Source: Spirochaetales bacterium (lineage in GTDB: Bacteria; Spirochaetota; Spirochaetia; SZUA-6; DRHE01). Taken from it: 64,000 bases of DNA. Under the pieces are notes generated by a model. That model saw nothing but the letters and a program-made list of their open reading frames with translations. It did no database searches and was not told where the DNA came from. Positions 1 to 64,000 of this stretch are shown here, piece by piece. The position numbers and the translations under genes are program-made. The stretch is taken from the NCBI GenBank assembly GCA_030604195.1, contig JAUVWI010000006.1, forward strand, positions 1 to 64,000, in the 5' to 3' direction. Positions within the stretch are counted from its first letter, which is position 1. Every line of letters starts with the position of its first letter.

Positions 1-16
1 CTGAACACGCCTGATT

Positions 17-1009
17 TTAAAGGTAATAGCACACCGGGTTCAAACCCATTTTTTCTTTTACTTCAACCATTGTATCTGCCGCAACTTTCCGGCATTTCGC
101 GCCATTCTCATCGAGCACCTGGCGCACGTAATCTCTCTTTCCGGACAATTCCTGATAGCGCTCCTGAATTGGATCCATTACCTTCATCAGGTTTACAAGC
201 AGTTTCTTCTTACAATCGAGACAGCCCATACCTGCAGTTCGGCAGCCCTCGGCCACCTCCTGTTGCTCTCCTTCCGGAGTTACAACCTTGTGATAGCTGA
301 AGATATTGCAGATCTCCGGATTTCCGGGATCTGTGCGCCTTGCCCGCGCCGGATCGGTTTTTGCCGGAGCCAACTTTTTCCATACATTCTCCCGGGAATC
401 AAGCAGGGCAATATAATTGTCCTGGCTCTTGCTCATCTTGCTCTCGCCATCAAGTCCCAGGATGCGCGGTGTTTTGGTTAATTTGGCCCGGCACTCGGGA
501 AATGTGCGGCCATAGCGGCTGTTGAATTTTCTGGCAATTTCCCGGGCAAACTCAATGTGCTGAACCTGGTCCTGGCCAACCGGAACCACCTGTCCCTTAT
601 AGAGCAGAATATCTGCCGCCTGGAGAACCGGATAATCCAAAAGCCCTACATTGATATTCTGACGGTTCTGCCTGGCTTTATCTTTAAACTGGGTCATTCT
701 CTCAAGCTCCCCTAAAGGGGTTACAGTATTGAATATCCAGGTCAGATCTGCATGTCCGGGAACCTCGGATTGAACAAATAGTTTTGTTTTTTCCGGATCG
801 AGTCCGCAGCTATAGAGCCCCAGGGCCAGCTCAAAGACCTGGCCGGCAAAGACCTTCGGATCATACTGGATAGTGACAGCATGAAGATCAACAATAGAGA
901 AATAGCAGGAATAATCATACTGTATATCAACCCAATTTCGCACTGCCCCGAAATAATTACCCAGATGGAGCAATCCGGTTGGTTGTATGCCGCTGAAAAG
1001 TATCTTCAC
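17..1009 (-). CDS. trpS: Tryptophanyl-tRNA synthetase
   Basis: N-term MKILFSGIQPTGLLHLGNYFGA and KMSKS motif (ESKMSKSQDN); full-length 330 aa. Confidence 0.97.
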   Translation of the reverse strand: MKILFSGIQPTGLLHLGNYFGAVRNWVDIQYDYSCYFSIVDLHAVTIQYDPKVFAGQVFELALGLYSCGLDPEKTKLFVQSEVPGHADLTWIFNTVTPLGELERMTQFKDKARQNRQNINVGLLDYPVLQAADILLYKGQVVPVGQDQVQHIEFAREIARKFNSRYGRTFPECRAKLTKTPRILGLDGESKMSKSQDNYIALLDSRENVWKKLAPAKTDPARARRTDPGNPEICNIFSYHKVVTPEGEQQEVAEGCRTAGMGCLDCKKKLLVNLMKVMDPIQERYQELSGKRDYVRQVLDENGAKCRKVAADTMVEVKEKMGLNPVCYYL

Positions 1010-1089
1010 TCTGTAACTCCTATACTACGATAGCTTTGAAAATCCGGTAATCTTAACAAAACTTTTATAATATGACAATCAGCACTGGG

Positions 1090-2265
1090 CTAAAATAAAA
1101 GATCCAGTAGCCCATGGCCTTCCCTGATGAATAAGCCTGATTTTTCCGCTTCAGCTTCCGAATATCTATTTGCCTTATCTGCCTGCACATCTTTTCCATA
1201 GAGCAGGAAAGGAACCGGATCCGAAGTGTGGGTCTTAATCCTGACAGGTGTGGGATGGTCGGGCATAACCAGAATTCTGAAGTCGCCATCAATGTTATTA
1301 AGCAACCTTCCCAGGAATCTTTTATCCAGGTCTTCGATGGCTTTTATTTTTAGACTTACATCTCCGGTATGAGAGGTCTCATCGGTTGAAACAATATGAA
1401 CAACAACAAAATCCTTTTTCTGCAGACATTCCAGGGCTGCATCCGCCTTTCCTTCGTAGTTGGTATCAATCCAACCCGTGGCGCCCTTTACATTAACCAC
1501 CTCAAGCCCGGCGAGCCTGCCGATGCCCTTGATAAGATCCACTGCCGAAATAACGGCGCCTTTTACCCCGTATTTCTTATAAAATTCTGGAATTTCAACT
1601 CCATATCCCTGACCCCATAGCCAGATCTGGGTTGCAGCTTCTTTACCCCGGGATCTCCTTCTTGCATTAACTTTGCTTTTAAGCAGGATCTCCTTTGATC
1701 TGTTCATCAGCCTGTTTACCAGGGCCTCACCTGAGCCAACCGGAAGATAGCCAGTGATGATCTTTCCTGTAATATCGTGGGGAGCAGTACATTTAAGGTT
1801 TTCAAACCTACCCTTAATCACACATAGATGGCGATAAAATACGCCGGGGTAAAAATGGATATTAATATTTGAGAGCTCCGTGTTTAAAAGAGCAATAAGC
1901 TCAACAGCATCTTTGGTCTCTATATATCCGGAAGTAAAATCTTCCATTCTGTCATCTTTAATGGTTACCAGATTGCACCTGAACGCACAATCAGCGCCGG
2001 CAAGCTCAACACCCATGCTTGCAGCTTCTATAGGACCCCTGCCGCCCGGGTAATAGAGACAAGGATCGTACCCCAGTAAGCTTAGATTAGCCACATCACT
2101 GCCGGGCTTAAATCCATCCGGAATTGTCTTCACCATACCAACCAGACCTTCCCTGGCTAATCGATCCATGTTTTCAGTTGTAGCGGCCTCTAAAGGTGTT
2201 CTGTTGCCGATTCCGGCAACAGGCTCATCAGCCATGCCATCGCCTACAACAAGTATGTATTTCAT
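1090..2265 (-). CDS. apgM: 2,3-bisphosphoglycerate-independent phosphoglycerate mutase, archaeal ApgM type
   Basis: MKYILVVGDGMADEP...GSDVANLSLLGYDP and C-terminal MPDHPTPVRIKTHTSDPVPFLLYG motifs. Confidence 0.92.
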   Translation of the reverse strand: MKYILVVGDGMADEPVAGIGNRTPLEAATTENMDRLAREGLVGMVKTIPDGFKPGSDVANLSLLGYDPCLYYPGGRGPIEAASMGVELAGADCAFRCNLVTIKDDRMEDFTSGYIETKDAVELIALLNTELSNINIHFYPGVFYRHLCVIKGRFENLKCTAPHDITGKIITGYLPVGSGEALVNRLMNRSKEILLKSKVNARRRSRGKEAATQIWLWGQGYGVEIPEFYKKYGVKGAVISAVDLIKGIGRLAGLEVVNVKGATGWIDTNYEGKADAALECLQKKDFVVVHIVSTDETSHTGDVSLKIKAIEDLDKRFLGRLLNNIDGDFRILVMPDHPTPVRIKTHTSDPVPFLLYGKDVQADKANRYSEAEAEKSGLFIREGHGLLDLLF

Positions 2266-2277
2266 TTAGATCTCCTT

Positions 2278-4365
2278 TTAGCCAACCCCCAAAGAGATCA
2301 CCGGCGGCACTGAACAGAGCTCCTTCAATGGAATATGGCAGCAGATTAGATGGCCCGGGGATACTTCGATTTCAGGCGGCGGAGTGGTAACACAGATCTT
2401 TCCCGCTTTTTTGGGGCAACGTGTATGGAAGCGACAACCGGATCCGGGATTTATCGGGCTGGGAACAGCTCCTTCAAGACGGATTTTTCTAACGGCAACA
2501 TTGTTTTCAAGTATGGGAATGGCTGATAACAACGCCTCGGTATAAGGATGGTAAGGGGGTTGGAATAGCTCATAAGAAGTGCCTGCCTCACATATCTTTC
2601 CCATGTACATTACTACTATTCTATTGCTGATGTGGCGAATCACATTAAGATCATGGCCTATAAACAGGTAACTGATATCATGTTCTTTTTGGAGATCAAT
2701 GAGTAGATTAATGATTCCCGCCTGGATGGATACATCCAGACTCGATATGGGCTCATCACAGATAATCAATTCCGGTTCCGCGGCAAAGGCCCGGGCTATA
2801 CCAACCCGCTGTTTCTCACCACCGGAAAGCTCATGAGGATATCGGTGAAGATAACGTTCGCCTAATTTAACCGATTCAAGGAGCCTTGTAACCTGTTTTT
2901 GCCTCTCTTTTATAGAGCATATCTTGAAAAGTGTCAGTGGTCTGCTTAGTATCTGCTCAACGGTTTTTTGGGGATTAAGTGTGGAATCAGGATTTTGAAA
3001 AATCATCTGTATCTTTTGATTCAGTTCCCTGCTTCGCCTCTTTGCAGTTATCGATACCTTCCCGCCGTTAAAAAGAATCCGGCCATCATCTGCCTCTAAT
3101 AGCCCGACAATACAACGGGCCAGGGTAGTTTTACCGCAGCCGCTCTCTCCCACAATGCCCAGGATCTCTCCCTTCCTGCACTCAAGACTCACCCCGTCAA
3201 TAGCCAGGAGTTTACCACTGCTCACATGAAAGACCTTCTTAAGTTTATCTATTTTCAGCAGGATCTCATGGCTCTCCATTTCCGGTGGTTGTTCTGCAGT
3301 TTCTTTATGACCCTGCCGTTTACCCGAGACAGTATCGCTTAAATCAAGAACCCTTTCATAGAATATACATTTTGTCAGATGACCCGAACCGATATCGGTA
3401 AGAGGAATAACTTTTGCCAGGCAGACATCCTCCACCCGGCCACAGCGAGCAGCAAAGATACAACCGGGCTTTAAATCGGTAATATCGGGTAGAAACCCCT
3501 CGATGTCCTGGAGTCTTTCCTGCACAGCCGCCGTGCTGATCTTGGGGATGCAGCCGAGCAGCCCAAGGGTGTAGCCATGCGCCGGTCTGTTAAATACTGT
3601 GTTAACATCGCCAACCTCTATTATCTCACCGGCATAGATAATTGCCACACGCTCACACACCCTTCTTACAACCCCCAGATCATGGGTAATGTAGAGAATG
3701 GCTGAATTGTATATGTTCTTCATCTCCAAAATCAAGTCAAGAATCCGGGCTTCTGTGGTAACATCCAACCCGGTGGTCGGCTCATCCATGATCAGCAGAT
3801 CGGGCTGTGTGCTGAAGGCCATGGCAATCAACACCCGCTGCTGCTGGCCGCCGCTCATTTCGTGGGGATATTTTCTAGCCATACCCTCCGGATCAGGCAT
3901 ATTGACCTGCTTAAGCATCTCGATGGTACGCTCATAGGCCTCTTCTTTTGACAGATTGAGATGAATACGGAAGACCTCTGCAATCTGACTGCCCACCCGG
4001 TGGGAGGGATTCAGACTGGTCAGCGGTTCCTGGGGAACCAGGGACATCCGTGCGCCGCGAAGGCTTAAAAGCTCAGTGGCAGTAAGGCGGAAGATGTTGG
4101 CGCTGCGAAAAGTGATCTTTCCGTTGGCTATTCTGCCGTTACCGGGTAGATAACGCATAATAGCATAAGCTATCGTACTCTTGCCGCTCCCGGATTCTCC
4201 AACCAGGGCGAATGCTTCACCTGCCCCTATTTCAAGGCTTACCCCGCGCACGGCCTGAATATTCTTTCCCAAAGATGAATAGATTATATCCAGATTCTCT
4301 ATTACCAGTGTAGGCTCACTGTGAGTTGCAGCAAGCTCTCGCTCTGCCCTTGCTTTGTACGTCAC
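2278..4365 (-). CDS. Fused dipeptide/oligopeptide ABC transporter ATPase (DppD-DppF in one polypeptide)
   Basis: Two Walker A (GESGSGKS, GESGCGKT), two signature motifs (MSGGQQQR, LSGGEKQR), two OppD/F C-terminal Cys motifs; 695 aa. Confidence 0.93.
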   Translation of the reverse strand: MTYKARAERELAATHSEPTLVIENLDIIYSSLGKNIQAVRGVSLEIGAGEAFALVGESGSGKSTIAYAIMRYLPGNGRIANGKITFRSANIFRLTATELLSLRGARMSLVPQEPLTSLNPSHRVGSQIAEVFRIHLNLSKEEAYERTIEMLKQVNMPDPEGMARKYPHEMSGGQQQRVLIAMAFSTQPDLLIMDEPTTGLDVTTEARILDLILEMKNIYNSAILYITHDLGVVRRVCERVAIIYAGEIIEVGDVNTVFNRPAHGYTLGLLGCIPKISTAAVQERLQDIEGFLPDITDLKPGCIFAARCGRVEDVCLAKVIPLTDIGSGHLTKCIFYERVLDLSDTVSGKRQGHKETAEQPPEMESHEILLKIDKLKKVFHVSSGKLLAIDGVSLECRKGEILGIVGESGCGKTTLARCIVGLLEADDGRILFNGGKVSITAKRRSRELNQKIQMIFQNPDSTLNPQKTVEQILSRPLTLFKICSIKERQKQVTRLLESVKLGERYLHRYPHELSGGEKQRVGIARAFAAEPELIICDEPISSLDVSIQAGIINLLIDLQKEHDISYLFIGHDLNVIRHISNRIVVMYMGKICEAGTSYELFQPPYHPYTEALLSAIPILENNVAVRKIRLEGAVPSPINPGSGCRFHTRCPKKAGKICVTTPPPEIEVSPGHLICCHIPLKELCSVPPVISLGVG

Positions 4366-5222
4366 AGGGGAACCACCTCCTTCTTTCTGGAGCCTTTGGC
4401 AAGGAGCAGGTCCTTCAGGCCTTCCCCCATAATATTGACACCGATCACCGATATCACTATGGCAATGCAGGGGGCGAATACCGGCCAGGGAGTGAGAAAC
4501 ATATAGCCTCTTTCACTTGAAGCCATGAGCCCCCAGTCCGGTGTTGGAGGTGGCTGGCCCAGACCTATGTAACTCAGGCTGGCGCTCAGCAGGATTGCAT
4601 AGCCAAGGCGGATCGATCCCTCTACAATAATAGTGGGCCAGAGATTGGGAAGTATTTCTCTGAAAATGATGTAAAAAGCATTCTCACCCCGGACCCTGGC
4701 CGCATCTATATATTCCAGGGGAACGATATTCAAAGCGGCGCTCCTGATTACCCGTCCCACCCGCGGTGCATAGATTATGCCAATGGCAATAGCACCGTTA
4801 ACCACACCTGGTCCTAGAACACCAACCACAAGCATAGCAAATATGAGTGTGGGAAAGGAAATGAAGATATCGTTCACCCTCATGATCAAATTATCGATCC
4901 AGCCTCCGAAATAGGCGCTTGTGGCGCCAACCAGGATGCCGATAATGAGGGCCAGCGAAGTGCTGAAGGCAGCTATTGTCAAAGTAGTCCTGGTTCCCAC
5001 AATGACCCGGCTTAAAACATCCCTGCCGAAACGGTCGGTGCCCAGCGGGAATGACCCGGAGGGTTGCTCTTTGAGATGCTCATAGTGCATCTCTTGCGGA
5101 TCGTAGGGGGCAATGCTGGTGCCGAATATGCCTATAAGAATAAAGAGCAGCAGGATAATCGAGCCGATTACCAGGCTCGGTGTAATATGGCGCCTGGTAA
5201 ATATTTTTAATATTTTCATCAT
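4362..5222 (-). CDS. ABC transporter permease, DppC/OppC family
   Basis: LGTDRFGRDVLSRVIVGTRTTL motif, multi-TM; 4-nt overlap with the ATPase gene. Confidence 0.93.
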   Translation of the reverse strand: MMKILKIFTRRHITPSLVIGSIILLLFILIGIFGTSIAPYDPQEMHYEHLKEQPSGSFPLGTDRFGRDVLSRVIVGTRTTLTIAAFSTSLALIIGILVGATSAYFGGWIDNLIMRVNDIFISFPTLIFAMLVVGVLGPGVVNGAIAIGIIYAPRVGRVIRSAALNIVPLEYIDAARVRGENAFYIIFREILPNLWPTIIVEGSIRLGYAILLSASLSYIGLGQPPPTPDWGLMASSERGYMFLTPWPVFAPCIAIVISVIGVNIMGEGLKDLLLAKGSRKKEVVPL

Positions 5223-6202
5223 CCGTACCTTATCCTTGGATTAACAACACTGTAAAGAATGTCCGCTACAAAGTTGGCCAGAACATAGGCCCCGGAAATA
5301 ATGAGCATCGTACCCAGGATGAGAGGGATATCACGATTATTGATGGCAATGATCATCAAATTCCCGATACCAGGGTACGAAAAAACCGCTTCCACAATTA
5401 CGACGCCGGCCAGAATATAGCCGATATTAAAGGCTATTACGGTAATGGCCGGCAAAAGCGCATTGCGCAGGGCGTGGAAAATGATCACCCTTTGGGGAGG
5501 AACACCCTTCAGCACGGCCGTGCGCACGTAATTTGTCTTCAGTTCTTCGATCATCGAGGCTCTCGTCTGCCTGACCACGTAGGCGACACTCTCGAATGAC
5601 AGGGTCAGGCTGGGGAAGATAAGCACGGTGAAGAAAAAGCTTATCTTTTTTAAGAATGAATAATCCTCATAAGGCAAGGCATTAAAAGCCGCGGGAATCC
5701 AATTCAGTTTGACGGAAAAAATGTAGATAAAAATCGATCCAACAAGAAATGCCGGAATGGAGATCATCGAGAGGGTGGAAAAAGAAATAAAGTGATCGAT
5801 AAGTGAGTTTTCCTTTACTGCCGATAAGACTCCAAGGGTCAGCCCGAAAAAAACCATCATCAAGCTGGCCGGGATTGCCAGCAACAAGGAAGCCCTGAGG
5901 CGGGCGAGAATAATCGGACCAACCGGGGCCTTCATGATCAGGGATGTGCCCATGTCTCCACGGAGAACACCTGTGATCCAGTTGAAGTACTGCCGGTAGA
6001 CGGGCAGATCTAGACCGAGCTCTCTTCGGAGCGTTTCAATTGTCTCTTCTCCCAGAGAGTCCTGGGCAACGCCTCCCAGCATCATATCCACGGCATCACC
6101 CGGCATGAACTGGATAATCCCAAAGATAAGGATAGAAATAACCACCAGGAGTATTACAGTTGTTCCCATCCTTTTTATGATGAATAACCCCAACTTGTTC
6201 AT
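5219..6202 (-). CDS. ABC transporter permease, DppB/OppB family
   Basis: IIKRMGTTVILLVVISILIFGIIQFMPGD N-term; start placed at MNKLGLF rather than the longer track start at 6238. Confidence 0.92.
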   Translation of the reverse strand: MNKLGLFIIKRMGTTVILLVVISILIFGIIQFMPGDAVDMMLGGVAQDSLGEETIETLRRELGLDLPVYRQYFNWITGVLRGDMGTSLIMKAPVGPIILARLRASLLLAIPASLMMVFFGLTLGVLSAVKENSLIDHFISFSTLSMISIPAFLVGSIFIYIFSVKLNWIPAAFNALPYEDYSFLKKISFFFTVLIFPSLTLSFESVAYVVRQTRASMIEELKTNYVRTAVLKGVPPQRVIIFHALRNALLPAITVIAFNIGYILAGVVIVEAVFSYPGIGNLMIIAINNRDIPLILGTMLIISGAYVLANFVADILYSVVNPRIRYG

Positions 6203-6225
6203 ATGACCACCAAATGAATTATTAA

Positions 6226-6259
6226 GAGTGCCGTACATTCATCTAAGTGCACGGCACTC
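6226..6259. terminator. Stem-loop between the SBP gene and the dppB-type permease gene
   Basis: GAGTGCCGT (6226-6234) pairs with ACGGCACTC (6251-6259). Confidence 0.55.
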
Positions 6260-6284
6260 CTTTTTAATGTATACTAAAGGTATA

Positions 6285-7898
6285 CTATTGGATCAACCAG
6301 CCCCTATCTACCCACAGGTAGGTGAGCGGATGCACATCCACACCTCTAACATCCTGGCTCAAGGACATGTAGTGGTTCTTGAAGTAGGGAATAATCGTGA
6401 CCGAGGCTTCACTGACCATTTCCATGGCTTTCCAGTAAAGTTCTTTCCTCTTATTAAAATCTGCTTCGCCTTCCGCTTGCTCCAGCACCTTGTCCAGTGC
6501 AGGATCGCTGTAATGAGACTCATTCTTACCGCCCTCTGAGTGGTAGTAAGGCATTATGCAGGCACTGACTGTCTGCCTGCCCCCCCAGTTGCTGGTCATT
6601 AGCGGTTCCTTAAATTCAATATCGGCCCAGTAGCGGCTGATATCGATTACCTCAAGGTCGATCACAATTCCGGCCTCTTTAGCCATCTGCTTGAAGGCTA
6701 CCGCCAGCTCCATCATCCCCGGTCTGCCGGGGCTGGTGTACATTTTGAAATGGGTTCCCGGGGCAACACCGGCCTCGGCGAGAAGTTTTTTAGCCAGCTC
6801 AATATCCTGGCTCTTTTGTTTTTCATTGGGATTACCGTACACGTGGAAAGGCGGAATGGTCTGGTCGTTACCGATGATCCCGTAACCGCTAAGGGCTATC
6901 TGCAGCGCCGCCTTGCGGTTAATGATATAGGAAAAGGCCTGGCGAAGCTTATCATTGCGAAAGACCCTCCTCTCCGCTGCATTCTGGCCATCGTAAATTT
7001 CCGGATCCAGGTTCAAAACGATGGGCTGGTACCCCAGGGTGGGTGTGCCCTGGATCACAATTTTCTTATCCAGTAATGCCTGGCTGAGCAAATCGTAGCT
7101 TACCCTGTAGACCAGATCTATATCTCCACTCTTGAGAGCCGCCAGTTGTGACAGGTTCTCCTTGATGGGAATGATTCTGTACTCGTCAATATAGGGAAGG
7201 GGCTGACCGTCTTCTCCATCCATAAAGTATTTGTCATTTCTTTCCAGCACCGTAACCCCGCTGGGATCCCATTTCTTAAGCTTGAAGGGACCGGATCCGA
7301 TGGGATTGGTGTCTATCTGGTCGATATTTTCCCTGGCAACGATCCGCGGATAAACACCGCCCAGGTCAACCGGCAGGTCCAGATACGTCGTGGTAAGCTC
7401 GATTACCACCGTGAAATTGTCTTTCACCTCTATCTTATCTATCGGGCCGATGGCATTCCAGCCCCTGGGGCTTACCTCTTTATCAAGGACCCGTTCCAGG
7501 CTGAACTTGACATCTTCCGCCGTTACCTGGCGGCCATTGTGAAAATAGGCATTCTGGTTGATGTAGAAGGTCCATGTCCTGGCATCAGCTGAATGTTCCC
7601 ACCTCTCGGCAAGCTCGGGTACAGCACTGAAGTCACTGGAAATGCGGGTTAGAGTGCTAAAAATGTGGAAGGTTGCATTGTAGGCCTCTTCACCCTTGAC
7701 CTTATGAGGATCAAGCTGCATGACAGGGCTTGCCACTGCCACGGAAATTGTTCCCCCTCTTCTAACCCCACCGGCAACAGCGGCTGCTCCTGCCGGCACA
7801 GCTTCTTTCTGCCCTCCTGCAAACATTACCGACCCAACGGCCAGCAACATCACTCCCATAAGCAGGATAGTTACGAATCTTTTTCTTGATTCTTTCAT
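6285..7898 (-). CDS. ABC transporter substrate-binding protein, family 5 (DppA/OppA)
   Basis: Signal peptide and SBP_bac_5 pattern (LAERWEHSADARTWTFYINQNAYFHNGRQVTAEDVKFSLERV). Confidence 0.94.
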   Translation of the reverse strand: MKESRKRFVTILLMGVMLLAVGSVMFAGGQKEAVPAGAAAVAGGVRRGGTISVAVASPVMQLDPHKVKGEEAYNATFHIFSTLTRISSDFSAVPELAERWEHSADARTWTFYINQNAYFHNGRQVTAEDVKFSLERVLDKEVSPRGWNAIGPIDKIEVKDNFTVVIELTTTYLDLPVDLGGVYPRIVARENIDQIDTNPIGSGPFKLKKWDPSGVTVLERNDKYFMDGEDGQPLPYIDEYRIIPIKENLSQLAALKSGDIDLVYRVSYDLLSQALLDKKIVIQGTPTLGYQPIVLNLDPEIYDGQNAAERRVFRNDKLRQAFSYIINRKAALQIALSGYGIIGNDQTIPPFHVYGNPNEKQKSQDIELAKKLLAEAGVAPGTHFKMYTSPGRPGMMELAVAFKQMAKEAGIVIDLEVIDISRYWADIEFKEPLMTSNWGGRQTVSACIMPYYHSEGGKNESHYSDPALDKVLEQAEGEADFNKRKELYWKAMEMVSEASVTIIPYFKNHYMSLSQDVRGVDVHPLTYLWVDRGWLIQ

Positions 7899-8020
7899 AA
7901 CACAACTCCTCTTCTGTTTTTTTTAGTTACCGGAAGATCCGGCAGATGGATTAAATCCTTAACCTCCTTCAATATTAATCTTCTTCCATTCCTGCAACGC
8001 AGGATAAATACTATAAAAAG

Positions 8021-9466
8021 CTACTCAACATCAGGCCGATGCCGGGCAACAATCCTGTCAATTGCCTTTATTGTTTCATCGGGCAAACTAACCGGCCGAT
8101 GATTTTTGAATATCTCCTTTGCCTCTTCATTCAGTTTTATTGCCAGGTCCTTTTTTCCCTCCTCTTCCCAGGTATGGTAACGCTCTCTGTTAATGAAGCG
8201 CGGGAACCACAATGACTTTCTGAATTTCTCCGCTGTATGCTCTTCCATGAGAAAATTGCTCCCCGCCATTACCCTCTCCACCACATCTAAAGCAACTGTC
8301 CGGTCGTTGAATTCCAGGGGCCGGAGCATGTACGCGACAAGATCGATGATTTCATCTGCTAATAGTATCGATTCAAAAGAAGAGGTTAAACCAGACTCAA
8401 GATAACCACAGTCATGGATGATATTGCAGCCGTTCAATGTTGCCATGTAGATGGAGAGCGCGGATTCGAGCCCCGCCTGTGCATCCAATACTTTTGAATC
8501 CGACGCCCCTGCAATGCAGAATAAGGGAAGATGATAAAAATGGGCCATATCCGCCAGCGCCTGGTTAAGGACATTCAATTCAGGAGCTCCGTACCGAAAA
8601 ATATTGGTATTCATATCCATAACGGTGGCATCACCGCCAAAAATGAACTTTGCGCCCGCTTTCTTGTTCTGAAAGATAACCAGTCCTGCCAGAGACTCGG
8701 CCAAAGTTTGTACGAGTGTTCCCTCCAGAGTAACAGGCCCTGAGGCACCCAGCATCGGACTGCCGATATAGATAAAGGGAATCTCATAATCGCAGCAGAC
8801 CAACGCCTTATCCACGCCCATCTCCGTATGCACCATGGGCGATAAAGGTTCGGTATATAGAATAAGAGGCGGCTTCCTTTTCAACTCCTCCACACCTCCC
8901 ACCGCTGCTGCAGCCATCTCGATCATGGCATTCATGTCGTTTCTGCCGTGGCCGGTTACAATAGCCGGCTTTTTCGTATTTTTTAACATGGCCTCGTACT
9001 GATGTACAAAATTGCCACCCTTTGGTGTATCATAGGCAATGCCGAAAGACATGACAAAATCAATATTGGGCAAGGCATCACAAAACCTTGCCAGCCTGCC
9101 CACATCCTCTTTCAGACAGGCTCTCCTTTCACCCGTATCAAGGTCAATGGTAGTAGGGCAATCCGACCCGGTGCCGTAATTGCAGGAGCTCTCTTTTAAT
9201 TCCATGGCGCGCTCACCATCCCGGTTAAATATCTCTATTTTACCCGGAGCGGCTTCCAGGGCTTGCAGCACGGCCCGCCTGGGTATCTTTACCCGGTCAG
9301 GGTTCGTAACATCACACCCGGCCCTGCCCAATAGGTCCAAGGCCTCTTCACTCTGCACTTTGCAGCCGATTTCTGCCATCAACCTGAGAGCGTATTCATT
9401 GACCTGGTTTATCTGCTCAGTCGATAGGATGCGGTTGTGAGATGGTTTTTCCAGCGCTATTGACAT
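8021..9466 (-). CDS. Trimethylamine methyltransferase (MttB) family protein, non-pyrrolysine type
   Basis: MttB-superfamily pattern (YALRLMAEIGCKVQSEEALDLLGRAGCDV...; CNYGTGSDCPTTIDLDTGERR); ORF is continuous with no in-frame amber. Confidence 0.9.
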   Translation of the reverse strand: MSIALEKPSHNRILSTEQINQVNEYALRLMAEIGCKVQSEEALDLLGRAGCDVTNPDRVKIPRRAVLQALEAAPGKIEIFNRDGERAMELKESSCNYGTGSDCPTTIDLDTGERRACLKEDVGRLARFCDALPNIDFVMSFGIAYDTPKGGNFVHQYEAMLKNTKKPAIVTGHGRNDMNAMIEMAAAAVGGVEELKRKPPLILYTEPLSPMVHTEMGVDKALVCCDYEIPFIYIGSPMLGASGPVTLEGTLVQTLAESLAGLVIFQNKKAGAKFIFGGDATVMDMNTNIFRYGAPELNVLNQALADMAHFYHLPLFCIAGASDSKVLDAQAGLESALSIYMATLNGCNIIHDCGYLESGLTSSFESILLADEIIDLVAYMLRPLEFNDRTVALDVVERVMAGSNFLMEEHTAEKFRKSLWFPRFINRERYHTWEEEGKKDLAIKLNEEAKEIFKNHRPVSLPDETIKAIDRIVARHRPDVE

Positions 9467-9578
9467 CTATCTTCTCCTGAATCTTCCTTTTGTTCGAATT
9501 ATAAGACATTTTGCCTGGAGCAACTGCCTTCTTTTAATTGCGCTTATACACTAGAATTACGCTAAAGTCAATAGATAA

Positions 9579-9594
9579 ACTAATTTTATTTAGT
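9579..9594. promoter_or_regulatory. Candidate operator in the mttB/asnC divergent intergenic region
   Basis: Inverted repeat ACTAA-N6-TTAGT within an AT-rich region upstream of both genes. Confidence 0.3.
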
Positions 9595-9710
9595 ATATGC
9601 AATTTTTTTTTACATTAATCTGTTAAATACAATTTACAAGAGAGCCTTATCTCCTTGACAGGAAAGAATCAACATAGTATAAGCTGGTATTGCTGGAGTG
9701 AATTAAGCGA

Positions 9711-10172
9711 ATGAACGATGAAAAACAGGAAATAGACAAACTCGACAGAGAGATCATACTTGAGCTGCAGGAGGATGCCAGAAGACAATTTAAAACTATT
9801 GCCGGAAAACTCAAAGTTTCTGAAGGCACAATAAAAAATCGGGTTGATCGATTGATCAATCGAGGTATTCTAAAATTGGAGGCCAGAGTTAATCCATTTG
9901 CCCTGCCAAGAAGGATCTCAGCAATTGTGGGAGTAAATCTAAAAGAACGGGATCACGAAGAAAAGATAAAGGAAATTGAAAAGATTCCGGGTGTCACCAG
10001 CGTGTGGAATGCCACCGGCCGTTTTGACCTTTTCTTTGAAGTAATGGTCGATTCCCTGAATTCACTAAATGATGTTCTTTTCAGGAGAGATTTAAAAAAG
10101 ATCGGCGGTATCTCTTACACTGAAACATTTGTCATTTTGTCTTCAAATACCAAGTATTTTAAGCTATTGTAA
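9711..10172 (+). CDS. Lrp/AsnC family transcriptional regulator
   Basis: HTH (LDREIILELQEDARRQFKTIAGKLKVSEGTIKNRVDRLINRGIL) plus a C-terminal RAM-like domain. Confidence 0.93.
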   Translation: MNDEKQEIDKLDREIILELQEDARRQFKTIAGKLKVSEGTIKNRVDRLINRGILKLEARVNPFALPRRISAIVGVNLKERDHEEKIKEIEKIPGVTSVWNATGRFDLFFEVMVDSLNSLNDVLFRRDLKKIGGISYTETFVILSSNTKYFKLL

Positions 10173-10205
10173 ACGCCGGGCAGAAGCTCCTCAGCAGGCT
10201 ATTGC

Positions 10206-12755
10206 CTACCCCCACTTAAGCAAACCGGGGGGAAATGGCTCTATTAAAAAGGGATGGCGCGGCAGTACCCTGACAGCATATCCCTGCCGGCCCACATAAT
10301 CGCAGGGAATCTCCGTCTCATAGTTTAAAGCGCCCCCCTTGCCCAAGTTGTCTGCCTTTAAAGGCCTCATTTCCATTCTTCGCGCTCCGCCTATCTCCCC
10401 CCCCGGTGAAAGGGGGCCGAAATAAAGCTCCACAAGCACATCATCCGCAGCAAGACTTCCCAGATCAACCCTGGCCGTTACCTTCAGCTTTTCCCCTACT
10501 CGCCGTCTCCTGTCACCGGTAACCATAGAGTGCTCCACTTGAATATTTCCCCATTGATCCTGCACTCTGGCGATATATTCAGCCACCTCTTTTGCCCTGG
10601 TGAAACCTTTGCCGGAAAAAGCTTCATAATTTGCCAATGCCGGCAGGTAGAATTTGTCTGAGTATTCCATGAGCATTCGATGGCTGCTGAAGCCGCGGCC
10701 CGCCATACTCATTGAATTCTTCATACGCTTTATCCATTCCCGCGGCAAACCATCCCTGCCCCGGCTGTAAAACATGGGGATTATCTCTCTTTCCAGCAGG
10801 TTGTAAAGCGCTTTTCCTTCAATTTCATCCTGGAGAGCTTTTTCTTTATACTCCTCGCCCTGACCTATTGCCCAGCCGCAGTCGGGGCTGAAGGCTTCAG
10901 CCCACCAGCCGTCGAGAATTGAGAGATTGAGCACACCATTAAAGGCCGCTTTCATGCCGCTGGTGCCGCTGGCCTCCATTGGCCTTAAGGGTGTATTCAG
11001 CCACAGATCGCTTCCGGAAACCAGGTAGCGGGCAATGGTCATATCGTAGTCCTCCAGAAAGACTATCCTGCTCCGCACCTCCGGGTTGCCGGCAAAGTGA
11101 ATTATCTCTTTGATCAGCTCTTTACCATCCAGGTCATGGGGATGGGCTTTGCCGGCGAATATCAACTGTACCGGATGTTCATTATCGGTGAGCAGCTTTA
11201 TCAACCGTTCCGGATCCTTTAAGAGCAGGTTCGCCCGCTTATAGGTGGCAAATCTCCTGGCAAAACTTATGGTAAGGGCATAGGGAGAAAGAGCGCCTTC
11301 AACCGCTTCTATTTCGGCAGCGCTCTTGCCGCGGCTCTCTAATTGCGCCTTAAGCCGGTGGCGGGTAAAGGCCACCAGTCTTTCCCGCCGGCGTTCATGG
11401 GTTCTGAAGAGTTCCTCGTCTGAGATGCGCTCCAGCCTTTCCCATATATCAAATTCCATGGGACGGTCATTGAAGGAGGGCCCCAAATAGCGGTCCAGGA
11501 GATCGAGCAGATCATGGGAAATCCAGGTCCGGGGATGAATGCCATTGGTAATAGCAGAGATCGGCACCTCCGCTACCGGCAAACCGGGCCACAGCTTTCG
11601 CCACATTTTTTTCGATACCTGGCCGTGCAGCGAGCTTACCCCGTTTGCGTACGCGGATAATTTCAGCGCCAGCACGGTCATGCAGAATGGCTCTCCCGAA
11701 TCAGCCGGATTCTCTCTGCCCAAAGCTAAAAAATCCTGCCAATCGAGCTTCAGCTCTGCTGCGATTTTCTTAAAATACTTTGCCATCAGGTCAACGGCAA
11801 AACGTTCATTACCTGCTGAGACCGGTGTATGAGTAGTAAAAATATTGGTCGGTTTTACCGCCTGCAGCGCCTGCTTGAAGGTAAGCCCCTGCTCAGCCAC
11901 CAACCGGCGGATACGTTCCAGCCCCAGAAAAGCGGAGTGGCCTTCATTCATATGAGCCGCAGCCGGAGTTATACCCAGGGCAAAGATAGCCCTTATGCCG
12001 CCGATGCCAAGGAGCAGCTCCTGGCGTAGCCGCATTTCGCGGTCACCCCCATAGAGGGTAGCTGTTATCAGGCGATTATCCGGGCTGTTCTCGTCAATAT
12101 TGGCATCAAGCAGATAGAGAGAGCTGCGCCCGATCTTTACTTCCCATACCTGGGCAATAACAAGCTCACCGCCAATATCAACACTGATTCTTACCGCTTC
12201 CCCATCTTTGTCAGCGCAGATGCTTATCGGCATATTATACCAGTCATTTTCCGGGTAGGTTTCCAGCTGAAAACCGTCGGGGTTAAGATACTGCCGGAAA
12301 TACCCCTGCCGGTAGAGCAGTCCCACACCGACAAGCGGCAGACCCAGATCTGAAGCTGTCTTCAAATGATCTCCCGAGAGCACGCCCAGACCCCCGGAGT
12401 AAATGGGAAGCTGGGTATCCAGACCATACTCCATAGAAAAATAGGCGATTGTCCTGGTCATATTGCCGCTGTACCAGCGCTCTCCGTCCAGGTAGCTGCG
12501 GAAACGCGAGCATACCCGCTCTAAAGCAGCCAGATAGGAATCATCTGCAGCTGCCTCTTCAAGCCTCTCCTGGGTTACCAACCCCAAAGTTTTAGCAGGG
12601 TTCTGACGAGAAGCCAGGCAGGCATCATAATCGAGGCGTATGAAGAGCCTGATCGCTTCGAAGTTCCAGCTTATCCAGAGGTTGTACGCCAGTTCCTTTA
12701 AGGGCATCAGCTTTTCAGGAAGATTGGCTTTAACAGTAAAGGGAATAATTTTCAT
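10206..12755 (-). CDS. glgP: Alpha-glucan (glycogen) phosphorylase, DUF3417-containing type
   Basis: AYFSMEYGLDTQLPIYSGGLGVLSGDHLKTASDLG and GTSGMKAAFNGVLNLSILDGWWAE motifs. Confidence 0.96.
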   Translation of the reverse strand: MKIIPFTVKANLPEKLMPLKELAYNLWISWNFEAIRLFIRLDYDACLASRQNPAKTLGLVTQERLEEAAADDSYLAALERVCSRFRSYLDGERWYSGNMTRTIAYFSMEYGLDTQLPIYSGGLGVLSGDHLKTASDLGLPLVGVGLLYRQGYFRQYLNPDGFQLETYPENDWYNMPISICADKDGEAVRISVDIGGELVIAQVWEVKIGRSSLYLLDANIDENSPDNRLITATLYGGDREMRLRQELLLGIGGIRAIFALGITPAAAHMNEGHSAFLGLERIRRLVAEQGLTFKQALQAVKPTNIFTTHTPVSAGNERFAVDLMAKYFKKIAAELKLDWQDFLALGRENPADSGEPFCMTVLALKLSAYANGVSSLHGQVSKKMWRKLWPGLPVAEVPISAITNGIHPRTWISHDLLDLLDRYLGPSFNDRPMEFDIWERLERISDEELFRTHERRRERLVAFTRHRLKAQLESRGKSAAEIEAVEGALSPYALTISFARRFATYKRANLLLKDPERLIKLLTDNEHPVQLIFAGKAHPHDLDGKELIKEIIHFAGNPEVRSRIVFLEDYDMTIARYLVSGSDLWLNTPLRPMEASGTSGMKAAFNGVLNLSILDGWWAEAFSPDCGWAIGQGEEYKEKALQDEIEGKALYNLLEREIIPMFYSRGRDGLPREWIKRMKNSMSMAGRGFSSHRMLMEYSDKFYLPALANYEAFSGKGFTRAKEVAEYIARVQDQWGNIQVEHSMVTGDRRRRVGEKLKVTARVDLGSLAADDVLVELYFGPLSPGGEIGGARRMEMRPLKADNLGKGGALNYETEIPCDYVGRQGYAVRVLPRHPFLIEPFPPGLLKWG

Positions 12756-12828
12756 CCGGTTAATATACCTTAATTAGCTGCTGGAAACCAGAGGGAAAGA
12801 TGTTATAATAGCGGCCGCAGGAGGAAAT

Positions 12829-14169
12829 ATGAGCATTTTTAAATCTTACGACATCAGAGGGATCTATAACCAGGAATGGAATAAGGAGCTGGCCTACCGC
12901 ATAGGCTTCTTTCTGCCTTCACTACTCAAGGCTGATGAAATACTTATCGGCAGAGATGCGCGGGAGAGCTCGGATGAAATATTCTCATATTTGAGCCGGG
13001 GCATTATGGCCGCGGGAGGTAACGTCTGCGACATCGGACTCTGCTGTACCCCTGCCGTATACTTTGCCACCTCCTTCTATAATCTCGGCGGCAGTGTAAT
13101 GATTACCGCCTCCCATAACCCTTCCCAATATAACGGTTTAAAAATATCTGCAAGAGACTCTATTCCGGTGGGATACGGCAGCGGTCTGGAAAAACTGGAG
13201 GAATTAGCTTTAAGTTCCACGCCGGTAATACCGGTTGCCGAAAGAGGTTCCCTCCGTAGCCTGGATATCCGCAAGAGTTATATTGCCCACCTGGCGCCCT
13301 ACAAAGAGGGTATCGGTGCCATCAAAGCGGTTATCGACTGCTCAGACGGCACGGCCGGTGTCTTTATTCACGATGTAATCAAGAATCTGCCGGGAGAAAT
13401 TATTACCATGTATGATACACCTGACGGCACTTTTCCCCATCATGAGCCGAATCCCCTGGATGAAAAGAACCTGGCTTCCTTGAAAACAAGAACCCTGGCT
13501 GAAAAGGCTGATCTGGGTATCTGCTTTGATGGTGATGCGGACAGGGTTATGTTTATTGATGAAAAGGGTAATTTTATCTCTCCGGATTTGATTACCGCCC
13601 TGCTTGGAATCTACTTCTTCAAATACAAAAAAAACCTGGGAAGCGCGGTTACCTATGATGTTCGTTCCTCAAGAAGCGTAGTTGAGTTTATCGACTCACT
13701 GGGCGGCAAACCCGTTATCTGCCGAGTGGGTCACTCTCACGCCAAAAAACTGCTCAGAGAGACAAGGGGGATATTCGGTGGGGAACTGGCCGGTCACTAC
13801 TATTTCCGGAATAACTTTTTCTGTGATTCAGCCATGATGGCAGCGTTAATAGTCCTTAACATACTCACTAAAGAGGGAGTCTCCATTTCACAGATGATAG
13901 CGGGCATAAGCAAATATCATTTTTCAGGTGAGTTGAATTTTACAGTTAATGATAAGGACAGGATTATCAGTTCAATAAGTAAAGATTACCGCCATGGTCA
14001 GTCCGTTACAATTGACGGCATACGGATTGATTTTCCTACCTGGTGGTTCTCCCTGCGTAAATCAAATACCGAGCCCTACCTAAGGCTGGTGGTGGAGGCT
14101 GAATCCAGAGCTGAACTCAACAAAATTACTGATGAGTTGAAAGAGAAGATAAAGCGCTATGACAGCTGA
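12829..14169 (+). CDS. Phosphomannomutase/phosphoglucomutase
   Basis: MITASHNPSQYNGLK catalytic Ser motif; CFDGDADRVMFID metal-binding motif. Confidence 0.94.
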   Translation: MSIFKSYDIRGIYNQEWNKELAYRIGFFLPSLLKADEILIGRDARESSDEIFSYLSRGIMAAGGNVCDIGLCCTPAVYFATSFYNLGGSVMITASHNPSQYNGLKISARDSIPVGYGSGLEKLEELALSSTPVIPVAERGSLRSLDIRKSYIAHLAPYKEGIGAIKAVIDCSDGTAGVFIHDVIKNLPGEIITMYDTPDGTFPHHEPNPLDEKNLASLKTRTLAEKADLGICFDGDADRVMFIDEKGNFISPDLITALLGIYFFKYKKNLGSAVTYDVRSSRSVVEFIDSLGGKPVICRVGHSHAKKLLRETRGIFGGELAGHYYFRNNFFCDSAMMAALIVLNILTKEGVSISQMIAGISKYHFSGELNFTVNDKDRIISSISKDYRHGQSVTIDGIRIDFPTWWFSLRKSNTEPYLRLVVEAESRAELNKITDELKEKIKRYDS

Positions 14170-14187
14170 ATAAGCCTAATTTTTTCT

Positions 14188-15714
14188 CTATTTCGGCGGT
14201 ATTATCAGTTTCCAGCCGGGATAGATCAGATCCGGATGCTGAATCAGCTTTCTGTTGCGGCGCCAGATGCGCGGCCAGAGATAGGGATTACCATAGACAA
14301 ACTCATATTCAGCAATACGCCAGAGGCAATCCCTTCTTTCCGGTATCAGCCGCACCACATATAGCGGGCTATCCGGATTCACAGCCTGGGTCTTGTAAAT
14401 TGCAATAAGCCGCTGCGCCTCTTTAAAGTATTCTACTGCCACCTGGTAGTTGCCGTTATCACGCTCGGCCACTCCCCTTTTCCACAATTCCTTAGCCTGG
14501 GTCAGCAAATTCTCTTCAGTAATGTCGGCCAGAACAACGGTGGAGTTATCCAGGGGCAAAGCCTGCGAACTGTTATTACCTTTAGCCTTTTCACTTTCTT
14601 CTTCCCCAATAAACTCCTCGCCGGACCAGGCTTCCGGTTCCACAACAGTACCTTCATCGGTAACTATGGTTAAACCCGCGGCCTCTTCAATCTCGCGCAT
14701 TACCTCCAGCATAAGGGTGTCGGTTTGCTGTTTTTCCTGCTCCGCCTTTCCCTTTGAAAGTTTAACAGCAGCCAGAGCCGTTTCGCGGGCGTTGCCCAGA
14801 TTTTCTTCGCTCTCAATTATCTTATATGCTTGAAAATCTTCAATCCCCTGCCAGTAGAGTTGATTGGCTCTCTCATACTCTGTAGGTGCTCTGCGGTCTG
14901 CGCCAAGATTTTCCGCTTCAGTAAGATATTGATTGGTGTCCCTTTTTAAAATACCTATCCACCTTAAGCGCTCATCCAGTCTCTGGGCCAGATCGGACAT
15001 AGCTTTAAGAGATTCATAGGCCTGCTCATTTGCTCCGGACAGATCTCCCCTATCATAGAGGGCTTGAGCTTTGTCGATCCCTGACACGGCTTCTGCGTAC
15101 TCCCCGGGTAGAAACTTATCCGCATCCATTGAGAGCAGGTTCTTCCGGGAGCGCTCCAGCCGCCGGCTGAACATCTCAACCGCCTTACCGACTGAATTTT
15201 CATAGGCCAGATCAGCTTTCTCGCGGGCCTCACTTAGATATTCACGCGCTTTATCCGGATCTGTATCCCTGATTTTGAGGGCATTATTGAAACTCTTTTT
15301 AGCTTGGACAAATACTTCCGGATCATAATAATCAGCTTCAACTTCTTCCGCCCTGGCAATGGCATTCCGCGCTACGGCCACCTCCTGGTCAGTCACCGGC
15401 TGAACAACTTTCTCCTCAACCACGACAGCTTCAGGTTCCTCCGGTTTTGTTTCCTCAACCGGCTTTTCCACTTCTTTGACTATTTGCTCCTCCGGGGGAG
15501 CTTCAGTTTCAGGAGCTGACTTGCAATTCAGTACTGTTAATACCAAAAAACATACTATAACAAGCTTAAATATACTTTTTCCAGCGCAGACTATATCCTT
15601 ATTCGGGCGCTGGACTTGATTATTTCTTGCGCTGAACTGGCATGATTTTAAAGGTAATAGCATAATAATATCCCTCCGCTTGTATAGTGTAACACGTCTG
15701 AGTTTTCCCGTCAA
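14188..15714 (-). CDS. LysM-domain lipoprotein with helical repeat region; the true start is probably downstream of the track start, near the lipobox LTVLNC
   Basis: C-terminal LysM (YVVRLIPERRDCLWRIAEYEFVYGNPYLWPRIWRRNRKLIQHPDLIYPGWKLIIP); lipobox LVLTVLNCKSAPE. Confidence 0.82.
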   Translation of the reverse strand: MTGKLRRVTLYKRRDIIMLLPLKSCQFSARNNQVQRPNKDIVCAGKSIFKLVIVCFLVLTVLNCKSAPETEAPPEEQIVKEVEKPVEETKPEEPEAVVVEEKVVQPVTDQEVAVARNAIARAEEVEADYYDPEVFVQAKKSFNNALKIRDTDPDKAREYLSEAREKADLAYENSVGKAVEMFSRRLERSRKNLLSMDADKFLPGEYAEAVSGIDKAQALYDRGDLSGANEQAYESLKAMSDLAQRLDERLRWIGILKRDTNQYLTEAENLGADRRAPTEYERANQLYWQGIEDFQAYKIIESEENLGNARETALAAVKLSKGKAEQEKQQTDTLMLEVMREIEEAAGLTIVTDEGTVVEPEAWSGEEFIGEEESEKAKGNNSSQALPLDNSTVVLADITEENLLTQAKELWKRGVAERDNGNYQVAVEYFKEAQRLIAIYKTQAVNPDSPLYVVRLIPERRDCLWRIAEYEFVYGNPYLWPRIWRRNRKLIQHPDLIYPGWKLIIPPK

Positions 15715-15773
15715 GAAAAGTATTATCGATCTCTATTGGCCAAAGAGGACAACTCTGATAACCTGAAATTAAT

Positions 15774-16667
15774 ATGGACTATCTCCCGATTGAAAAGCTC
15801 AGATCATTTGCTGCCAGCTTTGACATATTTACCGGAAGCAAAGCGATTAAAAATGAGCTTTTAGAATTAGGGCTCCTGCCGCCACTACCGGTTGCCGGCA
15901 AAGAATTAGTCTGGGGTTTTAATCTTCTATGTTCTGCTGCAAAGGCAGGTTACAGCAGCCTGCCGGTTGTCAGGATAGGGAAAAAGCCGCTGATAGAACT
16001 GCTGAGGATTGCCATAACAATCGAAGATAGAGCCGGTAATTTCACCTGGGGGGAAATGGAAAGGGTATACAATCTTCTGGTAAAAAAGGGCAGCAGTGAG
16101 CTCTTTAGCAGCCTCTCCCCGCTTCTATTGGGCCATGAGGACAGCCGGCTTTTTGCCCGCGTTGAACAATTCTCAGCCCTGAAAACACAATTGAAAGCAC
16201 TGGTGGATGATAAGCTGATCGATCTTAAAACCGCTCTGCATTGCAATAATTGGCATGCAGCTTTGATTGAAGATATAGGAGTCCTTTTAAGATCGGGGGA
16301 AAATCCCCTCTCCTTCAGCAAACGGCGGCTAATTCTGAATCAACTGCTGGAAGTCTCGATGAAGCATAGAATTCCGGAAGAAAAAATACTTTCGCTGGTC
16401 AGGAATACTCTGAACAGCGCAGATCCTCTTAAAACTGCTCAAGCCCTGCGGTTTCCAGAACTTACCGCCATGGAAGAGCGTTTCCTTGAATTGAAAGGAA
16501 AATTACTGACTGGAACCGGTATTAAATTAACATCGCCCTCCTTCTTTGAGGGTGAGAACTTCAATATGTCTTTCTCTTTTAACAGCAAAAAGGCGCTTGA
16601 GAAAAAAATCAATTACCTGAAGACCTTTGCGGAAAAAACAGATGAGCTCTTTGAACTCTTATATTGA
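15774..16667 (+). CDS. Uncharacterised protein with a ParB/Srx-like N-terminal domain
   Basis: LGLLPPLPVAGKELVWGFNLLCSAAKAGYSSLPVVRI...LLRIAITIEDRAGNFTWGEMERVYNLL follows the ParB N-domain layout; overlaps the next gene. Confidence 0.6.
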   Translation: MDYLPIEKLRSFAASFDIFTGSKAIKNELLELGLLPPLPVAGKELVWGFNLLCSAAKAGYSSLPVVRIGKKPLIELLRIAITIEDRAGNFTWGEMERVYNLLVKKGSSELFSSLSPLLLGHEDSRLFARVEQFSALKTQLKALVDDKLIDLKTALHCNNWHAALIEDIGVLLRSGENPLSFSKRRLILNQLLEVSMKHRIPEEKILSLVRNTLNSADPLKTAQALRFPELTAMEERFLELKGKLLTGTGIKLTSPSFFEGENFNMSFSFNSKKALEKKINYLKTFAEKTDELFELLY

Positions 16668-17748
16668 TCATTTTAAAAAAATATATGTGGCCGAAGAAGT
16701 CCGACATCTCAGGCGCCTTGAAACAGCGCTTCAAAGGTTGCGCCACCTGCCGGTAATCTACATTGATGACAAAGGTGAGATTCCCGGAGAGGATATGAAC
16801 AGTCATACACTCTTTATTTCCGGGTCAAAAGGAGAAACTGTTGGTCACTGTCCCGCTTCACGGGGTCATCTCTGCTGCAACTACATCACCGTGGATCTTT
16901 ATCTGGGCTGTATCCTGAATTGTTCATACTGTATTATGAAAAGCTATCTGAATTTTGCCCCAATCACTATCTACCTGGATACAGAGGTTGCGATAAAACG
17001 AATTATTGAAATTGCTGAAAACAATAAAGATAGAACAATCAGAGTTGGCACAGGCGAAGTGGGCGATTCATTGCTGCTTGATCCGGTTTTCAGGCTCTCT
17101 GAAGATTTTATCCGGGCTCTTTCGCCATTTGCCAATATTTTCCTGGAACTGAAAACAAAAACCCATTTCGTCGATCACCTCCTCGGCCTGGAAAATAAGG
17201 GCAATACGGTTATCGGCTTTTCGCTGAATCCCGAAAAGCTGATCAACCGCTATGAGGGTATAGCCGGCACTCTGGCGGAAAGAATTCAGGCAGCCCGGAA
17301 GAGCGTTGAACATGGTTACCTTGTTTCCTTTCATTTTGATCCGCTATTCCTGACCGGGGACTGGCAGCATCAATATGCGCAGACCATCTCCAGCTTAAAG
17401 GATATTCCCCAGGATAAAATTGCCTGGATAAGCCTGGGAACAATGCGATATACTAAAGAGTTGAAGCAAAAAATGGGCAGCCAGGATTTTCTGCTGGAGG
17501 AATTTATTCCCTGCAGGGATGGTAAATACCGTTACCTGCAGAAGACAAGAAGCGGGGTTTACCGTTATATTCTCAAGCAAATCAGGAAGAGGTGGAGATC
17601 ACCGATACCCGTATACCTGTGTATGGAAAGCCAGGCTGTCTGGAGAAATGTTTTTGGCAGATTGCCCCATGAAATAGCTGAATTAAGTGCTATATTTAAA
17701 GAGGCGCGGGGAGTTGCCTGTGCATCGAACCAAGGGAGGATAATATGA
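16642..17748 (+). CDS. Spore photoproduct lyase (SPL) family radical SAM protein
   Basis: CNYITVDLYLGCILNCSYCIMKSYLNF (CX3CX2C cluster); track start at 16627 is TTG, ATG at 16642 is more likely. Confidence 0.85.
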   Translation: MSSLNSYIDHFKKIYVAEEVRHLRRLETALQRLRHLPVIYIDDKGEIPGEDMNSHTLFISGSKGETVGHCPASRGHLCCNYITVDLYLGCILNCSYCIMKSYLNFAPITIYLDTEVAIKRIIEIAENNKDRTIRVGTGEVGDSLLLDPVFRLSEDFIRALSPFANIFLELKTKTHFVDHLLGLENKGNTVIGFSLNPEKLINRYEGIAGTLAERIQAARKSVEHGYLVSFHFDPLFLTGDWQHQYAQTISSLKDIPQDKIAWISLGTMRYTKELKQKMGSQDFLLEEFIPCRDGKYRYLQKTRSGVYRYILKQIRKRWRSPIPVYLCMESQAVWRNVFGRLPHEIAELSAIFKEARGVACASNQGRII

Positions 17749-18869
17749 GGATAAGAGAGATACTGATTAGCCTGTTACTGATAAGCTGCCTGACACCACT
17801 GAATCAGCTATTCGCCGAAGAGATAATAGGTGAAATTGTCTATCTCGAAGATGAAATCGAGATTACCAGGAACAGCGTTGCCCTGGACTATGTAGACATA
17901 GGCACAACCATTGAAAATTTCGATCTCTTAACCACCGGTGAATATGGATTGGCCGAAATCGTTTTAACTACAGAGGACAGTCCGGATACAACAATTAAAG
18001 TCTCGCCAAATACAACTTTTTACTTTGAATTGAATCAACTTAAACAGGGAAACAAGACTACCCTTGGTATGATCTCCGGCTCTGTTTCTATGAAAGTTCA
18101 GAAAATGAGTCGTTCTCAAGCATTTGAGGTACGAACCGAATCGGCAACCATGGGTGTCAGGGGCACCTCTTTTACCGTTACCACCACAGTCGCCGGTGAC
18201 TTGTTAATAACCTGTGAAGAGGGACAGGTTTCCTGCCGGGATGAGGGAGATACAGAACTCTTCGCTGTGCCCGGAAAAGCAGTGGAAAAGCGCACCGACG
18301 AGATTTTCAGAGCCATTCCGGTAGCTGTATCCGATCTTCCTACTTTTAAGGATAACTGGTATGCTGAACGTCTCAGTGTTTTTAGAAGCAACGCCCTGAA
18401 AGCGCTGCGCGGGTATGCTGTCCGGTACCTGACCCTGACGGAAAACTTTAACCAGGCATACAGTAAACTTTACAGGAACGAAGAAATAATCAGCAAATGG
18501 TTCAAAGAGGATAGCAACGGCACCATGGGTTCAACCATGGAAAACATGCGGGAAAAGAAAAAACTGATCGGTGATCTGCTTCGTTTGAGAAGGGTGCTTT
18601 TTATCTTTGAAAGAGTTTACTTCCGGCTGCAGGAGCTGAAAAGTTATTACGATCAGGGTTATGGACGCGGAACCATCAAAGCCGGACTCACCGCTGATGC
18701 TTTCTTCCGCCGCTTTGAGAGGGATAAAGATGAGCTTGGCCGAAAGATGGCGCGCATAAGATATATAACCAAGCTATATTCCATACGGAACAATGGTTCC
18801 TTTCCAACCGATGCTTTTTCAACAGATGAAAGCGGTGACAGCTTTTTGAATTCGGATTTCTCTTTTTAG
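17745..18869 (+). CDS. FecR domain-containing secreted protein
   Basis: Signal peptide; TTGEYGLAEIVLTTEDS...VRTESATMGVRGTSFTVTTTVAGDLLITCEEGQVSC FecR-like pattern. Confidence 0.8.
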   Translation: MRIREILISLLLISCLTPLNQLFAEEIIGEIVYLEDEIEITRNSVALDYVDIGTTIENFDLLTTGEYGLAEIVLTTEDSPDTTIKVSPNTTFYFELNQLKQGNKTTLGMISGSVSMKVQKMSRSQAFEVRTESATMGVRGTSFTVTTTVAGDLLITCEEGQVSCRDEGDTELFAVPGKAVEKRTDEIFRAIPVAVSDLPTFKDNWYAERLSVFRSNALKALRGYAVRYLTLTENFNQAYSKLYRNEEIISKWFKEDSNGTMGSTMENMREKKKLIGDLLRLRRVLFIFERVYFRLQELKSYYDQGYGRGTIKAGLTADAFFRRFERDKDELGRKMARIRYITKLYSIRNNGSFPTDAFSTDESGDSFLNSDFSF

Positions 18870-18900
18870 GATTTTTAGCTGCCGCAACCATCTTTGCGGG

Positions 18901-19491
18901 TTAAAAAAAGGTAAGCTGTTCTTTCTTGACTTCTTTTTCTGTGCGTATTTTATTGAAGTAAGCTGATTCCTCAGAGGCAATGGGTGCGCTCTGAGACCTG
19001 GAAATCTTTTTTAAGAGGATCCTGGATTCTTTGGTAAAAAAATATACTTTTCTCGCTTCATTGCCCCCGACATTAGAGGCAATAAGCGGAATTTTTTCCT
19101 GCTCAAGGAAGGCAAAGGCAAATCTGATATTATTCTCCGGAACCTTGGAAACGTGACCACCCCTGGAACCAAGCACACTGCCGCCGCCAAAAACCTTGGC
19201 CTGAAAATTCTTCTTAACCCCCCCCAATTTGATCAATTCATTTATTAAAAGTTCCATGGCATACATGCCGTACTTGCCGCTTTTAGAAAGATAAAAACGT
19301 TCTTTATCAATTGTATCCGGGAGCATGAAATGATTCATACCCCCAACTTTCTTCACCGGATCATAGAGTACCACGGCTATGCAGGAGCCGAGCAGGGTAT
19401 AGATAACCCGCTCCTGACCGGTCGCGTGGAACTCTCCGGGAAAAATAGTTACCAGCTCAAGCTGGAACTTGATATTATATGATATATTCAC
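18901..19491 (-). CDS. cheD: Chemoreceptor glutamine deamidase CheD
   Basis: TLLGSCIAVVLYDPVKKVGGMNHFMLPD and FGGGSVLG...GNEARKVYFFTKESR. Confidence 0.93.
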   Translation of the reverse strand: MNISYNIKFQLELVTIFPGEFHATGQERVIYTLLGSCIAVVLYDPVKKVGGMNHFMLPDTIDKERFYLSKSGKYGMYAMELLINELIKLGGVKKNFQAKVFGGGSVLGSRGGHVSKVPENNIRFAFAFLEQEKIPLIASNVGGNEARKVYFFTKESRILLKKISRSQSAPIASEESAYFNKIRTEKEVKKEQLTFF

Positions 19492-19865
19492 TTTAAAAAC
19501 TTGGAAACTACGGCAACAAGCTGTTCGGGTTTAAAAGGTTTTACCAGCCACCCTGAAGCTCCAGCTTCTTTGCCCTCCATTTTTTTGCTCTCCTGTGATT
19601 CGGTGGTCAATACTAAAATGGGGATGAATTTAAACACAGTCTTTTTAACCTCTTTTACAAAGGTGATACCATCCATATTGGGCATATTAATATCAGTAAT
19701 AATCATTCCTAGTTCACTCTCATTTCCCTCAAATCCTTTGAGTACTTCCAGTCCTTCGACACCATCCCCTGCCTGTACCACTTCATGGCCGTGTTCACTT
19801 AGAGTAAAGTCAACAGAAGCCCTTAAAGTGGAAGAATCATCAACAATTAATATTTTCTTTGCCAT
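19488..19865 (-). CDS. CheY-like response regulator
   Basis: KKILIVDDSSTLRASVDFTL...IITDINMPNMDGITFV...KPFKPEQL receiver signature. Confidence 0.95.
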   Translation of the reverse strand: MAKKILIVDDSSTLRASVDFTLSEHGHEVVQAGDGVEGLEVLKGFEGNESELGMIITDINMPNMDGITFVKEVKKTVFKFIPILVLTTESQESKKMEGKEAGASGWLVKPFKPEQLVAVVSKFLK

Positions 19866-19896
19866 AGCACTCCTCGCTTATATCCTTAAAATAAGA

Positions 19897-20643
19897 TCAG
19901 AATAGGGTAAGCCCTCCCTCCTGGCTACCCTCTTCAACCTCAAAGCCACCAATTTCACCTGCAACCTGCTTGTGGCTGAAGATTGTAAATCTTTCGATCA
20001 TAGTCTGCAGCTTATCGTCCTTTATCTGCCATTCCTGCAAACCCATTCCCTGCAGCACCTCTCTCTTTAAGGTTTCCGCCCTGACCTGCACACCTGCCAG
20101 CTCATCTTTTATCTCTGTAATTACCTTACCCAGCATACCAAGGTGCAGAATATCGCCCTCTGACGCATCGAGTAAGGATAAAAAACGCTCTGAGTAGACG
20201 GAAAAATTCTTCAGAGTATCAGCCAGGGTTGTTTTTGAAAACATCAACCGGTCATAACTGCTTTTGATACAATCAGCCGTCTCTTGTACCACTGACATTT
20301 CCATTTCTACTGCATTTGAGTATTTATCAATAATACCGTAGATTTTGTTCAGAGCATGTTTGAGTATTCTCAACGCCTCTTTGACATCATCATCAATTCG
20401 AGCTGTCAACCTGGTCATCTCATTGACCGTTTCCGCTCGATCCTTAAGCACCTCTTGTTTGGCTACCTGGATCCTTGAGGCTACCTCTATGGCATAGAAG
20501 CGATCAATTATTTCAAAGAAATTCTCAAAACCTGTTTTTAATATTGTAATATTCTCAACAATCCGGTTACCGTCACGGCCAATGGCCATTTTCCCCGTCA
20601 TTGAATGGTCAATGCCTGAAAGAAGCTCCTGTAAAACCCCCAC
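19897..20643 (-). pseudogene. C-terminal half of a probable chemotaxis-associated coiled-coil protein, separated from the upstream ORF by an apparent -1 frame change
   Basis: Overlaps ORF 20598-21731 out of frame; junction at a G5 run; C-terminus EGGLTLF. Confidence 0.6.
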
Positions 20644-21731
20644 AGATTCGGCAACATCTGTTCCAGAGCTCCCCCCTCCAACTCATTCTTACCCGATTCG
20701 GTAAAGTATTCAAGAAAAGCCCCTCGCTGATCTTCCACATCCCTGAGGGTTGAACGAATATCGGTGAGTTTAGCTGAAAACAAATCGCGGCTCTTCCCGA
20801 TCTTCCGCTCGATATCATCGAGCAGATCCTGGCAAAGCCGGGGGATCTTTTCCACAAATGAAAGCTCATCAAGTAGATGCTCATTGTATTGAGTCTCAGA
20901 ATTGAGATCAAACTCCTTCAAAGAGAGCAGCACGTGCTCAAGTGATTGCTTTATTATATCCTGAAGCTGCACCTCTTCCATAATCCTATAGAGGGGTTTT
21001 TTTACCGCTTTTGCATCTTCAATTACCCCGAAGAGCATCTCTGCCAACTGCTTCACTCCCATATTATATCTATCAAAGCACTTGTTGAGTCTTTCCTGAA
21101 AATCACCAAAAAATCTTTGCTGAAAAGCCTGTATCTCGCCGACCAGTTTACGAAACTCTAAAAAATCTTTAAGAATACTCTCTCCACTCCTGGTAAGGTC
21201 TTCAGTATAGATTACTGTGCGCGAAGAGAGTTTTTTTAATTCATCAGTTATATAGGAAAAGGCCCGTCCTGCAAAACCCGCCTTCAAAGCAACAGTCATT
21301 GCATTCAGGGAAATCAATTCCATTTCTATGGAATCCTCACGGATATTCTCAATCCTGCTGTCCAGGGAACTCAACCGGTCAATACCCTCATTTATTGATG
21401 AAAAGAGGACATTATCACGTTCCTGCATCTCGTTAAAAAAAACAGCAGACTTTTCAATTACCTCTTTCGCCTGGGTGATTATTTCCTCAACCAGGCTATA
21501 CTCCTCAAGTTTTTCAGCTCCGGTTTGTTCAGCAGCAAAATAGCTTATAAGTTGACTGGATTCCGCAAAACCCCGTTCAAGTTCCTTAAACAGCTCCGTA
21601 AGCCTTTGCCCCAGGTTTAAGTATATTTTTTCGCTTTCAGATCCGAGATTTTCTAATTTAGAGAGTAAGTCCTTATTTAGTATCAGGTTGGTTGACAGTT
21701 TCGCCATTTTAGAGATTATTATGCATTGCAA
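20598..21731 (-). CDS. Methyl-accepting-like coiled-coil protein, N-terminal part of a possibly frame-disrupted gene
   Basis: MCP-like coiled coil (SIEMELISLNAMTVALKAGFAGRAFSYITDELKKLSSRTVIYTEDL); no TM segment apparent. Confidence 0.7.
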   Translation of the reverse strand: MQCIIISKMAKLSTNLILNKDLLSKLENLGSESEKIYLNLGQRLTELFKELERGFAESSQLISYFAAEQTGAEKLEEYSLVEEIITQAKEVIEKSAVFFNEMQERDNVLFSSINEGIDRLSSLDSRIENIREDSIEMELISLNAMTVALKAGFAGRAFSYITDELKKLSSRTVIYTEDLTRSGESILKDFLEFRKLVGEIQAFQQRFFGDFQERLNKCFDRYNMGVKQLAEMLFGVIEDAKAVKKPLYRIMEEVQLQDIIKQSLEHVLLSLKEFDLNSETQYNEHLLDELSFVEKIPRLCQDLLDDIERKIGKSRDLFSAKLTDIRSTLRDVEDQRGAFLEYFTESGKNELEGGALEQMLPNLWGFYRSFFQALTIQ

Positions 21732-21755
21732 TATTTATATCAAGCCAATATTTAA

Positions 21756-21782
21756 GAAAACCGGCCATCAGGGCCGGTTTTC
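21756..21782 (-). terminator. Rho-independent terminator downstream of the ugpC-like gene
   Basis: GAAAACCGGCC-ATCAG-GGCCGGTTTTC perfect 11-bp stem. Confidence 0.8.
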
Positions 21783-21812
21783 AATTTTCTTTCTTATAAG
21801 AAACTGTTGAGC

Positions 21813-22907
21813 TTATATTATAGTTTTTTCAGTCTCCATATCAAAGAAATGGATCTTCTCCATAGCGGGTTTGAAAAATGCAAAATCACCCACTTTAAAC
21901 TCTAATTGCGGCGGTACCCTTACGACAATCTGATGTTCCTTTGTGCTCACATAAAGAAGTATTTCGGCGCCGAGAGGTTCAACAACCTCTACTTTCGATT
22001 CAATTGTTTCGCCCTCTTTGGCTGACTTGACATACTCGAGGTCCTCGGGGCGTATACCGAAAAGAACATCCTTGTTGGCAAAAGCACGCATTTTATCGGC
22101 AAGGCCGCCTTTAAGTCTGATTTTGAAATCTCCTTCATCGGTTATAATCTGGCCATTCTCCTCTTTTATAACCGCTTTCATTATATTCATTGGCGGTGAG
22201 CCGATAAAACCGGCTACAAAACGATTTACCGGTTTATTGTACGTACCCATTGGCGTACCGATTTGCTGTATATATCCATCCTTCATTATTACAATACGGT
22301 CCCCCATGGTCATAGCCTCAACCTGATCGTGGGTTACATAGATAATCGTTGCCTGAAGCCGGGTGTGCAGAGCCGATATTTCCGCGCGCATTTGAACCCG
22401 TAATTTTGCATCTAAATTGGAAAGGGGTTCATCGAAGAGAAAAACCTTGGGCTGGCGCACAATAGCCCTTCCTACAGCCACCCGCTGCCGCTGTCCCCCT
22501 GAAAGCGCTTTGGGCTTTCTATCTAAAAGCTCTTCTATATCCAGAATCTGAGCTGCCTGCTTTACCCGACTCCGGATTTCATCCTTGGGCATCTTTCTGA
22601 TCTTCAAACCGAAAGCCATATTATCATACACACTCATGTGCGGATATAGGGCATAATTCTGAAAGACCATGGCGATATCGCGGTCCTTTGGCGCTATATC
22701 ATTTACCATACGATCATCGATGTACATCTCGCCGCTGGTAATCTCCTCCAAACCGGCGATCATCCTTAAGGTGGTGGATTTTCCGCACCCTGAGGGCCCT
22801 ACCAGAACCAGAAACTCTTTGTCCTCAACGCTCAGGTTGGCGTCTTCCACCGCTCTCACACCGCCTTCGTAGACCTTGACAATGTTTTTCAATTCTACTG
22901 TTGCCAT
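21813..22907 (-). CDS. ugpC: Sugar ABC transporter ATP-binding protein (MsmK/UgpC/MalK family)
   Basis: GPSGCGKSTTLRMIAGLEEITSGEMYIDDRMVND; ALSGGQRQRVAVGRAIVR; C-terminal TOBE-like region. Confidence 0.94.
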   Translation of the reverse strand: MATVELKNIVKVYEGGVRAVEDANLSVEDKEFLVLVGPSGCGKSTTLRMIAGLEEITSGEMYIDDRMVNDIAPKDRDIAMVFQNYALYPHMSVYDNMAFGLKIRKMPKDEIRSRVKQAAQILDIEELLDRKPKALSGGQRQRVAVGRAIVRQPKVFLFDEPLSNLDAKLRVQMRAEISALHTRLQATIIYVTHDQVEAMTMGDRIVIMKDGYIQQIGTPMGTYNKPVNRFVAGFIGSPPMNIMKAVIKEENGQIITDEGDFKIRLKGGLADKMRAFANKDVLFGIRPEDLEYVKSAKEGETIESKVEVVEPLGAEILLYVSTKEHQIVVRVPPQLEFKVGDFAFFKPAMEKIHFFDMETEKTII

Positions 22908-22975
22908 TAAAAAACCTCCTAAAATTTATCTTATACATTAATATTACCCTGTGGCGGCTTATATGTCAATTGTTA

Positions 22976-24229
22976 TTAATGCAGGTTTTCGGCGCGGAAG
23001 GCTTGAATACTGCTTTTAAGGGTTGACTGTTCCTGTTCAAAGGTCAGTGAATCCATCAGCCAGGGAATAATCACCTGGGATTTTATTTCCCGCCAATCAA
23101 CCGGCAGGTTCCGGGGAAAGGAGAGCATATTCGCCGCAGGAATATGACCGATGAGCATGGCATATGCTTGAGGAAAGATGAGTTCATTAACTTTCTGCAG
23201 AGCTGAAAAACCATTGCCGATACCGAAAACCTTCAACCGTTTCCGGTGGTTCATTTTCAGTATTTCCTGCTGTGTATCCGGGGTGAAGAACCATTCCAGG
23301 AAAACCATGGCGCTCTTCTTATTTTTTGCATTGGCTGGAATGCCTATGAATAATATCTCTTCTTCCACGGGAATTCTATTCTGGTGCGAAAGCCAGCGGA
23401 AATCCCTCTCTTCTCCCATACCTTCCAGTAAAGAAAAAAACTCTGCCGAGGAAGTAAGATAAAAAAGAACCCTTTCCTCTTCCGCCAGCTTAATCATTGG
23501 CTCATATAAGTAACGATTTATAAACTCTATATTTTTATCAACACCACTGTTATCGTGATTAATCCAGGTACGGGAGTAATCCAGCGCCTTCTGCATAGCC
23601 TCCTCGTCCCATACAAGCTCTTCCCCTCCTGCCTCTTTAAATGATGTTCCCCACAGAACCGCATTCAGATAGAGAAAGCGTTCTTCCCATAGTGGTGAAA
23701 AGCCCATGCGGATAAAACTATCCTCCTTCAGTCGATTATATTTCGCGCCCTGCTCCCTGAGGGCAGCCAAAGGGATAACCAGTCCGGGTAGTGTACTTCC
23801 GGGCAGTGTACTATCGATCACTTCAGGCTTAAAAAAAACAGCCGGCAGATTAAAAGAGATCGGTAGCAGCACCTGCTTCTTATTGAGCCTTCCCCTGTCC
23901 AGTAATTCCGGGTAGAAGGCTTCGCTGTCTATTCTCCCTCTGGTAAACAATTTATCCAGCGGTTCAAATTGTTCCATAAAAAGAGGTGAATTCAGATAAC
24001 TGCCTATAAGGAGATCGGCAGTTTTTCCATTTTCACTGAAAATCAGCTCAGGCTTCTTTTTATAAGCAATCTCTACTCGATTGTCCTGACCAAGACCGTT
24101 AAAATGTTCCACATACGCGGCCATTTCCGCTCTATCAGTCACCAGAGTAATTGCTTTGCTCTTCAATAAATTACAGCCGGAAAATGAAAGAAAAAATATA
24201 CAGAAAAAGAGAAGAATAGCGCGCTTCAT
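22976..24229 (-). CDS. Extracellular solute-binding lipoprotein, family 1-like
   Basis: Lipobox LSFSGC; SBP-like FLEWFFTPDTQQEILKMN; precedes the UgpC-like ATPase. Confidence 0.75.
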   Translation of the reverse strand: MKRAILLFFCIFFLSFSGCNLLKSKAITLVTDRAEMAAYVEHFNGLGQDNRVEIAYKKKPELIFSENGKTADLLIGSYLNSPLFMEQFEPLDKLFTRGRIDSEAFYPELLDRGRLNKKQVLLPISFNLPAVFFKPEVIDSTLPGSTLPGLVIPLAALREQGAKYNRLKEDSFIRMGFSPLWEERFLYLNAVLWGTSFKEAGGEELVWDEEAMQKALDYSRTWINHDNSGVDKNIEFINRYLYEPMIKLAEEERVLFYLTSSAEFFSLLEGMGEERDFRWLSHQNRIPVEEEILFIGIPANAKNKKSAMVFLEWFFTPDTQQEILKMNHRKRLKVFGIGNGFSALQKVNELIFPQAYAMLIGHIPAANMLSFPRNLPVDWREIKSQVIIPWLMDSLTFEQEQSTLKSSIQAFRAENLH

Positions 24230-24302
24230 AATTGCACGTCACTCTACGAAAGGATGGTAATATTGTCAAGGAACCCTGCCTATACTGTCAGGACCGGTTC
24301 CA

Positions 24303-25328
24303 ATGTCATACTCCTTATATCCTGCTACAGCAGCTAAAATGGCTTTTCCTTCTTGTTTCCAGTCGCTGCCCGGTGATATACTCATTGGATTGGTGAAGAA
24401 GAGCCCTTTTTTAAGCTATTCGCAATATCTCAAAGATAAGTATGGCGAGCCGGTATACAGGGTAGCGGTGGATGCCGGTTTTTCCTGTCCCAATCGCGGC
24501 TGTGATCGTTCGCAGCCGGGGTGCACTTATTGTGAAGTATCCGGTTCCCGGGCCCCTTACCTGGGCAGCCTCCGGGATATCAATAGCCAGATCCAGGGCG
24601 CGATATCATTTTTGAAAAAACGCTATTCAGCCAGAAAGTATATCCTCTATTTTCAGGCCTATTCCAATACCTTTGCCCCCCCGGAGAGGCTCAAAAGTAT
24701 ATACGATTCAGCCTTGAGCGCAGCTCCTTTCCAGGAAATGATAGTAGCGACACGCCCCGACTGCCTGAGCCCCTCAATTGTTGACCTTCTTGCCTCTTAT
24801 AAAGAGCTGGGAATTGATGTATGGACAGAGATAGGACTGCAGTCAGCCTCGGAAATCACCCTTAAACGCATAAAACGGGGCCACACAGTAGCGGATTTTA
24901 TAAAAGCATTTAATTTGCTAAAAGAGCGGAATATAAAGACCGGGATTCATTTGATATTCGGATTGCCCGGGGAAGGACTGGAAGAAATTCTTAAAACCGT
25001 AAACCTGGTGGCCTCTCTTAAGCCGGACGGCCTGAAAATTCACAATCTTCACATCCCCCGGAATACGATTCTCTTTCAGGAGTACCTGATGGGCGAGATA
25101 ACCCTTCCACCGAGTGACCGCCACCTTTTTTACACCATCAAAGCCCTGGAGCTTCTTCCCCCCAGTACGGTTATTATGCGACTCACCTGTGATACACCAG
25201 AAGAAAGACTGGCAAGCCCCCGTAACTTCCTGCCCAAAGCACAATTCTATTCAAAGTTGCGCTCGGAAATGGAAAAACAGAACACCTGGCAGGGAAAATA
25301 TTTTCCAGGAGAAGCAAATAAGGCTTGA
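24303..25328 (+). CDS. Radical SAM protein, TIGR01212/YhcC family
   Basis: YGEPVYRVAVDAGFSCPNRGCDRSQPGCTYC and YILYFQAYSNTFAP. Confidence 0.92.
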   Translation: MSYSLYPATAAKMAFPSCFQSLPGDILIGLVKKSPFLSYSQYLKDKYGEPVYRVAVDAGFSCPNRGCDRSQPGCTYCEVSGSRAPYLGSLRDINSQIQGAISFLKKRYSARKYILYFQAYSNTFAPPERLKSIYDSALSAAPFQEMIVATRPDCLSPSIVDLLASYKELGIDVWTEIGLQSASEITLKRIKRGHTVADFIKAFNLLKERNIKTGIHLIFGLPGEGLEEILKTVNLVASLKPDGLKIHNLHIPRNTILFQEYLMGEITLPPSDRHLFYTIKALELLPPSTVIMRLTCDTPEERLASPRNFLPKAQFYSKLRSEMEKQNTWQGKYFPGEANKA

Positions 25329-25376
25329 CCCCTTTTCTCTCTTTTATTAGCATGAACCTTATCAGGGAGGCGTACT

Positions 25377-25877
25377 GTGGCAATAAAGAATCAGGACATA
25401 GTCGAATTAGTGGAAAAGAGTACTCTGCACTATATAAACAACATCTATAACCGCCATATCCGCAAGGCATTTATGACCATGCAAATGTCGAGAGCTTCAT
25501 GGGAAACACTGGAGCGCTTTACCGACAAATCTGATTATTACAAGGTCCAGGGTTATCAATTTCAGGAAATATATGAATACATCCATGCTGCCGCAACTTT
25601 TGTATATCACGCCAGAAGGGAGGTTCTTCCCAACTTGAAAAGCATTCTATCCGTAGGTTCCGAAACCATGCTCTCCCGGCCGAGCGCCGGCGGCAGCGAT
25701 CTGATTCTGCGCAAAATGGCTATCAATAATTTCGGCGCCAACCTGAGTATCTTTGCTGATATAACAAATGAGCTATACATAAAAACCGTGGCTCTGGATA
25801 AAAAGGAACATCAGGGACAGCGGGCGGTTTACGAACGTATCGATGAATTAAAAGAGGTCGGACACCTTTTAATTTAA
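25377..25877 (+). CDS. Hypothetical protein (GTG start)
   Basis: 166-aa ORF in a gap between confidently called genes. Confidence 0.65.
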   Translation: MAIKNQDIVELVEKSTLHYINNIYNRHIRKAFMTMQMSRASWETLERFTDKSDYYKVQGYQFQEIYEYIHAAATFVYHARREVLPNLKSILSVGSETMLSRPSAGGSDLILRKMAINNFGANLSIFADITNELYIKTVALDKKEHQGQRAVYERIDELKEVGHLLI

Positions 25878-27166
25878 CAGCTCAACTCTTCAGCAGTTCT
25901 AAAAATTATCTCAAAAAGTTCTTCAAGATTATGCAGATCAACACTTGAGTAAGCTACCCGCAGGTATCTGTCCTGTATGGAGATCGTGCCGATACCCTGC
26001 TCCATGAGCAATTTCTTTCTTAATTTTTCAGCGCTGGAGCCCCCAAAGCGAAAAGTCATAAAGTAACCCGAATTAAAGGGCAGAGGCTCCAGTTTTGAGC
26101 CGGGTGACAGTCTTTCAATAATCTCTTTTACCTTTAAATACCTATCCCTGAGGATAACCAGGGCCGCTTTTTTCTCCTCTCGATGATCGGGGCTCTGCAT
26201 AGCTCTTAAGAGCAGATTCTGAGTCAGGTTATTGGAGTTGGAAATACTCGCTCTGACAGCGCCCATTACCTTACTGATAAGGGCATCGTACTCCCCGGTT
26301 TTAAGGTTCTGCGAGGCAAAGGTGAGAAAACCCACCCGGAAACCCCAAACCAGCTCTTCTTTTGTGGCGCCATCGACCTTAACCGCCAGAATATTCTCAT
26401 GAAGAGATGCTAAAGAGGCAAAGAGTGATTCCTTATGTGTTTCCTCTTCATAAAAAAGTCCGAAATAGGCATCATCCGATACGCACAGGATATTCAATCC
26501 CTTCTGGGCCTGTTCCTTAAGTAGTTGAACAAGGGCTCGGGCCTCCCATTCGGTGGGTGAATAACCGGTGGGGTTGTTGGGAAAGTTAAGCATTAGAATC
26601 ACTTTACCACCGGTAACCCTGTTTAAGGCATCCTTTAGACTCTCGATATTCAATCCCGCCTGCGGGTTAAAAAAGGGGAAGGTAGAGATACTCGCCCTGT
26701 TTCTCTCTTCAAAAATCAGGCGGTAATTACCCCAGAACATATCGGGAACAAGCACACAATCCCCGGGCCCGGCGAATAGATCAGCCAGCACGGAAATCCC
26801 ATGGGTGAGCCCGCTTACAACCAGGGGCAGAGAAGTATTCTGTCCTGCCAGGCTGGGGTTTTTACGTATCATATCGTCGAGCCAGAGCTGCCGCAATTGC
26901 GGATTACCCGGGGTTGGCGCATAGGAAAAGATCTGCTCAGGGGGCAAATCCGGGATAAGCACCTTCAGGGAATTAATGTGCATGGGCTTCCCACCCAGGG
27001 TAGCCATACCCACGGTAGCATTAAAACGGCTGGCATGTTTCTTGGCTTCCGCGGACTGAGACACAATGCCCTTGGGGAAATAGAAACGTTTGCCGAAATC
27101 GGAAAGCAGGCGAAAAATAACCGTTTCTTCTAAGGTTTTATTGAGTTCTGCAGCTAATGTATTCAT
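25874..27166 (-). CDS. PLP-dependent aminotransferase class I/II
   Basis: MLNFPNNPTGYSPTEWEARAL; VSDDAYFGLFYEEE; KVDGATKEELVWGFRVGF. Confidence 0.9.
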   Translation of the reverse strand: MNTLAAELNKTLEETVIFRLLSDFGKRFYFPKGIVSQSAEAKKHASRFNATVGMATLGGKPMHINSLKVLIPDLPPEQIFSYAPTPGNPQLRQLWLDDMIRKNPSLAGQNTSLPLVVSGLTHGISVLADLFAGPGDCVLVPDMFWGNYRLIFEERNRASISTFPFFNPQAGLNIESLKDALNRVTGGKVILMLNFPNNPTGYSPTEWEARALVQLLKEQAQKGLNILCVSDDAYFGLFYEEETHKESLFASLASLHENILAVKVDGATKEELVWGFRVGFLTFASQNLKTGEYDALISKVMGAVRASISNSNNLTQNLLLRAMQSPDHREEKKAALVILRDRYLKVKEIIERLSPGSKLEPLPFNSGYFMTFRFGGSSAEKLRKKLLMEQGIGTISIQDRYLRVAYSSVDLHNLEELFEIIFRTAEELSC

Positions 27167-27232
27167 GCGCTGATATTAATAATTGCAGTAAAAGATGTCA
27201 ATTATTATTATTTGCGGTAAAAAATGTCAATT

Positions 27233-27256
27233 GAGCCGGCTCATGTGAGCCGGCTC
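27233..27256 (-). terminator. Stem-loop at the 3' end of feoB
   Basis: GAGCCGGCTCA-TG-TGAGCCGGCTC; minus strand continues into AATTGACATTTTTT. Confidence 0.65.
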
Positions 27257-27275
27257 GTTAACTGGAAACTTTAGA

Positions 27276-29603
27276 TTACTCTGTAAGCTTATATCTTACC
27301 TTTCTCCCTATTACTGCGAATAAGGCATAAATCGCAGCAATCATGATAATCGGAATGAGAATCCATATGAATTGATGTCCTACCGTTATCTGAAAAAATA
27401 GAGTGGCCACGATCCAGGCCAGTACGGTTAGGTAGGCCATGGAAAGCCAACCGTAACCCTTTCCGATCTCCCTGACTATCGCACCTAATGCGGCAATACA
27501 TGGAAAATAGATAAGGATAAACAGCAGGTAGGCATAGGCCTGGGCTCCGCCGTAGGTAAAACGTGAACGCATGGCAGAAAATATCTGATCATCAGTTTCA
27601 ATCTCTTCAGCAACAGCTTCTTCATCTCCGCTTATCATACTCATGCCCATCGGGTCCGACAGAGTGCCGAAGATGCCGGAGAGTCCTTCCGGAATGGAAG
27701 CAAAGGCCTCACCTATACCCACCCAGAACTCAAAGGCCTCCTCCCCTTCGGCTTCTCCTTCTTCCGCAGCTCTATCTATCTGGCTGTACAGACTATTCAG
27801 AGTACCGACAACCGCCTCTTTGGCGAATAAACCGGTAAAAATCGATACTGTTGCCGGCCAGTTGTCCTGCTCAATGCCCATGGGCATGAATACGGGGGTA
27901 ATGGCTCTGCCGACACCGGCAAGAACAGAATTAGGAGAATCTTCATTGCCAAAAGTGCCGTCTGTGCCAAGGGAGTTGAGAAAGCTTAAAATGGCAACTA
28001 CAAACACGATTACAATACCGGCCCGCCGCATAAAAATCTTCAAACGGTTCCAGGTATGGATCATGATATGTCTGAACCGCGGGGCATGGTATGGGGGAAG
28101 TTCCATAATAAAAGGTGATGCTTCTCCCTTAAGAAGGGTGCTCTTCATTAGAAGACCGGTCAGCACGGCCAGTACAATCCCGGCTATATAAATTGAAAAA
28201 ACAATGCTTCCTGCAGCATTCGGGAAAAACGCGGCGGCAAACAGGGCATAGACCGGCAGCCGGGCGCCGCAGGACATGAAAGGCGTCATGAATACAGTTA
28301 AATAGCGGTCTTTTTTATTTTCCAGTGTGCGGGTTGCCATAACCGCCGGAATGGTGCAGCCGAAACCCACGATCATGGGTATAAAGGATTTCCCGGGAAG
28401 TCCGATCCAGCGCATAAAACGGTCCATAACAAAAGCAGCCCTGGACATGTAGCCGGAATCTTCCAATAGCGAGAGCATGAGGAACATGGTGAAAATAATC
28501 GGGATAAAGGTGGCCACGGTTTGAATTCCTGCTCCTATTCCTCCGGCAACAATGGTAACGAGCCACTGCGGAGCGCCGGCGCTGCTAAGTAAAACACCTA
28601 ATCCGTCAACAAAAATAGTGCCGAAAAAGATATCGAAAAAGTCTATAAAGGCCCCTCCTACATTAATGGTCACCCAGAATACAAGGTACATAACGGCCAA
28701 AAAAATTGGTATGCCCAATATCCTGTTCATTATTACCTTATCCGCCTTATCAGTTGCGAATATCCGGTCTTTACGCAGCTTGACCACCTTATTAATAATT
28801 CCGTGGATAAAGCCATATTTGTAATCGGCCAACACTATATCAGCGGATTCCTTTAATGTTTTTTCTATTCCAGCCAGGGCCTGCTGAATTTCCAGAGCCT
28901 TTAGCGCGCCTGCCTGCTGCACCTTATCAGTTATCCATTCATCCTGCTCCAGGACTTTTATAGCCATCCACCGTTCATCCGCGCCAATCCGGTTTGCCGG
29001 ATTGGCAAGGCTCGGAGCCCACTTTTCAATTACATCTTCCAGCTCATTCGGATACTCTATCAGATTCTCTGAGATTGTCCCTGCTTCCAGGTTAGCAAGT
29101 ATCGCTTCATTAACACGATCGATATCCTTGGTGTTGATAGCGCTTATTCCTACTGCAGGGTAGCCCAGGACCCTGGACAGCATTTCCACATCAATGCTTA
29201 TATCCCTTTTCTCAGCTAAGTCCATCATGTTCAGCACCACCAGAACCGGTACCTTCATCTCTATCAAATGTGTGGTCAGGTAAAGGTTCCGTTCCAGATT
29301 GGTAGCATCTATAATGTTGATTACCAGGTCCGGCTCACCGCTTAAAAGATAATCCCTGGTTATCTTTTCATCCTCAGAGAAAGCGGTAAGAGCATAAATC
29401 CCGGGAAGATCGACAAAATTTACAGAATTATCTCCCAACCGGACAGTTCCCTCTTTTTTCTCTACTGTGACACCCGGCCAGTTGCCTATGCGCTGTTTTC
29501 CACCGGTAAGCCCGTTAAACAGGGTTGTCTTGCCGCAATTCGGGTTACCGACCACAGCAATGGTAACCGGTTTAACGGAAACAGTAACATTTTCACTTTT
29601 CAT
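27276..29603 (-). CDS. feoB: Ferrous iron transport protein B
   Basis: GNPNCGKTTLFNGLTGGKQRIGNWPGVTVEKKEG; multi-TM Gate domains; start at MKSENV, overlapping feoA. Confidence 0.96.
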   Translation of the reverse strand: MKSENVTVSVKPVTIAVVGNPNCGKTTLFNGLTGGKQRIGNWPGVTVEKKEGTVRLGDNSVNFVDLPGIYALTAFSEDEKITRDYLLSGEPDLVINIIDATNLERNLYLTTHLIEMKVPVLVVLNMMDLAEKRDISIDVEMLSRVLGYPAVGISAINTKDIDRVNEAILANLEAGTISENLIEYPNELEDVIEKWAPSLANPANRIGADERWMAIKVLEQDEWITDKVQQAGALKALEIQQALAGIEKTLKESADIVLADYKYGFIHGIINKVVKLRKDRIFATDKADKVIMNRILGIPIFLAVMYLVFWVTINVGGAFIDFFDIFFGTIFVDGLGVLLSSAGAPQWLVTIVAGGIGAGIQTVATFIPIIFTMFLMLSLLEDSGYMSRAAFVMDRFMRWIGLPGKSFIPMIVGFGCTIPAVMATRTLENKKDRYLTVFMTPFMSCGARLPVYALFAAAFFPNAAGSIVFSIYIAGIVLAVLTGLLMKSTLLKGEASPFIMELPPYHAPRFRHIMIHTWNRLKIFMRRAGIVIVFVVAILSFLNSLGTDGTFGNEDSPNSVLAGVGRAITPVFMPMGIEQDNWPATVSIFTGLFAKEAVVGTLNSLYSQIDRAAEEGEAEGEEAFEFWVGIGEAFASIPEGLSGIFGTLSDPMGMSMISGDEEAVAEEIETDDQIFSAMRSRFTYGGAQAYAYLLFILIYFPCIAALGAIVREIGKGYGWLSMAYLTVLAWIVATLFFQITVGHQFIWILIPIIMIAAIYALFAVIGRKVRYKLTE

Positions 29604-29844
29604 CCTTCCCCTCCTTCTTGACTTGTAACACATCGGCTTCAGCTTTACGCAATGAAAGATTGAAACCCCTCACTTCCACCTCCACCGGATCACCAAACGG
29701 AGCCAGTTTCAATAGTTTTAATTCCGTGCCCCTGGTTAAACCCATGGCGAGCAGCTTGCTGCGGTATGCCGGATCTCTAGAATCGTAGCCCACAATTTCA
29801 GCGCTCTCGCCTACCTTAAGGTCCTTGATTTTAATTGATGACAT
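29593..29844 (-). CDS. feoA: FeoA family protein
   Basis: SH3-like FeoA pattern (LLAMGLTRGTELKLLKLAPFGDPVEVEVRGFNLSLRKAEAD). Confidence 0.9.
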   Translation of the reverse strand: MSSIKIKDLKVGESAEIVGYDSRDPAYRSKLLAMGLTRGTELKLLKLAPFGDPVEVEVRGFNLSLRKAEADVLQVKKEGKDEK

Positions 29845-29892
29845 GATTGCCTCCTTTATAATTAAATTTTAGACCCTTCGTATTATATTAGA

Positions 29893-29920
29893 TTAGTATA
29901 ACTAAATTAGATATACCTAA
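29893..29920. promoter_or_regulatory. Tandem candidate DtxR-family metalloregulator boxes upstream of feoA
   Basis: TTAGTATAACTAA (29893-29905) and TTAGATATACCTAA (29907-29920), near-palindromic. Confidence 0.6.
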
Positions 29921-29937
29921 TTTTTAGTATAAAAAAA

Positions 29938-30195
29938 TTACCCGACCATAATCCTATGGGCCATTCCCCTTCCCAGCATGATCCGTGTATCAAAAATACC
30001 CACAACCATGGGCCCACCATTCGGATTGTTTATTACTTCAATTTCCATACCCGGAACCAGCCCCATGTCTACCAGCTTCCTTCTAAATCCATGGCCACCA
30101 TGGATTGCCTTTATACGTACTCTTCTACCCCGTTCAGCCATTATCAAAGGCATCAGATTACTCCCTGATTTTGAGTTGTTCATTTTGTTAACCAA
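29938..30195 (-). CDS. Second FeoA family protein
   Basis: FRRKLVDMGLVPGMEIEVINNPNGGPMVVGIFDTRIMLGRGMAHRIMV. Confidence 0.9.
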   Translation of the reverse strand: MVNKMNNSKSGSNLMPLIMAERGRRVRIKAIHGGHGFRRKLVDMGLVPGMEIEVINNPNGGPMVVGIFDTRIMLGRGMAHRIMVG

Positions 30196-30206
30196 CCCTA
30201 ATATTA

Positions 30207-30220
30207 TATGGTATAACTAA
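30207..30220. promoter_or_regulatory. Candidate DtxR-family box upstream of the second feoA
   Basis: TATGGTATAACTAA shares GTATAACTAA with the boxes at 29893-29920. Confidence 0.45.
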
Positions 30221-30288
30221 TTCTGTCAATACTTTTTAAGAAATAAAATAACGACTACTAACACTGGTATGACGGCCATGTGATATAT

Positions 30289-30747
30289 TCAGCTCGCTGT
30301 TCCTTCAATATGCTCTTTCCATGCTTTATGACTTATTTTTCCTGATTCCATCATACCCCTTTCGAATAAGTCGATCAGCCTTGTCATTCTTTTTACCGTA
30401 TCACAATCTATTGCATGCTCCATTTTACAGGCCATATCCTGAGCCCTTCCATTTGGAATAAGCAGAATGGTCTCTAAAAAACGTGTCAGGGTTTGATGCT
30501 TGTTTAATATCTTTTTAGAGATTTTAAGGCCCTCTTTAGTCAGGCTTATAAAGGAATTTTTTTCATAGTTTATTAAACTTTTTTCTCTTAATACCTTTAA
30601 CGCTCCGGTTACAGACGGCATTTTTACTTGTAGAGTTTGAGCAATATCTTTTACCCGGGCGACCCTGTTAGCCTTTTCCAGGTTCATAATTGCTTCCAGG
30701 TAATCTTCCATGTTTGAGGTTAATTTACTTTCGTTTTTAGTTTTCAT
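30289..30747 (-). CDS. DtxR/MntR family metal-dependent transcriptional regulator
   Basis: MEDYLEAIMNLEKANRVARVKDIAQTLQVKMPSVTGALKVLREKSLINYEKNSFISLTKEG. Confidence 0.92.
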   Translation of the reverse strand: MKTKNESKLTSNMEDYLEAIMNLEKANRVARVKDIAQTLQVKMPSVTGALKVLREKSLINYEKNSFISLTKEGLKISKKILNKHQTLTRFLETILLIPNGRAQDMACKMEHAIDCDTVKRMTRLIDLFERGMMESGKISHKAWKEHIEGTAS

Positions 30748-30868
30748 AATATCAGTTTAACTACTTAATACAAAGAAAACAACTAACTTTATAAGAAATC
30801 CCTAATTCATTCAGGCTTTGTACTTTTTACACAATCATGAAGGCTCTATTGCTAATATTAGTATAGAT

Positions 30869-32092
30869 TCATTTTCTTCTGCCCCAAAGCTCTTTTTTAA
30901 TATCGGAAATTGTCAGCCCCTTTTTCGCCATCAGAACCATTACAAAATAGGTTAAATCCGCAACCTCCCAGATCAGGTTGGCTTCATCAGTGCTGGTCAC
31001 AACCTCTTCCGCCTCTTCTAAAATCTTGTCCATAATATTTTTATCTTCTGCAGCGATCCTCGAAGTGTACGATTTTTCTGAAGGGTTATAGATTCTTTCT
31101 TTTATTACTTCATAAAGCTGCTCAAGGCTGAATTCCTGGTCACCGAAACAGGAGTATCTGTCCAGATGGCAGGCGTTGTTATTTTGCCGCACATGGAATA
31201 GCAGGGAGTCTCTGTCGCAATCATAGCGGGCTTTCAGCAGTTGCTGGTTATTTCCCGATGTCTCGCCCTTGGTCCAGAGTTTATTCCTGCTCCTGCTGAA
31301 ATAGGTTGCCTCTCCGGTGTTCAGTGCCTTTGCAAGTGATTCCTTTGAGGAATAGGCAAGCATCAGAACCTGGCCCATTTCATCCTGAACTACGGTAGGT
31401 ATCAGACCTGTGCTCCTTTCGAAATCGAGAACCCCGGTAAATGCCCCGGTAAGATCAATCTTTCCGGTATACACAGCCATTCCGACCTGGGAGTTCACAT
31501 CCATCCCCTCGAGCACCGCGATCTCGTCGACTGTTGTAATCCCACCTGCGAATGTAATTTTGAGGCCGGTGTTTTCCCTGAGCGCTTTAAGGGTCTCTAA
31601 TCTGCACCCCTGCATAAGACCCTCTCTGTCGATATCCGTATAGAGAATTTCACTGCAGTAGGGCTCAATTTCCTTGAGCTTCTGAAGAGGGGTTTGACCT
31701 GTGGAGCTGGTCCAGCCTCTATCCACTACAAAATCGCCCCTGCTGTCCAGAGCTGCTATCAGCCTTGATTTCGGAAGCTGTTTCATAAAAGCAGGTTGAG
31801 CTCTGGTTCCGATAATAATTTTTCCGGCTCCCGCTTTGAGCAGTTGTTCAGCCTTTTCCACGGTGCGAATCCCGCCTCCGACCCGGCAGTCAAAACATCT
31901 GCACAATTTTTTAATAATTTCCAGGTTGTCGCCCTTTCCAAGCGCTGAATCAAGATCGATCACGGCAATTTCTCCGTAACGGGCAAATTTCTCTGCCAGT
32001 TCAAAAATATTTTCTTTTTCAAGGACCTTTTCCGTGCCCCCTCTTAATTGAACGGCTTTTGCTTCCATAATATCTATGCTTGGTATTATCAT
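30869..32092 (-). CDS. Trifunctional histidine biosynthesis protein: HisA isomerase - HisI cyclohydrolase - HisE pyrophosphatase fusion
   Basis: HisA barrel ([15 protein letters not shown]...[11 protein letters not shown]), HisI ([18 protein letters not shown]...GETSGN...[11 protein letters not shown]...CHLDRYSCF), HisE ([10 protein letters not shown]...[19 protein letters not shown]) in one 407-aa frame. Confidence 0.93.
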
Positions 32093-32853
32093 ATTCTAAC
32101 CTCGATATGTTTGGATAATAAAAAATCTTTCACTTCCTCGACAGTATATTTACCGTAATGGAAAATGGACGCCGCAAGAGCTCCATCGGCTCTACCGTGG
32201 ATGAAAACCCGGGCAAGGCTTTCAGGCGAACAGGCTCCTCCTGAGGCAATCACAGGGATATTTACCAGTCCTGAGATTGCAGCCGTCAATTCGATATCGT
32301 AACCGGCTTTTGTACCATCCCGGTCCATCGATGTGATAAGTATTTCCCCGGCTCCAAGTTTTTCAACTTTCCCGGCCCATTCAAGTGCATCGATACCTGT
32401 GGGTTCCCTGCCCCCTTTGATGTATACTTCCCAGCTATTCTCTTTTTTCTTTGCATCGATTGCTGCGACAATGCACTGGGTTCCAAATTGCTCTGCTGCT
32501 TCAAAAATAACTTCCGGTTTTTTTACCGCGGTTGTGTTAAGAGTAACCTTATCGGCTCCTGCTTTCAGCAGATCACGTATATCCCGGATGTTACGAATTC
32601 CACCTCCCACCGTAAAGGGAATAAAAACTTGTTCTGCAACCCGGCGAACGATTTCGAGCATAATTCCTCGTTTTTCCACCGAAGCGGTAATGTCCAGAAA
32701 AACAAGCTCGTCAGCACCCTGGGCATTGTATTTACGGGCAAGTTCTACCGGATCGCCGGCATCTCTTAAGTCGGTAAAGTTCGTGCCTTTTACGACTCTT
32801 CCCTCTTTTACATCGAGGCAGGGAATGATCCGTTTAGCTAACATGCAAGCCAC
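32089..32853 (-). CDS. hisF: Imidazole glycerol phosphate synthase subunit HisF
   Basis: [53 protein letters not shown]. Confidence 0.97.
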
Positions 32854-33419
32854 CTCCTTAAAAACTCAAGTCCAAAAGGCCCGCTCTTTTCAGGGTGGTA
32901 CTGCACGGCTGTTATCTTTTCCCGGCGGACTCCACTCACGAACAGGCCGTTGTAATCGGTCCGGGCTGCTACGATTTCATAGTCTTTGGGGTTGACGAAA
33001 TAGGAATTAACAAAATAGGCGTATCCTTCTTCAAAAAGCCCCTTCTGCACGGGTATAACTTTGTTCCAGCCTGTATGCGGCACTTTTCCCTGTTTATACC
33101 TGGTTACAGTACCCTTAAATATTCCCAATCCTTGCACACCCGGGCTCTCCTCGCTATTATCGAACAGAGCCTGCAATCCAAGGCATATACCCAGGAGAGG
33201 AATGCCTTTTTCCACGGCAATCCTGACTGCAGCATCGAGCTCACTGTTCTTCATATTCATCATCATTGCCCCGAACGAGCCGACACCTGGGAAGATTATC
33301 CTCTCTGCATTAATGATAACATCCGGTTTATCCGAAATCTCAGCCTGTACTCCAAGATAGTGCAGAGCGTTTTTTACGCTCATAAGGTTCCCCGCTCCAT
33401 AGTCTAATATTACAGTCAT
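32838..33419 (-). CDS. hisH: Imidazole glycerol phosphate synthase subunit HisH
   Basis: [47 protein letters not shown]. Confidence 0.97.
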
Positions 33420-34007
33420 TTACAGCGCTCCTTTTGTGGAGGGTATTTTGCCGGTTGCCCTGGGATCAAGAGAGCAGGCCATTTTCATGGCTCTGGCAAA
33501 TGCCTTGAACACCGCCTCTATCTTGTGATGGTCGCTCCGGCCTTCGATGATTTTTACCACGATGTTTGCATTGAGATTGACTGCAAATGCCTGAAAAAAG
33601 TCCTCGATCAGGTCGGTTTCAAGCTGCCCGCAGAACCGACTTCTGAATTCAGCATCGAATTGGAGGTATGGCCTGCCGCCGATGTCAACGGCAACAAGCG
33701 CGAGCGCCTCATCCATTGGTAAAATAAAATATCCGGCTCGGTTTATTCCCTTCAGGTCACCAAGAGCCTTTTTGAAGGCCTGGCCGAGGACAATACCGCA
33801 GTCCTCTATTGTGTGGTGCTGATCAACCTGCATGTCTCCTGCAGCGGAGACAGTGAGGTCGAATAGACCATGTTTTGAAAAAGTTTCAAGCATGTGGGAA
33901 AAAAAGGCAACAGGAGTATCAATTCTGTATTCTCCGGTCCCGTCTATATTTATACTTGCTGATATCCGGGTTTCCTCTGTCTCTCTATTAACTTCCGCAG
34001 TTCTCAT
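33420..34007 (-). CDS. hisB: Imidazoleglycerol-phosphate dehydratase
   Basis: FFSHMLETFSKHGLFDL; DQHHTIEDCGIVLGQAF; GRSDHHKIEAVFKAFARAMK. Confidence 0.97.
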   Translation of the reverse strand: MRTAEVNRETEETRISASINIDGTGEYRIDTPVAFFSHMLETFSKHGLFDLTVSAAGDMQVDQHHTIEDCGIVLGQAFKKALGDLKGINRAGYFILPMDEALALVAVDIGGRPYLQFDAEFRSRFCGQLETDLIEDFFQAFAVNLNANIVVKIIEGRSDHHKIEAVFKAFARAMKMACSLDPRATGKIPSTKGAL

Positions 34008-34699
34008 ACCAGTACTCCTTCTATTTCATTGATATTATTAAGAATAGTCTTCGCTCCATTACTCCTCAAAATTGCAGGCAGCTTGTCTGATTTACTATCA
34101 GGAGGAAGCACGCCGATTACCTGAATGCCTGCACGGCGTGCTGCTTTCATATCGTCTATACTATCGCCAAAATAAATTGCCTTCCTTTTACCAAGGCGCT
34201 CAAGCGCAAGGTTGATGCCGTAAGGATCGGGTTTCCCCCGGCCTTCAGGGCAGTCTTCCATTGTGATGACAACATCGAAATATTGGGCGGCGCTATTCTT
34301 ACCGAGCACATATTCAGCTTCTGCACGGGGTCTGCCGGTAACCATTCCCAGTATGTTGTCCCGGTAAATCCGTTTGAGTGTATTTATGGACATAATCCAG
34401 TTTTCATTGTGGATAAAACCTTTCGTTCTATCCGTACCGCGGTAAAGATTGTTAAATTTCGCTGTGATTTTTCCTTTTTCGATATTCATACCATATTGAA
34501 TGATCAGAGCTTCACTGAGATCCCAGTCGTTGTTGTAACCGCCTTTTTCTTTGATGGTCTGGATTTCATCGGCGGTAACATGCGCATTTGTGAAATGTTT
34601 CACCGTCTCAATGACAGCCTTGTGGTAGGATGCCGAGACATCGACCAGCACGCCGTCCATGTCAAAGAGCAGAACACGTTTATGAAGTATGTTTTTCAT
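34004..34699 (-). CDS. HAD family hydrolase, subfamily IA; candidate histidinol-phosphate phosphatase
   Basis: LFDMDGVLVDVSASYHKAV; VTGRPRAEAEY; GKPDPYGINLAL; YFGDSIDDMKAARRAG; embedded in the his operon. Confidence 0.88.
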   Translation of the reverse strand: MKNILHKRVLLFDMDGVLVDVSASYHKAVIETVKHFTNAHVTADEIQTIKEKGGYNNDWDLSEALIIQYGMNIEKGKITAKFNNLYRGTDRTKGFIHNENWIMSINTLKRIYRDNILGMVTGRPRAEAEYVLGKNSAAQYFDVVITMEDCPEGRGKPDPYGINLALERLGKRKAIYFGDSIDDMKAARRAGIQVIGVLPPDSKSDKLPAILRSNGAKTILNNINEIEGVLV

Positions 34700-35560
34700 T
34701 TATGGGACGACATTATTAATATTGTATACGAGGATGTCGGTTGCGCCGTTTTCCTTGAGAAATGGTATCAGGCTTGCGACTTTTTCCTTCTCAACAGCTA
34801 TCTTCACTGCGTAACCCTGTTCTCCGTAGAGCTCGGCCACGGTTGGTGATTTCATACAGGGCAGGAGCGGAATCAGTCTATCGAGATCTTCTCCGGCAAC
34901 ATTCATCTCAATGAGAAAGCGTTTTCGGCCCTCTATGGCGCTACGAATCAGGGTAATGATGTCTTTGATCTTCCTGGATTTCCACGGGTGCTTCAGAGAT
35001 TCTTTATTAGCAATCATGCAGGTGGATGAAGTCATCAGTTCATCAATAATCTTGAGGTTGTTTGCCCGCAGAGTCTTGCCGGTCGAAGTGTTGTCGATGA
35101 TCATATCGGCATCTTCCGGAACGAAGACTTCAGTTGCGCCGTAGGACTTTATGAGAACGAAGTCTATGTTCAGAGCCTCGAGATACCTGCGGGAAATATT
35201 CTCGTATTCTGAGGCAACGCGGACTGTTTGGAGTTTGAGCTGATCAAAAACCAGTTCATCGGGAATAGCAGCTACTACCCTCACCCTGTTAAAGCCGAGG
35301 TCCATTATTTCTTCTACATCGGCGTCCTGCTCAATGACCCAATCCCTGCCGCAAAAGGCGATATCCTGGGATCCGAGCTCTACGAGCCGTGGTATGTTCT
35401 GGGTTTTTAGAATTTTTACTTCGATTTCCGGATCGCAGATCAACGGCCGGTAGTTGCGTTCATTCTTAGTGAGATTAAGTCCGGCATCTGCAAGTAATTT
35501 TTCCACTTCATTATAAAGTCTGCCTTTTGGCAGTGCAATTTCTATTTTTTCTATCATCAT
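34700..35560 (-). CDS. hisG: ATP phosphoribosyltransferase, long form with C-terminal regulatory domain
   Basis: IALPKGRLYNEVEKLLADAG; ELGSQDIAFCGRDWV; ACT-like C-terminus; start placed at ATGATGATAGAAAAA behind AAAGGAGAAA, not at the track start 35596. Confidence 0.95.
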   Translation of the reverse strand: MMIEKIEIALPKGRLYNEVEKLLADAGLNLTKNERNYRPLICDPEIEVKILKTQNIPRLVELGSQDIAFCGRDWVIEQDADVEEIMDLGFNRVRVVAAIPDELVFDQLKLQTVRVASEYENISRRYLEALNIDFVLIKSYGATEVFVPEDADMIIDNTSTGKTLRANNLKIIDELMTSSTCMIANKESLKHPWKSRKIKDIITLIRSAIEGRKRFLIEMNVAGEDLDRLIPLLPCMKSPTVAELYGEQGYAVKIAVEKEKVASLIPFLKENGATDILVYNINNVVP

Positions 35561-35578
35561 TTTCTCCTTTAAGGACAT

Positions 35579-35695
35579 GCCATACACTGTAAGCAAGGCT
35601 AAAGTGCAGGAAGTAGGGAGCTTTTACGTATGGCGGCTACAATAAAAACTAAGAGTTATCGGATATGGCCATCACGCATTAGCAGCTTTAATGGC
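35579..35695 (-). promoter_or_regulatory. Candidate his attenuator: four mutually complementary segments between leader peptide and hisG
   Basis: On minus strand: GCCAT (35691-35695), CGTGATGGC (35668-35676), GCCATACG (35627-35634), GTATGGC (35579-35585), giving alternative 1:2, 2:3, 3:4 pairings. Confidence 0.6.
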
Positions 35696-35801
35696 TAAGT
35701 GAATGATAATGATGATGGTGGCGGGGATGATTCGGATAGGTGGTATTAAAAAATCGGGATTCTATAACATCTAATATGAGGATGATTTGTAAAAGTTTCA
35801 T
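35688..35801 (-). CDS. hisL: Histidine-rich his operon leader peptide (37 aa)
   Basis: ATG behind AAGGAG; translates MKLLQIILILDVIESRFFNTTYPNHPRHHHHYHSLSH*, 7 His clustered at the end; not in ORF track. Confidence 0.88.
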   Translation of the reverse strand: MKLLQIILILDVIESRFFNTTYPNHPRHHHHYHSLSH

Positions 35802-35847
35802 ATTTTCTCCTTTCTATTACTGAGATTGTAAAATTACCCTCGACAGC

Positions 35848-35877
35848 AGAATAAGAAAAATCCGGTTCATTAGTCAA
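35848..35877 (-). promoter_or_regulatory. Candidate sigma70-type promoter for the his operon
   Basis: Minus strand TTGACT (35877-35872), 18-nt spacer, TATTCT (35853-35848). Confidence 0.5.
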
Positions 35878-35975
35878 GCGCTTTTTAAGATGTCTTCCGG
35901 AATATAACCGGGAAGTTCCTTTTTACCTGACTGAAGAAATCGATCGCTTTTCCCCTATAAACCCCTATTAGAATT

Positions 35976-38900
35976 TCAGAGGTCTGTTAGATAAGCAGTA
36001 TAAGCCCGGCGTACTCTTTCCAGACAATTCTTTAGTTCAGCCAGGAAAACTTCTATTTCCACCCCGGCACCCATTATCCTTCTGGCCAGAGCGCGCAGCT
36101 CGAAGGGATCAATGGGTAAGGTATGAAGCTGACGATCCTCGAATAACTGGATAGAATGCTCTACCCGCCTTAAAAAAAGATAATCCCGGCTTAATTGAGC
36201 AGCTGTCGCTGCCGGCAGATAGCCCGCTTCCATTAAAATATTCAAAGCATTCAGAGTATTCCCCTCAAGCAGCTTCCTATCCTTTTTGCGTGAAGCGCAG
36301 ATAAGCTGCAGACCCTGCACCAGAAACTCAATATCCCTGATTCCGCCGGCGCCGAGTTTGACATTTAAAGAGTTCGAGAGCCTGTCACCAAGGTTGTTAA
36401 TGGTTCGCGAACGCATGGTATCTATAGCCTCAATAATCTGCCGCCTTTCCCTACTCTCCAGCAGCAGGGAGCGGGCTTTGTCAATTACCTCATAACCCAG
36501 CTCCAGGTTGCCGGCCACCGGTCTGATCTTTAGCAGCGCCTGTCTTTCCCATAGAGAGGCGCTATGACGATAATAATTCAGCAGGGCTTTATCGGATTGA
36601 ACCAGCTCCCCGGAGCTTCCATACGGCCGCAGGCGAAGATCGACCCGGTAGGCGTAACCCTCCTCAGTATGAATGGAGAGCTCACGCTTAAGCTTTTCCA
36701 TAATCCTGCCGCAGAGCTCGGCGGAGCCGGCGGAAACAGGATCGCCATAGATACCCAACAGATCCACATCTGAACTATAATTCAATTCTGAACCGCCGAG
36801 TTTTCCCAGGGCCAGAATACAAAAATTCAATGGAACACCCTTTGTTCCTTGCCGGCGCTTTATTCCGGCCAGTGTTGCCCGGATTACCGCCTCGGCCAGC
36901 CTGGAAAGCTCCAGGATTATTTCCTGTACGGGAGCGCCCAGGCATATATCCCTGGCAGCGATCCTCAAGATCTCTCTTCTGCGCAACCGGCGCATATTAT
37001 TAAGCCAGTCACTTTCGAAGGTGCAGAGTTCCCGCTCTATATCCTCTTCTCTGCGCACATTCTGTAGATTACCCGGCACAGCCAGCCATGATAGGAATTC
37101 CGGATTGCCGATTAAAGTATCTGCCAGGAATTGACTGCCCGCGAGTATGTTCAGCAGTATTTCCAGTCCCTTCGGCTGGGAGAGCAGCATCTGGTAATGG
37201 TTATCAGCCTGGTCTAATGAAACAACAAAACGCTCCCAGTTATTCAGTGCCATATCAGGATCAGGCAGAGCTTTTAGAATATCCCCGGCCAATACGGCAA
37301 GTTTCACAAAATGTTCCCGCTGTCTTCCCCTGCCGGCCAGTTTTTTTAGATTTACTACAGCTCTCTCCATTCCCTCCAAACCCAGGCTTTTGAGAATCTT
37401 ATGCTGTAGCGGCGGAGGGAGATGTTCAGAGAGAATCAGATCAACAATATTGCCCGAGGCCGGCCCGGGCACTGATTCCCTGCCTAAGTGTTTCTCAACA
37501 AAGGTTCTGATAAACGCAGTGTGGGTTTCAAAATCCAGGTGGAGCTGTTGACCGGGGGAAAGATCCCGGCTCAACTTATAACCCATTCGCCGGGCCAGAT
37601 GAGCGTATTCCTGAGATTCAAGCAGCGGCAGGAAGAGATCCTCAGCTGAACCACGCAGCATACGCAGACTGTTGATCAGATTATGTAGAAAGGTATAAGA
37701 GCCGGCCATTCTTTTTGCTTCGATAGCTGCCAGAACACCTGCACGGCGTAATCTTTTTAGAGCCGGTAGAAGATAAGGAGTTCTCACCTCCGGATTGGTG
37801 TCGCCATAGGTAACCTGGAGGATCTGCACCGTATACTCCAAATCAACCAGCGCGCCCGGGCTGAATTTGGCATTCAATCTTCCCTTAAGGGTTTTATCTT
37901 TAAGCTGCCGGCGGCGCAGAGTGCGTAACTCGGAAAGATCGATACCCCGGGCTGTATATAAAAGCTCATCACGCAATCTTTCTATTCTACGGCCGAGATC
38001 TTTATTCCCTCCGATTGCCCGCAGACGCACTAAAGCCAGTCGCTCAAGAGAATGAGCATCACCACCGGCTCCATAATAGCGGCAGAAGCTTTCCAGGCTG
38101 CAGGCCAGGGGGCCGGAATTTCCGTAGGGTCTTAAGCGTAGATCAAGCTTAAATATTCCCTCCCTCCTGGCCTGGATGTATTCTTTTACTTTACGAACCA
38201 GATGTTCATAGAACTCTGCATTACTTATTACCTGCGGGCCGCTGGTAAATCCTGCATCTCCATAGATCAGCAGCAGCTCGATATCTGAAGCATAACCAAG
38301 ATCACAGCCGCCGAACTTACCCAGGGCCAAAACCGCGCAGCCGGTTTCCAGCCCGGCAATAGTTTGAGGTGTACCGTAATTCTTTTCAATGTGGTTATAG
38401 ACCAGAGCAAAAGCTCTATTGATAATCTCTTCAGCAAGTGAACTCAGGCGTAAAGCCAGCTTCCGGAAATCCATGTCCGGAGTGAGAATATGGTCCATAT
38501 CCAGGAGGAATATCTCCTGGTCCTTAAATTCATTAAGGCATTGGATCTCTTCCTCCCTGGTTTCTGCTCCTTCCAGGGCCCTGGTCAACCTCTTTTTCAG
38601 GTCCCGGGTTGAAGGAGTAAAGGATCGTCCATGGAGATGAGGCTCGAGCATGGGCAGCAGGCTTTCATACTGCAGCCGAATAAAATCCTCCCACAGGAAA
38701 TCACTCGCCCCCAGCAGACGGGCCAGATCCTGCATAATCAGGGGATTGGACAGAAGCTCCAGCCACTTTCCCTGCTCCGGAAGTTTAAGAATATCATCCA
38801 CCATCTTTTCAAAACGGCATAGTGCCGTGTAAGGGTCAGGCGCTCTCCCCAGAAAATAGGTAAACTGTTTGGTCAACAGCACGGAGAGCTTAACCTGATT

Positions 38901-39716
38901 CAGCAGCGCCTGGTCATCTATTTTTTTACCCTGGCCATTCAGAATATCAAATACGTCCTCCACTCTGCCTGCAACTGTGCGAATACTCACCCTTTCAATA
39001 ATGATGCCATTAAGCGTTAGGGCAGTGCTTAAGGCATAGAGGAAAAATGTGGTGTCCTCGGTCACCACCCTGATCCTGGTACAATCAGTGCAGCTTTCAT
39101 CCTCCTCAATATGGAGGGGCTGCAATGCTGAACCCGGTTCAAAATCAAGGGCTTCGAGGCTGGCTGCTACCAACTCATTCACCTGTTCCTTGGCCAGTTC
39201 TGCAGTATCGCTCTTTCCCTGTTCCAGCAAACGAGTTGTAAGTTGAAGCTGGCTGCGCAGCTTTTTTTCCCATTCCGTCAGGCTGAGAGATGAGTTCAGA
39301 TAGCCTGAGAAGCGATCGACAATCCTCCGCCGCTTTAAAGTGCTGATAGCTTTATGGTGCTGACGCCCCCTTCTCCTGCTTCCGGAAACCTCCGGCCCGG
39401 CGCGCTCGTAGGTAAAAATATCGCCTTTAATGATATTAAATCCCAGGGCCCCGAGCGTTCCGGTAAGCAGTGAGAATTCAGCGCTGTAATCAAATGCTGT
39501 AATAGTACATTCCACTTCTTCCCCCTGCCCGCGCTTAAGGTTAAGCTCTACAGGATTTTCAGGAGAAAGACCGGCCAGAGATATTAAATGGCTGCATATT
39601 TCTTTTAGGGAAAAAGCATTATGATAACGCTCGCCCAGACGGTGGAGATGTTCCGTTATTAAAAGCTCATCTACCTCGGGGCATAATTTTTTAAGCTTTT
39701 CCAGAGATGGTTTCAT
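35976..39716 (-). CDS. glnE: Glutamine synthetase adenylyltransferase-like protein (GlnE) with two N-terminal ACT-like domains
   Basis: Two nucleotidyltransferase motifs (LALGKFGGCDLGYASDIELLLIYGD; LALGKLGGSELNYSSDVDLLGIYGD); N-terminal VECTITAFDYSAEFSLLTGTLGALGFNIIKGDIFTY and IRVVTEDTTFFLYALSTALTLNGIIIERVSIRTVAGRVEDVFDI. Confidence 0.88.
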   Translation of the reverse strand: MKPSLEKLKKLCPEVDELLITEHLHRLGERYHNAFSLKEICSHLISLAGLSPENPVELNLKRGQGEEVECTITAFDYSAEFSLLTGTLGALGFNIIKGDIFTYERAGPEVSGSRRRGRQHHKAISTLKRRRIVDRFSGYLNSSLSLTEWEKKLRSQLQLTTRLLEQGKSDTAELAKEQVNELVAASLEALDFEPGSALQPLHIEEDESCTDCTRIRVVTEDTTFFLYALSTALTLNGIIIERVSIRTVAGRVEDVFDILNGQGKKIDDQALLNQVKLSVLLTKQFTYFLGRAPDPYTALCRFEKMVDDILKLPEQGKWLELLSNPLIMQDLARLLGASDFLWEDFIRLQYESLLPMLEPHLHGRSFTPSTRDLKKRLTRALEGAETREEEIQCLNEFKDQEIFLLDMDHILTPDMDFRKLALRLSSLAEEIINRAFALVYNHIEKNYGTPQTIAGLETGCAVLALGKFGGCDLGYASDIELLLIYGDAGFTSGPQVISNAEFYEHLVRKVKEYIQARREGIFKLDLRLRPYGNSGPLACSLESFCRYYGAGGDAHSLERLALVRLRAIGGNKDLGRRIERLRDELLYTARGIDLSELRTLRRRQLKDKTLKGRLNAKFSPGALVDLEYTVQILQVTYGDTNPEVRTPYLLPALKRLRRAGVLAAIEAKRMAGSYTFLHNLINSLRMLRGSAEDLFLPLLESQEYAHLARRMGYKLSRDLSPGQQLHLDFETHTAFIRTFVEKHLGRESVPGPASGNIVDLILSEHLPPPLQHKILKSLGLEGMERAVVNLKKLAGRGRQREHFVKLAVLAGDILKALPDPDMALNNWERFVVSLDQADNHYQMLLSQPKGLEILLNILAGSQFLADTLIGNPEFLSWLAVPGNLQNVRREEDIERELCTFESDWLNNMRRLRRREILRIAARDICLGAPVQEIILELSRLAEAVIRATLAGIKRRQGTKGVPLNFCILALGKLGGSELNYSSDVDLLGIYGDPVSAGSAELCGRIMEKLKRELSIHTEEGYAYRVDLRLRPYGSSGELVQSDKALLNYYRHSASLWERQALLKIRPVAGNLELGYEVIDKARSLLLESRERRQIIEAIDTMRSRTINNLGDRLSNSLNVKLGAGGIRDIEFLVQGLQLICASRKKDRKLLEGNTLNALNILMEAGYLPAATAAQLSRDYLFLRRVEHSIQLFEDRQLHTLPIDPFELRALARRIMGAGVEIEVFLAELKNCLERVRRAYTAYLTDL

Positions 39717-39777
39717 TATCTTAAGTATAGCATAGAATCAGACGCGACCGTCAATTCTTTAAAAGCCGGGTATTAGC

Positions 39778-39843
39778 TTAATCCAGAATACAGGCGGAAA
39801 AATGGCCCGGGGTGATTGCAGGCTCAAATACGAAATTCGGTTT
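39778..39843 (-). pseudogene. Remnant of an OppD/DppF-type ATPase C-terminus directly after the dppF stop codon
   Basis: In-frame after TAA: KPNFVFEPAITPGHFSACILD*, resembling the PGHxxACxL tail of OppD/F proteins. Confidence 0.5.
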
Positions 39844-40803
39844 TTATATCAAATGGCAGGCTGCATAGTGTGAGTTTCCAGAGTCAATCAGCTCCGGCGC
39901 CTTTTCCCTGCATATTGCCATAACATGGGAACAGCGAGTATGAAACCGGCATCCGGCAGGAGGATCTATTGGACTCGGCACATCACCCATAAGTATTTCT
40001 CCCCTTTTTCTATATTTAGGATCAGGCACCGGTATTGCCGAAAGTAATGCCTTGGTATATGGATGCTTTGGATTATTAAACAATTCTATCTTTGAGGTCA
40101 TTTCAACTATTTTACCCAGATACATTACAGCTACACGGTCACTGATATGCTTTATTACGCTTAAGTCATGAGCAATAAATAAAAGGCTTAAACCGAATTC
40201 TTCCTGCAAGTCTTTAAGCAGGTTTATGATCTGAGCCTGAATTGATACATCTAAAGCCGATACTGATTCATCTGCAACTAAAAACTCGGGATTAGTAGCC
40301 AAAGCTCTGGCAATACCGATTCTCTGTCTCTGCCCGCCACTGAACTCATGAGGGTACCTGTTCAGATGCTCTTCGCCGAGTCCTACCTTTTTCATAAGCT
40401 CAGCTACTCTATCTTTCCTCTTATTATTAGGAAGCGTTGCATGTACTTCCATAGGCTCAGCAATAGCAGCTCCTATACTCATCCGGGGGTCTAAAGAACC
40501 GAAAGGATCCTGATAGATGATCATCATCTTTTCCTTCAGCTTCATCATCTCCCGCCTTTTTAAACGGGTAATATCCTGGCCGTTGAAAAAAATACTTCCT
40601 GCAGTCGGTTCCTGTATTCTTAAAATAACCTTACCACAGGTTGTCTTCCCGCATCCGGATTCTCCAACAAGCCCCAAGATTTCTTTTCTTTTTATATAGA
40701 AACTGATATCATCAACAGCCCTGACATATTCACCTTTGTTAAAAAAGGTTTTACCGGTAATAAAGTATTTTTTGAGGTTTCTAATCTCTATGAGCTTATC
40801 CAA
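39844..40803 (-). CDS. Oligopeptide/dipeptide ABC transporter ATPase (DppF/OppF)
   Basis: GESGCGKTTCGKVIL; FSGGQRQRIGIARALA; CRFHTRCSHVMAIC tail. Confidence 0.94.
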   Translation of the reverse strand: MDKLIEIRNLKKYFITGKTFFNKGEYVRAVDDISFYIKRKEILGLVGESGCGKTTCGKVILRIQEPTAGSIFFNGQDITRLKRREMMKLKEKMMIIYQDPFGSLDPRMSIGAAIAEPMEVHATLPNNKRKDRVAELMKKVGLGEEHLNRYPHEFSGGQRQRIGIARALATNPEFLVADESVSALDVSIQAQIINLLKDLQEEFGLSLLFIAHDLSVIKHISDRVAVMYLGKIVEMTSKIELFNNPKHPYTKALLSAIPVPDPKYRKRGEILMGDVPSPIDPPAGCRFHTRCSHVMAICREKAPELIDSGNSHYAACHLI

Positions 40804-40831
40804 TTTTACTTCTCTCCAGTATCATCTCTAT

Positions 40832-41791
40832 CTACAAATAGCATTTTATAAAATGGTTTTTTTCTACTTCTTTTAAATCAGGCATCTGCCTACGGCACGT
40901 ATTGGAGCTGAAATCGCAGCGAGGATAGAACGGACATCCGGCAGGCAGATCGATTAGATTCGGCACAAGTCCCTTTATTGTTTCCAAACGCTTAACATCT
41001 ACATTCAGCCTTGGTATTGATTTATTCAATCCCTTTGTATAGGGATGAAGCGGATTTCGAAAAAGCGTACCCACATCCGAGTACTCCACAATATGCCCTG
41101 CATACATAACAGCTACAAAATCGCACATTTCCGCAATAACCCCCAAATCATGAGTTATAAGCATAACAGATGCAGCGAATTCTTTTTTCAGGTCATTTAT
41201 CAATCTCAATATTTGCGCCTGGATTGTAACATCCAGCGCTGTTGTAGGTTCATCCGCAATAAGCAGGGTGGGTCTGCAGGATAGAGCCATAGCTATCATA
41301 GCCCTCTGTCTCATTCCGCCGGACAACTCGTGAGGATAGCTGTCCATTCTTTTATCAGCATCCGGCATTCCTACAATATTCAATACCTCTATTGTTTTTT
41401 CTCTTGCCTCCCCTTTTTTAAGTCTCTGATGTATTTGAAGGGTTTCCATAATCTCATGCCCAATTGTAAAAACAGGATCCAATGAAGTCATAGGTTCCTG
41501 AAAAATCATGGATATTTTTCTTCCCCGTATATCCCTCATCTGCTTATCGCTCAAACTTAAAAGGTCTTTGCCTTCAAAACAAATCTCCCCGTTTACAATT
41601 CTGCCAGGGGGATTTGCTATAAGCCGCATTATGGATAGGGCTGTGACACTTTTACCGCACCCCGACTCTCCGACTATTCCCAGGGTTCCCCCACGCTTTA
41701 TACTGAAACTAATCCCATCTACAGCCCTTACTGTTCCCCGGTGTGTAAAGAAAAATGTTTTTAAATCATTTATCTTAAGCAATTCTTCCAT
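40832..41791 (-). CDS. Oligopeptide/dipeptide ABC transporter ATPase (DppD/OppD)
   Basis: [47 protein letters not shown] tail. Confidence 0.94.
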
Positions 41792-41798
41792 AATTCTT

Positions 41799-42680
41799 TT
41801 ATGTCTTAAGCCTTGGATCCAATATGTCCCGAAGTCCGTCTCCCAGGAGATTTAAGCCCAGCACAGAAAAAAGTATAGCAACTCCCGGGAAGGTCGCAGA
41901 CCACCATGCACCGCTTACAATATATGAATAGCTTTTAGAAAGCATGGCTCCCCATTCCGGTGTTGGAGGTTGGGCACCGAGCCCGAGAAATCCCAATGCT
42001 GCACAATCCAATATGGCTGTAGCAAGCATAAGGGTTCCATAAACAATTACCGGCGCTATACTATTAGGGAGAACATGGCGAAATATAATTCGAAAATTGC
42101 TTGACCCAATAGCCTTCTGTACTTCAATATATTCCATCTCCTTAATGTACAGCACTGAACTCCTTATTATTCTTGCCATCTGTGGAGTGTAAACTATACC
42201 TATGGCAATCATAGCTTTATCCAATCCCTGGCCTATCACAGCTACAATAACTATTGCTAAAAGCAGAGCCGGAAACGCAAACATAATATCAACTATTCGC
42301 ATAATCAGTGCATCAACCCATCCACCATAAAAACCTGCTAAAAGGCCGAATAAAATTCCTAAAACCATAGCAATGCTTACCGCTACAAAACCTGCGCTTA
42401 AACTGACTCTGGTTCCATAGATAATCCTGCTCAAGACACACCTTCCCAGTGCATCGCTTCCAAGGGGCATACCTTCTGCGGCATCTTTGCTCCAGAATCC
42501 CGGTTTCAAGCTGTTTGCCAGGTCCGGAGGAGATGGTGTTGGTTCATTGGGAGAGATGAAATTTGCCAGCAGTGCACATAAGACAAGAATAATAATAACG
42601 ATAAGGCCGAATAAGGCCGATTTATTATCCTTCAGCCTTCGCAATATCTCTATAGATTGATTTTCCTTTTTTCTTTCCAT
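41799..42680 (-). CDS. ABC transporter permease, DppC/OppC family
   Basis: MPLGSDALGRCVLSRIIYGTRVSL motif; multi-TM. Confidence 0.93.
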   Translation of the reverse strand: MERKKENQSIEILRRLKDNKSALFGLIVIIILVLCALLANFISPNEPTPSPPDLANSLKPGFWSKDAAEGMPLGSDALGRCVLSRIIYGTRVSLSAGFVAVSIAMVLGILFGLLAGFYGGWVDALIMRIVDIMFAFPALLLAIVIVAVIGQGLDKAMIAIGIVYTPQMARIIRSSVLYIKEMEYIEVQKAIGSSNFRIIFRHVLPNSIAPVIVYGTLMLATAILDCAALGFLGLGAQPPTPEWGAMLSKSYSYIVSGAWWSATFPGVAILFSVLGLNLLGDGLRDILDPRLKT

Positions 42681-42686
42681 TATTTC

Positions 42687-43691
42687 TTATTTGTATTTTA
42701 TTCTGGGGTCTATGAGGACGTAGAGTATGTCCGCAATCAGGTTCACAATGACAAAAATAAAGGCAAAAAACATCACACAACCCTGTACTACAGGATAGTC
42801 CCTCATTGTTACGGCTTTAACTACGTACTTTCCGATACCGGGCCATGAGAAAACGGTTTCCGTCAGGAGGGCGCCTGCAAGCAGCAGGCCGAAGTTAAGG
42901 CCGATGACCGTAATAACCGGAATCATGGCATTCCTTACGGCGTGCCTGTAGATTACAAGCCTTTCGGATAATCCCTTTGCCCGTTCCGTCCTTATAAAAT
43001 CCTGTCTCAATACCTCCAGCATACTAGACCGGGTGACCCTGGCGACGGTAGCCATGGGTATGGTTGCCAGGGCTATGGAAGGAAGGATTAAATAGCGAAT
43101 CGTGCTTATCAGAGCCCGAAAATTCAGGGTTATTATGCTGTCCAGTATGTAGAATCCAGTGATGCGTGTGAAAGGAATCAGGACATCAATACGCCCGCTT
43201 ATGGGGAGCCACCTCAGGAACACTCCAAAAATCATCATAAGCATAATACCCAGCCAGAAAACCGGCATTGAAACACCGAAGAGGGCTATTCCCATAGTCG
43301 TGTAATCTAAAGCTGAATACTGTTTAGATGCCGAGATGATCCCTGCAATTGAGCCGACTAAAACAGCCAGCAGCATAGCGCAGATAGTCAGTTCCACGGT
43401 ATTAGGAAACCTGTCCAGTATCTCTCTGGTTACATATTCGTTAGAGGAAATTGAGCGTCCCATGTCTCCCCGAAGGGCCTGCTTCAGCCATATCCAGTAT
43501 TGAACGGGGAGCGGTTTATCCAACCCGTATTTTTCCCTTATAGCCTCTATGGTCTGCGGGGATGCGTGTTCACCTGCCATTGTTCTTGCAGGGTCACCGG
43601 GAGCTAGATGTATTAAGGCGAAAGCTAAAACCGAAGCCCCAAGGAGCACCGGTATTAACATGAGTAATCTCTTTGCAATGTACAACTTCAT
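42687..43691 (-). CDS. ABC transporter permease, DppB/OppB family
   Basis: IAKRLLMLIPVLLGASVLAFALIHLAPGDPA N-term. Confidence 0.93.
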   Translation of the reverse strand: MKLYIAKRLLMLIPVLLGASVLAFALIHLAPGDPARTMAGEHASPQTIEAIREKYGLDKPLPVQYWIWLKQALRGDMGRSISSNEYVTREILDRFPNTVELTICAMLLAVLVGSIAGIISASKQYSALDYTTMGIALFGVSMPVFWLGIMLMMIFGVFLRWLPISGRIDVLIPFTRITGFYILDSIITLNFRALISTIRYLILPSIALATIPMATVARVTRSSMLEVLRQDFIRTERAKGLSERLVIYRHAVRNAMIPVITVIGLNFGLLLAGALLTETVFSWPGIGKYVVKAVTMRDYPVVQGCVMFFAFIFVIVNLIADILYVLIDPRIKYK

Positions 43692-43753
43692 CTGTTCATG
43701 CCTGTTATCATTTCAGCTTCATAACCCATTTTTACGGGTTTTAGTTTTCTAAA

Positions 43754-43784
43754 AATAAAGGGGTGAAAAAATCACCCCTTTATT
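43754..43784. terminator. Strong stem-loop between the second dppA and dppB genes
   Basis: Perfect 13-bp stem AATAAAGGGGTGA-AAAAA-TCACCCCTTTATT. Confidence 0.75.
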
Positions 43785-43816
43785 ATAAAAGATTCAAACT
43801 TGACAGCAGGTTTCTC

Positions 43817-45454
43817 CTACTCTAGTGATACAGGATAGAAGAATTTTCTGGATGTTGGATGGAGCACATAGCCCTGCACATTCTTCCTGAAAGCGATGTT
43901 CTGGTTTGAATGAGCCAGGTATACCCAGCAGGCATCTTCATGGATCAGCTCCAGTGCTTTTTTGTAGTACTGCGCTCTTTTTTTCACATCATAGGTCTGC
44001 AGCGCCGCAGTAAGTAAATCCTGGGCCTCTTCTTCCATATAGAAGCCGTAGTTACCAGCCGCGCCTATGTTGCCTGAATTCGGCCCGTATAACACGTTCA
44101 AGAAGTTGTCCGGATCCCCGTTATCTCCGGTCCATCCCAGGAGACACATATTATGCTTGCCAGATTCCGTTTCTTGAAGATATGTTCCCCAATCCACCTG
44201 ATAGATCTTTACATTGATGCCTATAGCGGCCAGATAGCTTTGGATTGCCTCTCCGATCTTGGGAGGATCAAACATATAGGGCCTTGATACGGGCATTACG
44301 TATAGAGTGACTTCGAAGCCGTCTGGATATCCGGCTTCAGCTAAAAGGCCTTTGCCCTTTTCGGGATCGTAGGAATAATCTACTACATCGTCATTGTATC
44401 CCAGCATAAAGGGAGGCATTCCGTTCTTTGCAACAGAAGCGGTTCCCATATAGAGATTGTCCACTATCGATTGCTTATCGATGGCGTGGTTGATGGCCTT
44501 TCTAACCTTCTTTTTGGTCAGTGGCTCAAGGTATCCGGGAGTCTTGGCCAGAGGCTCATTCGCATCGCGCTTTCCATTCTTATTGTCATCCATGTACCCA
44601 TAGCCGGAATTAATAGCCATGTATCCGATATTCATTCCAGGCTCAGTGAGAAGCTTCAAATCCTTGTTAGCTTCAATTCTGTTAAAATCAGCGGGATTGG
44701 GATATTCGATACCATGAACCTCACCCACTTCCAGGGCCATCAGTCTTGCCGAAGCATCGGGAATTACCTTGAAGATCAGTTTATCCAGTTTGGGTCTTTC
44801 CCGCCAGTAATTCTCATTGGCCGCCAGGGTGATGTGATCATCCTTCACCCATTCAACGAATTTGAAAGGACCCGTGCCGGCGGGATTCTTAAAGGCATCC
44901 TCTTTATATTTTTCAGCATTCGAAGGGCTCACAATACAAACGGTGAACATCGCCAGACTGGTCATGATCGATGCATTGATATTGCTCAAAACGATCTTTA
45001 CCTTATAGTCATCGATCTTTTCCACCTTTTCTACATCAGAGAACATGTATCCCCAGTAGACCCACTCTCCGTACTGATTGTAGGGATGATTCTGATCGTA
45101 CTGCCTGGCAAAAGAGAATACAACCGCATCGGCGTTGAAATCCGTTCCGTCGTGGAATCTAACTCCTTTTCTCAAGGAAAAAGTAATTTCCTTTCCATCC
45201 GCAGAAGTTTCCCACGATGTAGCAAGACAGGGCTGAATTTTCGTTGAGCCCTCCTTATACTCCACAAGACCCTCAAAAATATTATCCATCCTCTGGATAG
45301 ATTCCCCGTCCGTCACATCAGCAGGGTCCAGCCTGACAGCGTCTCCGCTGCTGCCGAATATAAAGGTTTTCCCTATTACTTCTTTCTGAGCTCCAGAGAA
45401 AGCAAATCCTGCTAACAGCAACAGCATTAATCCGATCATTAACACCTTTTTCAT
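43817..45454 (-). CDS. ABC transporter substrate-binding protein, family 5
   Basis: Signal peptide; LATSWETSADGKEITFSLRKGVRFHDGTDFNADAVVFSF. Confidence 0.94.
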   Translation of the reverse strand: MKKVLMIGLMLLLLAGFAFSGAQKEVIGKTFIFGSSGDAVRLDPADVTDGESIQRMDNIFEGLVEYKEGSTKIQPCLATSWETSADGKEITFSLRKGVRFHDGTDFNADAVVFSFARQYDQNHPYNQYGEWVYWGYMFSDVEKVEKIDDYKVKIVLSNINASIMTSLAMFTVCIVSPSNAEKYKEDAFKNPAGTGPFKFVEWVKDDHITLAANENYWRERPKLDKLIFKVIPDASARLMALEVGEVHGIEYPNPADFNRIEANKDLKLLTEPGMNIGYMAINSGYGYMDDNKNGKRDANEPLAKTPGYLEPLTKKKVRKAINHAIDKQSIVDNLYMGTASVAKNGMPPFMLGYNDDVVDYSYDPEKGKGLLAEAGYPDGFEVTLYVMPVSRPYMFDPPKIGEAIQSYLAAIGINVKIYQVDWGTYLQETESGKHNMCLLGWTGDNGDPDNFLNVLYGPNSGNIGAAGNYGFYMEEEAQDLLTAALQTYDVKKRAQYYKKALELIHEDACWVYLAHSNQNIAFRKNVQGYVLHPTSRKFFYPVSLE

Positions 45455-45597
45455 ACTGCCTCCTTTTTAATATTTTTCCCATTCAGGATTTTAGTCTTTA
45501 TGATCTCAATCCGACCAAAATCTATTATAGGAATTTTAAAAATTACTTTCGAAAAGAATAAAAGCAATTAAGCGCCTTGTCAACAGAATAATGTATA

Positions 45598-45738
45598 TTA
45601 AAAATAATTTTCCCTTCTGTCAAATGCCTTGTTAATTATCTCTTCAGGAACGTAGAACGACATTCGTAAATGGGATTCGCTCTTGAAAGCCTTAAGCGTC
45701 TTCTCTGTCGCTGCAGGGTTAACAATTATGCACCTCAT
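45598..45738 (-). CDS. Unannotated 46-aa small protein, translationally coupled to the TetR gene
   Basis: ATGA overlap with the TetR stop; MRCIIVNPAATEKTLKAFKSESHLRMSFYVPEEIINKAFDRRENYF*. Confidence 0.45.
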   Translation of the reverse strand: MRCIIVNPAATEKTLKAFKSESHLRMSFYVPEEIINKAFDRRENYF

Positions 45739-46370
45739 CTTTCATCCTCCGCATGTAAAAACATACATAAGAGCCTGCTTGAGAGTTCCGGAATAGATTC
45801 CCGCGGCGGCTTATCTGTTTTCCAGGCCGCGCAGATACCGAAGATCGATCCGCGCAGCACCTGCAGCACCATTTCCGCGGAAAAATCACTGTGCAGTTCA
45901 TTCTTATCAATAGCTGCTTTGATCTCCTCTAAGAGAAATTCATTACAGCGCCGGTAGCTGTCCAGATAGTTGTTTATGGCAGCCGAATCCTCCCGGTGTT
46001 CCGGATCAATAAAGAGGGGAAAGACCCGGGTGAGAATAATCTGCAGCATCTCCATGTTATCATAGTAGAATGCCAGGAGATCACAAATAAATTCCTTAAT
46101 GATCTCTCGATGACTCTTTCCCGAATGACGCAAATGATCGATCTCAATAGTGTGATCATAGTACTCCTGATCCAGGATTATATTCAGGATCTCCGGAATC
46201 CCTTTATAATAATAGTAGAGAGAGCTTTTATCCATGTCCAGGGTATTGGCTATATCCGCCATAGAGGCATTCTTGCCGAACTTTATAAGCACTTTTTTAG
46301 CTTCTTCAAGGATCAGGGCCTTCTTTTTCTCCAGCCGCTTCTGTTTTTTCAAAGACATCTTATTACTCAA
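45735..46370 (-). CDS. TetR family transcriptional regulator
   Basis: HTH ILEEAKKVLIKFGKNASMADIANTLDMDKSSLYYYYKGIPEIL. Confidence 0.92.
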   Translation of the reverse strand: MSNKMSLKKQKRLEKKKALILEEAKKVLIKFGKNASMADIANTLDMDKSSLYYYYKGIPEILNIILDQEYYDHTIEIDHLRHSGKSHREIIKEFICDLLAFYYDNMEMLQIILTRVFPLFIDPEHREDSAAINNYLDSYRRCNEFLLEEIKAAIDKNELHSDFSAEMVLQVLRGSIFGICAAWKTDKPPRESIPELSSRLLCMFLHAEDER

Positions 46371-46492
46371 GCCTCCTGACCCTATTAATATCGCCGGTTC
46401 AAATATATTTTTAACATTATATTGGATAATATTTCAAAAACATGTTTTGCACAAGAAGATAATTATGCTATTATCTTTGAAATCTTTCATGT

Positions 46493-48277
46493 TCAGCTGC
46501 GCCGGGAAACCTTGAACTCACTGATCCTGCTGTTTAAATTGTCAACAGATTCCCTGTTGTTGTCAGCAACCTTCTGCAAAAGCTCCAGCGCCTTGAGTAC
46601 CTCATCCCCGCCTATTTTCTGTTCACTGGAGGTGTGCAGGATTTCTTCAGCCAGCTGGTCCAGCTCCCGGGTGGTCTGCATTACCAGCCGGCTGCCTTCC
46701 GTTTCCCTGGTCACCGCATCTTTAATTGCTGAAGAGTTTTTAACCAGATGTTCCATGGAAACCATAATCTCCTGGGCGCCGATGCGCTGCTCACTCATGG
46801 CATTGGCAATCTCCAGGATAATCTCCACTGTCTTTTTAATATTGGCCATTATCTCTTCAAAGGCTTTTTCCGCATCTTCAGATAGAGATGTGCCGTGTTC
46901 GATCCGCGAGAGTGTTTCCTTAACACTCTCCTTGATAGTATGGGCTTCACTGGCTGAATCTGAAGCCAGTTTTCGAATTTCTTCAGCAACCACAGCAAAA
47001 CCCTTGCCGCTCTCGCCGGCGTGTGCAGCTTCAATTGAGGCATTCATGGAGAGCAGGTTAGTGGTCGCCGCTATGCGGGAGATACCCCCTATTGCCTCAG
47101 AGATCTTGGTAGATGATTCCTCTATCTGCATAATAGACTGAATAGTGGTTTTTATTTTCTCGCCCCCCTGCCTGGCTATCTCTTCCAGCTGCTCGCCGAT
47201 GTTTTTAAGGGTTTCCGCACTTTTACCCACTGAATTGATTGAACTGACCATCTCTTCCACACCGGCGGAGCTCTCTTCCACTGCCGCAGACTGGCTCTCT
47301 ATATTGGTCTTGATCTCTTCAGTTATTTCCATCATTCCCTCAATTGAGTTGATAGTTTCTCCCACCGAATCTTTCTGCCTGGCCAGATTGTTATTGATAC
47401 TTCCTATCTGTGCTACCATCTCGAGCACAGCGGCCCCGGATTCTTCAACTGCAGCCACCAGGTCCTGGTTGGAACCCTCTACATTATGCGAAACCCTGAT
47501 AATTTCGCCGATAAAATCATCGAGAGAGTTCAAAATAGCATCCAGGTTCCTGCCAAGCTCACCAATCTCATCTTTGCTCTTCAGCCTTGATCTTACAGTC
47601 AGATCTTTTTCATTCAGGCTTTCCAGTGCCCGGGTTATCCGGGTTATGGGCCGCAGATTATAGCGAATGAGAATGGTCATTACCAAACCTATCAGAAATA
47701 CCGCCAGCACGGCTGCCAATAGCAAGCCTTTAATTGAAGCGAGCTTTTTGTTCGAGCTCTCTGTATACGAGAGAACCACCTTATGGACCAGGTTTCTCAG
47801 GGCCATCGCCTTATTTACCTTAATTTGATCAAGAAAACCCTGCAGGCGCTCAGGAGAACTTACCGGATCAAGCAGGCCGGTTAAAGCGGCCCTGTAGGGC
47901 TGCCAGGCGGCTCGCCACTCTTCGATCAGGGCCAGAGTGTCTTGATCTTTTGTAGCGGCCAAACCAAGCTCGGGATCACCAGTTGCCAGACCATTGAGGA
48001 ACCTCTCATAGGTCTGAAGTTCACGCTCCATATTTTCTTTTAGCCGGAACACAGCACTATCACCCTCTTTCTGTGCCTGGTAATAAGATGTTCCGTAATA
48101 GCCGAGCAGAATGGTTCTCATACGCTCGCTCCCGGATATATCAATGGCATTGGTCATACCATCCATGGAGGAAAACTGGACAAACACATAACCTATAACT
48201 CCGCCCATGATCAGACAGGCAATAACGATCAATAACAGCACCCGTCTGAATATTCTCGATTTATTTTTCGCCTTCAT
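46493..48277 (-). CDS. Methyl-accepting chemotaxis protein
   Basis: N-terminal TM, PilJ-like sensor, HAMP, and signalling hairpin [43 protein letters not shown]. Confidence 0.94.
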
Positions 48278-48384
48278 ATATACCTCCAGCCCAATGAATA
48301 GACTTTAATTAAATTAAACCGTCTTGTCAAAGTCAAAGTGTAGTTTAGCGCTTGATTCACTTGCACGTTTGACCATTTGCACAT

Positions 48385-48416
48385 AAACTTGAAACTTAAG
48401 TTTCAAATTCAAGTTT
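48385..48416. promoter_or_regulatory. Nested palindromic operator candidate upstream of the cupin gene
   Basis: Perfect 18-bp palindrome TTGAAACTTAAGTTTCAA (48389-48406) within a wider AAACTTGAA...TTCAAGTTT inverted repeat. Confidence 0.5.
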
Positions 48417-48432
48417 GAAAAAAGGAGCAAAA

Positions 48433-48777
48433 ATGGTAACTCATGAAAGTGAAATAAAATCAAATCCGGTTTACCCTGAGGGGGGCAGCGGAATTACCAA
48501 ACAGATTTTAGCCGGACCGCATGACGGTTATAATGGCTTTTTAAGAAAATTTTCTCTTGGACCCGGTGGCCATTCACCCTATCACCATCACAACTGGTCA
48601 CATCTGGTTTACCTGCTTGAGGGCAGCGGTAAGCTGAATAGGAAGGATGGAGAATATCCTCTGAAACAGGGGAGTGTGGTTTACCTGGAGCCCGATGAAG
48701 AGCACAATTTTCAAAATACCGGAGAAGGTGAGTTGGTATTCCTATGCCTGGTACCGGAGCAGGGAGATTCTTACTAA
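48433..48777 (+). CDS. Cupin domain protein
   Basis: SPYHHHNWSHLVYLLEGSGKLNRKDGEYPLKQGSVVYLEPDEEHNFQNTGEGELVFLCLVP; ATG at 48433 behind AAGGAG. Confidence 0.9.
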   Translation: MVTHESEIKSNPVYPEGGSGITKQILAGPHDGYNGFLRKFSLGPGGHSPYHHHNWSHLVYLLEGSGKLNRKDGEYPLKQGSVVYLEPDEEHNFQNTGEGELVFLCLVPEQGDSY

Positions 48778-48779
48778 CC

Positions 48780-49880
48780 ATGCGTTTTCCCGGTCAAAAA
48801 GCACATATAGGCATACTTGGCGGCGGCGCCTGGGGCACTGCTATAGCCGTGGTCCTGGCGGAGAAGGGAAATAAAGTGGATATTTGGTGCTACGAGAAGG
48901 AATTAGCCGCCGAAATCAATTCCAAACATACAAACAGCAGGTATTTAATGGGAGTGGATCTTCCCGAGCGGATTAAGGCGGTAACCGACCCGCTTGCGGC
49001 GGTAAATAAAAAAGATTTTCTGTTGGTAGCTATTCCTTCTCTGTACCTGCTGGCAACTATTAAAAAAATAATAACCATTCCCAATATCATGGAGGGTAGG
49101 ACCCTGATCGGAATACTCTCCAAGGGTTTTATTGAGACTGCCCAGGGTATTCAGCTTATCACCGAGGCCATGGAAGACTACCTGCCCGGAATTTACAAAG
49201 GGAATCTGGTCTATATTTCCGGACCCAGCCATGCCGAAGAGGTTGCCCGTGGTAAAATTACCGGGTTGATCAGCGCCTCGGTCAGCGGCAGAAACTCCAT
49301 ACGCTTCCGCGAGCTGCTGACCGGCGGCAGACTGATGGTTTTCTCCTCTCTGGACATTAAGGGAGTCCAGATAAGCGCCGCCCTGAAGAATGTTATTGCC
49401 ATTGCCTTCGGCATGCTGGATGCCTTAAAGGAGTTTTCCGACCAGTTCGGCGACAACACGGAATCCCTGCTCCTGGCTGCAGGGCTCAATGAGATCCTGC
49501 TGATGGGAAAAGCCCTGGGCGCTACTCATGCCGAGACCTTTTCCTCAATCGCCGGTGTGGGTGATCTCGATGTAACCTGCCGCAGCAAGTATGGCCGCAA
49601 CCGCCGCTTGGGACGGGAAATAATCCTCGCCCGCTTGCTTGAAAAATATAATAATATTGAAGAGATCATAAGTGATCTGCCCAATATCGGCTATTATGCT
49701 GAAGGGGTCAGCGCGGCCCGCTATACCTGGCGGTTGGCCAAAAAGTATAACCTGAATCTGCCTATCTGTTCAGGAGTATACCGCATACTTAACCGGGAGG
49801 TTGAACCCCTGCAGGAAGTCGAGTTGATCCTGAAAAGGATTACCGGAGAATCAAAAATCCATCCGGCAATAGAGAAGTAG
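48780..49880 (+). CDS. gpsA: Glycerol-3-phosphate dehydrogenase [NAD(P)+]
   Basis: IGILGGGAWGTAIAVVLAEKGNKVDIWCYEKE; GPSHAEEVARG; start at MRFPGQKAHIG. Confidence 0.95.
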   Translation: MRFPGQKAHIGILGGGAWGTAIAVVLAEKGNKVDIWCYEKELAAEINSKHTNSRYLMGVDLPERIKAVTDPLAAVNKKDFLLVAIPSLYLLATIKKIITIPNIMEGRTLIGILSKGFIETAQGIQLITEAMEDYLPGIYKGNLVYISGPSHAEEVARGKITGLISASVSGRNSIRFRELLTGGRLMVFSSLDIKGVQISAALKNVIAIAFGMLDALKEFSDQFGDNTESLLLAAGLNEILLMGKALGATHAETFSSIAGVGDLDVTCRSKYGRNRRLGREIILARLLEKYNNIEEIISDLPNIGYYAEGVSAARYTWRLAKKYNLNLPICSGVYRILNREVEPLQEVELILKRITGESKIHPAIEK

Positions 49881-49884
49881 CCGG

Positions 49885-50314
49885 CTATACTGACCTGCTC
49901 GCCCTGGCTAAACCCTTAAGTTCCCGTAGATCGTCAAGATTTAGACCCGGCCATTGTAATGGTAAGAGGGTGTTATTGTGTGTCAGGGGATCTTCAGCCA
50001 GTGGCAAAGGGGAAAGGCGTATGCTCTTTTCCCAGAGTGCGGTTCCCGGCAACAGTTTCTCTTAATATCCCCGGTTTTGCTGTAATCTGGCGGAAGAACT
50101 TACCTGTACCGTTGCTCTTTCTCGGCGGCCTGCCCAGGCGCTCTATACTCTTCTGCTCACGATAATCAAGTCCATTTACCAGATGTACCCGATAGCCGCT
50201 GTCCTGAAGCACCTTGCCCAACTTCAATAATGAATATGGCTTGATAAAGAGATCAAAGAGGGCGAAGTCATAGACCGGAGGAACAACAAGCAGGGCCAGG
50301 GGTTTTTCGATCAT
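49885..50314 (-). pseudogene. Degraded B12-binding-type radical SAM protein: N-terminal fragment (track ORF 49994-50314) plus frame-shifted C-terminal remnant
   Basis: MIEKPLALLVVPPVYDFALFDLFIKPYSLLKLGKVLQDSGYRVHLVNGLDY...GTGKFFRQITAKPGIL, then frameshifted NNTLLPLQWPGLNLDDLRELKGLARASRSV*; core CX3CX2C region missing. Confidence 0.65.
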
Positions 50315-50332
50315 CTAATCATCTTTCCTGCT
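50312..50332. repeat. 21-bp direct repeat, copy 1
   Basis: CATCTAATCATCTTTCCTGCT, identical to 52677-52697. Confidence 0.7.
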
Positions 50333-50566
50333 CAGTATATAACATATTTCCCCCTCATTTTATTATAATTGTATATTTAACTAAAATTGTATAATGTAGG
50401 TTCTTTAACTAATAAATAGGGACAGAACACCCCCCTTACCTGCTGGTAAAAAGAGGTAAAAGCTTCTATTTATTGGGACATTACAGATTGTGATGTCCAG
50501 TTCTGAAAAAATGGGATTGAGAAGGTAGACTGATGCCCTTATTGGCTTGATGTTGTTAGATAGAAA

Positions 50567-50851
50567 ATGGCACGGATACAAGAGATTCGACAAAGGATAA
50601 TTGATAGAGACTATTACCTTTCATCACATGCAGAGGCTGAGATAATAGAAGATAGATTAGAGCGTATGGATATCGAGAATGCTGTCCTTAAAGGAAGAAT
50701 TGAAAAAAAATTAACCCGTGATGTACGGGGTACACGGTACAGGCTTGAAGGCCCTGCAAAAGATGGAAGAACAATCCATATAATTTGTAGGTTTCAAGAG
50801 GAGGGCAGTCTTATTATAATAACAGTGTTTGCTGTAATGGAGGAAATATGA
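50567..50851 (+). CDS. DUF4258 domain protein, candidate toxin component
   Basis: YYLSSHAEAEIIEDRLERMDIENAVLKGRIEKKL...GTRYRLEGPAKDGRTIHIICRF; overlaps the next gene by 4 nt. Confidence 0.8.
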   Translation: MARIQEIRQRIIDRDYYLSSHAEAEIIEDRLERMDIENAVLKGRIEKKLTRDVRGTRYRLEGPAKDGRTIHIICRFQEEGSLIIITVFAVMEEI

Positions 50852-51072
50852 TTTGCGAATTTTGTGGGGAACAAACAGTAAAAAAGAAAGTCAAGAAACA
50901 GCACTGGCTTGATGGTAGATTATACGTTGTTGAGAATGTGGAAGCGGAAGTCTGTACTGAATGTGGCGAACGATACTACTATGCTAAAACCCTTGATACT
51001 ATTGATCGACTCCTTAAATCTGAGCACGAAGTAATAGATCGAATGGATGTCGAAGTAGTGAGCTTAAAATGA
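50848..51072 (+). CDS. YgiT-type zinc finger protein, candidate antitoxin component
   Basis: CEFCGEQTVKKKVKKQHWLDGRLYVVENVEAEVCTECGERYY (two CxxC pairs). Confidence 0.82.
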   Translation: MICEFCGEQTVKKKVKKQHWLDGRLYVVENVEAEVCTECGERYYYAKTLDTIDRLLKSEHEVIDRMDVEVVSLK

Positions 51073-51195
51073 GAAAAACCTTTTCGTTGATTTTCTATAA
51101 CACAGAATTTATCAATTGAAGGCTTTAATTACAAAATCATCTTAATAGGTATGGAGACAAAATCCGATCCGAACCACTGAATTTCACAACAGGGG

Positions 51196-52290
51196 CTAAG
51201 GCGCCGGAAGCTGGATAACATCGGTTTTTCCGGATTTTAGCAGCGTAATTCCCACAAAGCCTCTGTTTTGATTTTTATTACTGATCTCTTGATTTGCCTT
51301 ATTCAGTATTGTCAGGTTGTTTTCCTCGATGCGCTGCCTCTCCTTTTTCCAACCGGCAAGCCTTTTCTTATTGATATTGATATTACGGCTGATCTTCTTC
51401 CTTTTCACATATTCTTTACCCTCCCTGAACCCCAAATCGATCCCCAAAACAGCGCCAATAGTAATTCCAGCCACGGTACCGCCAATGGTACACAAAACAG
51501 CGACTCTTACCTCCTCCCCTACTTCTGCTTCTGCTGCTTCAAAAACTCCAAAAGCTGCACCAAACAATCCCCCTGCAGCCGACATAACTACTACACTTTC
51601 TCCAAAAGTATCCCAATTAAATTTACGTCTCTTGACCTCTTCCCATTCCTCAAGAGGTACCGGTTTCCCGGGAGGCGCCTGATAGCCCGCCAGGCCTTCA
51701 GCCGAGCCCAGTAAAGGAATAGCAGGATACGCGGTTACACTGTAAAGATTCTTTTCTTTGAAATTGTACTCGAGCCGGCCGTTCTGAACATCCAGTCTGT
51801 TCAGCCCGGCTGGTATTTTCTTCCATTCCAGCGGGGTTCTGCCCAGGTAAGAGCCATTCACTTTTATTTCTGCCACTCCCGAATAGTCTTCATCCGTGTC
51901 TATTGCCAGATAGGCGTATCCGGGCTCAAACCTGATATTGTTTGATAGACATATCTCCGCTGTCTCGATCGATCTGACCACCCGGTTTTTGTTGAGAAAA
52001 AGTAGATATCGCTTTTTTCCCAATATCTTCAGGGCAGATGCCAGATGCTCTATCGCCTTTTGATCTTCATCGAAGCGGCTCTCTTCCATGAAAGCGATCA
52101 TTTCCTCCAAAGCCCTGACAATAACCCCCGACTGAAAATATCTGTCTCCGCTTTCGAGATTTCCTTTAATGATTTTTTTATGGGTGTTGCTTATCCGTTC
52201 CTTGATTATTCCCGGATGTTTTATAATAAAGGAACGATACCTCTCTTCCACGGATCTAAGAAAACTCTCAGCCCTGCGATAGCTTGCCAA
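51196..52290 (-). pseudogene. PEGA-like domain membrane protein, C-terminal part of a frame-disrupted gene
   Basis: GVAEIKVNGSYLGRTPLEWKKIPAGLNRLDV PEGA-like segment; out-of-frame overlap with ORF 52221-52616. Confidence 0.6.
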
Positions 52291-52616
52291 CTGTTGAAAG
52301 CCGTCCTTTTCCCTGTCAGCCTGATTGTTACCTTTCCTGCATAAGACGAAACTTCTGTGATCTCAATTTGTTTCGATTGATCAAGCTGAATCCGAATATT
52401 GATACTGTCCGCAAGAAAGGGTTTTATATGATAACCTATGTTCAGCAGCTTGTTGACTATTTCTTTTGAGTACCAATTGATCTCATCAGGATCGAAAGGG
52501 TTGCTCTCCGGCACTTCGGCCACTCCGATGGTTTTAAGCTCCCCTTCGGCCGTCCTCATACTGTACTGTGCGTCTATCCGGGCCTTCTGCGCGGAAGTAA
52601 TAGTGATAATAGTCAA
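52221..52616 (-). pseudogene. N-terminal part of the same disrupted gene, apparently lacking most of its signal peptide
   Basis: Starts LTIITITSAQKARIDAQ (looks like the end of a signal peptide) right after an in-frame TGA; 70-nt out-of-frame overlap with ORF 51196-52290. Confidence 0.55.
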
Positions 52617-52676
52617 TCAAGAATCGTGCACGGAATCGAAAGATAGTATCAACTGTGGCTACCATTATTAATCATC

Positions 52677-52697
52677 CATCTAATCATCTTTCCTGCT
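52677..52697. repeat. 21-bp direct repeat, copy 2
   Basis: CATCTAATCATCTTTCCTGCT, identical to 50312-50332. Confidence 0.7.
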
Positions 52698-52743
52698 GGA
52701 CAAATTGGTTCTTTTTTAGTAAATTACCATCATAATTTATCCA

Positions 52744-52815
52744 GGCGCCGTACCCAAGCGGTAAGGGGGAGGTCTGCAAAACCTTTATGCACCGGTTCGA
52801 ATCCGGTCGGCGCCT
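52744..52815 (+). tRNA. tRNA-Cys (GCA)
   Basis: Acceptor GGCGCCG/CGGCGCC, anticodon loop CTGCAAA (GCA), T-arm CCGGTTCGAATCCGG; followed by a T-run. Confidence 0.96.
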
Positions 52816-52822
52816 TTTTTTC

Positions 52823-53692
52823 TTAAAGATCAAAAAAGCTCATTAAAAAGCGTTCCACCCCCATCTCTTCATTTGAGAAAAGGGTCATTGCCCTGGCATA
52901 GGCAGCCACATCACTTTCAGCATTGCGCATAACCACCGGGAAGCCGACTCTCTTCAAGAGAGGAATATCATTCCGCCAGTCGCCAAAGAAGAGCATCTCG
53001 TCAATGGTTAAACCATACTCAGCCAGCAGACGGCTGCTTCCCCGGAACTTGGAAAGAGACCGCGAACGGAAGACTAAGTAAAACGATTCCTGGATGGGCT
53101 GCGGAGAGAGAAAGCAGGCAATTTCCGGCTGCATCCGGTTGCAAAGGCTCTCTTTGACTTTCATCAAAGCCATTTCTTCCGGCCAGGGAATAACTACATG
53201 GGTGGTTCTTTTAAGCGAAGCCTTCTCAGGGGGTGAATCGAGCTTTTCCGACCAATAACTATAATGTTTTTCCTCAACACCACTACGGAAAAAAATAACA
53301 TCATCGTCAATAAGGAATAAAGGCAGAGAGGTACACTTTAAAACCGAGCGTACAAAATCCGCAGAGAGCAGGCTCCCCTCATCCCACAATACCCTGCCCC
53401 GGTCTTTAATTACCGCCCCATCCAGACACACCATGGGTACCTCTAATGCGGAGAAAGTTATATCGGTTAAATTCAGAGTCTTGCCGGTAACGGGGAAAAA
53501 GAGAATATTACGCTTTTCCATCCTGGCAAGAACATCAAAAAACCGGGCGGTCAGTTCTTTACTGGCGGGGAGCAGAGTGCCGTCAAGATCACTGCCCACT
53601 GCTTTGGGAACCGGGGTTTCTGTTAAAAAACAATCACTCGCCTTAAACAGGCTCGCCTTAAATAGGCTCTCCGGAGTGGTGCTGGAATTCAT
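52823..53692 (-). CDS. HAD-IIB family hydrolase
   Basis: VGSDLDGTLLPASKELTARF; FFPVTGKTLN; LLFGDWRNDIPLLKRVGFPVVMRNAE. Confidence 0.85.
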   Translation of the reverse strand: MNSSTTPESLFKASLFKASDCFLTETPVPKAVGSDLDGTLLPASKELTARFFDVLARMEKRNILFFPVTGKTLNLTDITFSALEVPMVCLDGAVIKDRGRVLWDEGSLLSADFVRSVLKCTSLPLFLIDDDVIFFRSGVEEKHYSYWSEKLDSPPEKASLKRTTHVVIPWPEEMALMKVKESLCNRMQPEIACFLSPQPIQESFYLVFRSRSLSKFRGSSRLLAEYGLTIDEMLFFGDWRNDIPLLKRVGFPVVMRNAESDVAAYARAMTLFSNEEMGVERFLMSFFDL

Positions 53693-55011
53693 TCCAGATC
53701 GATATGGCGGCTTTTAAATTTTTCCTTTTCCGCTTCTTCCTCCGGAGAGAGGGCCTCTCCCTTTTTAACGCCAACCATCATCAGCAGTGCGAAAAGGAAA
53801 AAAACAATCGAATAGGGAAAAAGCGAGATCATGCCAAAGCGATCGGTTACAAATCCTGCCAGGGGAGGTGAAACCATCTGTCCCAGGGAGGAGAAGAAGT
53901 AATAGAGACCGGTATAGGTCCCTATCCTGGCAGCGCTGGCCAGCTCCCAGACAATTGTAATGGAGTTGACGTTGATAAAGGCCCAGGCAATCCCGGCCAA
54001 TGAAAAGAGCAGATAGAGCAGAGGAATTGATCGTACAAAGAATACTACGCAGAGAACCAGAATAAAGAGAACAAGCCCGATAAATATAGTCTTTCTGCGT
54101 CCCAGGCGGGTACCGATAAAGCCGGCCGGCAGAGCAGAAATCACAAAAAAGAGGGAAATCGAGGTTAAAATACGGGCGGCTGCACTCTCTTTAATAGCCA
54201 GAACCTTCACACCATAGGTCGTAAACCAGGTTTCCATGGAGTTGAATGCGGCAAACCAGAAAAAGATGGCAGCCATAATAAAGAGTACGGACCATTCTTT
54301 TTCCCGGAATATATCTTTTACTGAATTAATGATACCTGGTTCCTTTCCCTTTTTTTCCGGTTTGACTGACCGCGGTTCACGAATAAAGATTAAAAGAACG
54401 ATCAGCGCCAGGACCATTACGCCGGCTGCGGTTACAAAGGGAATGGGAACGCCCAGATCATAGAGAAAACTGCCCACCAGATAGGCCAGTATGGAACCGA
54501 CACCGCCCATTAAATTGATAACACCATTAGCCTTACTGCGGAATCTCGAGGGAGTAACATCCGGCATCAGAGAGACCACGGGCGCCCGGTAGAGCGCCAT
54601 GGCAATATTAAAGAGCATGATAATAATAAAGAGGGGAAGCAATCCCGATGCAAGCTGCAGCCTGCCGATAAGCGGCAGGGTAAGTTCAACCGCAGTCCCG
54701 GCCGGCCGATCCCGGAAATAGGGAATCAGCATAAAAAAGAGAGCTGCCAGGGGAATACCCAGCGCTATGTAGGGCATTCTCCGCCCCAGCCTGGTATTGG
54801 TTTTATCACTCAAGGCCCCTATCAAGGGCTGGATAATAATCGCCGCCCAGTTATCTACGGTCATAATAAAACCGATAATCATGGCGCTGCTTATGTATTT
54901 CCCTAAGAAAATAGGCACATAGGCATTATAAAGAGCCCAGCACATGGCAGTGGTAAAAAAACCCAGTCCGATTACAAAGGTTTTTCCATAGTTCAGGCGG
55001 TCTATTTTCAT
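53689..55011 (-). CDS. MFS transporter (GPH/sugar-symporter-like)
   Basis: 12-TM pattern; PLIGALSDKTNTRLGRRMPYIALGIPLAALFF motif. Confidence 0.9.
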   Translation of the reverse strand: MKIDRLNYGKTFVIGLGFFTTAMCWALYNAYVPIFLGKYISSAMIIGFIMTVDNWAAIIIQPLIGALSDKTNTRLGRRMPYIALGIPLAALFFMLIPYFRDRPAGTAVELTLPLIGRLQLASGLLPLFIIIMLFNIAMALYRAPVVSLMPDVTPSRFRSKANGVINLMGGVGSILAYLVGSFLYDLGVPIPFVTAAGVMVLALIVLLIFIREPRSVKPEKKGKEPGIINSVKDIFREKEWSVLFIMAAIFFWFAAFNSMETWFTTYGVKVLAIKESAAARILTSISLFFVISALPAGFIGTRLGRRKTIFIGLVLFILVLCVVFFVRSIPLLYLLFSLAGIAWAFINVNSITIVWELASAARIGTYTGLYYFFSSLGQMVSPPLAGFVTDRFGMISLFPYSIVFFLFALLMMVGVKKGEALSPEEEAEKEKFKSRHIDLE

Positions 55012-55144
55012 GAATTTCCTCTTGGATCATCCTACCTGAAAGAGATTTTATAAGTCAAGGTAGGAATTATCCTACTTAACATTGACAATACCTTTCCCGA
55101 TTTATATACTAGCATTAATTTTACCTGTTCTGTTAGGGAATTAC

Positions 55145-56365
55145 ATGGCGAATCCGCTTCAGCTCTCTATTGTTAACTTCAGAAAAAACTCATATATCAT
55201 CATTGAGGGTAAACAGCATGCCACAAACTTCTATATTATACGCAGCGGAAAAGTGCAGATAAGCAAAGAGGTTGAGGTAGTAGAGGAAGAAGGGGGCAAT
55301 ATTTTGGGTCCCGGAGATTTTTTCGGAGTTGTTTCCACCATGTCATCTCACAGCCATATTGAAACCGCAATGGCTCTTACGGATGTCTCGATGATCTCAG
55401 TACAGAGAGATCAATACGATCAGCTCATTGAACGTAACACCCCGATTGCTATGAAGATCATCCAGGCTTTCTCCCGGAGAATGCGCTATCTTGACGACGC
55501 CATGACCAGGCTCGCCTTTAAGAGCACTGCCAAGGAAGATACCTCACATCTCTTCAAGGTAGCTGAATATTATGCCCGGCAGAGCCAGTACAACCAGGCT
55601 TATTACGCCTACTACCGCTATATTCAGTACTGTCCGCAGGGCGCGCAGGTAAATATTGCCAAAGAAAGAATGGCTAAAATACACCCCTATGCCAGGGCTG
55701 TCTATCTTGACAAGAGTAAGGCCGAATTCAACCGCGTTTATCCCAAAAACACCATGATCTGCAGTGAGGGTGAACCGGGGGACGAACTCTTTATTATTCA
55801 GAAAGGCAGTGTCAAGATTACCAAGATAGTAGAGGATAATGAAGTACTCTTAGCTATACTTAAAGGCGGTGACATTTTCGGCGAGATGGCATTGCTGGAA
55901 AATAAACCGCGGGCTGCCACAGTAATTGCTCATGAAGACGTTCATGTTATGGCTGTTAACCGCGCTAATTTCGCCCGCATGGTACAGAGTCAGCCTCAGT
56001 TAATTACCCGCCTTACCACGCTGCTGGCTGAACGTATATGGATGATCTACCGGCAACTCTCCAACACGATTATGGAAAATCCCCTGGGGAGGTTATATGA
56101 CCGGTTATGGCTGGAGCTGGAAAAGAACCGAATACAAGCCGACAAAGGCACTCCCTATACCTTTGAATTCGGCCCCAAGGTACTGATCAATATGGTAGGT
56201 TTGCCTGCCGACCAGGGCAACGCCCTGACACGTAAGCTTTTCGACAATAAAAAAATCAAGATAGTTGATGACCACATCTTTGTTTCAGATAGTGAAGAGA
56301 TCAAAAAGCAGGCTGAGTATCACCGTAAAATGGAAAGAATCCAGAAAGCCAGACAGGGCAAATAG
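55145..56365 (+). CDS. Crp/Fnr-like protein with two cyclic-nucleotide-binding-like domains
   Basis: Two cNMP-like domains (YIIEGKQHATNFYIIRSGKVQISKE; MICSEGEPGDELFIIQKGSVKITKI...GDIFGEMALLENKPRAATVIA); start at MANPLQLS. Confidence 0.88.
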   Translation: MANPLQLSIVNFRKNSYIIIEGKQHATNFYIIRSGKVQISKEVEVVEEEGGNILGPGDFFGVVSTMSSHSHIETAMALTDVSMISVQRDQYDQLIERNTPIAMKIIQAFSRRMRYLDDAMTRLAFKSTAKEDTSHLFKVAEYYARQSQYNQAYYAYYRYIQYCPQGAQVNIAKERMAKIHPYARAVYLDKSKAEFNRVYPKNTMICSEGEPGDELFIIQKGSVKITKIVEDNEVLLAILKGGDIFGEMALLENKPRAATVIAHEDVHVMAVNRANFARMVQSQPQLITRLTTLLAERIWMIYRQLSNTIMENPLGRLYDRLWLELEKNRIQADKGTPYTFEFGPKVLINMVGLPADQGNALTRKLFDNKKIKIVDDHIFVSDSEEIKKQAEYHRKMERIQKARQGK

Positions 56366-56371
56366 TTTTTC

Positions 56372-58063
56372 TTAATAAATTCCCTGAATATAAATATCCG
56401 ACCAATTCGAACTGTAGCTGTGCAGGTTTCCTGTTGCTTCTTCGTGCAGGTTCTGCAGGCTTGGCACATCGAGCCGATAGACCGCCCTGCCGTCCGCTTT
56501 CATCTGTTTAAGATTTACCAGCCCTTTGGCAAAGGCTATATGGGCGAAATCGAGATTGCCGAAATAATATTCACGCGGGGTTACGCTTTCCGCCAGGTCT
56601 ACCGGCAACTCAAAATTCTGCTCTTTTGATTTATCACCTAAAAACGGGTCCACCGGCAACCAGCCGATATTTTCAATATAGCACTCCGCCCAATAATGCT
56701 TGCTGCTTTTCCGGTTTCTGCCAATAATATAGCCTGCCACCGGCCTGGTGGGGATACCGGCGCTCCGGCTTAAAGCGCAGAAGAGGATTGAATAGATATA
56801 GGAATCACCCTCTTTACTATCGATAGCCTTAATGACATCCCTCTCCTCCGGATTTTCAATAAACGATAAGCGCGCTAAAACCCACCGGTAGATAGTCCGC
56901 GCCTGAAAATAGGGGGTTTTTATGTTTCCGATTATCGCCCTGCTCAGCTTAATTATTCGTTCATCCGCCGAAGGCACTAACATATCCGGGGCGGTATACT
57001 TTTTATAGAGCCGCCGGTTCTGGTCATAGCTTCGGGAAAGATTGTCCGTATTGACCTTAGTGGCTACGGAATAACGGTCAAACATGATATCCTGAACGAC
57101 CCGGTAATTCCGTCCGTTCTCCAGCTCGCTTAATAGAAAAAGCCTGGTCGTGTTTACCTGGTCAAAGAGAGCTTCAGGCTCCTGGGCTACTAATTGTATT
57201 TCCCGCTGCTCCGGTGACTCGATGACCTGGGGGAGCCACAGGTAGAGGCTATTTTCCGCTTCACTGACAATATTATCTATTTCAACATAATACTTCAGAT
57301 GGTAGGTCCGCTTATCGGGAAAAAGCTTGGTTCCCGATTCACCCTCCACCTCAAAGTAAAGGGCATTGCTTTGACCCTTATCAGTGATCACTAAAAGCTG
57401 ACCTGAGGAAGCGCCGTCAGGCACCCGCACCCTGATTTCATGATCGCTCCAATCTTCATAGTCCTGATCATAATCCCAGGCGGGTATCAGGGTTGCCAAC
57501 TCCTCCTGGTGGTAATCGCTCAGCTCATCACCCGAGATCCAGGTGAAAAAAACCCTGGAATCGCCTCTGTTCAGCCCGAAATTCATACCTTCCACGATTT
57601 GAAGATTACCAATCTCTCCCCTGGCCAGGCTTAAAGCACGTATATAAGGTTCCCCTGCTTTTCTCGGTCCCGAGAGCAGCTTGGGAATTTGTTCACGGTT
57701 GGTAAAGAGATATCTCCTGCTCTTGCCGTTCCTGGTGACAACCTGAACTAATCCTGAGTTAATTTCTTCAGGGATCCTCAAGCTGATAGTCGAATCCGTC
57801 CATTCAAGGTAGCTGGAAGAAACCGGAGGGTAGCCGGATATTCTTACCTCGCCACCGTTACGGCTCGCCCCAAAATACCTCCCCCTTATTACCATAACTT
57901 CTCCCGGAGCGCCGATTTTCGGAGTAATGGCCTCTATTACCGGAGGCCTCCCCGTTACCCGTGAACTCAATAATAGAATGGCAATAAGCAGCAAAAACAC
58001 ACCTGATAGAATAAATTCCTGCCTGCCAAAGGTTTTTTTAGAGGATTTGTCTTTCACTTTCAT
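56372..58063 (-). CDS. Transglutaminase-like protein with IPT/TIG-like N-terminal domains
   Basis: APGEVMVIRGRYFGASRNGGEVRISG (TIG); CALSRSAGIPTRPVAGYIIG...HYWAECYIENIGWLPVDP (transglutaminase core C/H/D). Confidence 0.87.
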   Translation of the reverse strand: MKVKDKSSKKTFGRQEFILSGVFLLLIAILLLSSRVTGRPPVIEAITPKIGAPGEVMVIRGRYFGASRNGGEVRISGYPPVSSSYLEWTDSTISLRIPEEINSGLVQVVTRNGKSRRYLFTNREQIPKLLSGPRKAGEPYIRALSLARGEIGNLQIVEGMNFGLNRGDSRVFFTWISGDELSDYHQEELATLIPAWDYDQDYEDWSDHEIRVRVPDGASSGQLLVITDKGQSNALYFEVEGESGTKLFPDKRTYHLKYYVEIDNIVSEAENSLYLWLPQVIESPEQREIQLVAQEPEALFDQVNTTRLFLLSELENGRNYRVVQDIMFDRYSVATKVNTDNLSRSYDQNRRLYKKYTAPDMLVPSADERIIKLSRAIIGNIKTPYFQARTIYRWVLARLSFIENPEERDVIKAIDSKEGDSYIYSILFCALSRSAGIPTRPVAGYIIGRNRKSSKHYWAECYIENIGWLPVDPFLGDKSKEQNFELPVDLAESVTPREYYFGNLDFAHIAFAKGLVNLKQMKADGRAVYRLDVPSLQNLHEEATGNLHSYSSNWSDIYIQGIY

Positions 58064-58555
58064 TTAATCGGCTGATTTCTCCAGCAGGTCCTTATATGAA
58101 AGGATCTCAATCTCCAGCTGGATATTAAAACTTTTGGGTAATCTTTTAGAAACACCCAGGGGGAAAAACAGGACCTTTTCACCCAGAGAAATGGGAATAC
58201 TCTTTACAGTGCTTAGATATTTTACCTCACTCTCGGCCATTTCCGAGAGCAGAACCTCTCCCTGAGCCACCAGCAGCAGCTTGCCGTTTTCCTGCCAGTA
58301 GGGAGTAAGCACAACGAAAATGCGAATATTTTCTCCAAGTAATTTAACCGCAATAGATCTTCCGGGAATTGTCAATTTACTGCTCTGCATGTTCCATTCC
58401 TGCTCTGCACCCGGGGGGAGCACTGTGGCAATAATATTCAACTGTAAAGCTTTATCCAAAATCGGACGGAGAGCTTCCTCCAGTTCGATCTCCTGGGCAT
58501 TGCCTCTGAAAATAGCCATAACTAACAAAATCAGGACGGAAATTCGCTTTACCAT
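58064..58555 (-). CDS. Hypothetical secreted protein
   Basis: Signal peptide MVKRISVLILLVMAIFRGNAQE; overlaps the anti-sigma gene. Confidence 0.7.
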   Translation of the reverse strand: MVKRISVLILLVMAIFRGNAQEIELEEALRPILDKALQLNIIATVLPPGAEQEWNMQSSKLTIPGRSIAVKLLGENIRIFVVLTPYWQENGKLLLVAQGEVLLSEMAESEVKYLSTVKSIPISLGEKVLFFPLGVSKRLPKSFNIQLEIEILSYKDLLEKSAD

Positions 58556-59100
58556 GGCTTATCCCGCTTATACTCCGCTGCCCGGAACATTTCCGCCTCG
58601 CCAACCACAAAAAATTTCGGCTCTTTGGGCAGCTGAATAATAATTTCCTGCCTGCTGCCGTTCAACTCCAGAGATTTCAGAATACGTTCCAGATCATCAA
58701 TGGGAGCTGTAACCAATACTTCCGAGCTGCCTGAAGGCTGGGTGCGAATGCTCATAATGCGGTAATCAGTACGCAATGACAGAAGCAGAGTGGAAAAGCC
58801 CAAAATTATCATCAGCAGAACTGCCGCTGCCGCCGCAGGCAGGGGTAGCGCAACCCGCCTTCTCCAAAAGGACACCTGCTGCCTGCTAATGAGTCCGGCC
58901 AGATAGGAGCGGCCTCTTTCCTGGGAATCGCGAAAATCAGGAGCAGCTTCTAAAGCAAGCTGTTCCCTGGTAAAGATCATTTCATCTAATTTATGCTTAC
59001 AGGAAAGACAGAGGGTTAAATGCTCTTCAATTACTTTCTTCCATGGACCCTCTACCTCGTTATCCAGGTATGCGGAAAGAGTTTCACCGCCAGGACACAT
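58549..59100 (-). CDS. Zinc-finger anti-sigma factor
   Basis: MCPGGETLSAYLDNEVEGPWKKVIEEHLTLCLSCKHKL (ZAS HX3CX2C) plus one TM; start at MCPGG. Confidence 0.85.
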   Translation of the reverse strand: MCPGGETLSAYLDNEVEGPWKKVIEEHLTLCLSCKHKLDEMIFTREQLALEAAPDFRDSQERGRSYLAGLISRQQVSFWRRRVALPLPAAAAAVLLMIILGFSTLLLSLRTDYRIMSIRTQPSGSSEVLVTAPIDDLERILKSLELNGSRQEIIIQLPKEPKFFVVGEAEMFRAAEYKRDKPW

Positions 59101-59629
59101 GCTCTGTTTCCTCTTTAAGTATTTGCGCCAGACGCTGCCGCGCCCTAAAAACCCTGATCTTGACATTTCCCTCACTGATACCAAGTATGGCACCGATTTC
59201 TTTATAGTTCAAGCCTGCGTACTCCTTTAAAACAACTGCCATGCGCAAACGATACGGAATTTTATCTAAAGCTCGCTGAATACGTTTTATTGTTTCTTGC
59301 TTAATATATTCATGCTCACTGGAAGCTGCTGCAAGAGGGACTGTCTTTTTGAATTTCTCAAAGGCTTTCCTTTGCCTGGATTTCTTTTTCTCATAATTGA
59401 GGGAAATATTTTTAACCACGCGGATCAGCCAGTATTTGGTTTGATTAATATCCGGCAGCGGTTTTTTCCTCTCAAAATATTTAATAAAGGCTTCATGGCA
59501 GAGATCCTCAGCCTGCTCCGCATCTCCGGTAATATGATAGGCCAGTTTATGGATTAATGGGTAAAGGGTTTCATATGCCTCTTCGAAAAGTACCTGATCG
59601 ATTTTCACCCTGCCTGCTTCTTGCGCCAC
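59084..59629 (-). CDS. RNA polymerase ECF-type sigma factor
   Basis: sigma2 (AEDLCHEAFIKYFERKKPL) and sigma4 (YKEIGAILGISEGNVKIRVFRARQRLAQIL). Confidence 0.93.
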   Translation of the reverse strand: MAQEAGRVKIDQVLFEEAYETLYPLIHKLAYHITGDAEQAEDLCHEAFIKYFERKKPLPDINQTKYWLIRVVKNISLNYEKKKSRQRKAFEKFKKTVPLAAASSEHEYIKQETIKRIQRALDKIPYRLRMAVVLKEYAGLNYKEIGAILGISEGNVKIRVFRARQRLAQILKEETEHVSWR

Positions 59630-61044
59630 TCCGTTCCGGAGGGTGTGTCCCTTAAAATTATTCCCTGCTCGTTCAACTCTGCTCTTATTTTATCTGCTCT
59701 CCGGAAATCCTTCCCGGCTCTGGCCAGCTCTCTCTCTTTGATAAGCATTTTGATCTGCTCATCGATTTCCTCATCCTGCAACATCAACTTAGCGATATCA
59801 AGCCCCAGAACTTTATCCATTTCATAGAGGATTGTAAGTTTCTCAGCCGCCTTTATTTCGTTATCTTTCAAAAGACCCCAGAAATCGGCCAGCGCCCTGG
59901 GTGTGTTCAGATCATAGCCTATATTTTTCTTAAAAGCAGTCAGGTACTCTTCTGCTTCAGCCCCTCTTTCTGCGCCTGGCACAGTTTCACCGGGTTGAGC
60001 TCCACTCTCTTCAACCTCACCCTGCAAATGGATCAGCCGCTCCGCCATATTAGCTCTTGCCGATTTAGCGCCCTCCAGACCTTCAAAACTGAACTGAAGC
60101 TGGCTGCGGTAGTGAGCCCCTAAACAGAAATAACGGTAGTCAAGAGCTTCAAAACCCTGTTCAAGCAAAGCCGCTAAAGTAAGGAATTTCCCTGAAGATT
60201 TGGCCATCTTCTCCTTATTCAATACCAGGAACTCACCATGCAGCCAGTGGTTTACCCATTTTTTCCCGGTAGCCGCTTCCGACTGGGCAATTTCATTGGT
60301 ATGATGCACGGAAATGTGATCCACACCGCCGCAATGAATATCAAATTGTTCCCCTAAATACTTTATGGACATGGCGCTGCACTCAATATGCCAGCCCGGA
60401 TAGCCTCGTCCCCAGGGAGAATCCCAGATCATTGCCTGGTGTTCAAATTTTGAACGGGTAAACCAGAGCACAAAATCATGAGGGTTTTTTTTGTTCTTAT
60501 CCACTTCAATTCTGGCGCCCGCTTTTAATTCCTGTAGATTAAGCAGGGCCATTTTGCCGTAATCCTTGGCTTTGGCAATATCAAAATAGAGGTTGCCGCC
60601 GGCAGAATAGGTAAAACCGTTATCCTCTATTCTCTTGATCAGCTCGATCATCTCAGTAATATGCTCTGTTGCTCTGCAGATAATCGTAGGCTTTAAGATA
60701 TTTAGTGATTCCAGATCCTTAAAAAAAGCTTCGGAGTAAAACTCGGCAATATCCCAGACACTTCTTCCCTGCTCCCTGGAGCTTTTCACCATTTTATCTT
60801 CACCCTGATCAGCATCGTCGGTAAGGTGGCCCACATCTGTTACATTCATAACCTGCTTTACGCTATACCCCATGTATTCAAGGGTGCGCCGCAAAATATC
60901 TTCAAAGAGATAGGTGCGTAAATTGCCTATATGGGCGAAATTATAAACAGTAGGCCCACAGGTATATAGGCCGGCTTCATTAGCAGTTATTGGCACAAAA
61001 TCCTCTATTTTTCGCCCCAGGGTATTAAAAAGCTTGAGAATCAA
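59605..61044 (-). CDS. cysS: Cysteinyl-tRNA synthetase
   Basis: GLYTCGPTVYNFAHIGNLRTYLFEDILRR; KMAKSSGKF. Confidence 0.97.
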   Translation of the reverse strand: MILKLFNTLGRKIEDFVPITANEAGLYTCGPTVYNFAHIGNLRTYLFEDILRRTLEYMGYSVKQVMNVTDVGHLTDDADQGEDKMVKSSREQGRSVWDIAEFYSEAFFKDLESLNILKPTIICRATEHITEMIELIKRIEDNGFTYSAGGNLYFDIAKAKDYGKMALLNLQELKAGARIEVDKNKKNPHDFVLWFTRSKFEHQAMIWDSPWGRGYPGWHIECSAMSIKYLGEQFDIHCGGVDHISVHHTNEIAQSEAATGKKWVNHWLHGEFLVLNKEKMAKSSGKFLTLAALLEQGFEALDYRYFCLGAHYRSQLQFSFEGLEGAKSARANMAERLIHLQGEVEESGAQPGETVPGAERGAEAEEYLTAFKKNIGYDLNTPRALADFWGLLKDNEIKAAEKLTILYEMDKVLGLDIAKLMLQDEEIDEQIKMLIKERELARAGKDFRRADKIRAELNEQGIILRDTPSGTEWRKKQAG

Positions 61045-61099
61045 GACTTCCTCCGCGCAGTAAGTAGATAAAATTGGGTTTTACCTGTAAAATGGTACT

Positions 61100-62023
61100 G
61101 TGAAGAACTTAAAGAAATTATTAAAAATAATCAATATGCGGAGCCGGGTTCTCTTCAACGAACCTATGAGCAGCCATACTTCTTTCCGTATCGGCGGGCC
61201 GGCTGATGTTTTTGTAACCCCTCAGAACCTGAAAGAATTGAAAAATATCTATCACCTCTGTCTAAATGAAGAGCTGCCCTTTTTCCTGTTGGGTGAAGGC
61301 GCCAACTCTTTAGTATCCGACCGGGGGATCAGGGGCATAGTAATCGATCTCTCATTATTTTCCGGATCTTTTTTTGAACCGGAAAAGGAGTTATTCGGCG
61401 CCCACTGCGGTATGGCTGTAAGTCAGGCCAGTTTGGAAGCCCAGCACCTGGCCCTATCAGGCATGGAGTTTATCTATTCCATGCCGGGCAGCGTGGGAGG
61501 CTCAATCTGGATGAACGCTCGCTGCTACGGCTTTTCAGTTTCCGATATTCTAGCGGAAGTGGAGCTTTTAGATGACAACCTGCAGCTCAGACGTTTTAGG
61601 GTTTCCCCTGAAGAATTCGGTTACAAAAAATCACCCTTCCAGTCAGGCAACTCGATTATTTTGAAGGGTTTTTTTCGCCTGGCACCCGGCAATAAGGAGC
61701 AGATAAAGGCTGAAATGGATCAATATAAACAGGATAGAACTGCAAAGGGACATTTTCTCTTTCCCTGCGCCGGATCGATATTTAAAAACAACCGCGATTT
61801 CGGCCGGCCAACCGGTAAGATAATTGATTCTTTAGGATTAAAGGGTTACAGCATCGGTGGAGCTGAAATTTCACAGTCCCATGCTAATTTAATAGTCAAT
61901 ACCGGCAAAAGTAAAGCTACGGATGTTCTTAAGCTGATAGAATTTATTGAAGAAAAAGTATATGCCGGTTTCGGCTATAAACTGGAAAGAGAGATACTTT
62001 TAATTGGTGAATGGAGTAACTGA
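61100..62023 (+). CDS. murB: UDP-N-acetylenolpyruvoylglucosamine reductase
   Basis: SFRIGGPADVFVTPQN; GEGANSLVSDRGIRG; SQSHANLIVN. Confidence 0.96.
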   Translation: MKNLKKLLKIINMRSRVLFNEPMSSHTSFRIGGPADVFVTPQNLKELKNIYHLCLNEELPFFLLGEGANSLVSDRGIRGIVIDLSLFSGSFFEPEKELFGAHCGMAVSQASLEAQHLALSGMEFIYSMPGSVGGSIWMNARCYGFSVSDILAEVELLDDNLQLRRFRVSPEEFGYKKSPFQSGNSIILKGFFRLAPGNKEQIKAEMDQYKQDRTAKGHFLFPCAGSIFKNNRDFGRPTGKIIDSLGLKGYSIGGAEISQSHANLIVNTGKSKATDVLKLIEFIEEKVYAGFGYKLEREILLIGEWSN

Positions 62024-62025
62024 CT

Positions 62026-63375
62026 ATGAGTAAAACCTTGGAGAATATAACAGAATACCTGGCGCTGATGAAGGAAAGGGAGCTTAAGGAGCTGCTGGCC
62101 GAAGTGCCCCTTTCTGAGCTTATTGAACTATGGGATTCTTTGAATGAAGAAGAGGAGCTTAAAATATTCACTTCGCTTACCATAGAACAGAAAGTGGATC
62201 TGATGACTTCTTTAGCACTCTCAAAGCAGGAAGCCCTGATAACCTCACTTACCGGTGAACATTTGAAAATCTTATTAGCCGAGATGGATCCTGACGATTT
62301 AACTGACTTCATTCAATCTGTAAGCCCGGAGGTTCGTGAAGCTGTCTGGAATGCCCTGGGTGAAGAGGCAAAGAGAGAGACCCAGTTCCTGCTGAAGTTT
62401 GATGAAGATGATGCAGCCGGCCTGATGACTCCCCGCTACCTGGCCCTGCGCCCCTCCCTTACTGTTGCCCAGGCTTTAACCTGGGTCAGGAAGAGTGTAG
62501 CCAGCATTGAAACCATCTATTATATCTATATCCTGGATCAGCTTCAGCGGCTCATAGGCGTTGTCTCCCTGCGTGATATCCTGGCCGCAGAAAATGAAGA
62601 ATTGATTGAAAATATTATGGTAAAAAATGTCACTTCGGTATTTGACGATACAGACCGGGAAGAGGCTGCCACTATCCTGGAAACCTATGATTTTCTGGCT
62701 CTGCCCGTTGTCGACCACTATCACCGGCTGCTCGGTATTATCACCTTTGATGATATTATCGACGTTATCCGGGAAGAACAGACCGAAGATATTTACAAAA
62801 TGGGCGCTATGGGGGGAAGTACCGATCCCTACCTCGAGAGCACGATCCTGGCTTTAGTAAAGAAAAGAATTCCCTGGCTCATTATTCTGCTTATGGCGGC
62901 CACCATTACCACCAATGTTATAGCCCATTACCAGGCGGTGCTGCAGACAGCTGTGGTTCTGGCCTTTTTTATACCAATTGTTACCGGCACCGGCGGCAAC
63001 TCCGGCACCCAATCAGCCACCCTGATGATCCGCGGACTGGCCACCGGCGAAATCCGTTTTCGTGATCTCCGGCGTATTTTACTAAAAGAGATTCTGGTGG
63101 GAACCACAATCGGTCTGACTTTGGGCCTGCTGACAATCGGCCGCTCAATGTTTTTTCCGCCCTATATTACCCTGAATGAAGCTACGGCCGTGGGTCTGGC
63201 CATGACTTTTGTGGTAATTATAGCCACCCTGGTGGGCACCATAGCCCCGATAATTATTGACCGGCTGGGAAAGGATCCGGCCGTAATGGCCGGGCCATTA
63301 ATGGCTACGATAATTGATGTGTCGGGATTGACTATCTATTTCGAAACAGCTAAATTCCTGCTCAAAATCAACTGA
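62026..63375 (+). CDS. mgtE: Magnesium transporter MgtE
   Basis: MgtE N domain, CBS pair, and TM region VTGTGGNSGTQSATLMIRGLATGEI. Confidence 0.96.
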   Translation: MSKTLENITEYLALMKERELKELLAEVPLSELIELWDSLNEEEELKIFTSLTIEQKVDLMTSLALSKQEALITSLTGEHLKILLAEMDPDDLTDFIQSVSPEVREAVWNALGEEAKRETQFLLKFDEDDAAGLMTPRYLALRPSLTVAQALTWVRKSVASIETIYYIYILDQLQRLIGVVSLRDILAAENEELIENIMVKNVTSVFDDTDREEAATILETYDFLALPVVDHYHRLLGIITFDDIIDVIREEQTEDIYKMGAMGGSTDPYLESTILALVKKRIPWLIILLMAATITTNVIAHYQAVLQTAVVLAFFIPIVTGTGGNSGTQSATLMIRGLATGEIRFRDLRRILLKEILVGTTIGLTLGLLTIGRSMFFPPYITLNEATAVGLAMTFVVIIATLVGTIAPIIIDRLGKDPAVMAGPLMATIIDVSGLTIYFETAKFLLKIN

Positions 63376-63376
63376 T

Positions 63377-64000
63377 TCAATTTTCCGCTTCCCAGCCTAT
63401 TTTTAAGATACAATTATCAAAGGGCAAAGGGCCGGTCATTAAAAACCGCCATTCTTCGGCCGGCAGCTCTTCAACACCCCCTTTTAGATAAAAACACCTG
63501 CTGCCGGCTGTGGTTGAGCCGGCTTGAGAGAATCCCTTAACTTCGATTTCCATAAGCAATGAATGGCTGACAGCCTCTGTAAAAAAAGTGCGCCACTCCA
63601 AAGCGAAAAATGTGTTTTCACTCCGGCGGCTGCCCTTCAGGCAGAGTTTCTTTTCCGGCAGCTCTTCTTCTCCCCACTTGCCTGAAAAACATCCACTCAA
63701 CTCTCTGCCTGCGTTTGACAGCTCCACTCCAGTTTTAAGGGTAATACTCTGCTCACTTTTACCGTATTGGTCATAATCAATTTTCCCTGTTGTTGCTGAT
63801 TCGGCAGTTATAGTCACCTCCTGCCCAGGCTTAAATTCCTTCTCCGCACTGAAGCCCAGGCTTTGCCAGCCCGGCAAATATCTCCGGCCGTGAAGGCCAT
63901 GTAAGATATTTCGCTGGTAGGTTAAGCTGATTACTGCTGATCCGGACAGGAAATACTCTGACTCCGCCCCGAACCTGAGCCAATCATCTATTATTTCACC
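63377..64000 (-). CDS. Hypothetical protein, 5' end beyond the window
   Basis: Frame stays open from track ORF 63377-63877 to the window edge (GEIIDDWLRFGAESEYFLSGSAVISLTYQRNILHGLHGRRYLPGWQS...). Confidence 0.7.
   Translation of the reverse strand, partial: GEIIDDWLRFGAESEYFLSGSAVISLTYQRNILHGLHGRRYLPGWQSLGFSAEKEFKPGQEVTITAESATTGKIDYDQYGKSEQSITLKTGVELSNAGRELSGCFSGKWGEEELPEKKLCLKGSRRSENTFFALEWRTFFTEAVSHSLLMEIEVKGFSQAGSTTAGSRCFYLKGGVEELPAEEWRFLMTGPLPFDNCILKIGWEAEN

Follow-up and report, generated by a model that had tools for sequence, protein, structure and literature searches.

A 37-codon open reading frame (ORF 35801-35688, minus strand) upstream of the his operon of a Spirochaetales bacterium is very probably a genuine predicted His-sensing leader. 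The ORF was found in a 64,000-nt stretch of contig JAUVWI010000006.1 (assembly GCA_030604195.1), referred to here as the window. The window leader represents a terminator-less variant with, most likely, a translational output.

A Predicted His Leader Peptide Upstream of hisG

A re-reading of the sequence recovered the ORF, its coordinates, its peptide and its AAGGAG site as a preliminary description of this DNA had claimed them. The leader and its upstream signals are organized as follows.

35848..35877, minus strand: candidate sigma-70 promoter TTGACT-N18-TATTCT (weak, 1 found versus 1.8 expected)
35807..35812, minus strand: leader ribosome-binding site (RBS) AAGGAG, 5 nt from the ATG (from the sequence)
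35688..35801, minus strand: His leader ORF, 37 codons, MKLLQIILILDVIESRFFNTTYPNHPRHHHHYHSLSH (from the sequence, with analogues across the class)
35703..35720, minus strand: His-codon run CAC CAT CAT CAT TAT CAT, candidate sensor (from the sequence and a genome-wide run count)

Seven His codons are located among the final 13 codons of the leader. Judged from the sequence, the arrangement expected of a hisL-type attenuator is present: the his operon is preceded by a short ORF that contains tandem His codons and has its own RBS. The distance of 127 nt between the leader stop codon and hisG given in the preliminary description is right for the first hisG ATG (35560), but a distance of 130 nt is equally likely because the second ATG (35557) has the better Shine–Dalgarno spacing. 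The proposed promoter is present but does not exceed the background of 1.8 sites expected in shuffled sequences.

The pattern CAYCAYCAYCAY has 25 occurrences in the 3.83-Mb genome, both strands counted (15 for a reversed-pattern control), and this scarcity makes the His run of the leader unlikely by chance. The probability that such a run falls within 250 nt upstream of hisG and in the correct orientation is roughly 1 in 1000, with frame and RBS not yet counted in. It is very improbable that the His-rich ORF is a functionless chance ORF: the peptide has only its His run in common with relatives, the promoter does not rise above background and one relative (G003) has no leader, but His runs are scarce in the genome, an RBS is present and eight families of the class contain analogous leaders. 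The strongest support for the His run of the leader is phylogenetic and comes from the class-wide survey described below. No second His leader was seen at hisD, which is located on contig C45, separate from the his operon, and is without a CAY-run match.

Organization and Origin of the his Operon

The genes downstream of the leader were identified by NCBIfam models and follow the order hisG-HAD-hisB-hisH-hisF-hisA/IE.

35564..35569, minus strand: hisG Shine–Dalgarno sequence AAGGAG (from the sequence)
34700..35557, minus strand: hisG, long form with C-terminal regulatory domain (TIGR00070 and TIGR03455)
34004..34699, minus strand: HAD-family phosphatase, candidate histidinol-phosphatase (TIGR01548; equivalent position in related his operons)
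33420..34007, minus strand: hisB (NCBIfam)
32838..33419, minus strand: hisH (NCBIfam)
32089..32853, minus strand: hisF (NCBIfam)
30869..32092, minus strand: hisA-hisIE fusion (NCBIfam)

The leader ORF is preceded by glnE (35976-39716). The encoded GlnE protein (1246 aa) displays a weak GlnD-like similarity across its first ~280 residues, which suggests an extra N-terminal regulatory region.

The preliminary description had placed the DNA in a lineage resembling the spirochaetes, and this placement is borne out. FlaA (PF04620), a flagellar sheath protein of spirochaetes, is encoded in the source genome and in 25 out of 30 relatives and is absent from all 14 control genomes. Furthermore, glnE shares 90% identity with its counterpart in G001, the one genome of the same genus that was compared, and a contaminant contig was rejected on this basis.

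In G001, glnE directly adjoins an aminotransferase gene, the counterpart of which is located at 25.7-27.2 kb in the window (93% DNA identity). Since the two genes are adjacent in G001, the window contains ~8.8 kb of additional sequence between them (27204-35988), holding the leader, the his operon, an MntR-like regulator and feoB. G001 carries hisZ and a short-form hisG at another site. The HisG protein of the window is nearest to proteins of archaeal, KSB1, Halobacteroidaceae and Kangiella genomes, and the operons of these HisG relatives show a similar gene order, usually with ~1.9 kb between the hisG start and the HAD gene. The simplest reading, inferred from these comparisons, is a horizontal gain of the his operon. 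Alternatively, the operon may have been lost or replaced in G001, as this genome is only 73% complete.

Among the relatives that share the HisG type of the window (L253-L281, families f30 and f42), 10 out of 29 carry a recognisable His leader; gain and loss of the leader seem to be frequent in this group. Five Kangiella hisG genes (L038, L044, L045, L048 and L052) have two His leader peptides upstream (about -410 to -80), and in the four loci that were fully read (all except L052) each leader is followed by its own intrinsic terminator, giving two his attenuators in series. His-rich leader ORFs were also observed upstream of hisG in Melainabacteria, Obscuribacterales and Vampirovibrionales (L084-L087, L060 and L061), followed by a terminator-like hairpin in those that were read (L084-L086, L060 and L061).

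His Leaders Within the Spirochaetia

A total of 174 hisG upstream regions within the class Spirochaetia were surveyed. A short ORF with at least four His codons within six residues was identified in 32 out of 174 regions, compared with none on the antisense strand, none in shuffled sequences and 0-2 for other residues. With a threshold of at least three His within six residues the number increased to 42 regions (antisense 7, shuffles 1-5), at least one of which (G018) is probably spurious when inspected by eye. The leader-positive genomes span eight families, including the family of the window.

A hairpin followed by a T-run was found by program between the leader and hisG in 39 of these 42 regions, by a loose criterion that the spurious G018 passes too. 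Two of the remaining three regions (G182 and G441) show a hairpin by eye, leaving the window as the only one with none. Because nearly all leaders are followed, immediately ahead of hisG, by an intrinsic terminator, his attenuation of the classical, terminator-based kind is very likely widespread in the Spirochaetia. When 14 leaders were aligned, pairing of the His run with an element immediately past the leader stop codon was possible in 90% of cells. Covariation in this alignment was no higher than in shuffles, the computed fold being partly dominated by misalignment, and no relevant Rfam family, His_leader included (E up to 1), gave a match in eight spirochaete leader loci.

The suggestion in the preliminary description that his-leader control extends to a spirochaete therefore reaches well past this locus, and the better evidence comes from the relatives. 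The same description had named absence of the ORF or its His run from relatives with the same hisG context as evidence against a leader. The outcome of this check is mixed: G003 (same family, HisG 54% identical) has no leader and G001 has no operon at this site, yet eight families, that of the window among them, have leaders. His attenuation has been described in the Proteobacteria and several Firmicutes (PMC9413887, PMC2965389), and no description of his leader control in spirochaetes was found in the open-access literature that was searched, subscription journals lying mostly outside it.

The Window Leader Lacks an Intrinsic Terminator

The output step of the enteric his attenuator is an intrinsic terminator. 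The analogy drawn in the preliminary description is not borne out in this respect: a pattern scan, a search for hairpins followed by a T-run and folding of the sequence before each T-tract revealed no intrinsic terminator between the window leader and hisG. The only T5 tract in this interval has no hairpin ahead of it. The one minus-strand match (35533-35520) was rejected, as it is located inside hisG and has no U-tract. The locus was assigned to a terminator-less variant because the enteric terminator mechanism does not pass a defining test here.

Three segments that resemble parts of an attenuator are present downstream of the His run.

35669..35675, minus strand: element 2, GUGAUGG, can pair with the His codons CCAUCAU (-7.8 kcal/mol)
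35628..35634, minus strand: element 3, GCCAUAC, can pair with element 4 (-9.3 kcal/mol) and, in part, with element 2
35579..35585, minus strand: element 4, GUAUGGC, followed by the hisG RBS without a U-tract

The window, a single genome, holds complementary segments that may allow mutually exclusive 1:2, 2:3 and 3:4 pairings, and element 2 resembles GCCAUGAUGGG, which is located after the leader stop in relatives. Beyond the His runs and this element-2-like motif, no homology of the leader sequence to relatives was detected. The 5' region as a whole is not unusually stable (z -0.28). The Rfam His_leader family (RF00514) had no match in the window at the gathering score or at a relaxed threshold, and the window had no match to other Rfam elements. 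A T-box riboswitch was considered and rejected, as the covariance model matched neither the window nor the region 35500-35980 at E up to 5.

The persistence of elements 2, 3 and 4 as complementary segments without a U-tract is compatible with a relic, a classical attenuator that lost its terminator and left hisG constitutive or controlled by its promoter. The terminators of leader-bearing relatives and the insertion of the operon relative to G001 point in the same direction. We regard a relic as rather improbable, however, since the start codon, RBS, His run and stop codon are all intact, which is unexpected in a relic, and a donor with the ancestral terminator was not found.

Predicted Pairing of the His Run With the hisG Start

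The His run contains a segment that is perfectly complementary to the hisG start region over 9 nt.

35708..35716, minus strand: AUCAUCAUU, within the His run, complementary to the hisG start (-8.1 kcal/mol)
35553..35561, minus strand: AAUGAUGAU, hisG start region with tandem AUG, proposed target of the His run (complementarity)

Among 31 leaders compared, the 9-nt match is found in the window only; the other 30 reach 3-6 nt. According to ViennaRNA, the unpaired probability of the tandem AUGs is 0.01 in the free RNA, 0.77-0.79 with the ribosomal A site at His28-His30 and 0.10 with the ribosome at the leader stop codon. This predicted swing was equalled by 7 out of 100 synonymous leader recodings, 11 out of 60 spacer shuffles and 1 out of 23 start regions of the window, among which hisG itself probably figures. 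By their nature, CAU codons can pair with AUG.

In the mechanism proposed here, the leader would act as an upstream ORF (35801-35688) that controls a his operon which the nearest relative lacks at this site. As long as charged tRNA-His is in plentiful supply, the ribosome would clear the His run, AUCAUCAUU would pair with the hisG start AAUGAUGAU and initiation would be blocked. With charged tRNA-His in short supply, the ribosome would stall on the His run and cover it, and the hisG start would be free. Such a translational his attenuator may well explain the leader, although on the modelled folding we hold this reading tentatively, with belief and doubt close to balance. We infer leader translation, stalling and a translational output, the output step from one genome and against nulls of 4-18%. 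The translational model is the best supported of several but falls short of established, because part of the null sequences matched the swing, CAU complements AUG naturally and no relative close enough to follow conservation of the pairing was found. The unremarkable stability of the 5' region as a whole and the lack of a leader in G003 also count against it. It is possible, with distinctly more reserve, that the His-codon run itself serves as the strand over the hisG start codon in place of a terminator, combining sensor and switch in one RNA stretch where the relatives are terminator-based.

The main rival to the translational model is a Rho-dependent attenuation, in which the C-rich, G-poor leader RNA would provide a rut site; ribosome stalling at the His codons would mask this site or keep the polymerase coupled, leading to transcription of hisG. 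A rut-like region is present, with leader stretches of C 0.31 and G 0.08 over 78 nt, Rho is encoded in the genome (TIGR00767, 715 bits) and an intrinsic terminator is absent; Rho has also been proposed for terminator-less leader peptides of Mycobacterium cys operons (PMC1262725). However, CAY His codons are inherently C-rich and G-poor, making the C-rich region partly a by-product of the His codons, and the 9-nt complementarity to the hisG start is left unaccounted for. Overall, Rho-dependent attenuation is considered unlikely, if a serious contender.

Together, the data indicate that histidine synthesis in the Spirochaetia regularly involves amino-acid sensing by leader-peptide stalling. The terminator-based relatives and the one terminator-less copy form a natural comparison, in which simple mutations could test how the output step of an attenuator changes.

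Comparison With Known Systems

The window leader and enteric hisL are both short ORFs placed directly ahead of hisG, each with a run of His codons and with downstream segments complementary to that run. The window leader differs in having no intrinsic terminator, no Rfam match and a longer peptide (37 codons) with the run near the C-terminus. The his attenuators of the Bacillus cereus group, Eubacteriales and Erysipelotrichales contain 3-5 consecutive His codons (PMC9413887; PMC2965389 for hisZ/hisS) and likewise place a His-codon leader peptide upstream of his genes in a nonproteobacterial group. Theirs have terminator and antiterminator hairpins, whereas the window has none.

In the proposed window mechanism, a ribosome stalled on the leader ORF would free the start of the next gene, as it does in erm-type translational attenuators (PMC8274638) and in leader-peptide attenuators that sequester the RBS (mentioned in PMC9413887). 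In the window, in contrast to both, the run of sensing codons would itself do the sequestering, and the system would respond to uncharged tRNA-His where the erm signal is a drug. The Mycobacterium cys leaders (PMC1262725) similarly combine sensing codons in a leader peptide with the lack of an intrinsic terminator, and Rho has been suggested there, but they differ in amino acid, lineage and gene. The other spirochaete leaders of the survey fit the type of the Bacillus cereus group, Eubacteriales and Erysipelotrichales.
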